Shown: positions 1-64,000 of the stretch, piece after piece
Numbering within the stretch: the stretch's first letter is position 1
Layout of the letters: each line of letters starts with the position of its first letter
Assembly: GCF_900220965.1 (NCBI RefSeq)
Contig: NZ_OBQC01000005.1
Coordinates: forward strand, 124,001 to 188,000
Direction: 5' to 3'
From: Ureibacillus acetophenoni
GTDB taxonomy: Bacteria > Bacillota > Bacilli > Bacillales_A > Planococcaceae
Length of the DNA: 64,000 bases
Notes under the pieces: model-generated
What the model saw: the letters and a program-made list of their open reading frames with translations, nothing else
Told to the model about the DNA's origin: nothing
Database searches by the model: none
Made by a program: the position numbers and the translations under genes

Positions 1-594
1 ATCACAAAACGTCGTAATTTCATTCATATCATGAGACGTATATAAAATGATTTTACCTTGCTCTTTCGCTAATTTAACTAAGTACTTACCAATTTCGTTT
101 TTTGACTTCATATCGATACCAACTGTTGGTTCATCTAGTAAGATTAACAATGGATCGTGTAGCAAACTAATGGCTATGTTTAACTTGCGTTTCATGCCGC
201 CTGACAAAGATTTCACAGGCTCTTTCCACTGCTCTAGCTGCATATCAAGACAGAGCTGTCGACATTCTTCTTTTGTTCTCTTCTTCCAGGAAAGCTTCGA
301 AAAAAATAACATATTCTGTTCAACGGTGAATTCTTCCCATAGGGAGATTTCTTGTGGAACATAACCTACAATTTTACGAATTTCTTCAATTTTTCGTCCA
401 TATAATAAATCGCCCAATTGTACTGTGCCTTTAGAGGCTTTAGTTATAGTAGCTAGAATATTTAACATGGTGGATTTCCCAGCACCATTTTCTCCAACTA
501 ATCCAACCACTTCTCCTCTATTTAGTTGAAAGGAGACTTGGTGTAAAATTTTCTTCTTTCCATAGCTCTTCTCTAAATCTATTACCTTAAGCAT
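1..594 (-). CDS. ABC transporter ATP-binding protein (partial, C-terminus off window)
   Basis: ATPase subunit of an ABC-2 type exporter; it would energise the two permeases encoded just upstream. The visible 198 residues include a Walker A motif GENGAGKS, the signature LSGGMKRK, Walker B LLILLDEPT and the switch histidine in the TSHDMNE stretch. The ATG at 594 overlaps the end of the preceding permease gene by 8 bp, which implies translational coupling. The gene runs off the left edge, so the C-terminus is unseen. The substrate is unknown. Confidence 0.93.
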   Translation of the reverse strand, partial: MLKVIDLEKSYGKKKILHQVSFQLNRGEVVGLVGENGAGKSTMLNILATITKASKGTVQLGDLLYGRKIEEIRKIVGYVPQEISLWEEFTVEQNMLFFSKLSWKKRTKEECRQLCLDMQLEQWKEPVKSLSGGMKRKLNIAISLLHDPLLILLDEPTVGIDMKSKNEIGKYLVKLAKEQGKIILYTSHDMNEITTFCD

Positions 595-1723
595 GTAACT
601 TGTCTCCCTTCATATACCAAATACAGAACCAACCTAAAAGAATGACTAACCACACAAATGGAATTTGCTCGGCTATTAAACTCGTTATTGGACTCAAGTA
701 TTTTATCCAACTCCATTGAGTTGTTAGCCCATCAATTGGAATAATCGCTCCACTCAACAATGTCAAAATTAAAGCAAAACCAAATGTACTTACATAGTAC
801 ATTAATGATTGTTTAAATACATTCACAACTAAAAAGGCTAGTAAACTAATGACAAACTTATAGAATAAGAACGAAATCCAAAATGCACTTGAATTTGGCT
901 GCATTAGAACCTGGTTTAATATAAACAGAGAGAGTAAATCTACTAGTACAATAATAACTGTATAAAGGGCAAAACTTATTATTGCGTAGTATTTAAAGCT
1001 TATAGATGTAAATAGCCATCTTATATGTAATTCATCTCGTTTTTCTTTAATAACCCAATCAAAAATAAAAAAGGTCGAAATCAAACTAAAGAATGCCCAG
1101 ATCCCCCAGATATTAAAGACTGGTAATACTTCATCTTCCTCTATCTCTATTGTTTGATTTTGGTAAGAAAAGTTTGTTTGTAATAGCTGCTGTGTTTCTT
1201 GCTTTTCTACACTGACCTGTACAATTTCCTCCCAATTCCACTCTTCATCCGATCCGTATTCCTTAAACAAATCCTTTACTTCATATGCAGCCCTCATTCG
1301 GGATACATCTTCTTGTACAAATGAAGTCATTAGCTCTTTTACCGCAAAGTAAGCGTAGGAACGATTAGATGAATAAGCATCAATTAATTGATTTCTTTTC
1401 CCATCCAGAATCATTTCCTCATATCGGTTGTGAAGTACAAACACACTATCTAACTCATGTTTTTCTAATTGATTTATCGCTTCACGTTCATTTAGTAACT
1501 TTACATCTATATATGAGACCTCTTCTAATTTTTCAATTAAGCCGTTGGATAACAGTGATTCTTCTTCAACAACGATACCAATAGGGATTTTTGAATCCTC
1601 GCCCCAAAAACCAACTATTTTGGACGTTAAGAATGTTAAGAGCAGGGGGAAAAGCATCCAGAAGACGAGACTTTTCCAATCTTTTCTTACTCTTAAAACT
1701 CTCGCATATAAAATTCCTTTCAA
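587..1723 (-). CDS. ABC-2 type transporter permease
   Basis: Membrane subunit of the same exporter. It has one N-terminal membrane segment (about residues 15-35), a large extracytoplasmic region of about 170 residues, then five or six hydrophobic segments, the usual ABC-2 layout. A GTG lies 9 bp upstream, but the TTG at 1723 sits 8 nt behind a GAGG ribosome site and overlaps the previous stop codon as TTGA, so TTG is preferred (378 residues). It is paired with a similar permease upstream, suggesting a heterodimer. Substrate not recognisable. Confidence 0.85.
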   Translation of the reverse strand: MKGILYARVLRVRKDWKSLVFWMLFPLLLTFLTSKIVGFWGEDSKIPIGIVVEEESLLSNGLIEKLEEVSYIDVKLLNEREAINQLEKHELDSVFVLHNRYEEMILDGKRNQLIDAYSSNRSYAYFAVKELMTSFVQEDVSRMRAAYEVKDLFKEYGSDEEWNWEEIVQVSVEKQETQQLLQTNFSYQNQTIEIEEDEVLPVFNIWGIWAFFSLISTFFIFDWVIKEKRDELHIRWLFTSISFKYYAIISFALYTVIIVLVDLLSLFILNQVLMQPNSSAFWISFLFYKFVISLLAFLVVNVFKQSLMYYVSTFGFALILTLLSGAIIPIDGLTTQWSWIKYLSPITSLIAEQIPFVWLVILLGWFCIWYMKGDKLHA

Positions 1724-2943
1724 CTTCCCCACCTCTCTTTAACGGTCGTTGATAGCCATAGCAACACAAAGCCGGTGATTGTAGTAATAGTTAGTCGAGT
1801 AAATTCCGCATAATTTCTATCCTCAAGAGCAATATCAGTTATCCAATTGAATATTTCATTCGAAAAGATGTAAGGTAAAACATCCTGTAAAGATAGTGGC
1901 AAGTAAATTGAAGGAATAATTGAACCACTTGTAATGATGATAAAAAATAAAAATAAAATTTGGATGAGCATCGCCATTTTCACCGATTTAATCCATACAT
2001 CAATGATTGAAATCCCCAATAGTATTAGGAGCCCGTATAAAGTTGTATAGTGCATTAATCTTAAATAATCAACCACATATAAGTTTAATGAAAAATAGTT
2101 CGCTATAACTAAAAACCCAACCCAAGCTAAAAATAGACCACATGCAAATGAAACAATTATTCTAGAAAGTACATTTTGCCAAATTGTTAAGCCTAATAAT
2201 TTTAGTCGGATTATTAAGGATGGAGACTCATCTTTACGCAATATTGTATATAAACCAAATAACCATATAGTGAAGGCTAGAAACCACCCAGAAAGGGTAA
2301 AGAAATGTGTTGGTGATGATGTCGCAATATTGGTAATGGTTTTTTCTTTTACTAATTGATCTTTAGCTAACGTAAAGAGTGTGAATTCTATAAACAGTTC
2401 GTATCGATAGTTTTGGTATGTATCGTTAGACATGTCTGTTTTTCTCGCATAATCATAAACCGTTAAAATATTTGCTTGTGCAGTTTCTATGTATCTTGTA
2501 AAACTTTCAACTAATTCTTTCACTATAAAACTATCTGTCTTCTGATTCGCATTTCCAACAATAGGAATAGTTAATGAATTACCATTATACATACTTTCAG
2601 TAAACTGTTTAGGCAAAACAATATATGCACTAATTTCATTTTCTTCGATTTGTATTATTGCTTCTTCTTCACTCATTATTGTTAATTCAACCGATCCATC
2701 TTGACTAAAGCTTGTTTTCAAGAAGCTACTAATCATTTTCGTTTCTTCTGTCTGATCCTCGTCCACTAATGCCATGGCAATTTTTGAATCGGATGGTGAA
2801 TCAATCAACGATATTACCATAAAAGAAACGATTGAAATGATAAGTATTGGAAATACAAAAAGCAGAAGAAGTGATTTCCACTTCTTCTGTAACTGTTTTA
2901 CATATTGATGAATGAAGAATAATATATTTTTAATATTTCTCAC
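1720..2943 (-). CDS. ABC-2 type transporter permease
   Basis: Second membrane subunit of the exporter, with an N-terminal membrane helix, a long extracytoplasmic segment and a C-terminal cluster of hydrophobic helices. Two starts are possible. The ATG at 2958 has no ribosome site, whereas the GTG at 2943 lies behind GGTGAT at good spacing, so 2943 is chosen (407 residues). It follows the Asn/Gln-rich membrane protein gene closely and is coupled by overlap to the next permease. It is diverged from its partner in sequence but has the same layout. Confidence 0.82.
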   Translation of the reverse strand: MRNIKNILFFIHQYVKQLQKKWKSLLLLFVFPILIISIVSFMVISLIDSPSDSKIAMALVDEDQTEETKMISSFLKTSFSQDGSVELTIMSEEEAIIQIEENEISAYIVLPKQFTESMYNGNSLTIPIVGNANQKTDSFIVKELVESFTRYIETAQANILTVYDYARKTDMSNDTYQNYRYELFIEFTLFTLAKDQLVKEKTITNIATSSPTHFFTLSGWFLAFTIWLFGLYTILRKDESPSLIIRLKLLGLTIWQNVLSRIIVSFACGLFLAWVGFLVIANYFSLNLYVVDYLRLMHYTTLYGLLILLGISIIDVWIKSVKMAMLIQILFLFFIIITSGSIIPSIYLPLSLQDVLPYIFSNEIFNWITDIALEDRNYAEFTRLTITTITGFVLLWLSTTVKERWGS

Positions 2944-2961
2944 GGGGTAATCACCCATTCA

Positions 2962-4812
2962 TTAAAAAAGTCCAAGCTCAAAGTATAGCTCCATTGCCCA
3001 GCTTTGTGCTTTTGTAAGGAAGTCTTCCATCATATACGTTTCAATTTCGTCTGAATCCATTGCTCCAAGATTCACTAGATTATCCGTTGGAATATCTACA
3101 TTTTTAATAAATGAACCAGTTTCATCTACTAATATAGCAATATCGAATTCGTACGATTCAATACCGAATCGATGTTCACCTTCCATTGAGTCGCCTTTGT
3201 AAGAAGAGTCACCTTCCCAGAACAGTTCAATTTCATCATAGTCATCTTGGAAATACAATGTACGATAGAATGAACGTTCTCCACCATTAAGTTCTTCTGA
3301 ACCTTCATAAGTAAAACCAGTACCGTAATCATCTAACAATGTAACTTCATCTTCAATTTCGCCATTTTTATAAGTTAAATCACCAACGAAGGATAGCTTT
3401 TCGCCCTCCACTTCAAATGTATAATCCCATTGTTGTTTTTCATTAGTAAATAGACGAGTACCTTCTGCTTTAAACTCACCAATTTCTAAATCACTTTGAA
3501 CTACTGTATCATTACTAATCCAAACTGTGTAACTAATGCCAGTTGGGATATCAGTGTCTTTTAACTCCTTAATAGCTGAGTCTAATCCCTCGTTAATATC
3601 AATATCAAACTCATCATCAAAAGATCCTGCTGTACCTGTAGCGTTTTTCACTGTTTCAAGAATAATATCTTCAAATTTCGGGTCATCTTTAGCCTTTTCA
3701 AGTACTTTTACTAAAATGTCTTTAATTTGGTCGCCACTTAATTCTAATGAAATCTTATTCGCTTTTAAGTTATCGCCAAATACATCAATATCTTCAGCTT
3801 CTTCTTTAAACGCATCTTCTGGAATTGAGTTATAGAAGAATAATAAATATTCTTTTACTAAATACTCCTGATTTTCTTTTGAAAAGACATTTTTGCCCAT
3901 CCAATCATTTAATCCTAATGTCTCTGTGCCTTCATAATAAGGATCTAATGTTCTCATAAAATTACCGAAATCTTCGTCTTTAATTTGAAGAATATCATCA
4001 GTGAATGGGAATCCGAACATTAATTCTTTTGTTGTAACATAAGCAGATATGTCTTCAATCTTCACTCCATTAACATCTGCACCCAAATCAGCTTTTAATA
4101 ATTGTTTGTTCGGGTCTAATTGAACTTCTAAAGAAAGAGTTGAGTTATTTATTATTTCAACAGCCATCTCTTCTTCATAACTATAAAAATCGCCGTTGAT
4201 GTCTGCTCCAATTGTATATGTATATTCTGCTGGTGTTGTTTCTGCTTTTTTAGCCCATTCAACTTCTGGTTGGTAACGATTTTCGAATGCGCTCTTTAGT
4301 TGTTTCCATGAGTTTAATTCAGCAAGTAGTAGTTGGTCTTTTGTAGACTTTTGCATATTGAAGAATGCAAATGCACCGCCACCAATTAATAATAAAGCAA
4401 AAATTGCACTAATAATTGTTACTGCAAATTTTTTAGATTTTGGTTTTTTCGGATTTGAATTTTGATTTCCATATTGGTTTTGATATCCATGCTGGTTTTG
4501 TTGGTTACCGTATTGATTTTGATTTCCAAACTGGTTTTGACCTTGGTATTGCTGTTGATTGTTAAATTGTTGGTTCTGACCTTGGTATTGATTTTGGTTT
4601 GGATTCCAATATTTGTCCTGTTCTGTATATTGACCTGAGTTTTGGTTCATGTATTGATTCTGATTTGGGTCAACATTTTGTTGGTTTGGATTCTGTCCAA
4701 ATTGGTTCTGATTTGCATTACCGTAGTTTTGGTTTGCGTTTCCATCTTGACCTGGATTTTGCCCCTGATTTGGATTTCCACCCTGGTTTGGAAACTGATT
4801 ATCTTCGTTCAA
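2962..4812 (-). CDS. Asn/Gln-rich single-pass membrane protein, first gene of ABC export operon
   Basis: The family is not recognised with certainty. Residues 1-120 are almost entirely Asn, Gln, Gly, Pro and Tyr in short imperfect repeats (NQNQYGNQ-like). Then come a Lys/Pro-rich stop-transfer stretch and one membrane helix at about 129-151, followed by about 465 acidic extracytoplasmic residues without obvious catalytic motifs. With no signal peptide, the low-complexity part should be cytoplasmic. The start is TTG, 8 nt behind AAGGAGG. It leads the operon with two ABC-2 permeases and an ATPase, so it is probably a sensor, accessory or substrate-capturing partner of that exporter (inference). 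Confidence 0.85.
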   Translation of the reverse strand: MNEDNQFPNQGGNPNQGQNPGQDGNANQNYGNANQNQFGQNPNQQNVDPNQNQYMNQNSGQYTEQDKYWNPNQNQYQGQNQQFNNQQQYQGQNQFGNQNQYGNQQNQHGYQNQYGNQNSNPKKPKSKKFAVTIISAIFALLLIGGGAFAFFNMQKSTKDQLLLAELNSWKQLKSAFENRYQPEVEWAKKAETTPAEYTYTIGADINGDFYSYEEEMAVEIINNSTLSLEVQLDPNKQLLKADLGADVNGVKIEDISAYVTTKELMFGFPFTDDILQIKDEDFGNFMRTLDPYYEGTETLGLNDWMGKNVFSKENQEYLVKEYLLFFYNSIPEDAFKEEAEDIDVFGDNLKANKISLELSGDQIKDILVKVLEKAKDDPKFEDIILETVKNATGTAGSFDDEFDIDINEGLDSAIKELKDTDIPTGISYTVWISNDTVVQSDLEIGEFKAEGTRLFTNEKQQWDYTFEVEGEKLSFVGDLTYKNGEIEDEVTLLDDYGTGFTYEGSEELNGGERSFYRTLYFQDDYDEIELFWEGDSSYKGDSMEGEHRFGIESYEFDIAILVDETGSFIKNVDIPTDNLVNLGAMDSDEIETYMMEDFLTKAQSWAMELYFELGLF

Positions 4813-5069
4813 TCTTAATCCTCCTTAATTTCTTTACCTCACTGCTCCATTAAACAGTTGCCTATTTAATCATAGCTGTATTTCCAAATTAGTGTAATAA
4901 GTCTATAGTAAACAAAAATTTACACTTAAGTAAAAGTTTAATATATTATTAGGTAAGTTTATATAGGAAATTTTTAGGATATTCCTAAAGTCCCGTTTTC
5001 CATCTTTAATTTTCTCAAGCTCACAGACATATATTACACTGTTCATCATTGGTTAGAGGAGGCTATGTA

Positions 5070-6479
5070 TTGTTAATTCACGTCGTGAAAAGGGGCGATA
5101 CGCTTTGGCAGCTTGCGAGACTTTACAATGTAACGATCGATTCCATTCAACGTATAAACGAATTACCAAACCCCAATCGCTTATTACTAGGTCAATCAAT
5201 TGTCATACCAGTAGCCGGGACCTTTCACACAATTAAACCTGGTGATACTTTCTGGTCAATTGCAAGTCAGTATGGTATTTCAGTGAATGCAATTCTACAA
5301 GCTAATCAAACAGTTAATCCAAATTCTCTTTTACCAGGTAGTACTCTTTATATTCCACCATTAATCCACATCGTTCAATCAGGACAAAATTTATCCCAAA
5401 TAGCTAGGCTATACGGTACAACTGTAGACGCAATTATAAGGGAAAACCAAATTACTAATCCCAATCTTATCTATGTTGGAAGCCAACTAGTTATTCCAAG
5501 AAGTAAACCTGTCATTGAAGTTAATGCCTATTCATACCAAAAAGATCAAGATGCCGCTAATACCCTCCAACAAATTGGTCACTTATTAACTTATTTCAGC
5601 CCATTTGCTTATATGATTAAAGAAGATGGTACTTTAGAGCCATTTGATGATGATTTAATGCTACAAGCTGCTATATCAAAAAATGCAGTGCCCATGTTAG
5701 CTATTACAAATCTATCTGCAACAAGTACAGGTACAAATCTAGCTCACGCTGTTTTATCTAATCCACAAATAAGAGAAACACTCATAACGAATATTCTTCG
5801 GATAATGGATGAAAAGGGGTATAAAGGAGTAAATATCGATTTTGAATATGTGCCACCAGAAGACCGTGAAAATTATAATCAATTTTTACAGTTAGCCGTA
5901 GATCGTTTACATGAACGTGGATACTTCGTTTCAACAGCAGTAGCACCTAAAACGAGTGGAACACAAACAGGTTTATTGTATACCGCGCATGATTACGAAG
6001 CTCACGGACGAATTGCGGATTTTGTTGTATTAATGACCTATGAATGGGGTTGGAGAGGTGCTTCACCACAAGCAATTTCGCCTATAAATCAAATGAGAAG
6101 AGTTGTTGAATATGCACTATCCGTCATGCCTGCCAATAAGATATTCTTAGGGTTTCAAATTTACGCTAGGGATTGGAAGATTCCTCACAAACAAGGAGAT
6201 GTAGCTGAAACCTTTAGCGCACAAGAAGCAGTTCGAAGAGCAACACAATATAGTGCTGTAATTCAATACGATGAAGTTGCACAGTCACCATTCTTCCGAT
6301 ATACAGATGAAAGTGGCCAAGGTCATGAAGTATGGTTTGAAGATGCTCGTAGTGCGCAAGCAAAATTTGATATGGCAAAACAATATAATCTAAGGGGAAT
6401 TAGTTATTGGGCGTTAGGATATCCATATCCGCAAAATTGGGCTTTACTTAATGATAATTTCACCATACGAAAATTATGA
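5070..6479 (+). CDS. sleL: LysM-GH18 spore peptidoglycan N-acetylglucosaminidase (SleL/YaaH-like)
   Basis: Predicted spore cortex-lytic glycosidase that cleaves muropeptides during germination. Three LysM domains occupy about residues 1-47, 50-97 and 100-144, followed by a GH18 domain to the end. The catalytic motif reads GVNIDFEY, with the acid Glu at about 259. There is no signal peptide, as usual for proteins packed into the spore coat or cortex from the mother cell. An in-frame TTG at 5049 exists, but the TTG at 5070 lies 7 nt behind AGAGGAGG and is chosen (469 residues). SleL/YaaH usually has two LysM domains, so three is slightly unusual. It is followed after 21 nt by another LysM peptidoglycan enzyme. 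The symbol is by family resemblance. Confidence 0.85.
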   Translation: MLIHVVKRGDTLWQLARLYNVTIDSIQRINELPNPNRLLLGQSIVIPVAGTFHTIKPGDTFWSIASQYGISVNAILQANQTVNPNSLLPGSTLYIPPLIHIVQSGQNLSQIARLYGTTVDAIIRENQITNPNLIYVGSQLVIPRSKPVIEVNAYSYQKDQDAANTLQQIGHLLTYFSPFAYMIKEDGTLEPFDDDLMLQAAISKNAVPMLAITNLSATSTGTNLAHAVLSNPQIRETLITNILRIMDEKGYKGVNIDFEYVPPEDRENYNQFLQLAVDRLHERGYFVSTAVAPKTSGTQTGLLYTAHDYEAHGRIADFVVLMTYEWGWRGASPQAISPINQMRRVVEYALSVMPANKIFLGFQIYARDWKIPHKQGDVAETFSAQEAVRRATQYSAVIQYDEVAQSPFFRYTDESGQGHEVWFEDARSAQAKFDMAKQYNLRGISYWALGYPYPQNWALLNDNFTIRKL

Positions 6480-6500
6480 ATCGACTAAGGGAGGTATACG

Positions 6501-7691
6501 GTGGACGTTTATGCGAGAAGAGGAGATACATTTTGGTATTATAGCCAGCTTTTCAAATTACCTCTTCAATTAATCATTGATTCAAACTGGGATGTTAATC
6601 CACAAACTTTTACAGTTGGTCAAAGAGTTCGAATTCCAGGATATGTTGCAGTAAATTATCAAATACAACCAGGTGATTCTTTATGGTCCATTGCAAGAAG
6701 ACGAAATGTTCCCCTTGATTCTTTATTTCTTGTTAACCCTACGTTTGACCCGAACCGATTACAAATAGGCGAAATTATTTTAATACCACAAAGAGTAACA
6801 TGGCGAGTCGTAAATGGGCGACAAAATTATGAATATAACATCATGCTTAATGATCTCCAAAATTTGGCAACAATCTATCCTTTCATTCAATCAGCTTCTA
6901 TTGGAAACAGTGTACTTGGTCGAACGATTCCTGAGGTATTAGTTGGGAATGGACCAAAACGTGTCCATTACAACGGTTCTTTCCATGCGAACGAATGGAT
7001 TACAACACCCGTCATTATGACTTTTTTAAATGATTATTTAATATCTCTAACAAATCAAACGCCTATCCGTGGCTTAAATACATTTCCACTTTACCAACAA
7101 TCTTCGCTATCAATTGTACCAATGGTTAACCCTGACGGTGTAAATTTAGTAATTAACGGGCCATCGGAAGCTGAACCTTACCGAAGCAGAGTTATTGAAT
7201 GGAATAATGGAAGTATGGATTTTTCTGGTTGGAAAGCGAACTTTAATGGGGTAGATTTAAATGATCAGTTCCCTGCAAACTGGGAAGCTGAAAGAGAACG
7301 CAATCCAAAAACACCTGGTCCTAGAGATTATGGTGGTGAAGCTCCTCTAACAGAACCTGAAGCTATTGCTATGGCTGAGTTAACAAGAAGACGTGATTTT
7401 GCAAGAGTGCTTGCGTTCCATACACAAGGTCAAGTAATTTACTGGGGCTATGAGAACATGGAGCCACCTGAAGCTGAAATACTTGTAAATGAGTTTGCTA
7501 GAGTAAGCGGGTATACTCCTGTGAAATCAATCGAAAGCTACGCAGGTTACAAAGATTGGTTTATTCAAGATTGGCGTCGTCCTGGCTTTACTGTTGAATT
7601 AGGAACAGGGGTTAATCCACTACCATTAAGCCAGTTTGACGAAATTTATGAAGAAACATTAGGTATTTTCCTAGCAGCACTGTATATGTAA
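6501..7691 (+). CDS. enp1: LysM-M14 gamma-D-glutamyl-diamino acid endopeptidase I
   Basis: Zinc carboxypeptidase-fold enzyme that cuts the gamma-D-Glu-diamino acid bond of peptidoglycan stem peptides. Two LysM domains (about 1-47 and 52-97) precede an M14 domain. Zinc ligands are His162 and Glu165 (in HANEW) and His307 (AFHTQG); the catalytic Glu is 366 (TVELGTG). The 396-residue length and these positions agree with the endopeptidase I described from Lysinibacillus sphaericus. The GTG start is behind GGGAGGT. No signal peptide, consistent with a spore enzyme. It is probably cotranscribed with the SleL-like gene. Confidence 0.9.
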   Translation: MDVYARRGDTFWYYSQLFKLPLQLIIDSNWDVNPQTFTVGQRVRIPGYVAVNYQIQPGDSLWSIARRRNVPLDSLFLVNPTFDPNRLQIGEIILIPQRVTWRVVNGRQNYEYNIMLNDLQNLATIYPFIQSASIGNSVLGRTIPEVLVGNGPKRVHYNGSFHANEWITTPVIMTFLNDYLISLTNQTPIRGLNTFPLYQQSSLSIVPMVNPDGVNLVINGPSEAEPYRSRVIEWNNGSMDFSGWKANFNGVDLNDQFPANWEAERERNPKTPGPRDYGGEAPLTEPEAIAMAELTRRRDFARVLAFHTQGQVIYWGYENMEPPEAEILVNEFARVSGYTPVKSIESYAGYKDWFIQDWRRPGFTVELGTGVNPLPLSQFDEIYEETLGIFLAALYM

Positions 7692-7706
7692 ATACAACTC
7701 TATTTT

Positions 7707-7744
7707 CATCTCATTTTGACTACTTCAATATGAGATGTTTTTTT
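7707..7744 (+). terminator. Terminator after enp1
   Basis: An 8-bp perfect stem (CATCTCAT/ATGAGATG) with a 15-nt loop, followed by seven T residues, 15 nt after the enp1 stop codon. Confidence 0.8.
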
Positions 7745-7847
7745 ATGAGCTATTCGACAATATATGTCATCTTTCGTCAGGTCGTTGAATACTATATTCG
7801 TATGTACTTATAAAAATTTCCCGAGAATTTCGGGGGAATGGAGACAT

Positions 7848-8513
7848 ATGAAAAAATTACTTATATACCTTTTCGTACTGACGTTAGCTAGTGCTTTAAC
7901 TGCTTGTAATAGCTTACCAACGCCCCAAGTAAAAGAGCCTGAAAAACAGGAAGATACTCAAAAAAGTAAAGACCAAACGAATGAAGAAACAAATATAGAC
8001 AAAGAAGAAGTAGTAGTAGAAGAGGAAGAGGTTGAAGATGAAAAAGATACAACTAATAATACTACAGACAACCAAAACAAAGACAATACAACTACAGAAA
8101 ATGACGATTTAGCTTTAGCATTCCAAGCCTATATTGATGAAATTATGCTGCTCGCTCCAGAAGAGATTCGTATTATTGAAGCATATGGCAGTGTATCAGG
8201 TAATAACTATGTGAATGACTCCATTATGTATGATGAACTATATTATAATGTTGTACCATCCTATAACGAATTTGTAATAGCACTGGAAGGAATTAGTTCA
8301 GACAATGAAATCATTAATGACTTACACGCTATCTATGTGGAAGCAGCAACAATCCAATTAGGTGCATTTACAGTGATGATCACAGCGTTAGAAGAACAAA
8401 GTAGGGATTTAGTTGAAATGGCAAACCAAGGATTGTCTGAAGCTAGTAGCTTAATTACTGAATGGCAGGCGCAAGTTCAGATTCTTTCCGTTCAAACCGG
8501 AGTTAGTTTTTAA
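7848..8513 (+). CDS. Lipoprotein with acidic linker, unknown function
   Basis: A type II signal peptide ends in lipobox LTAC, with the lipidated Cys at residue 17. About 70 residues of Glu/Lys/Asp/Asn/Thr-rich linker follow, then a helical C-terminal domain of about 130 residues with no motif I recognise. The ATG at 7848 is chosen over an upstream in-frame ATG because it begins the signal peptide and follows a purine-rich GGGGAATGGAG stretch. Probably membrane-anchored on the outer face. It stands alone between terminators. Confidence 0.85.
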   Translation: MKKLLIYLFVLTLASALTACNSLPTPQVKEPEKQEDTQKSKDQTNEETNIDKEEVVVEEEEVEDEKDTTNNTTDNQNKDNTTTENDDLALAFQAYIDEIMLLAPEEIRIIEAYGSVSGNNYVNDSIMYDELYYNVVPSYNEFVIALEGISSDNEIINDLHAIYVEAATIQLGAFTVMITALEEQSRDLVEMANQGLSEASSLITEWQAQVQILSVQTGVSF

Positions 8514-8524
8514 TAATAATTATT

Positions 8525-8555
8525 GGCAGACCTTTTATTTGATGGTCTGCCTTTT
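8525..8555 (+). terminator. Terminator after lipoprotein gene
   Basis: Stem GGCAGACC/GGTCTGCC followed by TTTT, 11 nt after the stop codon. Confidence 0.85.
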
Positions 8556-8645
8556 ACATGTTGTTTAAATACTTTCAACTCGTGATTAAATAAACCTCGT
8601 TTAAGCCATATTAAGAGTGATTTTATATTTGAAAGGAGACTTAAT

Positions 8646-8816
8646 ATGGGTAGAGATGATAGCCAAGGTAAAAGTAATAATACAAGATCTTTGCCACAAA
8701 CGCCAAAAAATTTAAAAATTTCACCTAACAAAGTGAATGAGGAGTTTTCCCAAGAGTTAGATGAGCTTGGTGAATTAGTAAGAAAAGCAAAGAACAATAC
8801 AAAAAATAATAAATAG
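8646..8816 (+). CDS. YfhD-like small spore protein
   Basis: A 56-residue hydrophilic protein beginning MGRDDSQGK and containing LPQTPK and a FSQELDE segment. These resemble the YfhD family of small Bacillus proteins. The ATG follows GAAAGGAG. The SspH gene starts 12 nt after its stop, which supports forespore expression. Too short for a firm family call from sequence alone. Confidence 0.65.
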   Translation: MGRDDSQGKSNNTRSLPQTPKNLKISPNKVNEEFSQELDELGELVRKAKNNTKNNK

Positions 8817-8827
8817 GAGGTAGCTTC

Positions 8828-9019
8828 ATGGACTATCAACGAGCGCAAGAAATTGTTGCTTCGCCAAAAGAATATGAAGTAACCTACAACGGAGTCTCCG
8901 TTTGGATTGATAAACTTCATGAAGACCAAAAAACAGCAACTGTTCATTTACGGAAATCGTTAGAAGAACGATCTGAAGTCGATATTACAGAATTGAAAGA
9001 GGAATACTTAATCCATTAA
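8828..9019 (+). CDS. sspH: H-type small acid-soluble spore protein
   Basis: A 63-residue protein with the SspH hallmarks: a YQRAQEIVASP N-terminus, then EVTYNGVSVWID, TATVHLRKS and EERSEVDI. The family is made in the forespore under sigma-G in Bacillus subtilis and is a minor spore-core component. It is preceded by a strong AGGAGGT site and is probably cotranscribed with the YfhD-like gene upstream. Confidence 0.92.
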   Translation: MDYQRAQEIVASPKEYEVTYNGVSVWIDKLHEDQKTATVHLRKSLEERSEVDITELKEEYLIH

Positions 9020-9025
9020 TGTTTT

Positions 9026-9058
9026 CCCACGGGATATTATCTCGTGGGTTTTATTTTT
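9026..9058 (+). terminator. Terminator after sspH
   Basis: Stem CCCACG/CGTGGG with an 11-nt loop and a T-rich tail (TTTTATTTTT), 6 nt after the sspH stop. Confidence 0.85.
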
Positions 9059-9208
9059 GTAAAAATCGAACATGGAAATTATTAATAAGTCATTAATTTG
9101 TTTTAACATTGTCGATTAAAATTGTTATTGGTCAAGTTCTGTATATTCACATGGGATTGGGTAAATAATGGATATAGCTCTCTACCTTTAAAGTAAAGGA
9201 CGGATATA

Positions 9209-9532
9209 TTGAGAAATAAAGGCCTAATCTTGGCTTTAGGGATATTTGTTTCACTATTAAATTTATTTGACGGCTTTGCCACTAACTATGGTTACGTATA
9301 TAACCTAATTATCGAATTAAATCCGTTAATGGATTACTTATTAACAATTAGTCCAACTCTCTTTTTGAGTTTTAAATTTTTGACTTCGATTTTCATCATA
9401 CTGATTTCTTTCGCCGTATACTACAAAAGTAATGAGCGGTTTCAAAGACCTTTCTTATTCTCCTTAGTAATAATAAGTGTGATGTATACGGGTATATCTA
9501 TAATGCATATTTTCTGGTTAACGTATGTATAG
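9209..9532 (+). CDS. DUF5658-like integral membrane protein
   Basis: A 107-residue protein with three hydrophobic segments (about 6-25, 43-70, 78-105). The pattern of an early acidic residue in the first helix (LFDGFATNYG) and then ELNPLMDYLL is typical of small DUF5658 membrane proteins of unknown role. The TTG start lies behind AAAGGACGG. Monocistronic. Confidence 0.7.
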   Translation: MRNKGLILALGIFVSLLNLFDGFATNYGYVYNLIIELNPLMDYLLTISPTLFLSFKFLTSIFIILISFAVYYKSNERFQRPFLFSLVIISVMYTGISIMHIFWLTYV

Positions 9533-9563
9533 TAAGGGATGAGGAAATTCCTCTGTCCCTTAC
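9532..9563. terminator. Strong hairpin after DUF5658 gene
   Basis: Near-perfect stem from GTAAGGGA to TCCCTTAC with an inner GAGGAA/TTCCTC pairing. The T-tract is weak on both strands, so termination strength is uncertain. Confidence 0.6.
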
Positions 9564-9629
9564 TTGGTCTCAAAGTGTATTACCCAACTGCCAAAATCTT
9601 ATTGACTTCATTAAGAGAAGTTGCTTAAT

Positions 9630-9851
9630 TTATTTCTCGTGATCCTTAGGTTCAAATGTTTTACAACAAGTATCCCGAGAACTACTTGCTTCTTCTTTTA
9701 CATTGTCGAAGTCAAAATCAGAAGCAAACTCTTGCATACGATCATTCGAATGGTAGTCCATATCTACTTCGATTTTTTCTGCTCCACATAAATTACCCTC
9801 TTTGTGGAAAACACAGTTCGAAACAGAACATCGCACTTCTACATTTGGCAT
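9630..9851 (-). CDS. DUF1540 cysteine-rich small protein
   Basis: A 73-residue protein beginning MPNVEVRCSVSNCVFHKEGN, with a cysteine pattern (C8, C13, C22, C62, C63) typical of DUF1540 proteins and probably metal-binding. The start is behind GAGGAGG. Function unknown; family members are common in spore formers. Confidence 0.85.
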   Translation of the reverse strand: MPNVEVRCSVSNCVFHKEGNLCGAEKIEVDMDYHSNDRMQEFASDFDFDNVKEEASSSRDTCCKTFEPKDHEK

Positions 9852-9961
9852 TCAGATATCCTCCTCACTTGAGAGTTAATGAAGAATAGACAAAATCTAA
9901 TCTTCATATGTATTGTGTGCATTTTACACGCTATCATAAGGTCATTCTTTATCTAAAAAGG

Positions 9962-10003
9962 AAAATCCCTCCATGCTGAAAAACTTCAACTTGGAGGGAT
10001 TTA
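9962..10003 (-). terminator. Terminator of DUF378 gene
   Basis: Long stem AAATCCCTCCA/TGGAGGGATTT just after the DUF378 stop, with an AT-rich tail. Confidence 0.75.
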
Positions 10004-10010
10004 TTATTAA

Positions 10011-10334
10011 CTAAACAATGGTATCGTCATCGTTAGCTCGATTCGCTTTTCTTCGATCCGTTTCAGGAAATTCGAACTCATCGCCAGCCTCCATTTGGGG
10101 TCTTGGCTCTGTGAAGACTGCTGGTCCATCCATACGTTCTTCTGCGAAACGTTTCGCAAGAATTGGTAAAGATAGAAGCCCTGCAAGTCCAACAATTGAG
10201 TAAATTAAGTTGGATAAAAACGTGTCTACACCAAATAAGGCATCCACTAGATTAAAGTCAAATAATCCAATAAGTCCCCAGTTAATGGCACCCACAATAA
10301 CTAAAAATAATGCAATTCTATATATTGTGTTCAT
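10011..10334 (-). CDS. DUF378 membrane protein
   Basis: Two membrane helices (about 5-25 and 38-60) with the DUF378 signature GAINWGLIGLFDFNLV and a following SIVGLAGL. The 107 residues include a charged C-terminal tail of about 45 residues that is longer than in the shortest members (about 60-70 residues). The start is behind AGGAGGT. Role unknown. Confidence 0.85.
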   Translation of the reverse strand: MNTIYRIALFLVIVGAINWGLIGLFDFNLVDALFGVDTFLSNLIYSIVGLAGLLSLPILAKRFAEERMDGPAVFTEPRPQMEAGDEFEFPETDRRKANRANDDDTIV

Positions 10335-10447
10335 TTGTCCACCTCCTTTTATTTTTGTCCCACAAGTGTAACTTCGTTTTGTGTGACTACTTTATTTTTT
10401 TCAAAAAAAATGTATTTATGTGATGCAAAATTAGACAACTGTAAGGA

Positions 10448-10471
10448 CTAAAAGGGATTATTCCCTTTTAG
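10448..10471. repeat. Perfect 10-bp inverted repeat
   Basis: CTAAAAGGGA/TCCCTTTTAG around TTAT, downstream of the next minus-strand gene. Possibly a weak terminator; there is no good T-tract. Confidence 0.5.
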
Positions 10472-10511
10472 CCCAAAGTTTACAATGATTCAAATAGCAG
10501 TCAAACAGAAC

Positions 10512-10766
10512 CTAATTCCACGCTGTACGTTCACTTACAGGTTTTTGTTGTCTATTAGGTTCGAACTCATTACTGGAAAATGGTGCAGATTGATTTTGGC
10601 TACCAATTTGTCGATTAGGGTTAAATTCAGCACCAAATTCAACGTTGTTGTATTTGGAAGTAGCATTTAGATTGCGATTTACTTGAGCATTATCTAATTT
10701 ACATGCCTTACCATTTACTGTGTTTTCACAATTCACTCCAGTATTGTTCATGTTTACATTTGACAT
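10512..10766 (-). CDS. Small Asn-rich hydrophilic protein, unknown
   Basis: An 84-residue protein beginning MSNVNMNNTGVNCEN. It contains a two-copy imperfect repeat, GAEFNPNRQ and SNEFEPNRQ. The spacing and EF-containing repeats faintly recall gamma-type acid-soluble spore proteins, but similarity is too weak to assign. The start is the ATG at 10766, 6 nt behind GAGGAGG; an upstream in-frame ATG overlaps the ribosome site itself. The neighbouring small spore-type genes make a sporulation role plausible. Confidence 0.6.
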   Translation of the reverse strand: MSNVNMNNTGVNCENTVNGKACKLDNAQVNRNLNATSKYNNVEFGAEFNPNRQIGSQNQSAPFSSNEFEPNRQQKPVSERTAWN

Positions 10767-10926
10767 TGCCATCCTCCTCATTGGATTAGTTGAACAATAT
10801 AGAAATCCTAATACTAGACCTCTATACTCTTCAAGGATAGTTTGTCCAAATGAGTAGAATTTTTTCGTTTAATTTGAGTTACATAAACTTATCTTTTTGC
10901 GAAATACTCTATTTAACAACTTAAAT

Positions 10927-11073
10927 TTATTCGTCGTCAATTTCACCATCACCAATTTCATCTTCTTCTTCAATTTCTTCTATTTTTTCGCCTTCTTCTG
11001 GCATTTCATCATCTCCGCATCCAACTAGCAGGGTGGAAAATGATAAAAAGAACAATAAAAAGTATTTTTTCAT
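10927..11073 (-). CDS. Tiny acidic lipoprotein
   Basis: A 48-residue predicted lipoprotein. It has a signal sequence MKKYFLLFF..., lipobox LVGC with Cys19, then 29 residues that are about half Glu and Asp. The ATG follows GGAGGC at good spacing. No domain. It would leave a short polyanionic peptide anchored on the membrane. Function unknown. Confidence 0.7.
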   Translation of the reverse strand: MKKYFLLFFLSFSTLLVGCGDDEMPEEGEKIEEIEEEDEIGDGEIDDE

Positions 11074-11222
11074 TTTAAAGCCTCCTTTCTATTAGTTTTT
11101 CCAAATTGGCAGAGAAATATAAAATATAAGAAAATAATATTCGTGCCAAGTACTTAAAATATTTAAATCTTCAAACTGACCTTAAATAATTTAAATAAAG
11201 TGATACTTTTATTAATATCAGT

Positions 11223-11260
11223 CCTTTGCTAATGTTATTTTAAATTACTTTAGCAAGGAG
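11223..11260 (+). promoter_or_regulatory. Hairpin that can sequester the ribosome site of the ECF gene
   Basis: CCTTTGCTAA (11223-11232) can pair with TTAGCAAGG (11250-11258), which contains the start of the AAGGAG ribosome site used by the next gene. No known riboswitch class was recognised in the leader. Confidence 0.4.
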
Positions 11261-11268
11261 AATTGAAC

Positions 11269-11811
11269 ATGCAAAAAACAGAAAGTTATTCAATTTCAAC
11301 TACACGAGCAAAAACATTAGATGTAATTATTACTGCATTTTTAATCGCGCTCGTATTTGTTTCAACAGTATTTATTAACATTAAACTTCCATTTGGTCAT
11401 GGAGGGTTAGTTCATTTAGGTACTGCAATGCTCTTTATTGCTTCTATTCTTTTTGGTCCTAAAAAAGGGGCAATAGCAGGTGCTGCTGGAATGGGGTTAT
11501 TTGATATTCTTGGTGGTTGGGCTATTTGGGCGCCCATCACAATTGTTGCAAGAGGATTACAAGGCTATATCGTAGGGAAAATTTCCTGGATGAACGGACG
11601 TAATGGAAATAGTATTGGTTTTAATTTGTTAGCAACAATTATTTCTATCCCATTTATGATTGCCGTTTACTACGTTGGTGAGGGGATTCTTTATGGAAAC
11701 TGGATTCAACCACTTCTTTCAATCCCTGGTGACCTTACTCAAAATGCATTAGGCATTATTATAGCTTTACCTGTTTGTATAGTTCTTAGAAAATTGCCAA
11801 TTTTTAAATAA
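11269..11811 (+). CDS. ECF transporter S component
   Basis: Substrate-binding membrane subunit of an energy-coupling factor vitamin transporter. The 180 residues have about six hydrophobic segments. The motif GGLVHLGTAMLFIA and the later KKGAIAGAAGMGLFDIL are typical S-component features for small-molecule import. The ATG at 11269 is chosen (8 nt behind AAGGAG) over a TTG two codons earlier. The EcfA and EcfT partners are not in the window and would be shared. The substrate is not evident. Confidence 0.85.
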   Translation: MQKTESYSISTTRAKTLDVIITAFLIALVFVSTVFINIKLPFGHGGLVHLGTAMLFIASILFGPKKGAIAGAAGMGLFDILGGWAIWAPITIVARGLQGYIVGKISWMNGRNGNSIGFNLLATIISIPFMIAVYYVGEGILYGNWIQPLLSIPGDLTQNALGIIIALPVCIVLRKLPIFK

Positions 11812-11830
11812 AACATAATACCTAAAAGTA

Positions 11831-11860
11831 AAAAAGCACCAAATCACTGGTGCTTTTTTG
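11831..11860. terminator. Bidirectional terminator, ECF gene / subtilase
   Basis: Stem GCACCA/TGGTGC flanked by five As on the left and six Ts on the right, between two convergent genes. Confidence 0.9.
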
Positions 11861-11866
11861 CTTTAT

Positions 11867-13291
11867 TTATTGCAATGCTTTATATGCATTTAAGAATCCA
11901 TTACCAAAATAGGCTTTATCATTTCCTTTAACAGGATCGACAGCTACTCTGTATAAAAGTTGTTCAAGTTGTGCTGGTGACATCTTACCGTACTTATCAA
12001 TTAATAAGGCAGCTACCGCTGATACTTTTGGTGTCGCCATTGAAGTTCCTGTAGACCAATACCAACCACCATCATTACTTGTACTTAAGTTAAACTCTGT
12101 TTCAAATAAACGTTGCTCCAAATATTCATCAAATTTACCTGAAATCAGATATTCTACATATAACTGTGAATCACCACCAGATGTAGTTATGTCAATTACA
12201 CCAGAACCATAGTTTGCATAACTTGCAAACTGATCATTTGGTCCAGTTGCTGAAACAGTGATAACTCCTGGTAAAGTAGCTGGAACTGTAAAACCAGCAC
12301 CAGTGAAGGAAAGTCCATTCCCTCCATACTCGGCATTTAAGAAGTCCATTACTTCACTCTTGTTTGAAATATCAATTCCGTCATTCCCAGATGCAGCTAC
12401 TACTAGTGACCCTTTGCTTAATGCATAGTCTACTGCACGTTTGTAGGCTTTAAAGTCCGCTACATCGTTTCCAAGGTTTATTTTTTCCCCTGTAACTGGG
12501 TCAACATAAAACGCTTGACCAAGAATATCAAATCCACCCAGGCTCATTGAGATTACATCTACATCATCGTTAGCAGCTGCAATCATTGCTGCAAAAATCC
12601 AACCAGATTCTGCTGAACTTTTCCCAAAAACGCGATATGCTCTAATTCCAGTATCAGGTGCAACACCTAACATTGCTCCGTTTGCTGCAATTGACCCTGC
12701 AACATGACTTCCGTGTCCATTAACATCATCAAATGCATTTGGGTTACCAGTTTCTTCAGGTTCAGTTCCTTGGAATCCACCTGCTGGTACGAAATTTTTA
12801 GAACCAGGTAATAAGTTTCCTACTAAATCTGGGTGATCACGGTCAATACCTGTATCAATAATACCAACTACTACATCATGGGAACCAGTCCCAAGTTTAT
12901 AACTCTCACCGTTATTTGTAATTCGTTGTATATCCCATTGTAGACCCCAAAGTGCTGCATCTGCAGGATTAACAACATCTTCACTAATTTTTTCAGTTTG
13001 TGGTAAATCCCAAGAGATTGATGGGTTAGCAGCACTAACTCCATTTAAACTTTTTACAGTACCAAAAGCAGTTGTTGGTGCCTTGATTTGTACAAAACCG
13101 ATTTCAGGTACAGAATAAACAACTTCCCCGCCTAAGCTTTCTATTTCAGTTTCAAAGTTTTGAGGTATACTGTTTTTACTAAATAATACTGAATAATAGC
13201 CTTCCTGTTCACTAGCTTCTGCTGTTAATGTAAAAGGTAGAAAACTTATAACTAATGCTAGTCCAACTAATAACTTAAACAACTTTCTCAT
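11867..13291 (-). CDS. Secreted subtilisin-family serine protease (S8)
   Basis: Extracellular protease. The signal peptide spans about 1-26 (ends TAEA), an I9-like propeptide about 30-90, and the catalytic domain from about 115. The triad is Asp146 (IDTGID), His193 (GHGSHVAG) and Ser417 (GTSMATP), with oxyanion Asn303 (ASGND). The 474-residue length suits a proprotease. The start ATG is behind GGAGGG. An insertion of about 30 residues precedes the catalytic Ser. Monocistronic. Confidence 0.92.
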   Translation of the reverse strand: MRKLFKLLVGLALVISFLPFTLTAEASEQEGYYSVLFSKNSIPQNFETEIESLGGEVVYSVPEIGFVQIKAPTTAFGTVKSLNGVSAANPSISWDLPQTEKISEDVVNPADAALWGLQWDIQRITNNGESYKLGTGSHDVVVGIIDTGIDRDHPDLVGNLLPGSKNFVPAGGFQGTEPEETGNPNAFDDVNGHGSHVAGSIAANGAMLGVAPDTGIRAYRVFGKSSAESGWIFAAMIAAANDDVDVISMSLGGFDILGQAFYVDPVTGEKINLGNDVADFKAYKRAVDYALSKGSLVVAASGNDGIDISNKSEVMDFLNAEYGGNGLSFTGAGFTVPATLPGVITVSATGPNDQFASYANYGSGVIDITTSGGDSQLYVEYLISGKFDEYLEQRLFETEFNLSTSNDGGWYWSTGTSMATPKVSAVAALLIDKYGKMSPAQLEQLLYRVAVDPVKGNDKAYFGNGFLNAYKALQ

Positions 13292-13485
13292 CCAAAATCC
13301 CTCCGATTATTGAGATAAAAACATATATAAATAAATTTACCAAAATACAAAATACTCCTTTAAAAATGAGTCAATAATACTTAATGACGCAGTTTCATAG
13401 CGACTATTTACATAGGAGAATTGTGAAAAATGAGATATTTTACTTTAAATATAAGTAAAGAATCCTATTTTTCAGAAAATTCCTC

Positions 13486-13514
13486 TTAACCAAAAGTTAC
13501 TTTTATTCTATAAT
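13486..13514 (+). promoter_or_regulatory. Sigma-A-type promoter of the EAL-HDOD gene
   Basis: TTAACC, 17-bp spacer, TATAAT. A transcript start near 13521 would leave a GTG at 13523 almost leaderless and favours the TTG start at 13592. Confidence 0.5.
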
Positions 13515-13591
13515 TATTATACGTGTTTACATTTATAGGAATATATAGGGAAACTGTTCAAAGAATAAGAGATATTGGGGGATCATTCAAC

Positions 13592-14833
13592 TTGAGAGTC
13601 TTTGTAGCAAGGCAACCAATTTTTAATGCTGCTGGAAATGTAATCGCTTACGAACTATTGTATCGCAATAGTGAAATGAATTCGTTTCCAATGATAGACG
13701 GAGATCAGGCAACCACTGATGTTATTATTAATAGCTTCATCAATATTGGAATCGAAGAAGTTGCAGATGGTAAGCCCTGTTTTATCAACTTTACTGAAAA
13801 TCTATTAGAAATGAGGTTACCCACTTATTTCTCACCCAAAGTAATAGTAGTAGAAATACTTGAAACCGTTGTACCTAATGAAAAGTTATTAGAAATCTGT
13901 AAAGAATTAAAAGAACTCGGCTACAAAATAGCGTTAGATGATTTTATTTTTCATAAAAGTAATCCATTCCTTTATCGTGTACTAGAATATGTAGATATTA
14001 TTAAAGTAGATATTCAAAATACTCCTCTAAAGATGTTTAGTGAAATTGAAGAGATTGCTAATCTTTATAACATTCAACTGTTAGCAGAAAAAGTTGAGAC
14101 TAGTCGTGATTTTAAAGATTACACTAATAGAGGGTATTCCTATTTTCAAGGTTATTTTTTCTCTAAACCTGTTATCGTTTCAACTCATGATATTCCATTA
14201 TATTTTTATTCTTACATCGAGATATTGAACCAATTAACTTCAACTGAACCGAGAATAGACACCATTGCGCAATTCGTTGAAAGGGATATATCGTTATCTT
14301 ATAAGTTATTAAAGTTAATAAATACAAGTGTTTTTCGAAGAACTGCTAAAATTTCATCCATTAAACAAGCAATCGTATTGCTTGGACTGCAAGAATTTCA
14401 GAAATGGATCTACGTACTTTCTGTTCGAGATTACCAAAATCAGAAAAGCGGACTTTCAAATGAAATTATCCGAATTAGTTTAGTTCGGGCTAAAATGTGT
14501 GAATCATTGGGAGTGTACATCAATCCTTCACTACCACCGTCTGGTTTCTTTATGACCGGTATGTTTTCGTTAATTGATGCACTTTTAGGTGTGCCGATAG
14601 ATGAAATTTTAGCTAAATTACCGTTGGATGATCAAATTTCAAATGCCTTAAGAGGGATATCTAATGATTATAAACGAGCACTCGACTTTAATCTTTCAAT
14701 AGAAAAGGGTGAGTGGGCTAAAGCAAGTAGCCTGAGCCACTCGCTCGGTATTGATGAGGAAGTGGTTTGTTCCCTTTATACAGAAGCTCTTAACTGGTCA
14801 AATGAGTTATTGCGTGTGGAGAGTTTAGCTTAA
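13592..14833 (+). CDS. EAL-HDOD domain signalling protein (YuxH family)
   Basis: Cyclic-di-GMP phosphodiesterase-type protein. The EAL domain occupies about residues 1-200 and an HDOD domain the C-terminal half. The residues expected for EAL metal and substrate binding are visible: Glu in YELLYR, Asn in FINFTEN, Glu in VVEILET, Asp-Asp in LDDF, Lys in IIKVDI, Glu in AEKVET and Gln in YFQGYF. It may therefore be active. A GTG at 13523 is in frame, but the TTG at 13592 gives MRVFVARQPIF, the usual family N-terminus, at 413 residues. Confidence 0.88.
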   Translation: MRVFVARQPIFNAAGNVIAYELLYRNSEMNSFPMIDGDQATTDVIINSFINIGIEEVADGKPCFINFTENLLEMRLPTYFSPKVIVVEILETVVPNEKLLEICKELKELGYKIALDDFIFHKSNPFLYRVLEYVDIIKVDIQNTPLKMFSEIEEIANLYNIQLLAEKVETSRDFKDYTNRGYSYFQGYFFSKPVIVSTHDIPLYFYSYIEILNQLTSTEPRIDTIAQFVERDISLSYKLLKLINTSVFRRTAKISSIKQAIVLLGLQEFQKWIYVLSVRDYQNQKSGLSNEIIRISLVRAKMCESLGVYINPSLPPSGFFMTGMFSLIDALLGVPIDEILAKLPLDDQISNALRGISNDYKRALDFNLSIEKGEWAKASSLSHSLGIDEEVVCSLYTEALNWSNELLRVESLA

Positions 14834-14844
14834 TTTGAATAACA

Positions 14845-14884
14845 AAAGAAAGTACAATCCATTTCCTTGGATTGTACTTTCTTT
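14845..14884. terminator. Bidirectional terminator between EAL-HDOD gene and mqo
   Basis: A 16-bp perfect stem (AAAGAAAGTACAATCC and its complement) with an 8-nt loop between convergent genes. Confidence 0.9.
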
Positions 14885-14902
14885 ACACTTACGAGAAGAA
14901 AA

Positions 14903-16420
14903 TTACTTCACTTCTTCTAATTCTCTTGTTTCTTCTTTAACTTCACTTAAACCTAATACTTCAGCAGTTTCTGCAAGTAATTTTCTGAATAAGTCTGGTT
15001 GTTCTGCAAGAGAGATTCCATATGAAGGAATCATTTCTTTAATTTTTGGTTCCCAAGATTTGTGCTCTTGTGGGAAACATTTTTTAATTACTTCAAGCAT
15101 AACTTGTACAGCGGTAGAAGCACCTGGTGATGCACCTAATAACGCTGCTACAGAACCATCTTCAGCAGTAATAACTTCTGTACCGAATTGAAGTGTTCCT
15201 TTTCCTTTATCAGTGTCTTTAATTACTTGTACACGTTGACCCGCAACGATAATTTCCCAATCATCGCTCTTCGCATTTGGAATAAATTCACGTAGCTCTT
15301 CCATACGTTGCTCTTTAGATAATAATACTTGTTGAATTAAGTATTTTGTTAATGGCATTTCTTTTGCACCAGCTGCTAATAATGTAAGTATATTATTAGG
15401 ACGAATGGATGCAAATAAATCCATATAAGAACCTGTTTTTAAGAACTTAGGCGAGAATCCTGCAAATGGTCCGAATAATAATGATTTTTTACCATCAATA
15501 TATCTTGTATCTAAGTGTGGTACCGACATTGGTGGAGCACCAACTTTTGCTTTACCGTACACTTTAGCATTGTGTTGTTCTACTATTTCTGGATTGTTAC
15601 AAACCATAAATAATCCGCTTACTGGGAACCCACCAATGTGTTTAGATTCAGGGATACCAGTATCTTGTAATAAGTGTAAGCTTGCGCCACCTGCACCAAT
15701 GAATACGAATTTAGTATGGATATAATGCATTTTGCATCCGTCAAGGTCATGTACTTTAATTTCCCAACGACCGTCACTTGTACGTTTGATACCTTCAACT
15801 CTATGTTTATAATTAATCTCAACGTTTTGATTATTTAAATGACCCATTAACATACGCGTTAATGCACCGAAGTTCACATCCGTACCTGAATCAATTTTTG
15901 TCGCCGCAATTGGTTCATTGAACTTACGGTCTTCCATCATTAATGGAAGCCATTCTTGTAATGTTTTTGGATCTTCTGTATATTCCATTCCTTCAAACAA
16001 TGGACTTTTTGTTAGTGCCTCAAAACGTTTTTTCAAGAAGTTTACATCTTTTTCACCATATACATAGCTCATATGAGGTAGTGGCATGATGAATTCTTCT
16101 GGATTTGTAATTAAGTTATTTTTTACTAGATAAGACCAGAACTGTCTTGATACTTGGAATTGTTGGTTAATATTAATCGCTTTTTTAATATCGATTGAGC
16201 CGTCTTTTTGCTCAGGTGTATAGTTTAGCTCGCAAAGTGCAGAGTGCCCTGTTCCTGCATTGTTCCACTCATTTGAACTTTCTTCACCTGGTTTATCAAG
16301 AGATTCATAGACTTTAATATCCCATTCAGGTGCTAATTCTTTTAGAAGTGTTCCTAAAGTTGCACTCATAATTCCCGCACCAATTAAAACAACATCTGTT
16401 TTTTCAACTCTGTTACTCAT
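14903..16420 (-). CDS. mqo: Malate:quinone oxidoreductase
   Basis: Membrane-associated FAD enzyme that oxidises malate to oxaloacetate and reduces the quinone pool, an alternative to NAD-linked malate dehydrogenase. An FAD-binding N-terminus [12 protein letters not shown] and the family segments [18 protein letters not shown] and [22 protein letters not shown] region are seen. An upstream in-frame ATG adds 17 residues, but the ATG at 16420 has an AAGGAAGG site and matches family starts (505 residues). The upstream region carries a cre-like site. Confidence 0.95.
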
Positions 16421-16869
16421 AATAACCTTCCTTATCTCCCCTATATTTGCAAAAAAGATGTAGGCCTTCACTTAGGTGTAATAAGCAGGGTGCGACCTAA
16501 GATAGCACCTTTTCTGTATATCTATTAAAACCATATTACAGTATAACATTCTTTATAAAAATTTTAAATCTACTATTATATAATAATGAAAGCGCTTCAG
16601 AAATGAAGAAAAAAATATACGCTAATAAGAACTCTTTTTTTATCTACTTGTCTTGCCACTTCATTATATCACTTTCAATCTATGATTTAAATCAAACAAA
16701 ATTACATATATAACCAATATTATGCAATATAAAAATGAATATATGGTTCTATTTTTAAAATACGGTTTGAATGATAGGTGGAAGATACTGCTTGAAGGTT
16801 ATAGCTTGGAGTTTAAAATTCATTATAATCGAATAATGATTAAAGCTGATGATTTCAATAGAAACTACA
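16421..16869. other. Intergenic region upstream of mqo
   Basis: 449 bp with no gene. It contains a 7-bp inverted repeat (CTTAGGT/ACCTAAG at 16471-16501), which would fall in the mqo leader, and a cre-like palindrome with an adjacent TATAAT on the minus strand. Nothing else is recognised. Confidence 0.6.
16587..16600 (-). promoter_or_regulatory. cre-like site upstream of mqo
   Basis: TGAAAGCGCTTCAG matches the CcpA consensus core TGWAARCGYTW, with two mismatches at its right end. It lies directly upstream of a minus-strand TATAAT, so it could mediate catabolite repression of mqo. Confidence 0.45.
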
Positions 16870-17496
16870 TCAGCTAGCTGATTTTATTTTTTCTATAAAG
16901 TACTTTAAAATTCGAGCTGTTAAACCCCAGATCGTATAAGTTCCATAATCATAAAACCATTCTTCCATTGCCCTTGTTCTCCATTGATAATTTGAACCAT
17001 TCATTATTTTATCAAATGGAAAATCCTCCGAAGGGATGGGTTGTACTGCCACTTTATGCATATAAGGTTCATTTTCTAATAACCATTCGATTGGTACTGT
17101 AAATACTTCTTCAACTTCAGCTTTGTTATATGAGTGGATTATTTCATTGTAATCAACAGTACCAACAAATGGATAAATAACAAATGAAGATGAGGCAATA
17201 TAGGGACTTAGCTGTCCAATAATTTTTATCGTATCTGGCGTAACACCTAGTTCTTCTGTTGTTTCTCTAATGGCTGCGTCCATAGGAGTTAAATCTTCTT
17301 TATCGATTCGTCCCCCTGGAAAGCTTATATCTCCTGGCTGTTTTCTCATAGTAAATGAACGAACCTCAAATAGAATATGCCATTTTCCATCAACTTGCAC
17401 TAAGGGTATTAAAATAGCTGATCGGAATGCGGACTCTTCACCTATAAATAAGGGCTGATTTTGTATGAGTTGGTTCTTCACCTTATCTATGAACAT
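16870..17496 (-). CDS. NUDIX hydrolase, CoA pyrophosphatase type
   Basis: A 208-residue NUDIX hydrolase. The Nudix box runs from GGRIDKEDLTP to AIRETTEELGV, and the segment before it (RKQPGDISFPGG) is the CoA-pyrophosphatase (NudL/YeaB) subtype signature. Such enzymes hydrolyse CoA or its derivatives to phosphopantetheine and ADP. The ATG at 17496 is behind AGGTG; a GTG three codons upstream overlaps the ribosome site. Confidence 0.85.
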   Translation of the reverse strand: MFIDKVKNQLIQNQPLFIGEESAFRSAILIPLVQVDGKWHILFEVRSFTMRKQPGDISFPGGRIDKEDLTPMDAAIRETTEELGVTPDTIKIIGQLSPYIASSSFVIYPFVGTVDYNEIIHSYNKAEVEEVFTVPIEWLLENEPYMHKVAVQPIPSEDFPFDKIMNGSNYQWRTRAMEEWFYDYGTYTIWGLTARILKYFIEKIKSAS

Positions 17497-17600
17497 GGAT
17501 ATCACCTCGTTTTAATCACTTTTATTTATTCTATCGTATCATATTGATAGTAACTTGATTTAATTAGGTTATAAGAAAGCTCGATGAAAATATTTGTAAA

Positions 17601-17631
17601 AAATAAAAGCCGCTCCTGTAATTGAAGCGGC
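17601..17631 (-). terminator. Terminator of the cyclophilin gene
   Basis: Stem GCCGC/GCGGC with a 13-nt loop and a T-rich run on the minus strand, 40 nt after the stop. Confidence 0.8.
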
Positions 17632-17670
17632 CCTCGTAAAATTCTATTACCTCGTATTTCTGAGAAATTG

Positions 17671-18357
17671 CTAATGTCGAGTTGTTGGCTCAGGATAATC
17701 ATAGCCTTTTGTATCAACTTCCACCTTTTTCATCACTTGATCTTCTAGTGGCTTATCTGCTTTACCTCGTTCTACTGATACGATTTTATCTGCAACTTCC
17801 ATACCTTCAATCACTTTCCCAAACGCAGCGTAGTCACCATCAAGATGCGGTGCTGCTTCTACCATTATGAAGAATTGTGAACCTGCAGAGTTTGGGTCTT
17901 GAGACCGCGCCATGGAAATTACTCCACGTTCATGCTTCAAGTTATTTTCAAAGCCATTGCTAGAAAATTCTCCATCAATGGAGTAATCAGGTCCACCTGT
18001 TCCATTTCCTAAGGGATCTCCCCCTTGAATCATAAATCCTGGAATTACTCGGTGAAAAGTAAGGCCATCATAATAGCCGTCCTCAGCTAGGAAGATAAAA
18101 TTAGCAACTGTATTTGGAGCTACTTTCGGCTCTAATTCAAGGACAATTTTTTCATCATTATCCATTGTAATTGTCACAATAGGGTTCTCTGTTACTTCTG
18201 AAGGATAATTTCCTTTGTCAGCAGATTCAGTTGTTGAATTATTTTCCTTCGTTTCTGCAGGTTGTGTTTCTTCATTTGATGTACCACATGCTGCTAAAAC
18301 CAATATGAACAGCATTAAAGTCAATGCAAAATATACTGTTTTTCTTCGTACAAACAC
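17671..18357 (-). CDS. Cyclophilin-type peptidyl-prolyl isomerase lipoprotein
   Basis: Extracytoplasmic folding catalyst. A lipoprotein signal ends in LVLAACG (Cys24), a Thr/Glu/Ser-rich linker follows to about residue 55, then a cyclophilin domain with [15 protein letters not shown] (catalytic Arg), GSQFFIM and the usual AFGKVIEGM segment. It lacks the C-terminal features of parvulin-type PrsA, so it is a different foldase class. GTG start behind GGAGGAG. Confidence 0.92.
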
Positions 18358-18560
18358 TGTTTAACTCCTCCTTTATTTTCATCGAGAATTGTTCGTTGCT
18401 TAAGTTGGTCTTTTAACTATTACTATTAATATCACTGCTACAATTAAATAAGCAAGTATGTAGTATTTCCCTATTTTTTTAAGTGATTCTATTGTTTATA
18501 CATCTTCTATTATTTGGTAAAATGTTTTATATTGATTACGATAATAAAGGGGATCTTTGT

Positions 18561-18938
18561 GTGGAGGCTAAATTAATTCAAAAAGTTGGACAAATAGGAG
18601 TACCTGTTAAAGACTTAAATAGGGCACTAGAATTTTATAAAGACAAATTAGGTCTTTCACTTTTATTTAACACGGACCGTTTAGCATTCTTTAATTGCGA
18701 TGGTTTGAGGATATTGTTATCTCTTCCGGAAACTGAGGAGTTCAATCATCCGAGTTCCGTCATCTATTTTCAAGTTAGTGATATTAAAGAATCGTTTCAA
18801 CAACTATTGAATAAAGAAGTAACTTTTATTGATGAACCACATGTTGTAGGGAAAATGGGAAATACAGAGATTTGGATGGCATTTTTTAAAGACACCGAGG
18901 ACAATATACATGCATTAATGAGTGAAGTTGAAGTATAA
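18561..18938 (+). CDS. VOC (glyoxalase/bleomycin resistance) family protein
   Basis: A 125-residue single VOC domain: VGQIGVPVKDLNRALEFY at the start (metal-ligand His replaced by Gln), DRLAFFNCDG, and FFKDTEDNIHALMSEV with the usual late Glu/His region. The GTG at 18561 sits 7 nt behind AAAGGGGA; an upstream in-frame ATG would add 26 atypical residues. Substrate unknown. Confidence 0.85.
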   Translation: MEAKLIQKVGQIGVPVKDLNRALEFYKDKLGLSLLFNTDRLAFFNCDGLRILLSLPETEEFNHPSSVIYFQVSDIKESFQQLLNKEVTFIDEPHVVGKMGNTEIWMAFFKDTEDNIHALMSEVEV

Positions 18939-18948
18939 ATAATTATGA

Positions 18949-18980
18949 CCCCTACCTTTATAAGTAGGGGCTCTTATTTT
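18949..18980. terminator. Terminator after the VOC gene
   Basis: Stem CCCCTAC/GTAGGGG followed by CTCTTATTTT, between convergent genes. Confidence 0.85.
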
Positions 18981-18989
18981 AATTGAGTG

Positions 18990-19715
18990 CTAAAATGGAT
19001 TTGTCGCGATGAAGCTTGCCGTTTTTACATAGATACGTGGATTAAGTTTTAATTGGTTAACAATGAATTCTGCAATGTCTTCTGGTTGCATTATTTTTGA
19101 TTCATCGTTTTCTTTAATTAAACTTAAATCCTTAGCTAAATCTGTAGCCACTGTACTCGGAGTTAAAGCAGAAACACGAATATTGTTTCGGCGTACTTCT
19201 TGCGCCAATGATTCAGTAAAACCAATTACACCAAATTTTGAGGCACTGTAGGCACTTGAAGTGGCTGCTCCATTTAGTCCACTCGTTGATGAAATGTTGA
19301 TGATGTCGCCACCATTTTTTTCAATTAATTGAGGTAATACTGCATGTGTAACATAATACGTACCCATTATGTTAACATCAATCATTTTTTTCCACTCTTC
19401 TGGATCCATTTCTAACACCGAACCAAATTTCGCAATACCTGCATTGTTTATTAGAATATCAGCCGGACCTAAATCATTTGTTAAGGATGCAATCGCTGAT
19501 TCTACTTGGTCCTTTGATGAAACATCTGCTACTGCATAAGCAACTTTTACTCCTAAGCCTTCGATCTCTGTTGCCACATCTTTTAACGTAGCCTCTGTTC
19601 TTGCTAGTAAACCAATATTTACGCCTTCTTTGGCTAAATGAAGTGCAGTTGCCTTACCAATTCCTCTTGCTGCACCCGTTATAAATGCAACTTTTCCATT
19701 TAATGATTGTGTCAT
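18990..19715 (-). CDS. SDR family oxidoreductase (FabG-like)
   Basis: A 241-residue short-chain dehydrogenase. Cofactor motif [17 protein letters not shown], catalytic Ser in ISSTSG and the YSASK Tyr/Lys pair are present. Annotated families call this a 3-ketoacyl-ACP reductase; it is not near fatty-acid genes, so the true substrate is open. The start is behind GGAGCG. Monocistronic. Confidence 0.9.
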
Positions 19716-19806
19716 TTTAATCGCTCCTTCAAACTCTCTAAATCATCCTCAAACAGTATGATGATTTCTTCACTGTTTTATAAATTAATACGAACCCTCT
19801 TCATTT

Positions 19807-20304
19807 TTAAAAGGATGCTGATGATGATGCTGCTGCTTGATCAGCTTTTACACAATCAATTGCAACAACAAGCGCTATGATGATTGTTTCCATTTCCTCA
19901 TTTATTACTTGAACTTTATAACTGTCTCCCCAAGTGAACCATTCTTTACTTACTTGAGCAACTAATTCACCATGTTGGTACACCTCAAATTCCATGTCCC
20001 ACCAGTTACCTTGCACATCAATTCCCGCCGCATCAATCGTATAACGTGCTTTTAAAAACGAAAACTCTTTCTTAATGGTTAATATATCTCGACCATTTAC
20101 CTCAACATAAAACTTTGGCAAAAAGCTAAACGTTTTTTTTGTAATAAGGGCTACTTCCTCTTGTCTAGTATTCATAATGGAGTAAGTTTTAGGAATTCGC
20201 ATAAAACTTCCCTCAACATAATAGACATCATTTTCTTCTTGGTCTTTTACGGTAAATTTGCCTTTTAGACTAAACACCTTTTGCTTTATGTAGAAGTGTC
20301 TCAT
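19807..20304 (-). CDS. LURP-one-related (YxjI-like) protein
   Basis: A 165-residue protein of the Tubby/LURP-one fold family: MRHFYIKQKVFSLKGKFTVKD N-terminus, repeated beta strands (VEGSFMRIPKTYSI, ITKKTFSFLPKFYVEV) and a closing hydrophobic segment IIIALVVAIDCV. Cytoplasmic or membrane-attached; function unknown in bacteria. The start is behind GGAGGGG. Confidence 0.85.
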   Translation of the reverse strand: MRHFYIKQKVFSLKGKFTVKDQEENDVYYVEGSFMRIPKTYSIMNTRQEEVALITKKTFSFLPKFYVEVNGRDILTIKKEFSFLKARYTIDAAGIDVQGNWWDMEFEVYQHGELVAQVSKEWFTWGDSYKVQVINEEMETIIIALVVAIDCVKADQAAASSSASF

Positions 20305-20444
20305 ACTGCCCCTCCTTTAGGAGATTTATTACTACAAGTATACTATTTGTTAGTGATTGGTAGGAAATAAAAGCAATAAATTTATAAGTCGCAGTAGACG
20401 TTGTTTAATAATTCGGATTAGGTAAAAATCTTATTGACTAATAG

Positions 20445-20473
20445 TTTACTAACTGTTAAAACTTTTCTATAAT
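20445..20473 (+). promoter_or_regulatory. Sigma-A-type promoter of the GNAT gene
   Basis: TTTACT, 17-bp spacer, TATAAT, 55 bp before the ATG. A TTGACT at 20434 offers an alternative -35 but at the wrong spacing. Confidence 0.45.
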
Positions 20474-20528
20474 TAAAAAATTTTGAAATTTTAATTATTA
20501 AACAATTGAATAATAAAGGGGAAAAGGG

Positions 20529-20972
20529 ATGTTACATTTAAAACCGATCACACAGGATAACTGGATTAAGGCTATTTCACTAAAAGTAAGAGAAGATCAA
20601 CGAAATTTTGTTGCGACAAATGCAGTATCGTTGGCACAGTTAAATTTTCTTGAAAATTTCCATGCAAAAGGAATCTATAACGACGAAGAAATGGTGGGCT
20701 TCGCACTTTATGGTATTGACGAAGATGACCATGAATACTGGATATACCGTATGATGATTGATGAGAAATATCAAGGGAAAGGATATGGAAAAGAAGCAGT
20801 AAAATTAGTAATAGAAGATATTAAGAATATGAAAGAAGATCGTCATCAAACAATTACACTTTCTTATGAGCCAACGAATGTTCATGCAAAACTTGTTTAT
20901 GAAAAAATGGGATTTAGTGAGGTAGAAGGGCTTATTATTGGGGATGAACAAGTTTCTCGGTATACATTTTAA
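20529..20972 (+). CDS. GNAT family N-acetyltransferase (BltD-like)
   Basis: A 147-residue acetyltransferase. The acetyl-CoA site is YQGKGYGKEAV, preceded by MMIDEKY, and NVHAKLVYEKMGF closes the fold. Overall resemblance is to polyamine acetyltransferases of the BltD type, but no polyamine gene is nearby and the substrate is inference. ATG behind AAGGGGAAAAGG. Confidence 0.88.
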   Translation: MLHLKPITQDNWIKAISLKVREDQRNFVATNAVSLAQLNFLENFHAKGIYNDEEMVGFALYGIDEDDHEYWIYRMMIDEKYQGKGYGKEAVKLVIEDIKNMKEDRHQTITLSYEPTNVHAKLVYEKMGFSEVEGLIIGDEQVSRYTF

Positions 20973-20990
20973 ACATTAATAGAATGAATA

Positions 20991-21035
20991 AAAGAATGTG
21001 CTCCAGACAAGTTTGGAAAACACATTCTTTTTGCA
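20991..21035. terminator. Terminator between GNAT and RluA genes
   Basis: Stem AAAGAATGTG/CACATTCTTT with a 20-nt loop and a T-rich tail, between convergent genes. Confidence 0.85.
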
Positions 21036-21063
21036 TTAGTACGTCATCTTTTTCCAATGATAG

Positions 21064-21813
21064 TTACTTGAAGATTAACTGCCTCTCATCAACTGTTTCA
21101 TGTGAAACTTCGGTACCCTTCTCTGGCTTTCTAATTTTAACTTTCTCCCATAAATTCCATGGATTCTTACTAGGTGGTATTGATTCTACTTTTATAGGTT
21201 CCTTTTTTACCGGGTGTTCAAACTGAATTTTATGAGCCCAAAGTGCAAGTTGTTGCCCAACTTTACTAAAACGTTCTCCATATTTTTGATCACCGTATAT
21301 AGGGTTGCCCATACTAGACAATTGAACTCGAATTTGATGAGGTCTCCCCGTATGAAGATTAACAGAAAGTAAGCTGAAACCTTTTTTTGATTCTAAAACT
21401 TCAAAATCTAGCACAGCTTTTTTCCCTTCTGGATGATTAGGTGAAACAACAGACACTTTATTTTTCCGACTATCTTTTAGAAGATAATGTACTAGTTGAC
21501 CCCTTTTCTTCTTTGGTGTTCCATAAACAACTGTTATATAATTTCGTTCAATTACATTTTTCCGTAGCAGGTCCGATAGTCTTGAAGCTGCTTTTGAAGT
21601 TTTCGCAAACACCATAACACCACCCACCGGGCGATCCAGTCGATGGACAAGTCCCAAGTAGACATTGCCTGGTTTTTGGTATCGAACTTTCAAGTCATCT
21701 TTTAATATCGTTAACAAATCAGGATCTCCACTACGATCTTCCTGAACTGGGACATTAATTGGTTTTTCCACCAAAAGCAGATGATTATCCTCAAATAATA
21801 TTGGTATATTCAT
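21064..21813 (-). CDS. RluA-family pseudouridine synthase
   Basis: A 249-residue RNA pseudouridine synthase. The catalytic Asp is in HRLDRPVGGVMVFAKT; further family motifs are GRPHQIRVQLSS and NPIYGDQKYG. No S4 domain is present, unlike RluD. The start at ATG 21813 gives MNIPILFEDNHLLLVEKP, the family start; the ribosome site AAGGAG is about 12 nt away. A longer in-frame version starts 28 codons earlier without support. Target uridine unknown. Confidence 0.9.
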   Translation of the reverse strand: MNIPILFEDNHLLLVEKPINVPVQEDRSGDPDLLTILKDDLKVRYQKPGNVYLGLVHRLDRPVGGVMVFAKTSKAASRLSDLLRKNVIERNYITVVYGTPKKKRGQLVHYLLKDSRKNKVSVVSPNHPEGKKAVLDFEVLESKKGFSLLSVNLHTGRPHQIRVQLSSMGNPIYGDQKYGERFSKVGQQLALWAHKIQFEHPVKKEPIKVESIPPSKNPWNLWEKVKIRKPEKGTEVSHETVDERQLIFK

Positions 21814-21913
21814 AGTTTTTGGTCTCTCCTTAAAAAGCATAATGTTTCTATCATAACATGTATGATTTATGAAATGGTCAATTTCCCTAAAGGACAAACT
21901 TTTGTAAGAAATG

Positions 21914-21948
21914 AAAAAGGAATGCCTTATATCAAGACATCCCTTTTT
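21914..21948 (-). terminator. Terminator of the OFA transporter gene
   Basis: An imperfect stem with arms beginning AAAAAGG and ending CCTTTTT, 8 nt after the transporter stop. Confidence 0.75.
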
Positions 21949-21955
21949 ACATTAA

Positions 21956-23230
21956 TTAATTTGCTACTACTTCTTCTTTTCTATTTAATTGTTCTTTACT
22001 GTCAAAAAACACTTTTTCAGGTTTTACAACGAATATACTAATTAAAGTTGCGATAGCAAAAAGAGCCATAATAACAAATAACAATATGTCATAGGATTGT
22101 GTTTTTTCTAGAACAAAAGCACTTAACTGATTACCACTTAACCCTGCAAAGGCCCAAGCAGATAAAGCTAATCCATGCACAGTTGAAATGCTATCAATAC
22201 CAAAACGATCAGATAGTAATGGTGGTAATGATGAGAATCCCCCTCCGTAACCTGCATTTACGATACAAAGTAAAGTAATAACTAGGAACGCCGAAATAGT
22301 AGGGTTAATACCGTTAAACATAATCGTTAGTAGAATAGTTATAATAGAAGAGATAAAAATAACTTTATAGATTGAGTTACGATCTTTTAAACGGTCACCC
22401 CATGAAGAGAAAGCAATTCGTCCACCCGCATTGAAAACTGCTGTTAACGAACTAACTAAGCCAATTGCCCCAAATCCTATGTACACTAACATACCTTTTT
22501 CTTGAGAAATTAAAGCTAATCCACAAGTAATATTAATGTAAAACATAAGCCAAATTCCGATAAATGTTTTATTCTTCAATACTTTTCTATAACTAAATCT
22601 CGTACTTTGGATACTTTCTTCCTCATATCCATCTGGTTTCTTTAAAAGTAAATGTCCTATAAACATCATCACTAAATATAACCCTGCTAAAATATAAAAC
22701 ATCGTATAAATATTTGTAGGATTTACTAAAATCCCATCGCTGTTTCTTTCTCCAAGTAATGCTTCCATTAATGGACTTGCAATTACCTTTGCTAAACCAA
22801 AACCTGCAACAGCAAGTCCTGTCGCTAATCCTTTTTGCTTCTCAAACCATAGCATTAAAGTTTTTACAGGAGTTAAATAGCCAATTCCTAGCCCAATTCC
22901 CATAATAATTCCGTATGAAATATAAACACCAATTAATGATTTTTGATAAATAAAGAACCCTGTTCCAGCCATCCCTACTACAAAAAATAGTGCTGCTAAT
23001 AATGATGACTTATGTATATCTTTTTCTACGAACTTTCCACCAAAAGCTGCAGACATACCAAGGACAAAAATTGCTAAACTAAATGCCCATTCCACTTCAC
23101 CGACAGTATTTCCCATGTAAGAGGCAATATCCCCCTTGAACAAAGACCAACAGTAAACTGTGCCAATACTACAGTGAATTAGCAATGCTGGAATTACAGC
23201 ACGAAGCCACTTATTGTTAAATTTACTCAT
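21956..23230 (-). CDS. MFS transporter, OFA (oxalate/formate antiporter-like) family
   Basis: A 424-residue, 12-helix major facilitator. The N-terminus WLRAVIPALLIHCSIGTVYCWSLF-type segment and GIGLGIGYLTPVKTLMLWF are typical of the OFA family, named for the oxalate:formate exchanger. No oxalate or formate enzymes are nearby, so the substrate remains open; monocarboxylates are plausible. AGGAGT lies about 11 nt before the ATG. Confidence 0.88.
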   Translation of the reverse strand: MSKFNNKWLRAVIPALLIHCSIGTVYCWSLFKGDIASYMGNTVGEVEWAFSLAIFVLGMSAAFGGKFVEKDIHKSSLLAALFFVVGMAGTGFFIYQKSLIGVYISYGIIMGIGLGIGYLTPVKTLMLWFEKQKGLATGLAVAGFGLAKVIASPLMEALLGERNSDGILVNPTNIYTMFYILAGLYLVMMFIGHLLLKKPDGYEEESIQSTRFSYRKVLKNKTFIGIWLMFYINITCGLALISQEKGMLVYIGFGAIGLVSSLTAVFNAGGRIAFSSWGDRLKDRNSIYKVIFISSIITILLTIMFNGINPTISAFLVITLLCIVNAGYGGGFSSLPPLLSDRFGIDSISTVHGLALSAWAFAGLSGNQLSAFVLEKTQSYDILLFVIMALFAIATLISIFVVKPEKVFFDSKEQLNRKEEVVAN

Positions 23231-23479
23231 TTAATAAACACTCCTAATCTTTTAACCCAAAACATTAAATAACGAACAATATATTATTTTTTTCAATTAT
23301 AATTCGTATTTAAAGTAAAAATATAAGATATATATATTTATTTCAGGTATTTTTATATCAATTTACGAAAATTAATGTCCCTATTATATATCATTTCAGT
23401 TCTAAAAAAGTATACATTTTGTGTCATAATTGTGTCACATATCTTTGTAAGGGGTTTCTTTCAATTTAATCCAAAATAA

Positions 23480-23515
23480 AAAACAGTCTAATGATACGAA
23501 TTAGACTGTTTTCTA
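23480..23515. terminator. Inverted-repeat terminator
   Basis: Stem AAACAGTCTAA/TTAGACTGTTT with an 8-nt loop, downstream of the 68-residue membrane protein gene. Confidence 0.75.
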
Positions 23516-23533
23516 TGAAAAAAAATTTAAAAC

Positions 23534-23740
23534 TTAATTATTCTTCTTTGCTAATTTTTCTGCCTTAATAGCTTTTGCTAAATCAATAATTAACAGTACC
23601 ATACCTGCAGCTGAAACTAGCATACCGACCAAAAATCCAATTAGCCAGAAATTAAAAGACATTTGTATATCCGTAAACATAAAAATTGCAATTAATATGA
23701 TACCTATAAACAGTAATAATAATCCTAGTTTTTTCACCAA
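23534..23740 (-). CDS. Small two-helix membrane protein, unknown
   Basis: 68 residues with two hydrophobic helices (about 5-24 and 30-54) and a Lys-rich C-terminal tail. GTG start behind GAGGAGG. No family recognised; not obviously linked to its neighbours. Confidence 0.7.
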   Translation of the reverse strand: MVKKLGLLLLFIGIILIAIFMFTDIQMSFNFWLIGFLVGMLVSAAGMVLLIIDLAKAIKAEKLAKKNN

Positions 23741-23951
23741 TTTGCCTCCTCATGTTGCTCCTAGAAATTCATCTTTAGTTATTCTTATTAGACGTTAAAT
23801 CCCCATTACTATTATTACATTGATGTGTTTTAAAAGAAAAATAGTTGAATTCTTTATTAGTATTAATCAAATTTCCTTCACTCATGACTTTTGACTATTT
23901 AATTAGCATACATCCGCATATTGTTACAAAAATAGATTGGAGTGATTAACT

Positions 23952-24407
23952 TCGAGTAAGTTCAATCCAGAAAAACTCTCTGTTAAATTTAAGGATGGCA
24001 TAACTGCCTCACATCCTATCGTTCCAAGACGCTACACCCTTACCCACTCTGATAATACCGGAAATTTATTTTTAACGATAGGAAACGAATATGCATGGGA
24101 TGAAGTAAATCGCAAAATGAGAGATGAAGTCATAGGTGAGTGGTTATTTTATGAAGGCTTTCTATATTTCTATGTTTATTTATATATAGACCAAGGAGAA
24201 TTTGATTATAAAACTTCTGCAAAACGAACAGAAATCTTTAGACGTGAGTTACCACTTGCACTAACTGCAATTCGATACGGTGATAATTTATTATTTGGCA
24301 AATACCCTAACCTTGATAATGCTATGATTATCGTTAACTTCATATCCACTTACCCACAGTTTATTGTTCAAGAAAATTGGGGGTCCTTTAGTAGTTTGTC
24401 CATATAA
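23952..24407 (+). CDS. StayGreen-like protein with a damaged or non-standard start
   Basis: The reading frame is open from just after a TGA at 23943 to 24407. It gives SSKFNPEKLSVKFKDG, RRYTLTHSDNTGNLFLTIG, GEWLFYEGFLYFYVYLYID and RRELPLALTAIRYGD, matching the bacterial StayGreen-like family as I remember it (about 150 residues). The frame has no ATG, GTG or TTG before 24117, which would lose the first 55 residues. The bases at 23951-23954 read TTCG where a family-like TTG-AGT-AAG-TTC start would fit, behind GGAGTGAT, so a single inserted C is the simplest explanation. Coordinates mark the conserved frame, not a proven start. Confidence 0.65.
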   Translation, partial: SSKFNPEKLSVKFKDGITASHPIVPRRYTLTHSDNTGNLFLTIGNEYAWDEVNRKMRDEVIGEWLFYEGFLYFYVYLYIDQGEFDYKTSAKRTEIFRRELPLALTAIRYGDNLLFGKYPNLDNAMIIVNFISTYPQFIVQENWGSFSSLSI

Positions 24408-24416
24408 TCAGTTTAG

Positions 24417-24447
24417 GAGACGTTCATAATAATATGAACCGTCTCCA
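24417..24447 (+). terminator. Terminator after the StayGreen-like gene
   Basis: Long stem beginning GGAGAC and closing GTCTCC around an AATAAT loop, followed by ATCTTCTT, 10 nt after the stop. Confidence 0.75.
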
Positions 24448-24652
24448 TCTTCTTATGGGAAACACGTTAAAAAGAGGTAATTTTACAAACTCTCCATCAC
24501 AAATTGTATAATAAATGTATACAGAAAAATGGACAAGGATACATATACTTTTGCATTAATATTCACTGTCCTGAAACTTTTAAGTCCCAATATTTCTCTA
24601 TAATTAATATCTTCAAGTCTAACAAATACAAAAGAACAACAGGATGGTGCTT

Positions 24653-25609
24653 ATGGTTGGAATGGGTTATCGGACGATTAAGACTGCAATAGGAGCAGGA
24701 TTGGCAATTTGGATTGCGACATTGCTTGAATTGGAATTTGCATCATTCGCAGCGATCATCGTTATTATGTGTATTGAAACAACAAAGAAAAAGACATTAC
24801 ATTCCATTCAGAAAAAGTTTTTCGCTTCTCTTTTATCTTTACTTCTTGGCTCTATATTTTTTGAACTATTAGGATACAATCCAATCGTTTTAACTTTATT
24901 TATTTTATTTTTTGTTCCAATTCTTGTAAAACTCCGTATTCAGGAAGGATTAATTACGAGTATCGTAATTGTTTTACATATATATGTAGTAAAGGAAGCC
25001 AACCTAGAAAACTTATTAAATGAACTCTATATTATTTTCATCGGTATTGGTATTGCCTTACTTGTAAACAGTATTATGCCAAGCTTTAAAAAAGAAATTG
25101 AAAAATATAAAACTGAAATTGAAAAAAAGTTTAGTGTTATACTCTACGAATTCTCAGCATTTTTAAAGAATAGTGAACGAAACTGGGATGGAAAAGAATT
25201 ACTTGAAGTAGAAAATATTCTTAACCAAGCTAAAAACATTGTCATTCAAGATGTAGAAAATCATCTTTTAAGAAAAGAAAATAAAGATTATTTCTATCTT
25301 GAAATGCGGGAAGACCAATTGGAGATACTAAATCAGATGGCTCCTATTATAAGCATTGTTTCTACATCAGAGTTAAATGTTAAACAAAGAGGAATGCTTG
25401 CTAATATCTTTTTGAACATTAGTCAACATGTAGATTCGGGAGATACAACTATTGCATTACAACATTTAGATAAGTATGAAGAATCCATACGTGAAACAGA
25501 GTTGCCTAAGTCGAGGGAAGAGTTTGAAATTAGAGCTAATCTATATTATTTAAATTTTGCCATTAAGAATTACTTAGTTATAAAGAAAAATATTTTTAAT
25601 AAAGTCTAA
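24653..25609 (+). CDS. Aromatic acid exporter (ArAE/DUF939) family protein
   Basis: A membrane exporter-like protein. Four or five N-terminal helices in residues 1-140 (ArAE_1 type, IKTAIGAGLAIWIATLL start) are followed by a cytoplasmic helical C-terminal domain of about 175 residues (ArAE_1_C type). Several in-frame starts are close together; ATG 24653 has the best spacing from AGGATGG. Substrate unknown; the family is named for p-hydroxybenzoate efflux in enteric bacteria. Confidence 0.82.
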   Translation: MVGMGYRTIKTAIGAGLAIWIATLLELEFASFAAIIVIMCIETTKKKTLHSIQKKFFASLLSLLLGSIFFELLGYNPIVLTLFILFFVPILVKLRIQEGLITSIVIVLHIYVVKEANLENLLNELYIIFIGIGIALLVNSIMPSFKKEIEKYKTEIEKKFSVILYEFSAFLKNSERNWDGKELLEVENILNQAKNIVIQDVENHLLRKENKDYFYLEMREDQLEILNQMAPIISIVSTSELNVKQRGMLANIFLNISQHVDSGDTTIALQHLDKYEESIRETELPKSREEFEIRANLYYLNFAIKNYLVIKKNIFNKV

Positions 25610-25618
25610 CCATTATAG

Positions 25619-25675
25619 GGTCACGTGGTCAGGTATACCTTACTTAAGAGTAAAGTAACCTACCCGTGGCTTTTC
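25619..25675 (+). terminator. Long imperfect hairpin after the ArAE gene
   Basis: CACG...AGGT...CTTACT pairs imperfectly with AGTAAAG...ACCT...CGTG around TAAG, followed by GGCTTTTCTTT. A probable terminator. Confidence 0.6.
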
Positions 25676-25881
25676 TTTGTTCACTATTACCAGTTTCCAA
25701 AGGCTAAGTTTTAATAAATTCTGTAGTTTTCAATTGAGAATAATCCACCTAACTTTTCAAATAATAAATAACACTTTTATAATGTGACACCTAAACTTTC
25801 GAATAATCTGATACTTTTAAAGATATCAACAATTTGTTAACCTAATCCCATAAATATACTGATTGAAAAGGGTCGATATAA

Positions 25882-27033
25882 ATGAGATTTAAACCGAGCT
25901 ATGCACCAGGACCAACAGATGTACGAGAGAATGTTCGCTTAGCTTTAGCTAAAAAGACAAATAACACTGATTTTGATAAAGAATTTATACAATATTATCA
26001 TGAAGTATGCCAAAAGATGGGCAAGGTTATGGGCACTACAAATGAAGTACTGTTACTAGCTGGAGAAGGGATCCTCGCTTTAGAAGCTGCTTGTGCAAGC
26101 TTAACTGAGCCTGGTGACCGTGTCCTTGTACTTGATAACGGTATATACGGAGAAGGGTTTAAGGATTTTGTCAGAATGTATGGTGGAGAGCCTGTTGTAT
26201 TAAGCTTTGACTATCAAAAATCCATTCCAGTTGAAGAAGTTCGTGATTTTTTAGAAAAAGATCATGACTTCAAATATGCAACATTTGTTCATTGTGATAC
26301 ACCAACGGCTATTTTAAATGATGTTAGTCAACTCTCACCCTTATTAAAAGAATATGGAATTCTAACAGTAGTTGATTCTGTTGCTGGAATGGTTGGGGAA
26401 CCAATTGATGTTGACAAAAATCAAATCGATATTTGCTGCGGTGGAACTCAAAAAGCCATCTCAGCACCTGTAGGATTAGCGATTGTTTCCATTAGTGATG
26501 ACGCTAAAAAATCGATGAATAACCGTAAAACACCGATTGCTTCATATTATGCAAACCTACAAATTTTCAATGGATATATCGAAAAAGGTACATTACCTTA
26601 TACAATGCCTGCAAGCACTGTTGAAGCATTAGAAGTTGCATTAGACAATATTTTAAATGAAGGGCAAAAAGCGGTTTATGATCGACATGCAAAAATTGCA
26701 CAAGCCGTGCGAAAATCTGTTCAAGACTATGGACTATCTTTATTTGTAGAATCAGGAGCCTCTAATACGGTAACGGCAGTCATCATTCCATCAGAAATAG
26801 GCGCATTACGACTACAAAACCACATCCAAGAAACTTACAACTTATACATCGCTACTTCTTTAGCACAATATGAAGATGTGATTTTGCGTATTGGCCATAT
26901 GGGCGAAAATGCCTTCACTGATAAGGTTCTATCTGTATTAACGGTGATTGACAATGGCCTACGTGATTTAGGTTTCGAAGGAAAAGGTAATCTTGGACAA
27001 CTATTCCTAGATGCCCTCAGGGAAGAAAATTAA
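25882..27033 (+). CDS. Class V PLP aminotransferase (alanine-glyoxylate/serine-pyruvate type)
   Basis: A 383-residue fold-type I PLP enzyme. N-terminal APGPTDV, Asp in TVVDSVAGM and the Schiff-base Lys in GGTQKAISAP are typical of alanine-glyoxylate aminotransferases. C-terminal RIGHMGENA is also a family hallmark. No purine-catabolism (puc) genes are nearby, so the in vivo amino donor and acceptor are open. A 272-bp region upstream has no gene. The ATG has a weak AAAAGGG site. Confidence 0.88.
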   Translation: MRFKPSYAPGPTDVRENVRLALAKKTNNTDFDKEFIQYYHEVCQKMGKVMGTTNEVLLLAGEGILALEAACASLTEPGDRVLVLDNGIYGEGFKDFVRMYGGEPVVLSFDYQKSIPVEEVRDFLEKDHDFKYATFVHCDTPTAILNDVSQLSPLLKEYGILTVVDSVAGMVGEPIDVDKNQIDICCGGTQKAISAPVGLAIVSISDDAKKSMNNRKTPIASYYANLQIFNGYIEKGTLPYTMPASTVEALEVALDNILNEGQKAVYDRHAKIAQAVRKSVQDYGLSLFVESGASNTVTAVIIPSEIGALRLQNHIQETYNLYIATSLAQYEDVILRIGHMGENAFTDKVLSVLTVIDNGLRDLGFEGKGNLGQLFLDALREEN

Positions 27034-27048
27034 GAACGTAATGAAATC

Positions 27049-27083
27049 AACACCCCCCACTCAGTTAACGAGTGGGGGGTGTT
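27049..27083 (+). terminator. GC-rich hairpin after the aminotransferase gene
   Basis: A 13-bp perfect stem (AACACCCCCCACT and its complement) with a 9-nt loop. The T-tract is weak. Confidence 0.75.
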
Positions 27084-27156
27084 ACGGTTCATAAAAATAT
27101 AGGGATTTTCACTAAATAATCTGTTTGGCAAGCATAGATTTGCATTTTAATATTAG

Positions 27157-27344
27157 AATAAGCGTAAATTCTACCGTTATTTTCAAAATGTGGATTATTT
27201 CGGAGCGAATAAGGGGAAATTTTACCGTTAAGTATTAAAATATCGCCCTTTTTCACCTTTTTAAAGTCAATAAGAGTAAATTCTCCCCCTATTTTAACTA
27301 TTTTTAGGGTTGTTTACTAAATAGGGGTAAATTTTACCCCTATT
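27157..27344. repeat. Array of four phased 25-bp palindromes
   Basis: Copies at 27157-27181, 27208-27232, 27269-27293 and 27320-27344 share a consensus near AATAAGGGTAAATTYTACC then STTATT. Each is a full or partial palindrome; the last has 13-bp perfect arms (27318-27346). Start-to-start distances are 51, 61 and 51 bp, with gaps of 26, 36 and 26 bp, i.e. whole helical turns apart. The last copy abuts the stop codon of the nuclease gene. The region between the aminotransferase terminator and the nuclease gene holds nothing else. Confidence 0.8.
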
Positions 27345-27346
27345 TA

Positions 27347-28009
27347 CTAGATTGGGCTTTTAATTTGATCACCCAAACGATAAGAACGAATTCTCACAGT
27401 CCCCGATGCGGGAACAAGCATCTTTTTATCTACGAGATTAGAAAGTATATTTCTTACTGTCTTCGTACTTAGGTTCAAATACTTCTCGACTTCTTTAGGT
27501 GTTATGTTTTCTCCTTTTCGGATCGCTAGCCGAAGTACTTCCTTCTCCACTATGGTCAGTGTGGTCTGATCCATCTCATCCCCTAACCATCTGCCAATCA
27601 CTTGCTGTACAATTTGTTGGCATCGACGAGGCTGCTCTTTTACTTGGTCGTAAGAAAAGCGAATCACCGTCCATCCATCAATTACCAATTGATTTTGCCG
27701 TTCTAAGCTGTCGGAAAATTGCCATCTGCTTATGTTCCTTAAGTGAGGACCATAACCATCTATTTCAAAGCAAATACGGATGGCAGGACGAATATAGGCA
27801 AAATCCAAATATCTTTTTCCATCTTTGTAATCATTAACTTCATATTCTGGATGTAGAAACCGGAAATGGTTAAATAATGGCCACCACACCTGTTTTAAAA
27901 ACAACATTTCAGCATGATTATGACCTTCTTGTAATCGTCGCAGTCGTTCACCAGTTCTTGCCTGTAAATGGTCATTCATAAAAGTTTGATATACTTCTTC
28001 AAACCCCAT
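27347..28009 (-). CDS. DUF559/Vsr-type nuclease fused to a winged-helix domain
   Basis: A 220-residue protein. Residues about 20-145 look like a PD-(D/E)XK endonuclease of the DUF559/very-short-patch-repair type: HAEMLFL (Glu), YLDFAYI (Asp), CFEIDGYGPH (Glu, Asp, His), DSLERQNQL and GWTVIRFSYDQV. Residues about 150-215 form a helix-turn-helix (ITPKEVEKYLNLSTKTVRN) ending in a wing-like segment. The putative active-site residues are intact. ATG behind AGGAGG. It lies alone, flanked by palindromic repeats on the 3' side and a weaker copy on the 5' side. It could cut or merely bind those sites; that is inference. Confidence 0.8.
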   Translation of the reverse strand: MGFEEVYQTFMNDHLQARTGERLRRLQEGHNHAEMLFLKQVWWPLFNHFRFLHPEYEVNDYKDGKRYLDFAYIRPAIRICFEIDGYGPHLRNISRWQFSDSLERQNQLVIDGWTVIRFSYDQVKEQPRRCQQIVQQVIGRWLGDEMDQTTLTIVEKEVLRLAIRKGENITPKEVEKYLNLSTKTVRNILSNLVDKKMLVPASGTVRIRSYRLGDQIKSPI

Positions 28010-28550
28010 AGTATCTATCCTCCTATCTAATGGTCATTTGCTAATATATAACTACGGGAATTTACACCGTTACTAAATTACAAATATTAATCGTTACTTA
28101 ACACATCTCCATTACTTATTTCTTCACTAGAAAAATATTAATGAGTAATTCGGGTAATAAAAGTGAGTTTAATCTAATTTAATATGGAGATATTAAAAGG
28201 CAAAAGAAGATTTGCAAAGGAGCATATAAGAAAAAGACTGAGGATAAAACTTATTTTTAGTTTAATAGAATTCCTCAACTTGTCAATTCCATTTTCTTAT
28301 TACAACAAGTGAAGAAGATCTTAAAGTGGGTTAAGTTTAAAACCATTTTGTGTCACCTTAGGAGCAAATTTATAAAATGGCATTTCCATATATAAATCTA
28401 ATCTAAATAATAAATTAGATTTTTTAGTATCTTAACTTTACAATTGAATGGGAAAACGAAAGTTTGGAAAGACATATAAGTCATGTCATACATTTCATTA
28501 TTATCCTCTTTCCTCTTATCTGTTTTTTAATTTATAAAGGAGTTCTACAA
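28010..28550. other. Intergenic region between the nuclease and the VCBS lipoprotein
   Basis: 541 bp without a convincing gene. It holds a diverged fifth palindrome-like copy at 28050-28074 (16 of 25 bases identical to the first array copy) and a hairpin with T-run at 28394-28426 (AAATCTAAT/ATTAGATTT). A 40-codon frame near 28184 lacks a ribosome site and is not called. Confidence 0.55.
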
Positions 28551-31500
28551 ATGAAAATAAAATTTGCAGCAATAATCTTGTTAATCTTTGCTACTATATT
28601 AGCTAGCTGTACACAGAATAATGAAGAAATTAATAACTTCGTAAAAAATCCAGAAGAAAATATTAAAAACACCCCTTCTGACCCTTCGAATAATTTAGTT
28701 CAATTATTGATTTTGTTTAACGGAGAGGAATTTAACTCTAAAAGTATTTTACATCACTTCCAACAAACATTAGTTGCAGATGTCAATGTTGAGGTAAAAT
28801 CACTAGATGAATTTTCCACAAGTGACTCATACGATTTAGTTTATTTAGATAGAAATTTAAATCTTGAGAGCTCTCCTATTAAAGAGCAACTTATCGAATA
28901 CGTAGAAAATGGAGGAACTTTATTTTTATCTCATGAATACGCACAAGAGTTTCCTTCAAATTTTACCGGAATTGAACAACTCAAAGAAGTAACTGATAAT
29001 CAATTAACATTTACTTACCCAGAAGTTCGTTTAAACTTACAAGGTCTACAAACTGTTTGGAAGTCCTTTAGTGATGTTTATGATCAGTACGAGGGACTTG
29101 ACCCAGAACTTCATATAAATTTTAAAGAGGCTGCAGTTGTAAACACAGCTACACCACTGGTGAAAAAAGGTGACTTATCGTTACTTACTGTAAATGATAC
29201 AGGAAATGGTCACGTAATCTGGGCTAACAATTTCTTACCAAATGAACAGTTTATTACACGCTTTGACCTAGTGCCTGAAAATGACCAGGAATATTTCCAC
29301 TTTGGATATGCCAGTGCAAATTACTTGTTTAGAAACGAATTATTAAAATTTGTATCAAAGGAAAAACATGGGTTCGCAATTCAAAAAACTTACGGCCCAT
29401 ATGGTAGACCAGGACTTGCATGGCAAGCCCATTATGAATCGCTCTATTCCTTTGTTCTAGAAGATATGATTAGATTTACTGATTTGCTTGAAGTTCATAA
29501 TCAAATTCCAACATTTTCCGTTGTAAGAGGAAGTTATCGTGGTGGACGATGGTATGAATCCCTTCGATTTATCGAAAATATAGGAAGTAATTCAGATCCT
29601 AAGTTTGTAAATGTTGAAGAAAACTCATTCTTTTCTGCTGGAAAAGCTATAAAAACGGAAAGCGATATTTTGAAATTTGAAAGTTACCCAGGTTACAACT
29701 CTCTTTTATCACCTATTACAGAACCATATCGTGCTTATATTTCAATAAATGATTGGAACCAAGATTCTAAGCAAGATCTATTCATTGGTTCATACAATGG
29801 AAATGTTTACTACCTAGAGAATACGGGTAAAGCGACGGATTTAACATTTAAGGAACCACAAATGCTAGAAGGTATACATGTAAATCAAAATGCAGCTCCA
29901 CATGTATATGATTGGAATAATGACGGACATGATGATTTACTCGTAGGTGACGGAAATGGCAACGTGTTCTTATTTGCAAATAAAGGTAACCAAACTTTTG
30001 AGGCTGCTGTTTCATTCCAAGTAGATGGAAATCTACTTAACCTAGGTGGTGCAATATCACCATTTGTAACAGATTGGAATGAGGATGGCATTGCTGACTT
30101 ATTAGTCGGACTTCCAAATGGTCAACTTTATTTCTATGAAAATTTAAAAGAAGGAAGCACTGAACTTGAAGCACCAATTGCTATTAAAACAACAGATGGT
30201 GTTTTACAAGTTAATGAGTACGCTGCTCCTTTTGCTATTGATTGGAATGAAGATGGCAAGAAAGATTTACTAGTCGGAGATGGAAATGGTGAAATTTCAC
30301 TTGTCCTTCGCGATAGCCAAGGTAATTTAGTGAATGAGGGACCGATTACTGGAAATACAAAAAACTTCTTTGGTACTAATACTGTAAAGGTTGGACATTT
30401 TGCAGTACCAGCTGTTATTGATTGGAATAATGACGGTAAGAAGGATTTAATTACCGGGCATTTAGAATATGGTAGTCCATATGCAATTGACGACCCACTA
30501 TTCCCTTATAAAGAGGAGTTCCAAAAAAATATTCAATATGTACAAAACAAACATATCCCACTTATCCCACATATGTATTTAAATGAATATATGTCGGATG
30601 AAGCAGAAAAACGTGAAATGGAACTTCATAAGAAGGCATTTAATGATCTTGGAATTCCTTGGGATACAGATACAGGGGTTAATCATCATACTTGGCGTAT
30701 TAATAAAAATGCATTGCAATCATTCAATAATCAAAAAGAAATGGGAATTTGGTGGAACTTTGGTTTTAACCCACCTAACGTAAAAACTGCTCCACGGGAT
30801 GGAAAGGAATTTTTAATGGTTATTCCTTTTATGCTCCCTGATAGTACCAATAATCAAGCTTTCCAGGAATTTATGTTGTTCTCACCAGCACCAAATGGCC
30901 TAAATTTCCCACAAGCTTGGGAGGGGTTGGCTAAATATGATGTTCCACTTACGTATTTTGAACATGTTGAGCATAGTATGGATCCAGGGACAGAAGTTTA
31001 CCAAAAGGTATTAGATGAGATTACATTTATGAATAATTTTAGAGGTCAATATTCATATACCTTTATGACTGAGGAACAAATGGCCCGCGCAATGTTAAAT
31101 ACGTTTTATACAAAGGTTGATGTACAAGTCACAGATAGTCAGATTACTGTAGTTCCTGACTACTCAAATGTACCTGAACATGTTAACGAATATAAACATA
31201 CTCTTGGAATAAAGCTTGAGCCCGGTGAAAAATTTAAAGATCAAAAAATAAATACATCAAGCATGTTCTATTATGAAGGAAATGAAAGCTATTATCTTGG
31301 AGTTGAACAACCGATTAATGTTGAATTTGTTGATGAAACTACAATTTTTGATACGATTCATATCGTAAAAACTAATAGTCCAGTTTCTATTGAAACTAAA
31401 GATAATTCAATTAACCTAACATTAGGAACTAAAGGTATGCAAGAGATAAAAATATATTCTCCTATTGAATTAGACATTATTGGAGAAGATTTAAAGGTAA

Positions 31501-31571
31501 CAAAAGAAGAAAATTACTATACCATTATTCACTATGGAGATATTGTTGAAGTGACATTACAACCTAAATAA
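28551..31571 (+). CDS. Large lipoprotein with five VCBS/FG-GAP repeats
   Basis: A 1006-residue surface lipoprotein. A signal peptide ends at LASC (Cys19). Residues about 45-280 resemble a glutamine-amidotransferase-like (flavodoxin-type) fold (DLVYLDRNLN, YVENGGTLFLSHEY). Five beta-propeller-type repeats with Ca-binding loops follow: DWNQDSKQD, DWNNDGHDD, DWNEDGIAD, DWNEDGKKD and DWNNDGKKD. A C-terminal region of about 350 residues is of unknown type, with many His, Trp and aromatic residues. ATG 28551 follows AAAGGAG; a longer in-frame version starts 29 codons earlier. Monocistronic. A role in polysaccharide or wall processing is only a guess. Confidence 0.85.
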   Translation: MKIKFAAIILLIFATILASCTQNNEEINNFVKNPEENIKNTPSDPSNNLVQLLILFNGEEFNSKSILHHFQQTLVADVNVEVKSLDEFSTSDSYDLVYLDRNLNLESSPIKEQLIEYVENGGTLFLSHEYAQEFPSNFTGIEQLKEVTDNQLTFTYPEVRLNLQGLQTVWKSFSDVYDQYEGLDPELHINFKEAAVVNTATPLVKKGDLSLLTVNDTGNGHVIWANNFLPNEQFITRFDLVPENDQEYFHFGYASANYLFRNELLKFVSKEKHGFAIQKTYGPYGRPGLAWQAHYESLYSFVLEDMIRFTDLLEVHNQIPTFSVVRGSYRGGRWYESLRFIENIGSNSDPKFVNVEENSFFSAGKAIKTESDILKFESYPGYNSLLSPITEPYRAYISINDWNQDSKQDLFIGSYNGNVYYLENTGKATDLTFKEPQMLEGIHVNQNAAPHVYDWNNDGHDDLLVGDGNGNVFLFANKGNQTFEAAVSFQVDGNLLNLGGAISPFVTDWNEDGIADLLVGLPNGQLYFYENLKEGSTELEAPIAIKTTDGVLQVNEYAAPFAIDWNEDGKKDLLVGDGNGEISLVLRDSQGNLVNEGPITGNTKNFFGTNTVKVGHFAVPAVIDWNNDGKKDLITGHLEYGSPYAIDDPLFPYKEEFQKNIQYVQNKHIPLIPHMYLNEYMSDEAEKREMELHKKAFNDLGIPWDTDTGVNHHTWRINKNALQSFNNQKEMGIWWNFGFNPPNVKTAPRDGKEFLMVIPFMLPDSTNNQAFQEFMLFSPAPNGLNFPQAWEGLAKYDVPLTYFEHVEHSMDPGTEVYQKVLDEITFMNNFRGQYSYTFMTEEQMARAMLNTFYTKVDVQVTDSQITVVPDYSNVPEHVNEYKHTLGIKLEPGEKFKDQKINTSSMFYYEGNESYYLGVEQPINVEFVDETTIFDTIHIVKTNSPVSIETKDNSINLTLGTKGMQEIKIYSPIELDIIGEDLKVTKEENYYTIIHYGDIVEVTLQPK

Positions 31572-31579
31572 TGTGTTAT

Positions 31580-31612
31580 GGGGCTGTTCATTTTTGAATA
31601 GCCCCTTTTATT
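31580..31612. terminator. Terminator between the VCBS lipoprotein and LysR genes
   Basis: Stem GGGGCT-TTCA/TGAA-AGCCCC followed by CTTTTATT, between convergent genes. Confidence 0.85.
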
Positions 31613-31649
31613 ATCTAGTTGCCTAATTTTCTTAGCACATTTAATACCC

Positions 31650-32534
31650 TTAGACTTTATGTATCCTTTCAACAAACTTTCCAGCAGCACGGGATAACGG
31701 AACATTTTTTAAATAGCAAATTCCTATACTTCTTCTTGGAATCTCCTCTTCTAGCTTTATTTCGTGTAACTCTCCGCTTTCTAAATAAGCACTTGAAAAC
31801 TCTTTTACGACACAAGAAATACCTAGATTTATCCGTGTAAATTCTAAAACTAAATCATGTGAGCCAAGTTCAAATGCAGGTGAAATTTGATAACCTCTCT
31901 TTTTGAAGAAATTCTCTACATACATTCGTGAGTTCGACTTTCTTTCTAAAAATATTAGTGGCATCTTCATTAAAAATTCTAAACTAACTCGCTTTTCCGC
32001 GATTTTTTTAAATTTTTCCCCACACACAAAAATATCTTGAACCTCCTTACAAGGGATGATTTGAATATTTTCGTCATCGATTGGTAAATTACATATCCCC
32101 ACATCGGCCTTTCCGGATTTTATAAAATCACAAATTTCTGATGTAGTTCCATTTAATATATTTAATTTAATTCCCGGGTATCTTGCATGGAAATCCTCCA
32201 AATAAGGTAATAAAAAGTATCGAGAGATCGTATCTCCAACCGCGATACGTAACTGTCCAGTATTTAATTTATTGATCTCTAATATCTTTTCTTCTGCAAC
32301 GTTAATCATTCCTAAAGCCGAATTAATATATTCATATAATAATTTCCCTTCATTTGTTAACACTATTCCCTTAGATGTTCGATAGAAAAGTTGAATTTTT
32401 AACTCATTCTCAAGCTTCATAATAGCCTGACTTACTGCAGATTGTGTCATATATAATTCCTGTGCTGCTTTGGAAAAGCTTTTATTTCTACTTACGACGT
32501 TAAATATTCTATATAAATCTAAGTTTCCAATCAT
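31650..32534 (-). CDS. LysR-family transcriptional regulator
   Basis: A 294-residue LTTR. N-terminal HTH (FSKAAQELYMTQSAVSQAIM) and an effector-binding domain from about residue 90 (GQLRIAVGDTISRYFLLPYL). It is divergent from the CofE-like gene with 130 bp between starts, the usual layout of an LTTR and its target. Candidate inducer unknown. The start ATG at 32534 follows AAGGAG. Confidence 0.92.
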   Translation of the reverse strand: MIGNLDLYRIFNVVSRNKSFSKAAQELYMTQSAVSQAIMKLENELKIQLFYRTSKGIVLTNEGKLLYEYINSALGMINVAEEKILEINKLNTGQLRIAVGDTISRYFLLPYLEDFHARYPGIKLNILNGTTSEICDFIKSGKADVGICNLPIDDENIQIIPCKEVQDIFVCGEKFKKIAEKRVSLEFLMKMPLIFLERKSNSRMYVENFFKKRGYQISPAFELGSHDLVLEFTRINLGISCVVKEFSSAYLESGELHEIKLEEEIPRRSIGICYLKNVPLSRAAGKFVERIHKV

Positions 32535-32664
32535 ATAAGTACTCCTTATACCACATATTATTTATATTAATTTTACTTATATCTTACTTGAAGGTAAACT
32601 TATAATAGATAATCATGAGTAAAAAATTCTACATAAGTTATACTCACTTAGAGGAGAGATTAAA

Positions 32665-33855
32665 TTGACAAGAGCAGTTGGTACAGTAGTTCGTGGGCTT
32701 CGTGGTCCTATCATCAATAATGGTGATGATATCCAACAAATCGTAGTTGATACGGTATTAAATGCAGCAAAAATTGAAGAATTTTCTATTGAAGATAGAG
32801 ATATTGTAACAATCACTGAATCTATTGTCGCTCGTGCACAAGGAAACTATGCAACAATTGATGATATAGCAACAGATGTAAAAGCTAAATTTGGTGACGA
32901 TACTGTAGGTGTTATTTTCCCAATTCTTAGTCGTAACCGATTTGCTAACTGCTTACGTGGGATTGCTAGAGGTGCTAAAAAAATCGTTTTAATGTTAAGC
33001 TACCCATCTGATGAAGTAGGAAATCATTTAGTAGATATAGATGAGCTAGATGTTAAAGGTGTCAACCCGTGGACAGACGTATTAACTGAAACTCAATTCC
33101 GTGAACATTTCGGTTATAACAAACATACTTTCACTGGTGTTGATTACATCGACTACTATAAATCTCTAGTTGAAGCTGAAGGCGCAACATGTGAAGTGAT
33201 CTTCTCAAATAATCCTAAAACGATTCTTGACTATACAAAGAGCGTTTTAACATGCGACATTCACTCACGTATTAGAACAAAACGTATTTTAACAAATAAC
33301 GGTGCTGAAAAAGTTTATGGCCTTGATAATATTTTATCCCAATCAATTAATGGTAGTGGATTTAATGAAGATTACGGTCTACTTGGATCAAATAAAGCAA
33401 CAGAAGACAGCGTAAAACTATTTCCAAACAACTGTCAACCAATCGTTGAAGGCATTCAAACAAAACTAAAAGAAGCAACAGGTAAAACTGTTGAAGTAAT
33501 GGTTTATGGAGATGGAGCATTTAAAGATCCAGTCGGTAAGATTTGGGAACTTGCAGATCCTGTTGTCTCACCTGGTTATACGAAAGGGCTTGACGGTACT
33601 CCAAACGAAGTGAAATTGAAATATTTGGCAGATAACAACTTCTCTCATCTTCGTGGAGAAGAGTTAAAACAAGCTATCTCTGAATTTATTCAAAACAAAG
33701 AAGAAGACCTAGTAGGTGCAATGGAATCACAAGGTACTACACCTCGTCGACTTACGGACCTAATTGGATCATTATCCGATTTAACTTCTGGTAGTGGAGA
33801 CAAAGGTACTCCAATGGTCTATATCCAAGGCTACTTCGATAACTATACGAAATAA
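32665..33855 (+). CDS. CofE-like protein (coenzyme F420-0:L-glutamate ligase family)
   Basis: A 396-residue protein whose N-terminal half has the CofE fold signatures: AVGTVVRGLRGPIINNGDD, ITESIVARAQGNYA, SRNRFANCLRGIARGA and a metal-site region CDIHSRIR. CofE adds glutamates to the F420 precursor, but no other F420 gene is in the window and the expected hosts are not known to make F420. It is probably a different amide ligase. TTG start behind AGAGGAGAG. The divergent LysR gene probably regulates it. Confidence 0.75.
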   Translation: MTRAVGTVVRGLRGPIINNGDDIQQIVVDTVLNAAKIEEFSIEDRDIVTITESIVARAQGNYATIDDIATDVKAKFGDDTVGVIFPILSRNRFANCLRGIARGAKKIVLMLSYPSDEVGNHLVDIDELDVKGVNPWTDVLTETQFREHFGYNKHTFTGVDYIDYYKSLVEAEGATCEVIFSNNPKTILDYTKSVLTCDIHSRIRTKRILTNNGAEKVYGLDNILSQSINGSGFNEDYGLLGSNKATEDSVKLFPNNCQPIVEGIQTKLKEATGKTVEVMVYGDGAFKDPVGKIWELADPVVSPGYTKGLDGTPNEVKLKYLADNNFSHLRGEELKQAISEFIQNKEEDLVGAMESQGTTPRRLTDLIGSLSDLTSGSGDKGTPMVYIQGYFDNYTK

Positions 33856-33864
33856 GATTTTAGT

Positions 33865-33893
33865 AACCCACCTTTTTTGAGGTGGGTTTTTTC
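33865..33893 (+). terminator. Terminator after the CofE-like gene
   Basis: Stem AACCCACCT/AGGTGGGTT followed by six Ts. Confidence 0.92.
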
Positions 33894-34199
33894 TGTTCGT
33901 TATTTGTGTCCAGCAATGCTTTTAATACAGAGTATGTTTACTATTAAACAAGATATTTAATTTTACGATTTCACTCTAGCTAGTCTCGATTCTCATGTAA
34001 CCTTACATCTTCTATTACTTTTTGTAGAAATCTATTTAACCTATTACATCAAAACCAAACACTCTCCCAAATAAATACTTATTTCCACTTAAATGGAATC
34101 TTTTAAGAACTAAAAGAATATATATTTTAGTAGACATTCTAATGTCAAATTATGGGCGTAATAAATTCGTCTCATAAGTTAAAAAAGGAGGAGAGGAAA
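33894..34199. other. Intergenic region before ggt
   Basis: About 300 bp with no gene. Its end contains an in-frame ATG (34152) without a ribosome site, and then AAAAGGAGGAG at 34184-34194, which serves the next gene. Nothing else is seen. Confidence 0.5.
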
Positions 34200-35960
34200 A
34201 TTAAAAAGTTACTAAAGAACTTTACAGTTGTTCTCGTAGCCACATTTCTAGTTGTTGGACTTTTACCTGTAAAAGGATTTGCAGCAAATTACAACACTGA
34301 TTACGACAATTATAATCTTGTGGCAACTGCAAATGGTGGAATGGTATCTACCTCCCATGGATTAGCTACACAGATTGGAGTAAATGTACTTGAAGAAGGT
34401 GGAAATGCTATTGATGCTGCCATCGCTATACAATTCGCCTTAAATGTGGTAGAGCCTATGATGTCCGGTATAGGTGGTGGTGGTTTCATGATGGTTTATG
34501 ATGGTAAAACAAAGGACACAACCATCATTAATAGTCGTGAGCGTGCTCCAGCTGGCGCAACACCTGATATGTTTTTAGATGAGAATGGTGAACCAATTCC
34601 ATTTGCTGAGCGTGTACAGCAAGGAACATCAGTTGGTGTGCCTGGTACACTACAAGGTTTAGATCTTGCTCATAATTTATGGGGCTCAAAATCAATGCAG
34701 GAGCTAATTAATCCTGCCATTACCCTTGCACAAGATGGCTTCCCTGTAGATGACTATCTAGCATCGCAGATTGCAAATAGCAAGGACAAACTGTTGCGTA
34801 CTGCTGCAAAGGATGTATTTTTCCAAAATGGCAACCCCCTTCAAGAAGGTGAACTTCTTGTTCAAAAGGATTTAGCAAAAACATTAACATTAATTGGTGA
34901 AAAAGGCGCTGATGTCTTCTATTACGGAGAAATTGGAGAGGCTTTGGCTAAAACAGTACAAGAGTTTGGTGGCTCGATGACATCAGAAGATTTAGCTAAC
35001 TATAATGCTACGATTGATGAGCCTATTTGGGGTAAATACCAAGGCTATGACATTGCGAGTATGCCTCCTCCAAGTTCAGGTGGTGTTTTCCTATTACAAA
35101 TGCTAGGCATATTAGATAGTTTCGACCTTTCTCAATATGACATAAGCTCTTGGGAAAAATATCATCTACTAGCTGAAACAATGCATCTAGCATATGCCGA
35201 TCGTGCAGCTTACGCGGGAGACCCAGAATTTGTGAAAGTACCTGTAAGCGGATTGCTAAACGAAGATTACCTTGCTGAAAGAAGTAAATTAATTGACCTA
35301 AACAAAGTGAATGAAAACCCAGTAGCTGGGGATCCATGGAAGTATGAGAATAGCACTGCAAACTATGAAGTTACTGATCAACCAGACGACAAAGAACCTG
35401 GACAAACAACACACTTTACCGTAGCAGACAAATACGGAAATGTTGTTTCTTATACAACAACGATTGAGCAAGTTTTTGGTTCAGGTATTATGGTACCTGG
35501 CTATGGATTAATGCTTAATAATGAATTAACGGATTTTGATGCAATTCCTGGTGGGGCTAACGAGGTACAACCAAATAAACGTCCATTAAGTAGTATGACC
35601 CCTACAATTGTATTTGACGAAGATAAGCCAGTCCTAACAGTAGGATCACCTGGTGGTCCAACAATCATCACATCTGTATTACAAACAATTATTAATTACA
35701 TTGAGTACGACATGAGCCTAGAAGATGCAGTATTAGAGCCGCGCATCTATACAAATAATATAAATTCTTATCGTTATGAAGAGGGTATTTCAGCAGATGT
35801 AATTAAGAAACTAAATGAGATGGGTCATTCATTCGGTGATGCTCCTACATCCATTGGTAATGTTCAAAGTATCTCCATCGATCATGAGAAAGGTATTTTT
35901 AAAGGAGTAGCGGATGACAACAGAAATGGCTCTGCTATTGGAATTGAATTAGATAAATAA
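34200..35960 (+). CDS. ggt: Secreted gamma-glutamyltransferase
   Basis: Extracellular enzyme that transfers or hydrolyses gamma-glutamyl groups (glutathione, glutamine, poly-gamma-glutamate). Signal peptide of about 29 residues ending GFAA; Arg in NSRERAP binds substrate; autocatalytic cleavage creates the small subunit at the nucleophile Thr in QTTHFTVAD; the SSGG and SMTPTI segments are present. The best start is ATT at 34200, 6 nt behind AAAAGGAGGAG, giving 586 residues and placing the nucleophile at Thr403, as in Bacillus subtilis Ggt. The ATG at 34152 would put 16 charged residues before the signal peptide and has no ribosome site. Confidence 0.92.
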   Translation: MKKLLKNFTVVLVATFLVVGLLPVKGFAANYNTDYDNYNLVATANGGMVSTSHGLATQIGVNVLEEGGNAIDAAIAIQFALNVVEPMMSGIGGGGFMMVYDGKTKDTTIINSRERAPAGATPDMFLDENGEPIPFAERVQQGTSVGVPGTLQGLDLAHNLWGSKSMQELINPAITLAQDGFPVDDYLASQIANSKDKLLRTAAKDVFFQNGNPLQEGELLVQKDLAKTLTLIGEKGADVFYYGEIGEALAKTVQEFGGSMTSEDLANYNATIDEPIWGKYQGYDIASMPPPSSGGVFLLQMLGILDSFDLSQYDISSWEKYHLLAETMHLAYADRAAYAGDPEFVKVPVSGLLNEDYLAERSKLIDLNKVNENPVAGDPWKYENSTANYEVTDQPDDKEPGQTTHFTVADKYGNVVSYTTTIEQVFGSGIMVPGYGLMLNNELTDFDAIPGGANEVQPNKRPLSSMTPTIVFDEDKPVLTVGSPGGPTIITSVLQTIINYIEYDMSLEDAVLEPRIYTNNINSYRYEEGISADVIKKLNEMGHSFGDAPTSIGNVQSISIDHEKGIFKGVADDNRNGSAIGIELDK

Positions 35961-36020
35961 TATCTTTGTTAGCGTTTCTTTCTTTTAACACAACCATTAG
36001 ACACAAGGAACTTCATATTA

Positions 36021-36054
36021 AAAAGCAGGGAATCCATTTGGATTTCCTGCTTTT
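36021..36054. terminator. Terminator after ggt
   Basis: Stem AAAAGCAGGGAATCC/GGATTTCCTGCTTTT with a 4-nt loop. Confidence 0.9.
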
Positions 36055-36102
36055 ATTTGATGGGTCTTTCAAGTAATCTGGTAAGTTAATTACCCTTAGT
36101 TT

Positions 36103-36140
36103 AAACAAGCCGTTCAGCCTTATAGCTGAATGGCTTGTTT
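36103..36140 (-). terminator. Terminator of rlmH
   Basis: A 16-nt stem, AAACAAGCCGTTCAGC with its near-complement (one mismatch), 11 nt after the rlmH stop; T-rich on the minus strand. Confidence 0.85.
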
Positions 36141-36150
36141 TAATCCACAC

Positions 36151-36630
36151 TTATTTATGATACGGTTCCCCTTTAATAATCCTGAAGCTCCGATAAATCT
36201 GCTCTACCAATACTAGTTTCATAAGCTGATGAGGAAGGGTCATTTTTCCGAAGCTGAGCTTTTCATCCGCACGTTTCATAACATCTTCATGTAAGCCAAG
36301 TGACCCACCAATAACAAAGGCAATTTTACTTTTACCATACGTCATTAATGATTCGATATCAGCAGCCATCTCTTCAGACGTTTTCATTTTCCCTTCAATT
36401 GCAAGAGCTATGACATGCACACCATCACTGATTTTTGATAGGATTCTTTCGCCTTCTTTTTTCTTTACAATTTCCATTTCCGCTTCGCTTAACTGCTCAG
36501 GTGCTTTTTCGTCTGGTACCTCAACTAATTCTACTTTCGCATAGCCTCCAAGACGCTTTACGTATTCATCGATGCCCATTTTTAAATATTTCTCTTTTAA
36601 CTTTCCAACTGAAATAATTGTGATATTCAC
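36151..36630 (-). CDS. rlmH: 23S rRNA (pseudouridine1915-N3)-methyltransferase
   Basis: SPOUT-class methyltransferase that modifies helix 69 of 23S rRNA. The 159-residue length is exact for the family; SAM-site [12 protein letters not shown]-terminal [15 protein letters not shown] and C-terminal [17 protein letters not shown] are diagnostic. B. subtilis RlmH (YydA) occupies the same neighbourhood near htrC and wal. Confidence 0.97.
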
Positions 36631-36684
36631 ACTTTATCCACCTTTTTTGTTCTTCTAAACTTAGCCACACTATCATAATAAAAA

Positions 36685-36713
36685 GGGTCCAATTTATCAA
36701 AACACTTGGACCC
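36685..36713 (-). terminator. Terminator between the CxxH/CxxC gene and rlmH
   Basis: Stem GGGTCCAA/TTGGACCC with a 13-nt loop and TTTTTATT on the minus strand. Confidence 0.85.
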
Positions 36714-36801
36714 AGAGTACTACTGTATTCTTATTGAGTTTAAAAATTGCAAATTTAGCAGTACACAGTTTATTAACATTTACAATTTATTTACAAACAT
36801 T

Positions 36802-37187
36802 TTATCCACAAAGTTATCCACACTATACACAACTCGTTTCTATATATTGTGTAAAGTTATTTTCTTGATACAAGATATATCGCTAGTTCTTCACAATATG
36901 AACATTTTGGGGATAAGTTTTCTTCATTATTCACTTTATCCATTATAGGAAACTCTCCTGTTTCCGCAACAAACATGTCTAAAGCCTGATTAATGTGGTT
37001 TTCGCAGCTATACTTCTCCATGTTGAAAAACCTCCTTCCACATATAGGATTTCCACAGAGTTATTCACATTCGCATCAAATTATCCACAAACTATTGTAA
37101 CAGACAAAAAACGAGTAGGAAAGAGAAGGCTTTTCTTTCACTACCCGTTGTGTAAAAAATTATTCACATGTTTATAAGTTATTCACA
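36802..37187 (+). promoter_or_regulatory. DnaA-box cluster
   Basis: Six exact matches to TTATNCACA, all on the plus strand, at 36802-36810, 36814-36822, 37061-37069, 37081-37089, 37160-37168 and 37179-37187. One-mismatch sites lie at 36823 and, on the minus strand, near 37149. They flank the small CxxH/CxxC gene beside rlmH. B. subtilis has DnaA-box clusters away from oriC, one of which I recall at yydA (rlmH), so this is probably its counterpart. Confidence 0.75.
36857..37021 (-). CDS. CxxH/CxxC small protein
   Basis: A 54-residue protein with CENH at residues 6-9 and CSYC at 40-43, the pattern that names the CxxH/CxxC family found between rlmH and htrC in Bacillales. Probably a single zinc site. 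Strong GGAAGGAGG site. Function unknown. Its gene sits inside the DnaA-box cluster and has its own terminator before rlmH. Confidence 0.88.
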   Translation of the reverse strand: MEKYSCENHINQALDMFVAETGEFPIMDKVNNEENLSPKCSYCEELAIYLVSRK

Positions 37188-37224
37188 AGTTGTTACCATA
37201 TTGTTGATATCCCACAGACATTAC

Positions 37225-38586
37225 TTATACACTTGTACCTTCAGTTAGTTTTAATTCTAACTCTACTATTTTCCCTTGACGATACACCTTTAACATTAAT
37301 GTATCACCAATATCAGTTTCGTTATATAAGTGTTGTCTTAAATCGATAGAGTTCTCAATTTTTTCTCCATCCATTTCAACAATAACATCATATTGTTGAA
37401 CTCCTGCTTTATCTGCAGGTGAGCCTTTAACAACTTCAGAAACAACAACACCTGTAGTCACTTCTTCTGGTAGTTTTAATGTTTGTTGTTGATAAAAGGC
37501 TGGTACTTCTGTTAAATCTAAAAGTCCAATACCCATTGTTGGTCTTCTAACTTCACCATTTACCTCAAGCTCTTGGATAATAGGGATTACTGAGTTAATT
37601 GGAATAGCAAAACCTAATCCTTCAACTGTAGATTCGGCAATTTTCATAGAGTTAATACCAATTAAATCACCGGCAATATTAATCAATGCTCCTCCACTAT
37701 TCCCTGGATTGATCGCTGCATCTGTTTGTAAAACTTCTGTCTCCCAATCTTGCACACCATCTGCATTTAAATCCACAGGTACCGCGCGATCTTTACCAGA
37801 AACTACTCCTGTTGTTACAGAACCATAGAAATCTAATCCAAGTGGATTTCCAATCGCAATGACTGTTTCACCCTGTTTTAATACATCAGAGTCACCAAAC
37901 TCAGCAACTGTATCGACATTTTCGCTACTAATTGATACAACCGCTAAGTCTGTCCAAATGTCGCTACCAACAAGTGTTGCCTCTTCTTTCATACCATCAG
38001 CCAATGTGACTTCCAATTGTTTTGCTTTTTCTACAACGTGATAGTTTGTAATGATAAAAGCCTTATCTCCATCCACTTTATAGATAACTCCTGAACCACT
38101 TCCCGCTTCTCGTTCCATAGAGCGTTGATTCCAGAAGTCTGTAATTTCTTGAATATTAGTAATTCCAACGACTGCATCCGAAACCTTTTCAACAGCAGAT
38201 GTAATATCCGTTGTTACTTCAGTTGCTGTTTGTTCAATAGGCGTGATTGGTTCGTTATTAGCATTCGACGATCCATTAGGTAGTTGGCCAACCATGGAAG
38301 GTAGTAATAACCACATTATTAATGCGCCAACGATAACCCCTGCTAATCCACTGATAAAATATCCACCCTTTTTTGTTCCTTTTCTATTCTCTCTTCTTTT
38401 ACTTTCTTCTTCTTCCCTTCTTAACCGTTCTTGTAAGGGAGATAATTCTGGACTTGAAGAATATTGTATGTTACTGCTATAGGAGTTCGTCGAATTAAAT
38501 GAATTATTTTGATTGAATTGATCATTTGAGAAATCTCGTTCATTATTGTTTTTATTTTCATTTTCGTTGTTATAACTCATATCCAT
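37225..38586 (-). CDS. htrC: HtrA-like membrane serine protease
   Basis: Envelope quality-control protease of the S1C family. Residues 1-73 are cytoplasmic and Asn/Ser/Glu-rich, with one membrane helix at about 74-96. The trypsin-like domain has His in TNYHVVEKA, Asp in TDLAVVS and Ser in GNSGGALIN. A PDZ domain occupies about 355-445. The start may be the ATG at 38586 or 38580; both share the same purine-rich ribosome site. It lies after the wal operon as in B. subtilis, but a 364-bp gap with its own hairpins and a terminator separates it from walJ. Confidence 0.93.
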   Translation of the reverse strand: MDMSYNNENENKNNNERDFSNDQFNQNNSFNSTNSYSSNIQYSSSPELSPLQERLRREEEESKRRENRKGTKKGGYFISGLAGVIVGALIMWLLLPSMVGQLPNGSSNANNEPITPIEQTATEVTTDITSAVEKVSDAVVGITNIQEITDFWNQRSMEREAGSGSGVIYKVDGDKAFIITNYHVVEKAKQLEVTLADGMKEEATLVGSDIWTDLAVVSISSENVDTVAEFGDSDVLKQGETVIAIGNPLGLDFYGSVTTGVVSGKDRAVPVDLNADGVQDWETEVLQTDAAINPGNSGGALINIAGDLIGINSMKIAESTVEGLGFAIPINSVIPIIQELEVNGEVRRPTMGIGLLDLTEVPAFYQQQTLKLPEEVTTGVVVSEVVKGSPADKAGVQQYDVIVEMDGEKIENSIDLRQHLYNETDIGDTLMLKVYRQGKIVELELKLTEGTSV

Positions 38587-38691
38587 TCATCCTTTCCTTT
38601 CTTCTGTCATTATGATACAAATTGAACATTAAAATTACATGAAAATAAAATAAAACTTAGAAAAACACACCTCGACCCAAATTTAATGAAC

Positions 38692-38796
38692 AAAGCCTAA
38701 GAGCGCCACGTCCTGTGGCAACGGCTTTGCATCTGTCGCTTCTCTTTCGATGCAGTAAAAGAGCTGTGACCAACATCGTGTTGGCCTGAGGTGATG
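38692..38796. repeat. Compound multi-hairpin element upstream of htrC
   Basis: Three adjacent stems. (1) AAAGCC/GGCTTT (38692-38697 with 38723-38728) enclosing GCCAC/GTGGC around loop GTCCT (38705-38719). (2) TGCATC/GATGCA at 38728-38754 around TGTCGCTTCTCTTTC. (3) CCAAC/GTTGG around ATCGT at 38770-38784. Stem 2 has the same core as hairpins in the purA ladder at 48.1-48.4 kb. No reading frame explains it. It could be a dispersed repeat or a structured RNA in the htrC leader. The remaining bases of the 38587-38950 gap hold only the walJ terminator. Confidence 0.6.
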
Positions 38797-38851
38797 TCTT
38801 TTCTTATGCGGATTACCTTAGAACTTATATTAACTTATCCGCCAAAATAAA

Positions 38852-38878
38852 AAGAACTTTGCAGACCACAAAGTTCTT
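38852..38878 (-). terminator. Terminator of the wal operon
   Basis: Stem AAGAACTTTG/CAAAGTTCTT with a 7-nt loop, T-rich on the minus strand, downstream of walJ. Confidence 0.85.
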
Positions 38879-38950
38879 ACTAGCTTATTAATTTAATTAT
38901 CTATATATCATTACCTTTAATGGCTGTATTCAGAACCCTAGGTAATACAA

Positions 38951-39739
38951 CTATACAGTTACTAACAATGTAGGTTCCTCAGCATCAGTATCGTGTAAAT
39001 GTACGTATTCCCCTGTGATAATGCCACATGATTGTAGTGTTTGCGTAACACTCATTCGAGCTAAATCTTTCATATTATTATCTCTACTTAAATGCGATAG
39101 ATATATTTGTGTCGGCTTTTCAAATACAACTTCACTCATCGCTATCGCTGCATCTTCGTTGGAAACATGTCCAACATCGCTTAAGATTCGACGTTTAATA
39201 GACCAAGGATAACGGCCCATTTGAAGCATTCCTATATCATGGTTACTTTCAAACACAAATGAATCAGCACCACGAATAATACCTTTCATTCGATCACTGA
39301 CATAACCTGTATCAGTAATAACCACTAATTTACGGTCATTTTCATGAAATACATAAAACATTGGATCAATCGCATCGTGTGAAACTGCAAATGATTCAAT
39401 ACTTAACGAACCAAATGATTGCACAGATTCCATATTAAATATGAATTTTTGATCGTCAGGAATTTTGCCAATATGATCTTCCATTGCTAGCCATGTTTTT
39501 TCATTTGCATAAATAGGAACTTGATATTTACGGGCAACTACGCCGAGCCCCTTAATGTGATCACTATGCTCATGAGTAACTAGGATTCCAGACAATTTTT
39601 TCATATCTCGATCAATTTTAGCAAATAGTTGCTCCATTTTTTTGCCGCTTAAGCCTACATCTACTAGAAATGCATGTTCATCATTTTCTACATAGATTGC
39701 ATTTCCAGAACTGCCACTTGCTAAAACACTAAAACGCAT
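38951..39739 (-). CDS. walJ: WalJ, MBL-fold exonuclease-like hydrolase
   Basis: A 262-residue metallo-beta-lactamase-fold protein (YycJ). Metal motif [10 protein letters not shown], Asp in ITDTGYVSD, and C-terminal LSHLSRDNN. YycJ/WalJ has been linked to DNA metabolism and cell division coordination. Last gene of the wal operon, 11 bp after walI. Confidence 0.95.
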
Positions 39740-39750
39740 ACTATTACTCC

Positions 39751-40572
39751 CTATTCTTCATCATCTTCTACTTTTGTTTGATCTAATTGTAGTTCAATTA
39801 CTTTTCCTTCAACGGCATTGACGAAATACTCCTCTTCCTTGTCATTTTTTGTTTTTACGCGGATTTCCCAAGTTGGTACTAAAACTTGAGTTTGAGTATA
39901 TTGTACAAGTGTTGAATATCCTAGCTTTACTTGTGTAATGGATGAATCTTGTTTTAACAAGTTTTTAGAATAAAGTAATTGGATTACCTGAATTGGTGAC
40001 CATAATTCCTCTAGCTCTTCATTCTCTACTAAATCAATAAATAAGGTTTGTTCATATTTAAATATCTCATTGCCAGTATTCAAATAGAGTTTGACCATAC
40101 CATGATTATTGTAATAAATCGTTCGATTATTGGTCCGTTGAAAAAATGTAACTGTTTGATTTACCTCATCTACATCCCATAACATATAAGAAGGACTATC
40201 GATAATATTTGTTTGTAAAAATTCAACATAGTTTGAAGGATTATTAATATCTTCTATTGCTATAGGATCCTTTAAATTTACAATAATTTTTGTATCATTT
40301 TCAATCGTTACTTCATTATTATTAAGAATTTGCAAATCTTCTTCTGTAAAGTGCTTTACACTACCATACAAATAAGGTGCTGTTTCTATATTTGGTAATT
40401 CTGCATAAGTAATATTATCATCTTTTAATCTTGCTTCAATTGTTTTTTCACCTAATACCTCTACTTTTTGCGCTTCAGTATATCGGTTTAAGTAAAGTGA
40501 ATATAGGAATATGTCCAATATAAGGAAGACTATGATGAATATTGACTTTGATTTACTCCAATCCATATTCAT
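39751..40572 (-). CDS. walI: WalI, regulator of WalK
   Basis: YycI: N-terminal membrane helix (about 8-26, [18 protein letters not shown]) and an extracytoplasmic YycI domain. With WalH it modulates the WalK kinase at the membrane. Its start overlaps the end of walH by 20 bp, so the two are translationally coupled. Confidence 0.93.
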
Positions 40573-41881
40573 CCCCTCCTAATATTTCCGATGTTAAACC
40601 AATCCAGTTTTCGTTAATGATTGCAAACCATCTTGGTTCAAGGGTATATCCACTTTCATTTAGTTGAGAGAAGTAATAGCCTATATATAACTCATCAATA
40701 CTTTCCAACTTTAAATTTTTAGATCGCTTTATTTTTTCGATCATTTCAAGCCCTGAAGGAAGTATAACGATATTTTTCTCTGAAGGAATATTCGTATCTA
40801 AAAAGTAATACGGTCTTCGGTATCGGAATATTTGGTCATCCCCCCATGTAGTGGAGATTTTAGTAGAAGTAATACTACTAAAAACCGGGAGACCTTGTAA
40901 GTAAAGCTGGTACTCAGCAATATGTCTTGTATTATTCATACTTTTAAATCGATAGTTTCCTGTAAATCCACCATGGTCATTAATAAACTCAAAGCTATCT
41001 AGAAGTAGTTTAGTGTTAGGTATTTCACCAACACTTTCAGAAGATGGATTCACATAGTTTAAAACTTTGCTATTCGTATCAATCGTCATGAAGGCCATAC
41101 CATCTAGATACTTTTCAGTCGAAGTACTGTCTATGCTTCTTTGGACAATACTAGGTTCAATAAACAATATATCTTTAAAGGTATTAGGTGAAACTTCACC
41201 AATTGTATAAGTTAAGTTTTTTATTTCAGTAGGATCTTCCGGTACATACAAGGATAGCGAATTTCCACGTCCAATTTCATGATACACTCCTAAACTTGTT
41301 GCTGGATTAATAAATGTATCAAGGAAATGATTAGAATCTACCGATATAGTTGTACTATAATGAGTTCCATTTTTGCTATTAACAAAATCAATTGTAAGTT
41401 TGTTTTCTAATTGTAACGAGCTCCAATCAATAATTAGGCGGTTAAAAGTAGCTTCAGGAAGTTCATGCTGTGTATGGAACAGAACTGAATTCATAATCCT
41501 AATCGGAATCTCGGCATCATAAAAAAGAGTAATTCGTTGATCTTCATTCGTTAAGCTATTCACTTTTTGCTCAGTTAAATTCCCTTGTATAAATCTTACT
41601 TCAGATAATTTCCAACCCGTTAGATTTGATAAAACTTGTTCAATTCTTAAAGAATTTATAGTACCTCGGAACTCTCCATTATCTTTATATAGAATTCGAA
41701 ATGGTTTGATGACATCGGACATGGCCTTTTCTGATCCAATACTTATCTGATTAACACTCGTTTCATCGATTGTTTGTAAATTCGGAGTGTAATTCCAAAT
41801 TGAAAAAGTTAAAACTAGGCTTAATAGGACTAAGAATGTTAAAACAATTGATTTTACTAGTTCAACAAGTTTCAATCCCAT
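40553..41881 (-). CDS. walH: WalH, regulator of WalK
   Basis: YycH: one N-terminal membrane helix (about 8-28) followed by about 410 extracytoplasmic residues. It controls WalK activity together with WalI. The N-terminus overlaps walK by 10 bp. Sequence is diverged, as usual for this family, and identity rests mainly on position and layout. Confidence 0.92.
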   Translation of the reverse strand: MGLKLVELVKSIVLTFLVLLSLVLTFSIWNYTPNLQTIDETSVNQISIGSEKAMSDVIKPFRILYKDNGEFRGTINSLRIEQVLSNLTGWKLSEVRFIQGNLTEQKVNSLTNEDQRITLFYDAEIPIRIMNSVLFHTQHELPEATFNRLIIDWSSLQLENKLTIDFVNSKNGTHYSTTISVDSNHFLDTFINPATSLGVYHEIGRGNSLSLYVPEDPTEIKNLTYTIGEVSPNTFKDILFIEPSIVQRSIDSTSTEKYLDGMAFMTIDTNSKVLNYVNPSSESVGEIPNTKLLLDSFEFINDHGGFTGNYRFKSMNNTRHIAEYQLYLQGLPVFSSITSTKISTTWGDDQIFRYRRPYYFLDTNIPSEKNIVILPSGLEMIEKIKRSKNLKLESIDELYIGYYFSQLNESGYTLEPRWFAIINENWIGLTSEILGGDEYGLE

Positions 41882-43713
41882 TCACCCGCCTCATCTAATT
41901 CATACGGCAATGTGAAGAAAATAGTAGTACCAACACCTTCCTCACTTTCTGCCCAAATGTTTCCTCCGTGAGCTTCGATCATTTCTTTCGCAATTGCTAA
42001 TCCTAATCCTGTTCCACCCATTGACCGAGCTCTTGCACGATCAACTCGATAGAATCGGTCGAAAATTCTTCCCACATTTTCTTTAGGTATACCCATTCCA
42101 TCATCTGAGATCATTACTTTTAATAGGTTTTCTTGTACAGTAACACCAAATCGAATATTTCCACCATCTGGGGAATACTTCATGGCATTCGAAATAATGT
42201 TGTCAATTACTTGCGTTAATTTATCTGTATCTATTTCTACAAAATAGGATTCTTCAGGTAAGTACCTCTTAAATTCTACCTTTTGTGATTTAGACATTTC
42301 AAAACGGTCAATTATACGATTAAAGAATTTATTAAATTCAACAAATTCCTTGTTTAATGTGTATTCTCGGCTATCCATTTTCGATAATTGCAATAAATCA
42401 TTTACAAGTCTGATCATTCGTTCTGTTTCTGTTTGAGTAACATTTAAGAATGTAGGTGCAATTTGTTCATCTTTCCAAGCACCATCAGCTAAAGCTTCTA
42501 AATAACTTCGCATAGTAGTAAGTGGCGTACGTAATTCGTGAGAAACATTTGATACAAACTCACGTCTTTCCATTTCGATCTTTTCTTGCTCTGTTATATC
42601 ATGTAATACGGTAATCAGTCCGTTTACAAACCCTGTTTCTTTTTGAATTACAGAGAAGTTTGCACGTAAAATTAGACGATGCTCAAACGTACTGATATCT
42701 AAATTGACTGATTCCTTTGTATTTATTAGATCTTCAAAGCTATATTCTTTTTCTAAACCAAGGACTGAAGCGATTGGGCGATTCAATGTTGTATCCCTGG
42801 AGATTTTTAAAAAACTTAAAGCAGGATCATTAATTAAAATGACTCTTCCTTTTCTATCGGTAGCGATTACCCCATCCGTCATATTCGTTAGTACAGAAGC
42901 AAGTTTTCTTCTTTCAGCTTCCGTAGTAGATTGAGCTTCTTGAAGACGGTTTGTTAAATGGTTAAATGCAATAGCTAATTGGCCAATTTCATCATCACCA
43001 TATACTCGAACTTTTCTTGAAAAGTTCCCTCTAGACATTGCTTGAGCTTGTTTTCTCATATCTGAAATTGGTCCAGTTATTGTTCTAGCAATTAGAATTC
43101 CTAGAATGATTGTTATGACTAAAGAAATTGCTGTCCCAACTGCAAAAATACGGTTAATATCATTTACTTGGTCAAAGACATTTTCTATATTTGACTCAAT
43201 ATAAATTGTTCCAATAATTTTACCATTTGGCCCAACCGAATCAAATATTGGTGTAGCTAATATCCATACTCGCTTTTTTGTTTCTGCATCGAGTGCAATT
43301 TTATCAATTTCAGTCTTTGCCGCTATGGATTGGTTAACAATTTCATGATTTCCCCGTTGCCCTACAATTGACTGGTTGCTAATATCAGAAGTTGCTAAAA
43401 CTTTATTCCGATCATCGATGACACGGATCTCATTAATATCCCCTGTTGCAAATTCACGGATAATAGGATATAGACTTTGCTGAATTGTAGGAGAAACTTC
43501 AGGATCCCTATCCTTTTTTAACATTTCTTTGCGAATACTATATTGAACAAGATCGATTCGTTGAATAATAGAGTCACGAAAATTATCTTTTAAGTTTTCC
43601 TCCAATTTTTGCGAAAAATAAAGACCAATGATTTGTAAAGCGATAATAATTAAAAGTACATATATTAGTACGAGCTTTACATGAATTGATTTAAAGAAGC
43701 TTACTTTTTGCAT
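41872..43713 (-). CDS. walK: WalK sensor histidine kinase
   Basis: Essential cell-wall sensor kinase. TM1 about 13-33, an extracytoplasmic PAS-like domain, TM2 about 184-204, HAMP, a cytoplasmic PAS (GVIATDRKGRVILIND), HisKA with SHELRTPLTT, and HATPase with NIISNAMKYSPDGG, DDGMGIP and GGTGLGLAI. Length 613 is normal. Phosphorylates WalR, encoded 5 bp upstream. Confidence 0.97.
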   Translation of the reverse strand: MQKVSFFKSIHVKLVLIYVLLIIIALQIIGLYFSQKLEENLKDNFRDSIIQRIDLVQYSIRKEMLKKDRDPEVSPTIQQSLYPIIREFATGDINEIRVIDDRNKVLATSDISNQSIVGQRGNHEIVNQSIAAKTEIDKIALDAETKKRVWILATPIFDSVGPNGKIIGTIYIESNIENVFDQVNDINRIFAVGTAISLVITIILGILIARTITGPISDMRKQAQAMSRGNFSRKVRVYGDDEIGQLAIAFNHLTNRLQEAQSTTEAERRKLASVLTNMTDGVIATDRKGRVILINDPALSFLKISRDTTLNRPIASVLGLEKEYSFEDLINTKESVNLDISTFEHRLILRANFSVIQKETGFVNGLITVLHDITEQEKIEMERREFVSNVSHELRTPLTTMRSYLEALADGAWKDEQIAPTFLNVTQTETERMIRLVNDLLQLSKMDSREYTLNKEFVEFNKFFNRIIDRFEMSKSQKVEFKRYLPEESYFVEIDTDKLTQVIDNIISNAMKYSPDGGNIRFGVTVQENLLKVMISDDGMGIPKENVGRIFDRFYRVDRARARSMGGTGLGLAIAKEMIEAHGGNIWAESEEGVGTTIFFTLPYELDEAGEWD

Positions 43714-43718
43714 TTATA

Positions 43719-44429
43719 TTACTCCTGCTCAGGATTTCGCAAATAATAACCTACACCTCGACGCGTAACAATCCAGTTTGGATGACTTGGATTATCCTCA
43801 ATTTTTTCACGTAATCTGCGGACAGTAACGTCTACAGTTCGAACATCACCAAAATAATCATAGCCCCATACTGTTTGTAGTAAATGTTCACGCGTCATTA
43901 CTTGTCCGATATGTTTTGCTAAATAGTGAATCAGTTCAAATTCACGATGAGTAAGTTCAATTGCTTCCCCACGTTTTAATACTAAATATGCATCCGGTTG
44001 AATGACTAATGAGCCTACTTCAATTTCATTTGACTCTTCTTTTACATCTTGTGCTGTTGTGTTTACTTGAAGACGGCGCATATTCGCTTTCACACGTGCA
44101 ATTAATTCACGAGTACTAAATGGCTTAGTAACATAATCATCTGCGCCCATTTCAAGACCTAAAACCTTATCTATCTCTGATCCCTTAGCCGTCAGCATAA
44201 TAATAGGAAAGTTATACTTTTTACGAATTTCACGACATACTTCCATTCCATCCCTTTTAGGAAGCATTATATCTAATAACATTAAATCTGGTTGAGACTC
44301 TTCTACTTTCTGTAACGCCTCATCGCCATCATAAGCACATATTACCTGATAACCTTCTTTAATAAGATTAAACTGTAATATATCTGCAATCGGCTTTTCA
44401 TCATCTACAACTAAAATTGTTTTCGTCAT
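43719..44429 (-). CDS. walR: WalR response regulator
   Basis: OmpR-type regulator of cell-wall hydrolase genes. Receiver domain with acidic pair DDE, phosphoacceptor Asp in [11 protein letters not shown], Lys in TKPFS; C-terminal winged helix with [19 protein letters not shown]. The ATG at 44429 is 7 nt behind AAAGGAG; an ATG two codons upstream is too close to it. 236 residues. First gene of the wal operon. Confidence 0.97.
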
Positions 44430-44845
44430 ATTCATTCTCCTTTGTATTCTTTTTATCTATATATTCAAATTCCTTATTTTTCATTAAAACATTAATAAAT
44501 TAGCCTTAGTTAAATTGTGGACTTGTGATCTTCTACCTGCCCAATCAAACTATAGCATTTTTAATAAACTAAATTTTACATTCTATTGCAATGAGTTAGC
44601 AAATATAGAAATGTACGATGCATGAAGTTAAAAAACTTCTCATATTATTATATCAGACAATATATAATTATTTTCTGGGAAATAATCCATCTAAATAGTA
44701 AGTTTATACTTTAACCATATCTTATCATCAGCAAAATACATTTGGGAAATATTATCCCTAACGCAATGAAATATGTCACAATAACATTTCACGAAACGAA
44801 ATAACTCATGTGATTTCAATAATATTGACCCTTATATAAATAAAA
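44430..44845. other. Intergenic region upstream of walR
   Basis: About 415 bp, very AT-rich, no gene. It must hold the walR promoter; TATAAT-like sequences occur on the minus strand near 44640-44670 but no convincing -35 partner was found. Confidence 0.5.
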
Positions 44846-44870
44846 GACAGTTCTAATAATACGAACTGTC
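44846..44870 (-). terminator. Terminator of the M23 peptidase gene
   Basis: Stem GACAGTTC/GAACTGTC with a 9-nt loop and TTTTATTTAT on the minus strand. Confidence 0.85.
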
Positions 44871-44887
44871 CATGAACTTCAAAGTTA

Positions 44888-46363
44888 TTAAAAATATGAT
44901 AGTGGGTTAACAATTGATCCGTTTTTATGAACTTCAAAATGTAAGTGAGTACCTGTTGAGTTACCAGTTGAACCCATAATTCCAATAACAGAACCTTTAG
45001 GTACAATTTGCCCTACTTTTACATCAATTCTTGATAGATGTGCATATAAAGTTTTATAGCCATTATTATGGTTAATGATAATACGATATCCGTATGAACC
45101 GTCCCAACCTGCAGCAGTAACAACACCATTATCAGATGCTTTTATGTTGTAGTTTGAAGGTCCAGCTATATCAATTCCTCTATGATATGCACCCCAGCGA
45201 GAGCCCATATTACTAGAAACGTAGCCTCCAGCAGCTGGCCAAGAAAAATCACCTGTTCCACGAGATGACATTACCTTCGTTCCGACTTTAACAATGTTAT
45301 TAACAGGTTCTTTAATAATGACTTCATTTGTCACTGTTTTTTCTGTTACTTTACCGTTTACTTCAGTAATTAAATAGGCAGATTGTTTTTCACCTGGAAC
45401 ACCTTCCTGTTTAACTACTTTTTCACCTTTATACATTGTCTTGTCTTCTTCAATGATTTTCTCATAGTCTATTTTTTCATTTAGTAATTTTTCTTGAACA
45501 ACTTGAACATTAACTAATGGTTTTTCAACCGTCACATTAATTTGTTGACCGATTTGTAAAAGTGAATCTTCCGTCAAACCGGGATTTAACGCTAACAATT
45601 CAGCAGTTTTTAAATTATGCTTCACCGCAATGCCACCAAGAACATCTCCTGCTTGAACAGAATATAATTCTTTTTCTAATGTACCAGTTTGTAAAAATTG
45701 AACAGCTTTTTCAGGTGTTAATATTTTGCTTGGTACTACTTCTGCTTCAGTTCCTGAAACTGCTTCCATTTTAATATCTAGTACTCTAGTTTGGCCAACT
45801 TGTAAAGCTGGTAATTGTTCACCTGATTGTTTGTTAGCTTCTAACTGTTTCAGTTGTTCTTCTGTAACAAATTGAAGTTTAAGTAACTGGATTGTTTTTT
45901 CATAATCCTCTTTATCTTTTAAATAAACAACAGGTTTACCATCAACACTTAAAGCATACGCTTCAGCTTTTGCTACTAAATGTTCTTTTACAGCTGATAT
46001 TACTTCTTCATCGTTCGTCTTATATGAAAATACTTGCTCTGGAATGATAGAAATACTAGATTTTGCATCCACAGAGAATTCAGTATATTTTGATTTCGCT
46101 TCTTTTTCTTTTTCCTCGATAATCTCTTCAACAGTATCAGCATTTGAAACTGCTCCAACATAATTATCTGCTAAGTAAATATGATATACCTTATCTAGTG
46201 AGCCATGATCTTCTGAACCTTTAGCAAAAGCTAAATTGAATGTCACACTTGATAATAGAATTGCACTTATAGTTGCGGTTTTTATTAAACCCTTATGATT
46301 TTGTAAAAGACTAGTTGTTTGTTGCTTTGCAAAGTCTCTTTTTTTGTTCCACTTCGAACTCAT
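44888..46363 (-). CDS. Secreted M23 peptidase with LysM and G5 domains
   Basis: Peptidoglycan endopeptidase of 491 residues. A signal or anchor helix at about 27-47, an N-terminal region of about 180 residues, a LysM domain (YSVQAGDVLGGIAVKHNLK, about 235-280), a G5 domain (about 285-362) and a C-terminal M23 domain. Zinc site: HRGIDIA and THLHFEVH, with the catalytic YAHLSR His. No missing residues seen. Its place between purA and wal and a WalR-like box upstream suggest a WalRK-controlled wall hydrolase. Confidence 0.9.
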   Translation of the reverse strand: MSSKWNKKRDFAKQQTTSLLQNHKGLIKTATISAILLSSVTFNLAFAKGSEDHGSLDKVYHIYLADNYVGAVSNADTVEEIIEEKEKEAKSKYTEFSVDAKSSISIIPEQVFSYKTNDEEVISAVKEHLVAKAEAYALSVDGKPVVYLKDKEDYEKTIQLLKLQFVTEEQLKQLEANKQSGEQLPALQVGQTRVLDIKMEAVSGTEAEVVPSKILTPEKAVQFLQTGTLEKELYSVQAGDVLGGIAVKHNLKTAELLALNPGLTEDSLLQIGQQINVTVEKPLVNVQVVQEKLLNEKIDYEKIIEEDKTMYKGEKVVKQEGVPGEKQSAYLITEVNGKVTEKTVTNEVIIKEPVNNIVKVGTKVMSSRGTGDFSWPAAGGYVSSNMGSRWGAYHRGIDIAGPSNYNIKASDNGVVTAAGWDGSYGYRIIINHNNGYKTLYAHLSRIDVKVGQIVPKGSVIGIMGSTGNSTGTHLHFEVHKNGSIVNPLSYF

Positions 46364-46460
46364 AATAAAGCCCCTTCCAAAGTCCGCTAAATATAAAAAT
46401 GGTTATATCTACCATGTATATTTTCTCACTTCTAAACTGTACCATAATCCCAAAAAGAGT

Positions 46461-46489
46461 TGTATAGTTTGAGCCTTTTGTAACGTAAA
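46461..46489 (-). promoter_or_regulatory. Candidate promoter of the M23 peptidase gene
   Basis: On the minus strand, TTTACG, 17-bp spacer, TATACA, about 95 bp before the start codon. Moderate match only. Confidence 0.35.
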
Positions 46490-46495
46490 TGTATT
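46479..46495 (+). promoter_or_regulatory. WalR-box-like site
   Basis: TGTAAC-GTAAA-TGTATT fits the WalR consensus TGTWAH-N5-TGTWAH with one mismatch and overlaps the -35 of the candidate promoter. The remainder of 46364-46844 holds only this and the next terminator. Confidence 0.35.
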
Positions 46496-46750
46496 ATTTG
46501 CTTATTTTTTGTTACAAAATTAAAGGATTATACTAGTTTGAAATCTTATATTAGAAACTATTATTTTTCTATACTTCACATTCTATTGTTAATAAGTAGA
46601 CTATAAGAGTGTTGTTTAGGATTATTTAATAGAAGGGGTAATATTGTTGGCAAATAATTTAGTGAGGAGTCGTATTTGATGGTATGCTAGACTGCTTTTA
46701 AATCTCAAGATAAGGAAAATCCTACTAGATGAACAAAAAGACAAAATTAA

Positions 46751-46793
46751 AAAGTGCAAGACCTTGTACACTATCGTATACTAGTCTGCACTT
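46751..46793 (-). terminator. Terminator of the GDPD gene
   Basis: AAGTGCAAGAC pairs with GTCTGCACTT (one bulge) around a 21-nt loop, followed by CTTTTTAATTTT on the minus strand. Confidence 0.65.
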
Positions 46794-46844
46794 CTATACA
46801 TAAATAGATATTTTGATCAAAGACAGATCCATTTTATTCCCTCT

Positions 46845-47687
46845 CTACTTTTGTACAATTAAATTTACATAGTCAGGATAGTCAGTAATTATTCCGTCCA
46901 CTCCAAGACTATAAAGCCTTCCTGCTTCGGATTGATCTCTAACCGTGTAGGCATACATTGTCATATTTGTAAGATGTACTAGTTCCACTAGCTCCGCAGT
47001 AACTATATTAAAACTAGGATTAAAATAGTCTGCATAAGTAGCGAATTCTTCTAGTTGCTGGCTCGAAATCCTTCTCCAATCTTTCCCAACTAACACTCCG
47101 TGAGGTATTTCAGGTAGTAATTCTTTAGACCTTTTTATGGATTCATGATTAAAAGACTGAATAATGATTTCGATACTGTCTGGTTTCACCAATTTATGTT
47201 CCTTTAACACATTAGCAACTTGTTCTTCAATCCCTGGATAAAGCTCGGGATACTTTAACTCTATTAATATATTTATTTTGCCACCGAATTCACCCAAAAA
47301 CTCATTAAGTGTAGGAATTGTTTCACCTGTAAATTCTTCCCCAAACCAACTTCCAGCATCTAATAATTTTAACTCTTTTAATGTATAGTCGGAAACTTTC
47401 CCTTTCCCATTTGTTGTCCGATTCAAAGTGCGATCATGTATAATGATTGGAATACTGTCTTTAGACATTTGAACATCAATTTCAATATAATCGGCTCCCA
47501 TCTCGACCCCTTTTGTAAAGGCGGGCATCGTATTTTCAGGTGCATAAGCTGAAGCTCCGCGATGGGCGATACTCGTTAAATACCCATTCCTTTCTTTTGG
47601 TACATATTCTTCAGCATAAGATAAAACCGATGCGGATATAGGGATAAATAAGGCTGCTAAAATGATGATTGTTATTGCTCGTCTCAA
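46845..47687 (-). CDS. Secreted glycerophosphodiester phosphodiesterase
   Basis: A 280-residue GDPD-family enzyme that hydrolyses glycerophosphodiesters to glycerol-3-phosphate and alcohol. Signal peptide about 1-25; catalytic HRGASAYAPENT and HDRTLNRTT, metal residues in YIEIDVQMSKD. It may act on teichoic-acid or lipid breakdown products outside the cell. The start ATG follows AAAGGAGTG. Monocistronic. Confidence 0.93.
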   Translation of the reverse strand: MRRAITIIILAALFIPISASVLSYAEEYVPKERNGYLTSIAHRGASAYAPENTMPAFTKGVEMGADYIEIDVQMSKDSIPIIIHDRTLNRTTNGKGKVSDYTLKELKLLDAGSWFGEEFTGETIPTLNEFLGEFGGKINILIELKYPELYPGIEEQVANVLKEHKLVKPDSIEIIIQSFNHESIKRSKELLPEIPHGVLVGKDWRRISSQQLEEFATYADYFNPSFNIVTAELVELVHLTNMTMYAYTVRDQSEAGRLYSLGVDGIITDYPDYVNLIVQK

Positions 47688-48000
47688 ATAGATACACTCC
47701 TTTAAATACTCATTCTATTTATCTATGAATATGAAAGATTTAGGATAAATGAATCGGCACTTTGTTAAATAAATACATAAAATTTTCGCCTCAAAGTAGT
47801 TAGCTCTTATTGGTAGGCATTACTTTAGATCGAAGTGTATCTTATATGTATGCTCTAGGGGTCTTATATATTTAGAATATTCAGTAAATATATTTTACCA
47901 AATTTAATGTTAACCTGTATAGCACTAGTCATAAATAATCTTTCAATATACTAATTTTTTGTTTTGTTAATTCGAAGCATTTGAGATGGATAGGAAAAAA

Positions 48001-48030
48001 AACTACTAATGGAAAATTCCATTAGTAGTT
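48001..48030 (-). terminator. Terminator at the far end of the purA ladder
   Basis: A 14-bp perfect stem (AACTACTAATGGAA and its complement, loop AA) with six Ts on the minus strand. Confidence 0.85.
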
Positions 48031-48038
48031 AGTTTCTA

Positions 48039-48525
48039 TTATTCCCAAATCTCTTTTACTACATTTGTTTGTTGCTGTCGCTTCTCTTTCGCACAGAACT
48101 AACGTGGTTAAAATAAAAACTCCTTAAGAAAGTCTTCCTAAGGAGTTAAAGTTGCTTATTTCCAAATTTCTCTTACCACGTTAGTTTGCACCTGTCGCAA
48201 GCTTTCGGTGCAGAACGAATAAGGTGTAGACTGCTTATAAAAATTTAAGTATAAACAGTTAATTTTTAATCCCATATAGGACTTACCACATTGGTTTGTT
48301 GCTGTCGCTTCTCTTTCGCACAGAACTAACGTGGTTAAAATAAAAACTCCTTAAGAAAGTCTTCCTAAGGAGTTAAAGTTGCTTATATCCAAATTTCTCT
48401 TACCACGTTAGTTTGCACCTGTCGCAAGCTTTCGGTGCAGAACGAATAAGGTGTAGACTGCTTATAAATATTTAAGTATAAACAGTTAATTTTTAATCCC
48501 AAATAGGACTTACCACGTTGGTTTG
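48039..48525. repeat. Tandem ladder of purA 3'-end copies
   Basis: Five minus-strand stretches encode QTNVV..IW. then a stop: 48493-48525 (the real purA end, [10 protein letters not shown]), 48383-48415 (QTNVVREIWI), 48266-48298 ([10 protein letters not shown]), 48156-48188 (QTNVVREIWK) and 48039-48071 (QTNVVKEIWE). Steps between them are 110, 117, 110 and 117 bp, so a 227-bp unit is duplicated. Each unit carries a terminator-like stem (AACTCCTTA/TAAGGAGTT at 48118-48147 and 48345-48374) and a TGCACC/GGTGCA hairpin around TGTCGCAAGCTTTC (48187-48212 and 48414-48439). The rest of 47688-48492 contains no gene. Confidence 0.85.
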
Positions 48526-49779
48526 CTCACGAGCAGGTCCTACTGAGAAGGTCATTAAGTTAATACCTGTTAGTTCAACGATGCGTTCAACATATTTTTG
48601 TGCATTTTCTGGTAGTTCTTCTAAAGTACGAACGCTTGTTATATCTTCTGACCAACCAGGTAGTTCTTCATACACTGGTTTACATGCCTCAAGTACATGT
48701 AAGCTAGCCGGATATTCAGTAATAATTTCTCCATTATATTCATAGGCAGTACAGATTTTAACTGTATCTAAGCCTGATAATACGTCTATAGAGTTTAGTG
48801 CTAAATCTGTGATACCACTCACACGGCGAGAATGGCGAACTACAACTGAGTCAAACCATCCAACACGGCGAGGACGTCCAGTAGTTGTACCATATTCACG
48901 ACCTACTTCACGAATGTGATGACCCATTTCATCAAATAACTCTGTTGGGAATGGTCCATCTCCAACGCGAGATGTATATGCTTTACAAACCCCAACAACA
49001 CGAGAAACGTGAGAAGGTCCAATACCCGTACCAGTTGTTACACCACCTGCAACTGGATTTGAAGAAGTAACGAATGGATAAGTTCCATGGTCAACATCTA
49101 ACATTACGCCTTGCGCACCTTCGAATAGAACGCGTCCACCATCATCTAATACGTCATTTAAAACTTTTGAAGTATCAGTCACGTATTTTGCTAGCTCTTG
49201 TCCGTAACCATAGTATTCTTCGAAGATATCTTCAAATTTTAATCCTTCCACTTCATAATACTTTTCAAAAAGACGGTTTTTCTTTTCTAAGTTCTCACGA
49301 AGTTTTTGTTCAAATACTTCACGCTCTAAAAGATCAGCTATTCGAATACCGATACGCGCAATTTTATCTTGATAACATGGACCAATACCTTTAATGGTTG
49401 TACCAATTTTTTGGTCACCACGAGATTCTTCATCTACTTTATCTTGATAGATATGATATGGAAGTATAACTTGCGCTCGATTTGAGATTCGTAAATTGGA
49501 TGTATCAATGCCACGGTCTTGTAAACCTTTTAATTCATTCATAAGGGATTTAGGATTAATGACCATTCCGTTACCCATTACGGACGTTTTTTCTTTATAA
49601 AAAATACCCGACGGAATTAAGTGCAGTTTATAAGTTTCTCCGCCTATTTTAATCGTATGGCCAGCGTTATCTCCACCTGAGAAACGTGCAATTACGTCTG
49701 CTTTTTTAGATAGGAAGTCTGTTATTTTTCCTTTACCCTCGTCTCCCCATTGTGTTCCAACAACTACTACAGATGTCAT
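48493..49779 (-). CDS. purA: Adenylosuccinate synthetase
   Basis: Purine biosynthesis enzyme converting IMP, Asp and GTP to adenylosuccinate. 428 residues, normal length. GTP site [11 protein letters not shown] with catalytic Asp and, later, [10 protein letters not shown]-site segments [12 protein letters not shown] and [23 protein letters not shown]-terminal [13 protein letters not shown]. Preceded by a good promoter and a leader of about 100 nt. The 3' end is followed by the repeat ladder. Confidence 0.98.
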
Positions 49780-49885
49780 ATGAGCACCTCCGTAGACGCA
49801 AATTTGCGCCCTTTATATATACCTAATATCAAATATCATAATTCGTTTTATTCAACCCATTTATTAACTTTTATCAAACACAAAC

Positions 49886-49914
49886 ATTGTAACAATGATT
49901 ACTATCGTAGTCAA
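49886..49914 (-). promoter_or_regulatory. Sigma-A promoter of purA
   Basis: On the minus strand, TTGACT, 17-bp spacer, TACAAT. No PurR box was found close by. Confidence 0.7.
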
Positions 49915-49928
49915 TGAAGAACGTAAAA

Positions 49929-49972
49929 AAACACGAACATACTAATATACTAAATTAGAAATGTTCGTGTTT
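49929..49972 (-). terminator. Terminator of the yybS-gdpP-rplI-dnaC operon
   Basis: A 12-bp stem AAACACGAACAT/ATGTTCGTGTTT with a 20-nt loop and a T-rich tail on the minus strand, 16 nt after dnaC. Confidence 0.88.
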
Positions 49973-49988
49973 CTATTAACTTTGTTTA

Positions 49989-51353
49989 TTATTCTCTCAT
50001 AGGCTCGCCACCAGGATGTTGCGACCAATCAATATTAATAAATTTATTAAACTCTTTTTTAAATGCAAGGGTAACAGTACCTGTTGGACCGTTACGTTGC
50101 TTAGCAATGATGATTTCAATCATATTTTTGTTTTCACTTTCTTTATCATAGTAGTCATCACGATAAAGGAAGGCAACGATATCCGCATCTTGCTCAATAC
50201 TTCCCGATTCACGAATATCACTCATCATTGGACGTTTATCTTGCCTTTGTTCAACACCACGTGATAACTGAGATAAAGCAATAACAGGTACTTTCAATTC
50301 ACGGGCTAATGCTTTTAGTGATCGTGAAATTTCGGATACCTCTTGTTGACGGTTTTCTCCTGGTTTTCCACTTCCTTGGATTAACTGTAGGTAGTCAATT
50401 AATATCATCCCAAGGCCGTGCTCTTGTGCGAGACGTCGACATTTTGCTCTTAATTCACTAACTCGTACCCCTGGCGTATCATCGATAAAAATCCCTGAAT
50501 TCGATAAGCTACCCATAGCCATTGTTAACTTACCCCAGTCTTCTGTGCTTAAAGCACCTGTACGTAAAGCTTGGGCATCAATATTTCCTTCCGCGCAGAG
50601 TAAACGCATAACTAACTGTTCGGCTCCCATTTCAAGTGAGAAAATAGCTACATTTTCACCGGCTCTTATAGCAACATTTTGCGCAATGTTAAGGGCAAAT
50701 GCCGTTTTCCCTACGGATGGTCGGGCAGCAACAATAATTAAATCGTTACGTTGGAACCCAGCAGTCATTTTATCTAAATCTTTAAACCCTGTAGGAATTC
50801 CTGTAACATCACCTTTTCTATTTTGAAGCTGTTCAATATTATCGTACGTATTTACGAGTACATCTTTAATATGTTTGAAGTCTCCCGCGTTTTTACGAGA
50901 AGCAACTTCCATGACCTTTTTTTCAGCTTCAGAAAGCAGTGCTTCTACTTCATCTTCTCTCGTGTAGCCATCTTCAACAATACTTGTAGCAACACGGATT
51001 AGACGACGTAGAATGGACTTTTCTTCTACGATTTTTGCATAATGACCAACGTTTGCAGCTGTTGGTACAGCATTTGCAAGTTCTGCTAAATAGGAAAGTC
51101 CACCAACATCTTCAAGCTCTTTTTTACTAGATAATTCTTCTGTTAACGTAACTAAATCAATTGGTTTTCCTTGATCGCTTAAATCAAGCATCGTTTGGAA
51201 AATCATTTGATGACTAATCCGATAAAAATCTTGCGGAATTAATATCTCAGAGGCAGTAATTAATGCAGTTGGATCTAAAAAGATTGCACCTAATACAGAC
51301 TGCTCTGCTTCATGATTGTGAGGCGGAATCCGATCCATCATGGTATCAGTCAT
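49989..51353 (-). CDS. dnaC: Replicative DNA helicase
   Basis: DnaB-type hexameric fork helicase (DnaC in Bacillus). 454 residues; N-terminal primase-binding domain beginning PPHNHEAEQSVLGAIF, Walker A ARPSVGKTAF, Walker B LILIDYLQLIQG and Arg finger region ALSQLSRGVEQR. The gene follows rplI after 12 bp in the same operon. No intein. Confidence 0.98.
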   Translation of the reverse strand: MTDTMMDRIPPHNHEAEQSVLGAIFLDPTALITASEILIPQDFYRISHQMIFQTMLDLSDQGKPIDLVTLTEELSSKKELEDVGGLSYLAELANAVPTAANVGHYAKIVEEKSILRRLIRVATSIVEDGYTREDEVEALLSEAEKKVMEVASRKNAGDFKHIKDVLVNTYDNIEQLQNRKGDVTGIPTGFKDLDKMTAGFQRNDLIIVAARPSVGKTAFALNIAQNVAIRAGENVAIFSLEMGAEQLVMRLLCAEGNIDAQALRTGALSTEDWGKLTMAMGSLSNSGIFIDDTPGVRVSELRAKCRRLAQEHGLGMILIDYLQLIQGSGKPGENRQQEVSEISRSLKALARELKVPVIALSQLSRGVEQRQDKRPMMSDIRESGSIEQDADIVAFLYRDDYYDKESENKNMIEIIIAKQRNGPTGTVTLAFKKEFNKFINIDWSQHPGGEPMRE

Positions 51354-51365
51354 ACCATTCTCTCC

Positions 51366-51812
51366 TTACGCTTCTTCTGTTACGTGTACTTTTAAAGTTG
51401 CTTTTACTTCTTGGTGAAGTTTAACTGGGATATTTGAATAACCTAATGAGCGAATTCCTTCGCCTTCCATTTTACGTTTATCAATTTTAATACCATGTGC
51501 TTTTTGAAGTGCGTCTGCAATTTGCTTCGTTGATACTGAACCAAATAATTTTCCACCTTCACCAGACTTCGCTTTAATTTCCACTGTCAGCTGCTCTAAT
51601 TTTTCTTTTAAATCTTTTGCTGCTTGTAATTCAGCTGCAGCATTTTTTTCCTCTAATTTCTTCTGACCTTCTAATTGGCTTAAAGCTTGTTTAGAAGCTT
51701 CTACCGCATAGCCGTTTTTAATTAAGAAGTTTTGTGCATAACCATCTGCCACGTTTTTTACTTCGCCTTTTTTCCCTTTTCCTTTAACATCCTTCAAAAA
51801 AACTACTTTCAT
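51366..51812 (-). CDS. rplI: 50S ribosomal protein L9
   Basis: 148 residues. Starts [19 protein letters not shown] with the family [13 protein letters not shown] motif, a long central helix and the C-terminal RNA-binding lobe. Overlaps the gdpP stop by 4 bp. Confidence 0.97.
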
Positions 51813-53782
51813 TCCTCATTACTCCCTTCATATAACTCAATAATTGCTTTTTTCAATAACTGAATCGCTTCAGTAATCGTTTCAACTTCAATCTGGCAAG
51901 CCGCATTCGTTAAATGCCCGCCGCCTCCAAGTTTCTCCATTATTAGCTGAACGTTAATTTCTCCAAGTGATCTTGCACTAATCCCTATTAAACCATCAGG
52001 ACGATGTGCAATAACAAATGATGCAGATACATCCTTCATGGCAAGTAGGATATCTGCTGTTTGTGCAATGAGTACTGTATCATAGAATCGACTTTCTTCA
52101 CCGTGAGCTATAGCCATTCCAGGGTACACAAATTCAACAGTTTGAATTATTTTTGATCGTTCGATATATGTGTTTACATCCTCTTTTAGTAAACGTTGAA
52201 CTAAAACTGTATCTGCACCATATGTTCTTAAATAGGATGCAGCTTCAAATGTTCTTGCTCCAGTTCGAAGAGTAAAGCTTTTAGTATCAACAATAATACC
52301 AGAAAGAAGCGCAGTTGCCTCAAGTTTCGATATTCTATTATTTTCTGGCTGGTATTCTAATAGCTCTGTTACTAGTTCACACGTTGAGGAAGCATATGGT
52401 TCCATATAGACAAGGGTTGGATTTGATATAAAATCTTCCCCTCTGCGATGATGGTCGATAATTACAACTTTTTCACAGTCTTTAACAAGGTTTTCATCAA
52501 TCACTAGACTTGGTTTATGCGTATCGACCACGACTAATAACGATTTTTCAGTCATTTTTGCTCTTGCTTCTTCAGGTGATATAAAATTCTCATAGACTTC
52601 GGGGCTTTTTTCAATCTCATTAAATAAGCGACTCACACTACCATTTAACTCATCAAAATTTACAATAATGTAGCCTTTGACTTTGTTTTTTTCAACCATC
52701 TTACGGACTCCCATACTCGCACCAATGGAATCCATATCAGGATTTTTATGCCCCATAATAAACACTTGGTCACTTTCCTGAATAAGATCTTGCAAGGCAT
52801 GGGAAATCACTCTTGCTCTTACACGAGTTCGCTTCTCAACTGGATTTGTCTTTCCACCGTAGAACTTCAATTTACCATTAGGTTGCTTAATCGCAATTTG
52901 ATCTCCTCCACGGCCTAATACTAAATCCAAGCTTGACTGTGCTAGTTCGCCTAGTTTAATAAGTGATGAGGAACCTGCTCCAACACCAATACTTAATGTT
53001 AATGAAAGATTTTTTTGTGACGTTTTTTCACGTATGTCATCTAAAATAGCAAATTTCCCTTTTTCAATTTCACTTAAGATGGATTCATTTAGAATAGCTA
53101 AAAATCGATCTGAAGAGATTCGTTTAACATATATTCCATATGTAGCTGCCCATTCATTAATAATCGAAGTAACTAATGTATTCGTTAAACTTCTCGTTTG
53201 GTCATCCATTCCTTGTGTAATTTCATCATAGTTATCGATAAATAATATTGCGATCACTGTACGATCTGCATAATATTTTTTTTCAATTTGTAATTGTTCA
53301 GTAACATCAAAGAAATATAACAGTCTTTCTGTTTGTTTATAGATGACTTGATATTTTCTCTCACCAATTGAAACAATGAATTCGTGTTTTTCATCTGTCT
53401 TTAGTAATTGACGTAAATCATCTGACAGTGAGAAAACTTCTTCTCCTAACAGGCTATCTACATTAAGAATGTTTAGCATAAATGGATTTGCCCATTCAAT
53501 GTGATATTTATCGTTAATAAGTAATATCCCTATCGGCATTTCTAATAGGGCTTCTTCGCCTACTTTTTTCAACCGATGTGATAGGGATTCAATATATTTT
53601 TCTATGTTTTCAAATGTTTTCTTTTCAACTGTCCATGCATAGACAATGCCAATCGCCATAACTATTGCGACGATAATTCCAATCCAAATATTCCAAGTGA
53701 GTAATAAAATTACTGCTAGTAATCCAATGATCGATAAATACAGAAGTGGATGTCGTATCGGTCTTTTCTTATAAGTATCCAT
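51809..53782 (-). CDS. gdpP: Cyclic-di-AMP phosphodiesterase
   Basis: Membrane enzyme that hydrolyses c-di-AMP to pApA. Two N-terminal helices (about 12-50), a PAS domain (about 75-160), a degenerate GGDEF domain (about 170-300), and DHH/DHHA1 domains. Metal motifs [20 protein letters not shown] and IIDHHRRG are intact. 657 residues is normal. The start ATG is behind GGAGCTGATC. Coupled to rplI. Confidence 0.97.
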
Positions 53783-53794
53783 GTGATCAGCTCC

Positions 53795-54739
53795 TTACTT
53801 CTGAATCTTATCTTTCACTAGCGAGCGAATGTCGAAACCTAAATCCACTATTCCAACTAAGATAACAAAGTTATATAAAGGAATTGCCAATAGGATAACA
53901 AGAACTTTTAAAAAGTTAGTTACTTTGATTTTTTTATCTAATAGATACAGGATAAATGAAAGACCTTGAATTGTTAGTAATACCCATAAAATCATATTTA
54001 GGTTTAAACAAATAACATATAGTGTTGTACCAATTTCAGGTTTTAAAAATAAACTAATAGACAATACAATTAAGTAATACCAAAGAATAGAGCGCGGAAG
54101 TCTTAAATCCTTTAATGCACTAAATTTTGGTACGACTACACCTAGTCTTCTTAAAATTGGTAAGTTAATCGAAATGATAATAAACGCTAATGCAAATGCA
54201 GCTAATGTAACTGATGCAGGAATTGTTGTTTCCAATGTAACAAAAAATAAATCTAGAGTTTCTTCTGTCAATGCAGATTGTCCTGTCATACTTTGCGTAA
54301 GTTTCAAAGATTGCTCATAACTAGTACGCATCATTTGCATAGACTGTTCAATAAAGTCGAATTCAAACAACTTTAAAGTTATTAAATAATCAATTGCAAA
54401 AGTAATTAAAACCGTCAGACCTGTTGACATTAAAATAAATAATTTGCTTTTCTTCAGTTTTAATGAAATCCCTATGACAACCCCTATTGATGCAAAGATC
54501 AAAGAGAAAGGTAGTATAAGCAATCCACCTATAAAGAAAGTTAGAAAGCAAGCAATAATAGCAACAAATATTGATTGATTTCGGTCATAATTTGCGCTAT
54601 ACCAAGCGAGTGGCAATGGTGCAAATAATGTAGCAATAATGCTTACAAGAGGCACGTATAATGCAACTGCGATTAATACTACAAATAGGGCAACCATCAT
54701 TGCACCTTGAGCAAGCCCCTTAGTTTTATTATTCGGCAT
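53795..54739 (-). CDS. yybS: YybS family membrane protein (DUF2232)
   Basis: A 314-residue polytopic membrane protein with about eight helices, similar to S-component-like DUF2232 proteins. Always found before gdpP in Bacillales. Role unknown. Its stop lies 12 bp before gdpP, so it leads the operon. Confidence 0.88.
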   Translation of the reverse strand: MPNNKTKGLAQGAMMVALFVVLIAVALYVPLVSIIATLFAPLPLAWYSANYDRNQSIFVAIIACFLTFFIGGLLILPFSLIFASIGVVIGISLKLKKSKLFILMSTGLTVLITFAIDYLITLKLFEFDFIEQSMQMMRTSYEQSLKLTQSMTGQSALTEETLDLFFVTLETTIPASVTLAAFALAFIIISINLPILRRLGVVVPKFSALKDLRLPRSILWYYLIVLSISLFLKPEIGTTLYVICLNLNMILWVLLTIQGLSFILYLLDKKIKVTNFLKVLVILLAIPLYNFVILVGIVDLGFDIRSLVKDKIQK

Positions 54740-54903
54740 TTAAAACCTTCCTTTTATTAAGTTCAGATATATATTCATTCGTATATTGTATCACTTTTTC
54801 TACTATTGGACAAAAATGCGGGCATTAGGATTTTGGTGAGAAAATGTACCAAAGTATTATATATCCCTATGTTAAATATTATATATAGCATCACCTTAAA
54901 ATG

Positions 54904-54955
54904 AAAAAAGACTCCAAATAGTCGCATATTCGACTATATTGGGGTCTCTTCTTTT
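54904..54955 (-). terminator. Terminator of the chemoreceptor gene
   Basis: An extended hairpin whose core is ATAGTCG/CGACTAT, with outer AGACTCC/GGGGTCT pairing and T-rich on the minus strand. Confidence 0.75.
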
Positions 54956-55013
54956 TCGGAATAGATTTATTTACCTTATGTAGCTACAAATACATATCTC
55001 TTTTTTTCTTCAA

Positions 55014-56705
55014 CTACAGCTTAAATTTATGAACTAATTCATTAAGTTTTTCAGCCAACTGTGACAGATCATTTGCGCTGTTAGATATTTCATCCATTGA
55101 GCTACTAATTTGTTGAGTTGATGCAGAAGTTTGTTCTACGCCCGCTGCTGATTCTTCTGATATAGCAGCAATTTCTGAAATATAACTATTCATTTTTTCA
55201 CTGTCTGTTGTAATGCTAGCTAAATTCTCTGAAACAGTATTAATAGTATTAGCCATCTCTAAGATACTTGAGTTTATGCCAGCAAATGTTTTCTCTGTAG
55301 TTTCTATTTGAGTTGTTCCTAGTAAAACTTCTTTATATCCTTCTTGTAAAGCCGATGTAACTAAACTTGTTTCATTTTGAATACCAGTTACTATTTCAGT
55401 AATATCTGTGATAGATCTAGATACTTGTTCTGCCAGTTTTCTTACTTCATCAGCTACTACCGCGAAGCTTTTACCATGTTCTCCCGCTCGTGCTGCTTCA
55501 ATTGCAGCATTTAGAGCTAAGAGATTCGTTTGATCTGCAATTTCGTGAATAACAGAAATCAATTTCGTGATTTCTTGCGCTTTAACGTCTAAGCCTTGTA
55601 CCTTTTGAACGGACTCTTGAACGATTTGGTCAATCTTATTCATCTGCTCATTCGAAGACTTCATTAATTGACTACCTTCACCAGTCATTCGAATAACCTC
55701 ATTTGAAGAATCCTGAACAGCTTCCCCCATTGTATTTGCATTTTGAATGGATGTTGAAAATGAACCCATAAGGGTAGCTAATTCACTGGCAGTTCTTGCT
55801 TCTGATTCTGTACCAGCAGCTAATTCCTGCATAGTAGCAGCGATTTGTTCCGAACCGGAATTTACTTCATCTGCAGATTGACTTAATTCTTCACTTTGAC
55901 CTGTTATTGAACCTGAAACAACGTTTATTTCTGTTAATAATTCACGAATACTATTATTCATGTCGTTCGTTGCATCAACAAGTTGTCCTACTTCGTCTTG
56001 TGATTTAACTTCTAACGGCTCATTACTTAGATCACCTGATGCTATTAACTTCATACGGTCCATAACTTTTATTATAGGTCTTGTAATGATGTTGGAAGTA
56101 ATATACGCTGCAGCTAAACTAACTACAATTACCAATATAGGAACAATCGTAGATATAAACAATGTACGTTCGCCATTCTCAATGACTGCTGCCTCAGCTG
56201 CAATTATAGAATCTCTACTTTCCTTGGCCAATTGATCATACCCAGCTAAAAGTTCCCGTACTACCGTATCTTTACTAGCTAAGTTTTCTCTAGCTAAATC
56301 AATATTCCCCTTTTCATACTCCTCAAAGACATCACTTGCGACGTACGTACGCCAATCTACAGTCTTTTTAATTAATTCATCAAATTCTTCAGAAGCACCT
56401 ATTTCTCGAATTGTTGCTTCTAGTTGTTTTCCCTGTTCTGTATATTCATTGAATCGGTCTTTATAGTCACCACCAAATAGAACATATCCACGGGCTGTTG
56501 AAATTCGATTCGCGATTGTTGTAGCCATTTCCTGGTTTGCAATCATAACTGGAAGCTCTTTTTCTACGATATTACGCGCTTCCTCATTACTCTTAACGAT
56601 TACTGAATAATTATAAACACCGTATAATACGATTAATAATATAACTAATGAAAACCCAAATAGAATTTTCATCCTTATACTTTTAAATGAAAAACCTTTC
56701 TTCAC
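55014..56705 (-). CDS. Methyl-accepting chemotaxis protein
   Basis: A 563-residue receptor: TM1 about 12-32, a four-helix-bundle ligand domain, TM2 about 183-203, HAMP, then the signalling domain with the hairpin tip [22 protein letters not shown] and methylation helices. It signals to CheA/CheW. No other chemotaxis genes are nearby. It sits between yybS and rpsR, an insertion relative to the B. subtilis order. Confidence 0.95.
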
Positions 56706-56939
56706 TACTCCTACTCCGTTTCTTTAAAATTTGTATACAAATATTATCTAATATTAACAATTGTTACATATCATTTTTACTAAATCAATGGTACTAATTT
56801 GATAAAGTCAGAGCGTTTTAGTAATGAAACTTTACTTACGTAGGTATTTTTGACTAAAAAAATAGATTGAATTGATGTTGAATTAGTCTACTTTACTATA
56901 AATATTACTTAAAGGGTTTTTATAATTTTTTGGCAACAA

Positions 56940-56980
56940 AAAAAACACACCAAAGTTTTTACACTTTGATGTGCTTTGTT
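56940..56980 (-). terminator. Terminator of the rpsF-ssb-rpsR operon
   Basis: Stem CACACCAAAG/CTTTGATGTG with one mismatch, followed by a T-run on the minus strand, 7 nt after rpsR. Confidence 0.8.
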
Positions 56981-56986
56981 TACATC

Positions 56987-57223
56987 TTATTTATCTTCAG
57001 CTACGAATGGAAGAAGTGCCATAATACGAGCACGTTTAATAGCTGTAGTTAATTTACGTTGGTATTTTGCACTTGTACCAGTTACGCGACGAGGAAGAAT
57101 TTTTCCACGTTCAGAGATGAACTTTTTAAGTAAATCAACATCTTTATAATCGATTGTAGTAATGTTGTTTGAAGTGAAGTAACAAACTTTACGGCGTTTG
57201 CGGCCTCCGCGACGTTGTGCCAT
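56987..57223 (-). CDS. rpsR: 30S ribosomal protein S18
   Basis: 78 residues: [16 protein letters not shown] start, then [20 protein letters not shown] and [13 protein letters not shown], all typical. Third gene of the operon, behind AAAGGAGGAG. Confidence 0.98.
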
Positions 57224-57284
57224 TTACTTTCTCCTCCTTTATAAGTTTTTAACTAGCGTATTTCGTCCTACACTAGTGATTGAA

Positions 57285-57830
57285 TTAGAATGGTAAGTCA
57301 TCTTCAGAGACTTCAATTGGTCCTTTGCTTGAAGCAAATGGATCCTCATCCATTCTTGTATAATTTTGCTGGTTTTGAGGTTGTTGATAAGAAGCAAACG
57401 GATCCTGTTGTGGTTGGTTACCAAATTGCGGTTGGCTTGTACCATATCCAGGTTGATTGCCGTATGATGGCTGCGCTCCATACTGTTGTTGCGGTGCACC
57501 TGCACCTCCACTACGAGGTTCTAAGAACTGTACTGAGTCTGCAACTACATCTGTTGTATAAACGCGTTTTCCGTCTTGGCCTTCAAAACTGCCTGTCTGA
57601 ATACGCCCTTCAACTCCAATCAAACTTCCTTTTCTCATAAAGTTTGCTAAGTTTTCAGCTTGTTTTCTCCAAGCGATACAGCCAATGAAATCCGCTTCAC
57701 GTTCACCTGATTGGCTAGAAAATGTTCGGTTTACAGCAACTGTAAAACGAGTCATTGGAATGCCACTTGGTGTATAGCGTAACTCTGGATCTTTCGTTAG
57801 TCTTCCAACTAAAACGACACGGTTAATCAT
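57285..57830 (-). CDS. ssb: Single-stranded DNA-binding protein
   Basis: 181 residues. OB fold (MINRVVLVGRLTKDPELRYT to about 105), a Gln/Gly/Pro/Tyr-rich linker and the acidic partner-binding tip DDLPF. ATG 57830 follows AGGAGG at normal spacing; a TTG three codons upstream overlaps it. Lies between rpsF and rpsR as usual. Confidence 0.97.
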   Translation of the reverse strand: MINRVVLVGRLTKDPELRYTPSGIPMTRFTVAVNRTFSSQSGEREADFIGCIAWRKQAENLANFMRKGSLIGVEGRIQTGSFEGQDGKRVYTTDVVADSVQFLEPRSGGAGAPQQQYGAQPSYGNQPGYGTSQPQFGNQPQQDPFASYQQPQNQQNYTRMDEDPFASSKGPIEVSEDDLPF

Positions 57831-57877
57831 CTTATACAACCTCCTTTTTTCAGCATTTTTGTATATTTCAATAATTA

Positions 57878-58165
57878 TTAAGCGTCTAAACGAACTGCGA
57901 TGTGACGAATAACGTCTTCAGTAATGTTAGCAATACGAGTGTACTCATCGATAGCTTCGTTACCAGCGTTTACTTTCACGATTTGGTAGTAACCTTCGCG
58001 TAAGTCGTTGATTTCGTAAGCTAAGCGGCGTTTACCCCACTCTTTTGCTTCGATGATTTCTGCACCATTTGAAGTTAAAGCGTCAGTTAAGCGATCTACA
58101 ACAGCTTTTTTAGCTTCGTCTTCAATGTTTGGGCGAATGATGTACATTAATTCATACTTTCTCAT
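57878..58165 (-). CDS. rpsF: 30S ribosomal protein S6
   Basis: 95 residues: [20 protein letters not shown], then [21 protein letters not shown], and a C-terminus RHIAVRLDA. First gene of the operon, behind AAGGAGGTG. Confidence 0.98.
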
Positions 58166-58194
58166 CTTTATTTTGCACCTCCTTATGGACTTTG

Positions 58195-58215
58195 GCTCAC
58201 CTAATTTTAGGGAGC
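58195..58215 (-). promoter_or_regulatory. Hairpin in the rpsF leader
   Basis: In the mRNA, GCTC-CCTAA and TTAGG-GAGC pair around AA with one extra U. It lies between promoter and rpsF ribosome site. S6:S18 autoregulatory leaders are known, but I cannot match this one to that motif with certainty. Confidence 0.35.
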
Positions 58216-58250
58216 AAGGAGTGAATAATTTTATTTACTCACATCTACGA

Positions 58251-58279
58251 ATTGTAACATAGAACATATTTTCTTGCAA
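58251..58279 (-). promoter_or_regulatory. Sigma-A promoter of rpsF operon
   Basis: On the minus strand, TTGCAA, 17-bp spacer, TACAAT, about 85 bp before the rpsF start. Confidence 0.65.
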
Positions 58280-58344
58280 GAGAGAATATCGAATCCCATT
58301 CACTATTAAATTTAGTTATAATAAAACAATAGGAGGTGGAAGTT

Positions 58345-58890
58345 GTGAATGAGCTATCAAATCCTCATATTATTGAATTAGATATGAAGAAAATGGCTAG
58401 AGCAAATCTTTGGGCTACTTTATGGTTAACTATTCTTTTTATCATTATTAATAATCTTATCCATCAAAGGTTCTCACTATCTATTACCTTTTGGACTTTT
58501 ATAGTGTTTGTAATTGGTTATGTATTATTAATTGCCCTACATGAAATTTTCCATTTAATTGGTTTTGTTTTGTTCGGTAAAGTGAAGATTAAAGAGCTAG
58601 ATTATGGAGTAAATCTCAAACTAGGTGTTGCTTATGCGACAACGACTAAACCATTAGAAAATCACATCATGAGAAAAGCATTAATGCTTCCTTTTTGGAC
58701 GACAGGTGTTTTACCTACTATAATCGGTTTTTATGTAGATTCGTATTTAATCGTAATCCTTGGAGCATTCTTAATAGCTGGAGCAGTTGGTGACTTTTAT
58801 ATGTATAACGAGTTAAAAAAGTTCCCTAACAATAGTTTAGTAAAAGACGATCCTGAGTTACCCAAATTATATATATATCCAAATAATTAA
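58345..58890 (+). CDS. DUF3267 membrane metalloprotease-like protein
   Basis: A 181-residue membrane protein with about four helices. The second carries ALHEIFHLIGF, an HExxH motif typical of DUF3267 (site-2-protease-like). A following helix region WTTGVLPTIIGFY and the late GDFYMYNEL fit the family. The GTG at 58345 is 8 nt behind AGGAGG; an earlier GTG overlaps it. Substrate unknown. Confidence 0.82.
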   Translation: MNELSNPHIIELDMKKMARANLWATLWLTILFIIINNLIHQRFSLSITFWTFIVFVIGYVLLIALHEIFHLIGFVLFGKVKIKELDYGVNLKLGVAYATTTKPLENHIMRKALMLPFWTTGVLPTIIGFYVDSYLIVILGAFLIAGAVGDFYMYNELKKFPNNSLVKDDPELPKLYIYPNN

Positions 58891-58945
58891 AAACTACACA
58901 CTGGATGTGACTACTAAAAGTTACTGTAGAGTGTGTAGTTTTATT
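58889..58945. terminator. Bidirectional terminator, DUF3267 / acyl-CoA dehydrogenase genes
   Basis: AAAACTACACACT pairs with AGTGTGTAGTTTT around a long loop, between convergent genes. Confidence 0.8.
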
Positions 58946-58949
58946 TATG

Positions 58950-59984
58950 TTAAGGTGTTAAAAATACATGTTGGCTAGCTGTACATAAATTACGCCACGC
59001 GCGGTTTAAAGAAGTTGTTTCAATAACTGCTCCCATACCATAATAACGAATTAGTTTATGGGCATATAACAATAACTCGCTAGATTGATCCTTACAATAT
59101 GAAGTTAATTCATTTAATTCTTCTTCAAGTAACACTTCCCCCGAAACGTGGCTTTCCCAAAGTTTAGCGACTAACTTGTAGAAGCTTTCTTCAATAAGTT
59201 GCAGTTTTGACTGAATTTCATTCAAATTAAGTTTTACCAACTCGTAGCGTTCAGTAGATAGTACATCACTTTTTCGATTTAAAGAGACATCTGCCTCATC
59301 TATAAATTGTTCCATTAATCCTAAACATAAAGAGAAAAATGAAGCTTCTGCAAATGAATTAAATGGAAAGCGATGTACAGGTAATTCGTACTCATTGCGG
59401 AATAAATCAAACTTGAACGTATCTATATCTTTCACTAATATTTGATCTACTTTCATCGTATGGCTAGATGTAGCTTTTAATCCCATTGCGTTCCAGTCTG
59501 GAATAATTTCAACTGTTTCACGTGGAACGCTACAAGTTACAATTTCCTCGCTTTCCTCTATTTTACAATTCATTGTAAATAAAGTTGCGTAGTCAGCCCC
59601 ACTACAATATTTCCATTCACCTGATATTACATAACCACCATCTACTCTACTTGCGACTCCAAACTTCCCGCTTCCAGCAATCACAGCTTCTTTATGTATA
59701 AAACGATCCTTGCAAACTTCCGTTTCAAAAAGTGGTATGAACATATTTCCACCAGAGCCTATTGTGACTGCCCATCCAACATTTCCATCGATTGCACCTG
59801 CCTGCTGAAAAAGTTTCAACCCATCTACTAAAGGTAGCTCTAATCCTCCCAGTGCATCTGGTGTAAAAACTTTAAATAATTTTTTCTCATAAATAATCTC
59901 TAGCACTTCTGGTAAAATTGTTTTTGCGATTTCCATCTTTTCAGATAGTTCTTTAATCTTTCTAATCTCTTCTTCCGTAAACAT
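58950..59984 (-). CDS. Acyl-CoA dehydrogenase-like flavoprotein
   Basis: A 344-residue protein of the acyl-CoA dehydrogenase / flavin monooxygenase (DszC- or HpaH-like) superfamily: FTPDALGGLELPLVDG, GNVGWAVTIGSGG, SGEWKYCSGADYA and C-terminal RAWRNLCTASQHVFLTP. The usual catalytic Glu of beta-oxidation enzymes is not evident, and the flavin-dependent oxygenase branch fits better. Its substrate is unknown. It is an addition between ychF and rpsF relative to B. subtilis. Start ATG behind AAGGGGAATG. Confidence 0.8.
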   Translation of the reverse strand: MFTEEEIRKIKELSEKMEIAKTILPEVLEIIYEKKLFKVFTPDALGGLELPLVDGLKLFQQAGAIDGNVGWAVTIGSGGNMFIPLFETEVCKDRFIHKEAVIAGSGKFGVASRVDGGYVISGEWKYCSGADYATLFTMNCKIEESEEIVTCSVPRETVEIIPDWNAMGLKATSSHTMKVDQILVKDIDTFKFDLFRNEYELPVHRFPFNSFAEASFFSLCLGLMEQFIDEADVSLNRKSDVLSTERYELVKLNLNEIQSKLQLIEESFYKLVAKLWESHVSGEVLLEEELNELTSYCKDQSSELLLYAHKLIRYYGMGAVIETTSLNRAWRNLCTASQHVFLTP

Positions 59985-60011
59985 TCTACATTCCCCTTTT
60001 ATGTTTAAATT

Positions 60012-60041
60012 AAAAAAACTGCTACCAATATGATAGCAGTT
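60012..60041 (-). terminator. Terminator of ychF
   Basis: Stem AACTGCTA/TAGCAGTT with a 9-nt loop and a T-run on the minus strand. Confidence 0.85.
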
Positions 60042-60055
60042 GAATTCTATTTATT

Positions 60056-61156
60056 CTAAACATTAAAGCGGAATAACATAATGTCTCCGTCTTGTACAAC
60101 GTATTCTTTACCCTCTAGTCTTACTTTTCCAGCTTCTTTTGCAGCTTGCATAGACCCAGCTTCTACTAAATCATCATAAGAAACTGTTTCTGCTCGAATA
60201 AATCCGCGCTCAAAATCAGTGTGAATAATACCCGCACATTGTGGAGCTTTCATTCCTTTACGGAATGTCCATGCACGAACCTCTTGTACACCTGCAGTAA
60301 AGTATGTTGCTAGTCCTAATAAATCATAAGAAGCACGAATCAGTTGGTCTAAACCTGATTCTTCAATTCCTAATTCTTGTAGGAACATTGCTTTTTCATC
60401 ATTGTCTAATTCAGAAATTTCTTCTTCAATTTTTGCACAAATCGTAATAACACGTGCTCCTTCTGCTTGAGCGTATTCTTTAACTTGTTGCACATATTTA
60501 TTATTCTCTGCATCAGCAACTTCGTCTTCAGAAACGTTCGCTACATATAGCATTGGCTTAATTGTTAATAAATGAAGCCCTTTGATTACTTTTAGTTCAT
60601 CTTCTGATACTTCAACAGAGCGTGCTGGCTTTTCATTTTCTAACGCTTCTTTTATCTTAATAAGAATTGGTTCTTCTACTAATGCTTCTTTATCTTTTTG
60701 CTTTGCCATTTTGCTTACACGTTGAAGACGTTTTTCAACGGATTCCATATCCGCTAAGATTAGTTCTAAATTGATTACTTCGATGTCATCAATTGGGTTA
60801 ACTGATCCAGAAACATGTGTAATATTTTCGTCTTCAAAACAACGTACAACTTGGCAAATTGCATCTACTTCACGAATGTGAGACAAGAATTTATTTCCTA
60901 ATCCTTCACCTTTTGAAGCACCTTTTACAATTCCCGCGATATCCGTAAATTCAAATCCTGTTGGTACAGTCTTCTTTGGAATAACTAATTCAGTTAGTTT
61001 ATCTAAACGTGCATCGGGAACTTCTACTACTCCTACGTTAGGATCAATTGTTGCGAATGGATAGTTTGCAGCTAAAGCACCTGCTTTTGTTATAGCATTA
61101 AATAATGTAGACTTCCCAACGTTCGGTAGCCCTACAATCCCTGCTGTAAGTGACAT
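60056..61156 (-). CDS. ychF: Redox-regulated ATPase YchF (Obg family)
   Basis: 366 residues. P-loop [13 protein letters not shown], switch [17 protein letters not shown], altered G4 (NVSEDE) giving ATP rather than GTP preference, coiled coil and C-terminal TGS domain. Binds ribosomes. Corresponds to B. subtilis YyaF. Confidence 0.97.
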
Positions 61157-61270
61157 TACATTGACACGACCTTTCTAAATTACGTAACTTAATATACTCG
61201 TTTTTTCCAGTGTCTATTATATTGATAAGTAGAGCAAAAGTCTAATTCGTTTATATTTAATACTGTTAGG

Positions 61271-61474
61271 TTATTGTTCTGAATTAGATTTTACTATCAC
61301 TTTCTTCATTTTTTTCTCAAATTCTCGGCGAGGAATGAGTACACTATGACCACAACCTTCACACTTAATACGGATATCTGCACCCATACGGATAACCTTC
61401 CATGCATTTGTACCACATGGATGTTGCTTTTTCATTTCAACAACATCATTTAAATCAAAAGATTTTGCTTCCAT
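61271..61474 (-). CDS. DUF951 zinc-ribbon-like protein
   Basis: 67 residues with HPCGTNAW, RMGADIRIKCEGCGHSV and PRREFEKKMKK, the DUF951 pattern; three Cys (in PCG and CEGC) suggest metal binding. Its ATG overlaps the mscS stop by one base (TAATG). Always next to ychF or mscS in Bacillales. Confidence 0.92.
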   Translation of the reverse strand: MEAKSFDLNDVVEMKKQHPCGTNAWKVIRMGADIRIKCEGCGHSVLIPRREFEKKMKKVIVKSNSEQ

Positions 61475-62397
61475 TATGCATTTTCTCCTCCTGACTCTGA
61501 ATTTCCTCTCCCTCGATCATATAGCATCATTTTAGGATATGCCATAGGGATTCCATTTTTATCTAAAATATCCTTCACATCTCGTCGAATAACCCTTGCT
61601 ATTGCATAATGTTGTAAAGGTTTTGTTTCTGCAATAATACGGATAGTCACTTCTGTTCCTACAACATTCTGAACTCCTAGGAAGGATGGAACACCTACTA
61701 ACTCTTCAAATTGTTCCGGCAACTTTTTCAAGTAATTACTCACTAATTTTTCTACCTGTTCAATATCTGCTTCTAATCCTACTTGCATATCAATGATTGC
61801 TTTTGAATTGTTAACGGAAAAGTTAATAACATCTGTAATTTGACCATTCGGAATAATAAATTGCTCTCCCGTCGTTCCTAAAATTTTCGTTGTTCTAAGT
61901 CCAATTTCTACAACTGTTCCTTCTGCTATATTTGCTGTACTTAATCTAACATAGTCTCCAACGCCAAACTGGTCCTCTAATATTATGAAAAACCCCGTAA
62001 TGATGTCTTTCACTAAACTTTGAGCACCAAAACCAATAGCCAAGCCGGCAATCCCAGCCCCTGCTAATAGCCCCATGATTTCTATTCCTAGTGCTGAAAG
62101 AATTGTAATTATTGCTGTGAAGTATACAACATAAGATAAAACACTTTGTAACAATTTTACAATTGTTGTTTGTCGTCGTTCAGAATGATGAATGGTTTTC
62201 ACCTTTAATGAGAACACACGTTTAATAATTCGTTTGCCTATAAAGATTACTAGATACGAAACGATTAATATTGCAAGGATTTTAATTGAAGCTTCAATAA
62301 TAAAATTCCACAATTTTTCGCTCGTTAAATAATCCCATACTCTCTCTGTCATTTTAACAAAGGCACCTGGGTCCGGAATTACATTTTCGTCAGCCAT
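61474..62397 (-). CDS. Small-conductance mechanosensitive channel (MscS family)
   Basis: 307 residues, three N-terminal helices with TM3 GLLAGAGIAGLAIGFGAQSLVKD, then the MscS beta domain (GDYVRLSTANIAEGTV) and C-terminal alpha-beta domain. Protects against osmotic downshock. ATG 62397 follows AAGGAG; an in-frame start 17 codons earlier is not supported. Translationally coupled to the DUF951 gene. Confidence 0.92.
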   Translation of the reverse strand: MADENVIPDPGAFVKMTERVWDYLTSEKLWNFIIEASIKILAILIVSYLVIFIGKRIIKRVFSLKVKTIHHSERRQTTIVKLLQSVLSYVVYFTAIITILSALGIEIMGLLAGAGIAGLAIGFGAQSLVKDIITGFFIILEDQFGVGDYVRLSTANIAEGTVVEIGLRTTKILGTTGEQFIIPNGQITDVINFSVNNSKAIIDMQVGLEADIEQVEKLVSNYLKKLPEQFEELVGVPSFLGVQNVVGTEVTIRIIAETKPLQHYAIARVIRRDVKDILDKNGIPMAYPKMMLYDRGRGNSESGGENA

Positions 62398-62503
62398 TTT
62401 TCCACTCCTTGTATAACTACCTAAATTTTTGAATATACTGCATAACAATAAGTGTAAGTTTAGAGAGTCATTTTTTAATAATTTAAAAGAAAGAGAGAGA
62501 TTT

Positions 62504-63133
62504 ATGCAGAATATAAACGAAACAGTTAGAACTTTTGTACATCATGAACAAGCTGGTGCTGTATGGCGTTTAAGTGATCTATTTTTAAATTATATCCCTT
62601 TTGACCATGAGCAAATCATATTTTGTTGTATAGGTACAGATCGTTCTACCGGCGATTCACTTGGGCCACTAACAGGAAGCTTCCTGACAAGCTATCACTC
62701 TTTTCCTTTTAAAGTAATTGGAACTTTAGAAGATCCATTACATGCAGTAAATCTACCTTCAACAGTTGAAGAATTACAACAATTAAGTAAAACTCCATTT
62801 GTAATTGCCATCGATGCATGCCTAGGATCAGAACAATCAATTGGACAAATTATTGTACATGAAGGGCCACTTTTACCAGGCAAAGCTGTAAAAAAGGAAT
62901 TACCAGCAATTGGTGATATCTCCATTAAGGGAATAGTTAATGTTGGTGGATTTATGGAAATGCTCGTTTTACAAAATACTAGACTTAAAACAACATATTC
63001 TATGAGTGATAAAATAGCTAGAGCTTTACTATTAGCTTGGCAACGTTATTCACTGAAAGGGAAAAATAATCGCAACAACTATACCGACTACAACGATCCC
63101 AGGGAGCAAATTGGCTACTCGAATTTTAGTTAA
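62504..63133 (+). CDS. yyaC: YyaC sporulation protein (GPR-related fold)
   Basis: A 209-residue protein of the YyaC family, related to the spore protease GPR: CIGTDRSTGDSLGPLTGS, DPLHAVNLPSTVEEL, VIAIDACLG and GDISIKGIVNVGGFMEMLVLQNTRL. Described as a sporulation protein. ATG 62504 follows AAAGAGAGAG. The last 28 codons overlap the convergent DUF554 gene. Confidence 0.93.
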   Translation: MQNINETVRTFVHHEQAGAVWRLSDLFLNYIPFDHEQIIFCCIGTDRSTGDSLGPLTGSFLTSYHSFPFKVIGTLEDPLHAVNLPSTVEELQQLSKTPFVIAIDACLGSEQSIGQIIVHEGPLLPGKAVKKELPAIGDISIKGIVNVGGFMEMLVLQNTRLKTTYSMSDKIARALLLAWQRYSLKGKNNRNNYTDYNDPREQIGYSNFS

Positions 63134-63769
63134 ACCAGTCATATTTAGCCCGATAGCAAGGATCATAATACCACCTGTTGCAGTCATCTCTTGAATATAT
63201 AAGTTTAAGGCTGCTTCTGGTATATAAATACTAATTAAACCAGCTAATAGAGCAATCGCTCCTTCATATAAAAGGATTGGAACAGCCGACAATAACACAC
63301 CTAGACCTAACGTTGAGGATAATATAATAGCTATAAAACCATCTATAATCCCCTTCGTAATTAGAACATCATGATTATTTCTTAAACCACTATCGAGCGC
63401 TCCTATTATTCCCATTGATCCAATAACAAATAATAACGTTGCTGTAACGAATGCATCTGAAATACTTGAATTTGAATTTACCTTTGAATCCCTATTTTTA
63501 AAAAGAGATTCAACCCATTTTCCTAATTTGTTTATTTGGTGCTCTAAGTCAAGCCATTCTCCTAATACTGCACCAATAACTAAGCTAACAATAACAATAA
63601 CGACGTTACTCGTTTCAAATCCCATTTGAATTCCAAGCACGGCCACAGCTAATCCAATAATTTGCAAAACTGTATCTTTCATCTTTTCAGGGATATTTTG
63701 AAACAGTCTTCCGATGATTGAACCTATAATAATTAATACCGAATTAATAATTGTTCCTAATAAAATCAT
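63050..63769 (-). CDS. DUF554 membrane protein
   Basis: A 239-residue membrane protein of the YdfK/YqgA (DUF554) family with about seven helices. N-terminal LGTIINSVLIIIGSIIGRLF and GSMGIIGALDSGL are characteristic. Transport role unknown. It ends 84 bp inside yyaC on the opposite strand. It is an addition between yyaC and the expected par genes. Confidence 0.9.
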   Translation of the reverse strand: MILLGTIINSVLIIIGSIIGRLFQNIPEKMKDTVLQIIGLAVAVLGIQMGFETSNVVIVIVSLVIGAVLGEWLDLEHQINKLGKWVESLFKNRDSKVNSNSSISDAFVTATLLFVIGSMGIIGALDSGLRNNHDVLITKGIIDGFIAIILSSTLGLGVLLSAVPILLYEGAIALLAGLISIYIPEAALNLYIQEMTATGGIMILAIGLNMTGLTKIRVANLLPGIVVVGIVVAIIFPFQ

Positions 63770-63935
63770 AATTAGCCTCTATTCTTCAATCAATACAATC
63801 CTATTCTATTTATCGTTAATACTTGTTAATCTTCAAATTCCTTTAAATTGTAAGTAGTTGAATATTATGTAATTGGAACTTAATAATAAGTGAAAATCTA
63901 CCTTGAAAATTGCAGTTCACAATTTAATGAAGTGA

Positions 63936-63967
63936 AAATCGAGCGCCAAATGATTGGCGCTCGATTT
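63936..63967 (-). terminator. Terminator of the gene entering from the right edge
   Basis: A 14-bp perfect stem (AAATCGAGCGCCAA and its complement, loop ATGA), two bases after the stop codon at 63970. Confidence 0.85.
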
Positions 63968-63969
63968 GA

Positions 63970-63999
63970 TCATAATTCCTCTAACTCTAGTATTTCTAA
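63970..63999 (-). CDS. C-terminal end of an unseen minus-strand gene
   Basis: Nine codons (LEILELEEL) and a TGA stop directly before a strong terminator. By position it may be parB/spo0J, but too little is visible to say. Confidence 0.3.
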   Translation of the reverse strand, partial: LEILELEEL

Positions 64000-64000
64000 A

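Follow-up and report, generated by a model that had tools for sequence, protein, structure and literature searches.

A putative Vsr-like nuclease-winged-helix gene of Bacillales and its arrays of phased palindromes

The locus and its gene

The window, i.e. the whole 64-kb stretch of DNA analysed here, carries a reverse-strand gene for a 220-residue protein in which a putative nuclease domain is joined to a predicted winged helix, and an array of four 25-bp palindromic boxes adjoins the stop codon. The features of the locus are as follows.

27049–27083, no strand: perfect 14-bp inverted repeat with a 7-nt loop, candidate terminator
27157–27181, no strand: palindromic box at the outer array end, 9 of 12 pairs
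27208–27232, no strand: palindromic box, 8 of 12 pairs
27269–27293, no strand: palindromic box, 8 of 12 pairs
27320–27344, no strand: palindromic box adjoining the stop codon, 12 of 12 pairs
27157–27347, reverse strand: four-box array of about 190 bp, R1 profile match at C23:151157-151347 with E 9.5e-31
27347–28009, reverse strand: nuclease-winged-helix gene, an ORF of 220 residues with its stop codon at 27347–27349
Residues ~1–140 of the 220-residue protein, N-terminal: putative DUF559/Vsr-like PD-(D/E)XK nuclease domain, based on the DUF559 match and invariant residues
Residues ~150–220 of the 220-residue protein, C-terminal: winged helix-turn-helix, based on the secondary structure of the AlphaFold2 (AF2) model
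28049–28073 (approximate), no strand: one diverged box within the 5' leader, some 40 bp ahead of the start codon, recognized by eye

The boxes start at positions 27157, 27208, 27269, and 27320, in agreement with the 51/61/51 spacing given by the first-pass annotation, and the last one extends to 27344, leaving 2 bp to the stop codon, where the array had been said to end. With the 51/61/51 geometry, the array has the highest summed palindrome score of the 64-kb window (37 out of 48; next 29), and it remains the best when any d1/d2/d1 spacing with steps of 40–70 bp is allowed (next 32); the top score in 300 simulated Markov sequences of 8 kb with local base steps was 29. R1, a sequence-only profile of 60 gene-linked arrays that includes those of G007, G014, G024, and G036 (as L095, L091, L049, and L101) and none from the window genome, identifies the window array as the same element that lies 3' of homologues and is dispersed in the genome. 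On the other side of the gene, where a diverged copy had been reported, a box is indeed seen at about 28049–28073, but it is one weak box, found by eye; it is a possible operator. The inverted repeat at 27049–27083 is a probable terminator between the nuclease gene and the convergent gene at 25882–27033, which by eye is aminotransferase-like. An adjoining 1035-residue ORF (28464–31571) has a lipoprotein-like start and DWNxDGxxDLLVG-type repeats (FG-GAP-like, by eye). The earlier description of a lone gene holds for the single ORF beside the array but not for the genome, which has a second copy (paralogue) with 88% identity and arrays that are not confined to the gene.

The whole protein scores 19.7 bits with the Pfam DUF559 model, just under the cut-off of 20.6, and its N-domain alone scores just over it (21.0). 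DUF559 matches 24 of 27 homologous N-domains at E ≤ 0.01, and residues D69, E82, G85, and H89 do not vary in alignments of 16 and of 27 homologues. The proposed domain with intact residues is thereby upheld, and the DUF559 match together with the conserved D, E, and H places it, putatively, among the DUF559/Vsr-like PD-(D/E)XK nucleases. As for the proposed helix-turn-helix, all sequence matches of this kind lie under the curated cut-offs, but the C-terminal secondary structure in the AF2 model reads as a winged helix (mean pLDDT of 82 over the full length and 90 for the N-domain). The best fold match of the N-domain in the PDB, searched with Foldseek, is the putative endonuclease NGO0050 (3hrl, E 2.6e-3, probability 1.00), followed by R2 retrotransposon proteins, AbaSI, and the catalytic domain of I-Bth0305I (3r3p; rank 4–5, E 0.08–0.09, probability 0.94–0.96). 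No PDB match of the N-domain had an E value below 0.001, nor had any match in the fold search with the full-length protein, and a profile of the N-domain gave nothing useful against the sequences of solved structures. Eleven viral models fall below E 0.001 for the N-domain fold, several of them named DUF559 or endonuclease.

Sequence comparison indicates that the gene is under purifying selection in five homologue pairs with uninterrupted frames, with dN/dS values of 0.08–0.16 and a C-terminal dN at least as high as the N-terminal dN in each pair. The three other pairs gave 0.26 (L079/L104), 0.81 (L108/L109), and no value (L043/L103). An in-frame stop is found inside the matched span in 8 of 96 loci, among them L103, L104, L108, and L109. 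The last two are gene copies about 10 kb apart on scaffold7 of Bacillus sp. FJAT-29814, both with interrupted frames and both followed by arrays.

As far as searched, the gene is chromosomal: it matches none of 50,697 phage records and two of 72,556 plasmid records, one of the two being a 2.7-Mb replicon. A probable nuclease with many chromosomal sites and a patchy distribution could belong to a defence or self/non-self system in which the chromosomal arrays mark or titrate the nuclease. However, the gene stands alone, and the typical mobile defence context is absent in view of the phage and plasmid counts. PADLOC gave only weak matches, none better than E 0.0035, and these cover residues 116–212, outside the catalytic residues, with no model of a known anti-phage system matching over the nuclease domain. 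A defence or phage gene is set aside on these grounds as very improbable.

Linkage of gene and array across loci and genomes

A homologue scan of 84,980 species genomes gave at least 578 relatives, of which the best 80 loci were retained; 16 loci from separate genome searches bring the set to 96, or 92 once L024, L027, L028, and L029, duplicates of L049, L091, L095, and L101, are dropped. In 67 of these 92 loci (71 of 96 with the duplicates), the element lies at most 1.5 kb downstream of the gene, compared with 2/74 and 3/75 control segments 2–3.5 kb away, and for 61 of these 67 its start is no more than 30 bp from the stop codon. At 73% protein identity or more, a subset of 69 loci that includes the window's gene and its paralogue, the element is downstream in 67 and the remaining two have an array upstream, so that the case foreseen by the first-pass annotation, homologues devoid of palindromes, does not arise in this subset. 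With a consensus-free detector, 61/87 loci likewise had similar palindromes on the downstream side, compared with 4/74 and 2/75 of the far segments. In 64 aligned elements (the 71 without the four duplicates and L046, L065, and L077), the box centres are at 18, 69, 130, and 181, and boxes 1 and 2 approximate the reverse complement of boxes 4 and 3, which makes the array a large imperfect inverted repeat.

An array is also present at most 1.5 kb upstream of the gene in 22 of the 92 loci, in the same orientation as the downstream array in 20 of them: 18 loci carry direct arrays on both sides, and two have an upstream direct array without a downstream one. In 11 of 18 testable loci (one a near tie), the upstream array is more similar to its own downstream array than to that of any other locus, and in L085 the two are up to 100% identical.

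Two loci show rearranged arrays. In L103 (Neobacillus cucumis DSM 101566), the array is repeated in tandem at positions 4600–5700, and the 3' piece of the gene attached to each copy becomes shorter step by step, in a manner resembling 5' truncation. In L077 (Rossellomorea vietnamensis NBRC 101237), an insertion at about 4720–6100 lies inside the array, at the second box, and carries a 393-residue transposase-like ORF (Mutator/IS256-like by eye); L077 was accordingly rejected as a damaged array.

The genome-wide search for the palindromes, which had been recommended as a check, located arrays in 26 places of the window genome, scattered between genes; they correspond to at least 60 R1 matches in 31 non-overlapping stretches, with stretches within 500 bp merged into one place. 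R1 matches are counted on both strands, and the large counts are lower bounds. Within the genus, R1 matches number at least 59–102 per genome in the six that have the full gene, while 16 of the 19 genomes without the gene have none and G004, G013, and G018 have 3, 2, and 17, respectively. Among 200 genomes of the family, the full-length gene occurs in eight and appears dispensable on this count; the remaining protein matches cover the helix-turn-helix end only. All eight gene-positive genomes have at least 12 scored array candidates each, whereas 14 of the 192 genomes without the gene have any array match at E ≤ 1e-3 and four (G004, G013, G133, and G018) have one at E ≤ 1e-10. Strong arrays are therefore present in 8/8 gene-positive versus 4/192 gene-negative genomes (Fisher, 9e-12), in contrast to a palindrome with no tie to this gene family, the outcome that had been named as adverse. 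Across the genomes compared, array copy number depends on the resident gene.

The four exceptions differ in kind. The G018 assembly is 76% complete. G133 is a near-complete genome without the gene and has a single strong array match (G133:C1:903149-903342, E 5.7e-12), which counts against the explanation favoured below. The G004 array (L154, G004:C10 1473-1700) is preceded by a match to the gene end of 13 residues (206–218, 11 of 13 identical) in a genome that has nothing else of the gene and almost no arrays; given this remnant, G004 probably once had the gene and then lost it. The solitary array of G013 was rejected as a clean empty site, its right flank being common to G014 alone among the genus genomes searched.

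Two further observations concern dispersed arrays. A PreQ1 riboswitch above the gathering score (L018 1928-1974, G000:C11 near 197.5 kb) lies a few hundred bases from one of them, and at G000:C34 58830-59227 (L017) five or more boxes follow one another regularly every 52 bp, unlike the 51/61/51 unit.

Geometry, constraint, and mobility of the arrays

Several of the divergent homologues (31–64% identity) have quite different boxes at similar spacings, mostly 51, 61–62, 71–72, and 41–42 bp. The box patterns of five loci were typed by hand after reading the sequences: L040 has the 51/61/51 spacing, L118 51/71/51, and L120 51/72/50, while L041 contains twelve box copies at 51-bp steps and L038 has boxes 41–53 bp apart. 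A consensus-free scan found at least two similar palindromes in 13 of 23 divergent loci and no similar pair in the other 10, the latter count weighing against the favoured explanation; with the consensus-free detector, 12/21 downstream segments were positive versus 0/14 and 0/13 far segments. The 19 locus-spacing values of the divergent loci, misfits of 36, 54, and 58 bp included, cluster near multiples of 10.25 bp (Rayleigh p ~2e-4), a period chosen post hoc, with 10.0–10.6 giving similar results. The helical phasing read in the window array thus extends to divergent families, whose steps are also near whole turns.

A different palindrome is dispersed in G038, a genome of the same class as the window genome with four paralogues of the gene. 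With up to two mismatches allowed, the palindrome of the L039 paralogue, unrelated to the window element, is matched 137 times forward and 122 times in reverse, palindromic sites being able to register on both strands, and its reversed control 0 and 2 times. The eight loci measured, one beside the L039 gene and one near another paralogue, are all spaced 51/62/51 or 51/62/50. For dispersed arrays, the gene-linked boxes of the same genome are the best match in 25/41, and in 39/41 when similar cores are grouped (G002 with G007 and paralogue b; G020 with G024), a post hoc grouping in which one of the 39 (L149) is a misplaced box call. The boxes of paralogue b of the window genome are the best match for 0/21 arrays of that genome, again at odds with the favoured explanation. 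On these figures the tie between box core and resident gene is clear in sequence comparisons between distant families, whereas inside the genus it is no more than suggestive.

Since the array mostly begins at the stop codon, extends over about 190 conserved nt, and is made of boxes that could each form a hairpin, it might be a structured RNA transcribed with the gene, such as a guide or a 3' UTR element. Within the boxes of the aligned elements, however, 1845 cells are paired and the mismatches show no G-U preference, A-C (157) being at least as frequent as G-T (118), with 439 others. No Rfam family reached the gathering score at the arrays of the 12 loci searched, one miRNA family lying below it. 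The wholesale change of sequence at constant, near-whole-turn spacing also argues against an RNA, and this reading, set aside for the mismatch types and the turn-like spacing, appears scarcely credible. Between G224 and G225, six orthologous array pairs were compared, of which one is gene-linked; identity is 562/600 in boxes, 461/533 in spacers, and 913/1219 in flanks (boxes versus spacers, p 5e-5). Boxes exceed spacers in five of the six pairs; in the sixth, the spacers are better kept, which does not favour the explanation preferred here. As box positions change less than spacers and mismatches lack a G-U preference, the palindromes look like double-stranded DNA sites.

Comparison of related genomes shows that arrays are gained, lost, duplicated, and homogenised. 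The array-only copy L127 and L135 share 89% identity over 198 bp that comprise little beyond the array, and L135 itself has longer flanks in common with seven other copies. On one G225 contig, five of the six listed non-gene arrays have an orthologous array in G224, so most of the compared arrays appear old, which speaks against the favoured explanation. The sixth, absent from G224, is a 283-bp MITE-like insertion (L180 2947-3229, G225:C1) with respect to the empty site L193; it contains a whole four-box array between the terminal inverted repeats TTAAGGCTCTGT and ACAGAGCCTAA and has TTTAAA on both sides, and the empty allele reads TTTATAAA. Because of the inverted repeats and the TTTAAA on both sides, another transposase may have moved this array, a further point against the favoured explanation. 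In G226 and G227, two presence/absence sites show net differences of 590–790 bp with ends that are not clear, which likewise tells against it, and at a third site one genome appears to keep just two boxes. No terminal inverted repeats were seen at L195/L196 and L199/L200. L188, L201, and L203, with no counterpart in the expected stretch, are outside the presence/absence comparison, and none of the loci compared resolved into a gene-empty allele with a single array.

Ordinary transposases could spread the arrays inside MITEs, with the gene a passenger or a mere binder, in line with the L180/L193 insertion and with a G000 array subfamily of about 300 bp with TIR-like ends (by eye). Other array copies are nevertheless without common flanks, and a passenger predicts neither the abundance of arrays tracking the gene across genomes nor the recurrence of the geometry with unrelated palindromes; as a general account we find it improbable. 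Nothing in these comparisons identifies the nuclease in particular as what moves the arrays, and for one array at least the vehicle was a MITE-like element.

In the window genome, 14 of 25 array places lie between convergent genes, nine between tandem and two between divergent genes, and none inside an ORF (simple ORF finder); without the four places beside the two genes, the numbers are 11, 8, and 2 of 21. The 14 convergent places of 25 give a p value of 9e-4 against an assumed genome-wide convergent share of 25%. These locations, the purifying selection in the five clean pairs, the better conservation of boxes than of spacers and flanks in the summed G224/G225 pairs, and the arrays common to both species could be consistent with a domesticated chromosome-binding or regulatory protein, for which the arrays would form an operator network serving chromosome organisation or gene ends and whose nuclease would rarely act or would repair. 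This alternative deserves attention but seems unlikely, as opposed to it are the dispensability of the gene in the family, the in-frame stops within the matched span, and the putative catalytic residues invariant in all 27 aligned N-domains.

Proposed mechanism and comparison with known systems

The explanation that we consider probable, by a modest balance of the evidence, is that the gene product is a nuclease that brings its own domain for DNA recognition, that the palindromes are its predicted binding sites, and that the unit of gene and array seeds further arrays. The linkage of gene and array, the dependence of array abundance on the gene, the geometry, the changed cores, and the constraint on the boxes are all directly visible in the compared sequences, from which binding of the protein to the boxes is the simplest inference. 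A dimer of the nuclease-winged-helix protein would bind each 25-bp palindrome through its winged helices, and four dimers would lie on one DNA face because the boxes are about 4–7 helical turns apart (usually 5/6/5). Protein and sites would evolve together, each gene lineage therefore having its own palindrome at a constant geometry. Gene and array would form a chromosomal unit, patchy in its occurrence and lost at times, from which tens of arrays without a gene have been seeded. The Vsr-like domain would cut bound arrays, or single boxes that match, either at the site or next to it, and recombination repair would then copy, duplicate, or homogenise arrays; such cutting and nuclease-driven copying are preferred but unproven. 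Any benefit to the cell is inferred.

If this explanation is true, a second, unrelated enzyme would imply more than one origin of partnerships between nucleases and repeats, and would account for a class of repeats found between genes in the genomes of many Bacillaceae, Planococcaceae, and Paenibacillaceae. With palindromes that vary while the 5/6/5-turn geometry is conserved, the arrays lend themselves as a series for following the joint change of a DNA-binding protein and its sites, and the gene family provides Vsr-like nucleases whose targets are predicted. Should the protein organise the chromosome instead, it would represent a chromosome-organising factor of a new class.

Bacterial genomes commonly contain dispersed palindromic repeats, and to our knowledge the best-known dedicated partner enzyme is the RAYT family. 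In the available text of PMC2817692, RAYTs are IS200/IS605-like tyrosine transposases whose gene is flanked by two inverted REPs, and those that satisfy its definition are confined to gammaproteobacteria. The resemblance to REP-associated systems noted by the first-pass annotation is apt in logic: as far as that text goes, both systems comprise a lone chromosomal gene flanked by its own palindromic repeat, which is dispersed between genes, follows the resident gene in copy number (here 8/8 versus 4/192), and occurs in several families per genome (PMC2817692). Gene and palindrome change together in RAYT-REP according to the same text, and distinct paralogues or homologues have distinct palindromes here (PMC2817692). 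The differences from the system described there are that the enzyme is DUF559/Vsr-like instead of a tyrosine transposase, the hosts are Bacillales, and the unit is a four-box array at near-whole-turn spacings, with two-sided arrays mostly direct (PMC2817692). Thus, 20/22 upstream arrays are direct and do not form two inverted flanking repeats, the Pfam search of the 220-residue protein gave DUF559 and helix-turn-helix matches and none to Transposase_17, and the nearest N-domain folds are endonucleases of types other than IS200/IS605-like tyrosine transposases. Going by the available text of PMC2817692, the gene-array system has RAYT-REP logic without being a member by enzyme and flanking arrangement. 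We rate it as categorically new because no part of it is homologous to RAYT-REP parts; the partnership looks like a previously undescribed nuclease-repeat pairing whose logic has a RAYT-REP precedent. More specifically, and only tentatively, it may be an independent counterpart of RAYT-REP, in which a Bacillales Vsr-like nuclease-winged-helix protein cuts phased palindromes and so copies its own array, with specificities that co-diversify and become mutually separate.

The homing endonuclease I-Bth0305I, which we take to be a Vsr-like enzyme from phage, is among the nearest N-domain folds in the PDB; unlike for a homing enzyme of this type, no intron, intein, or interrupted target gene was seen here, and a palindromic multi-site array is present instead. 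NGO0050, the best N-domain fold match and a DUF559 protein, is a 94-residue chain, too short for a winged helix, and we know of no link to repeats for DUF559 or NGO0050. In the open papers listed by literature searches, titles and abstract beginnings contained no DUF559-repeat link, which is weak evidence of absence as most subscription journals and bioRxiv lie outside this set. Stem-loop-containing repeat families of Bacillus genomes, bcr1 and Bhal-1, are described in PMC2267715; judged by that description they are likewise stem-loop repeats, and no partner gene is named in its available text.

Minor observations concern the expression of the gene. At the G038 loci L032, L039, and L041, terminator-like hairpins followed by T runs are seen by eye in the leader directly before the start codon, suggesting attenuated expression. 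A TTGACA/TAAACT promoter-like pair is found by eye a few hundred bp upstream of the gene in several Bacillaceae and Planococcaceae loci.
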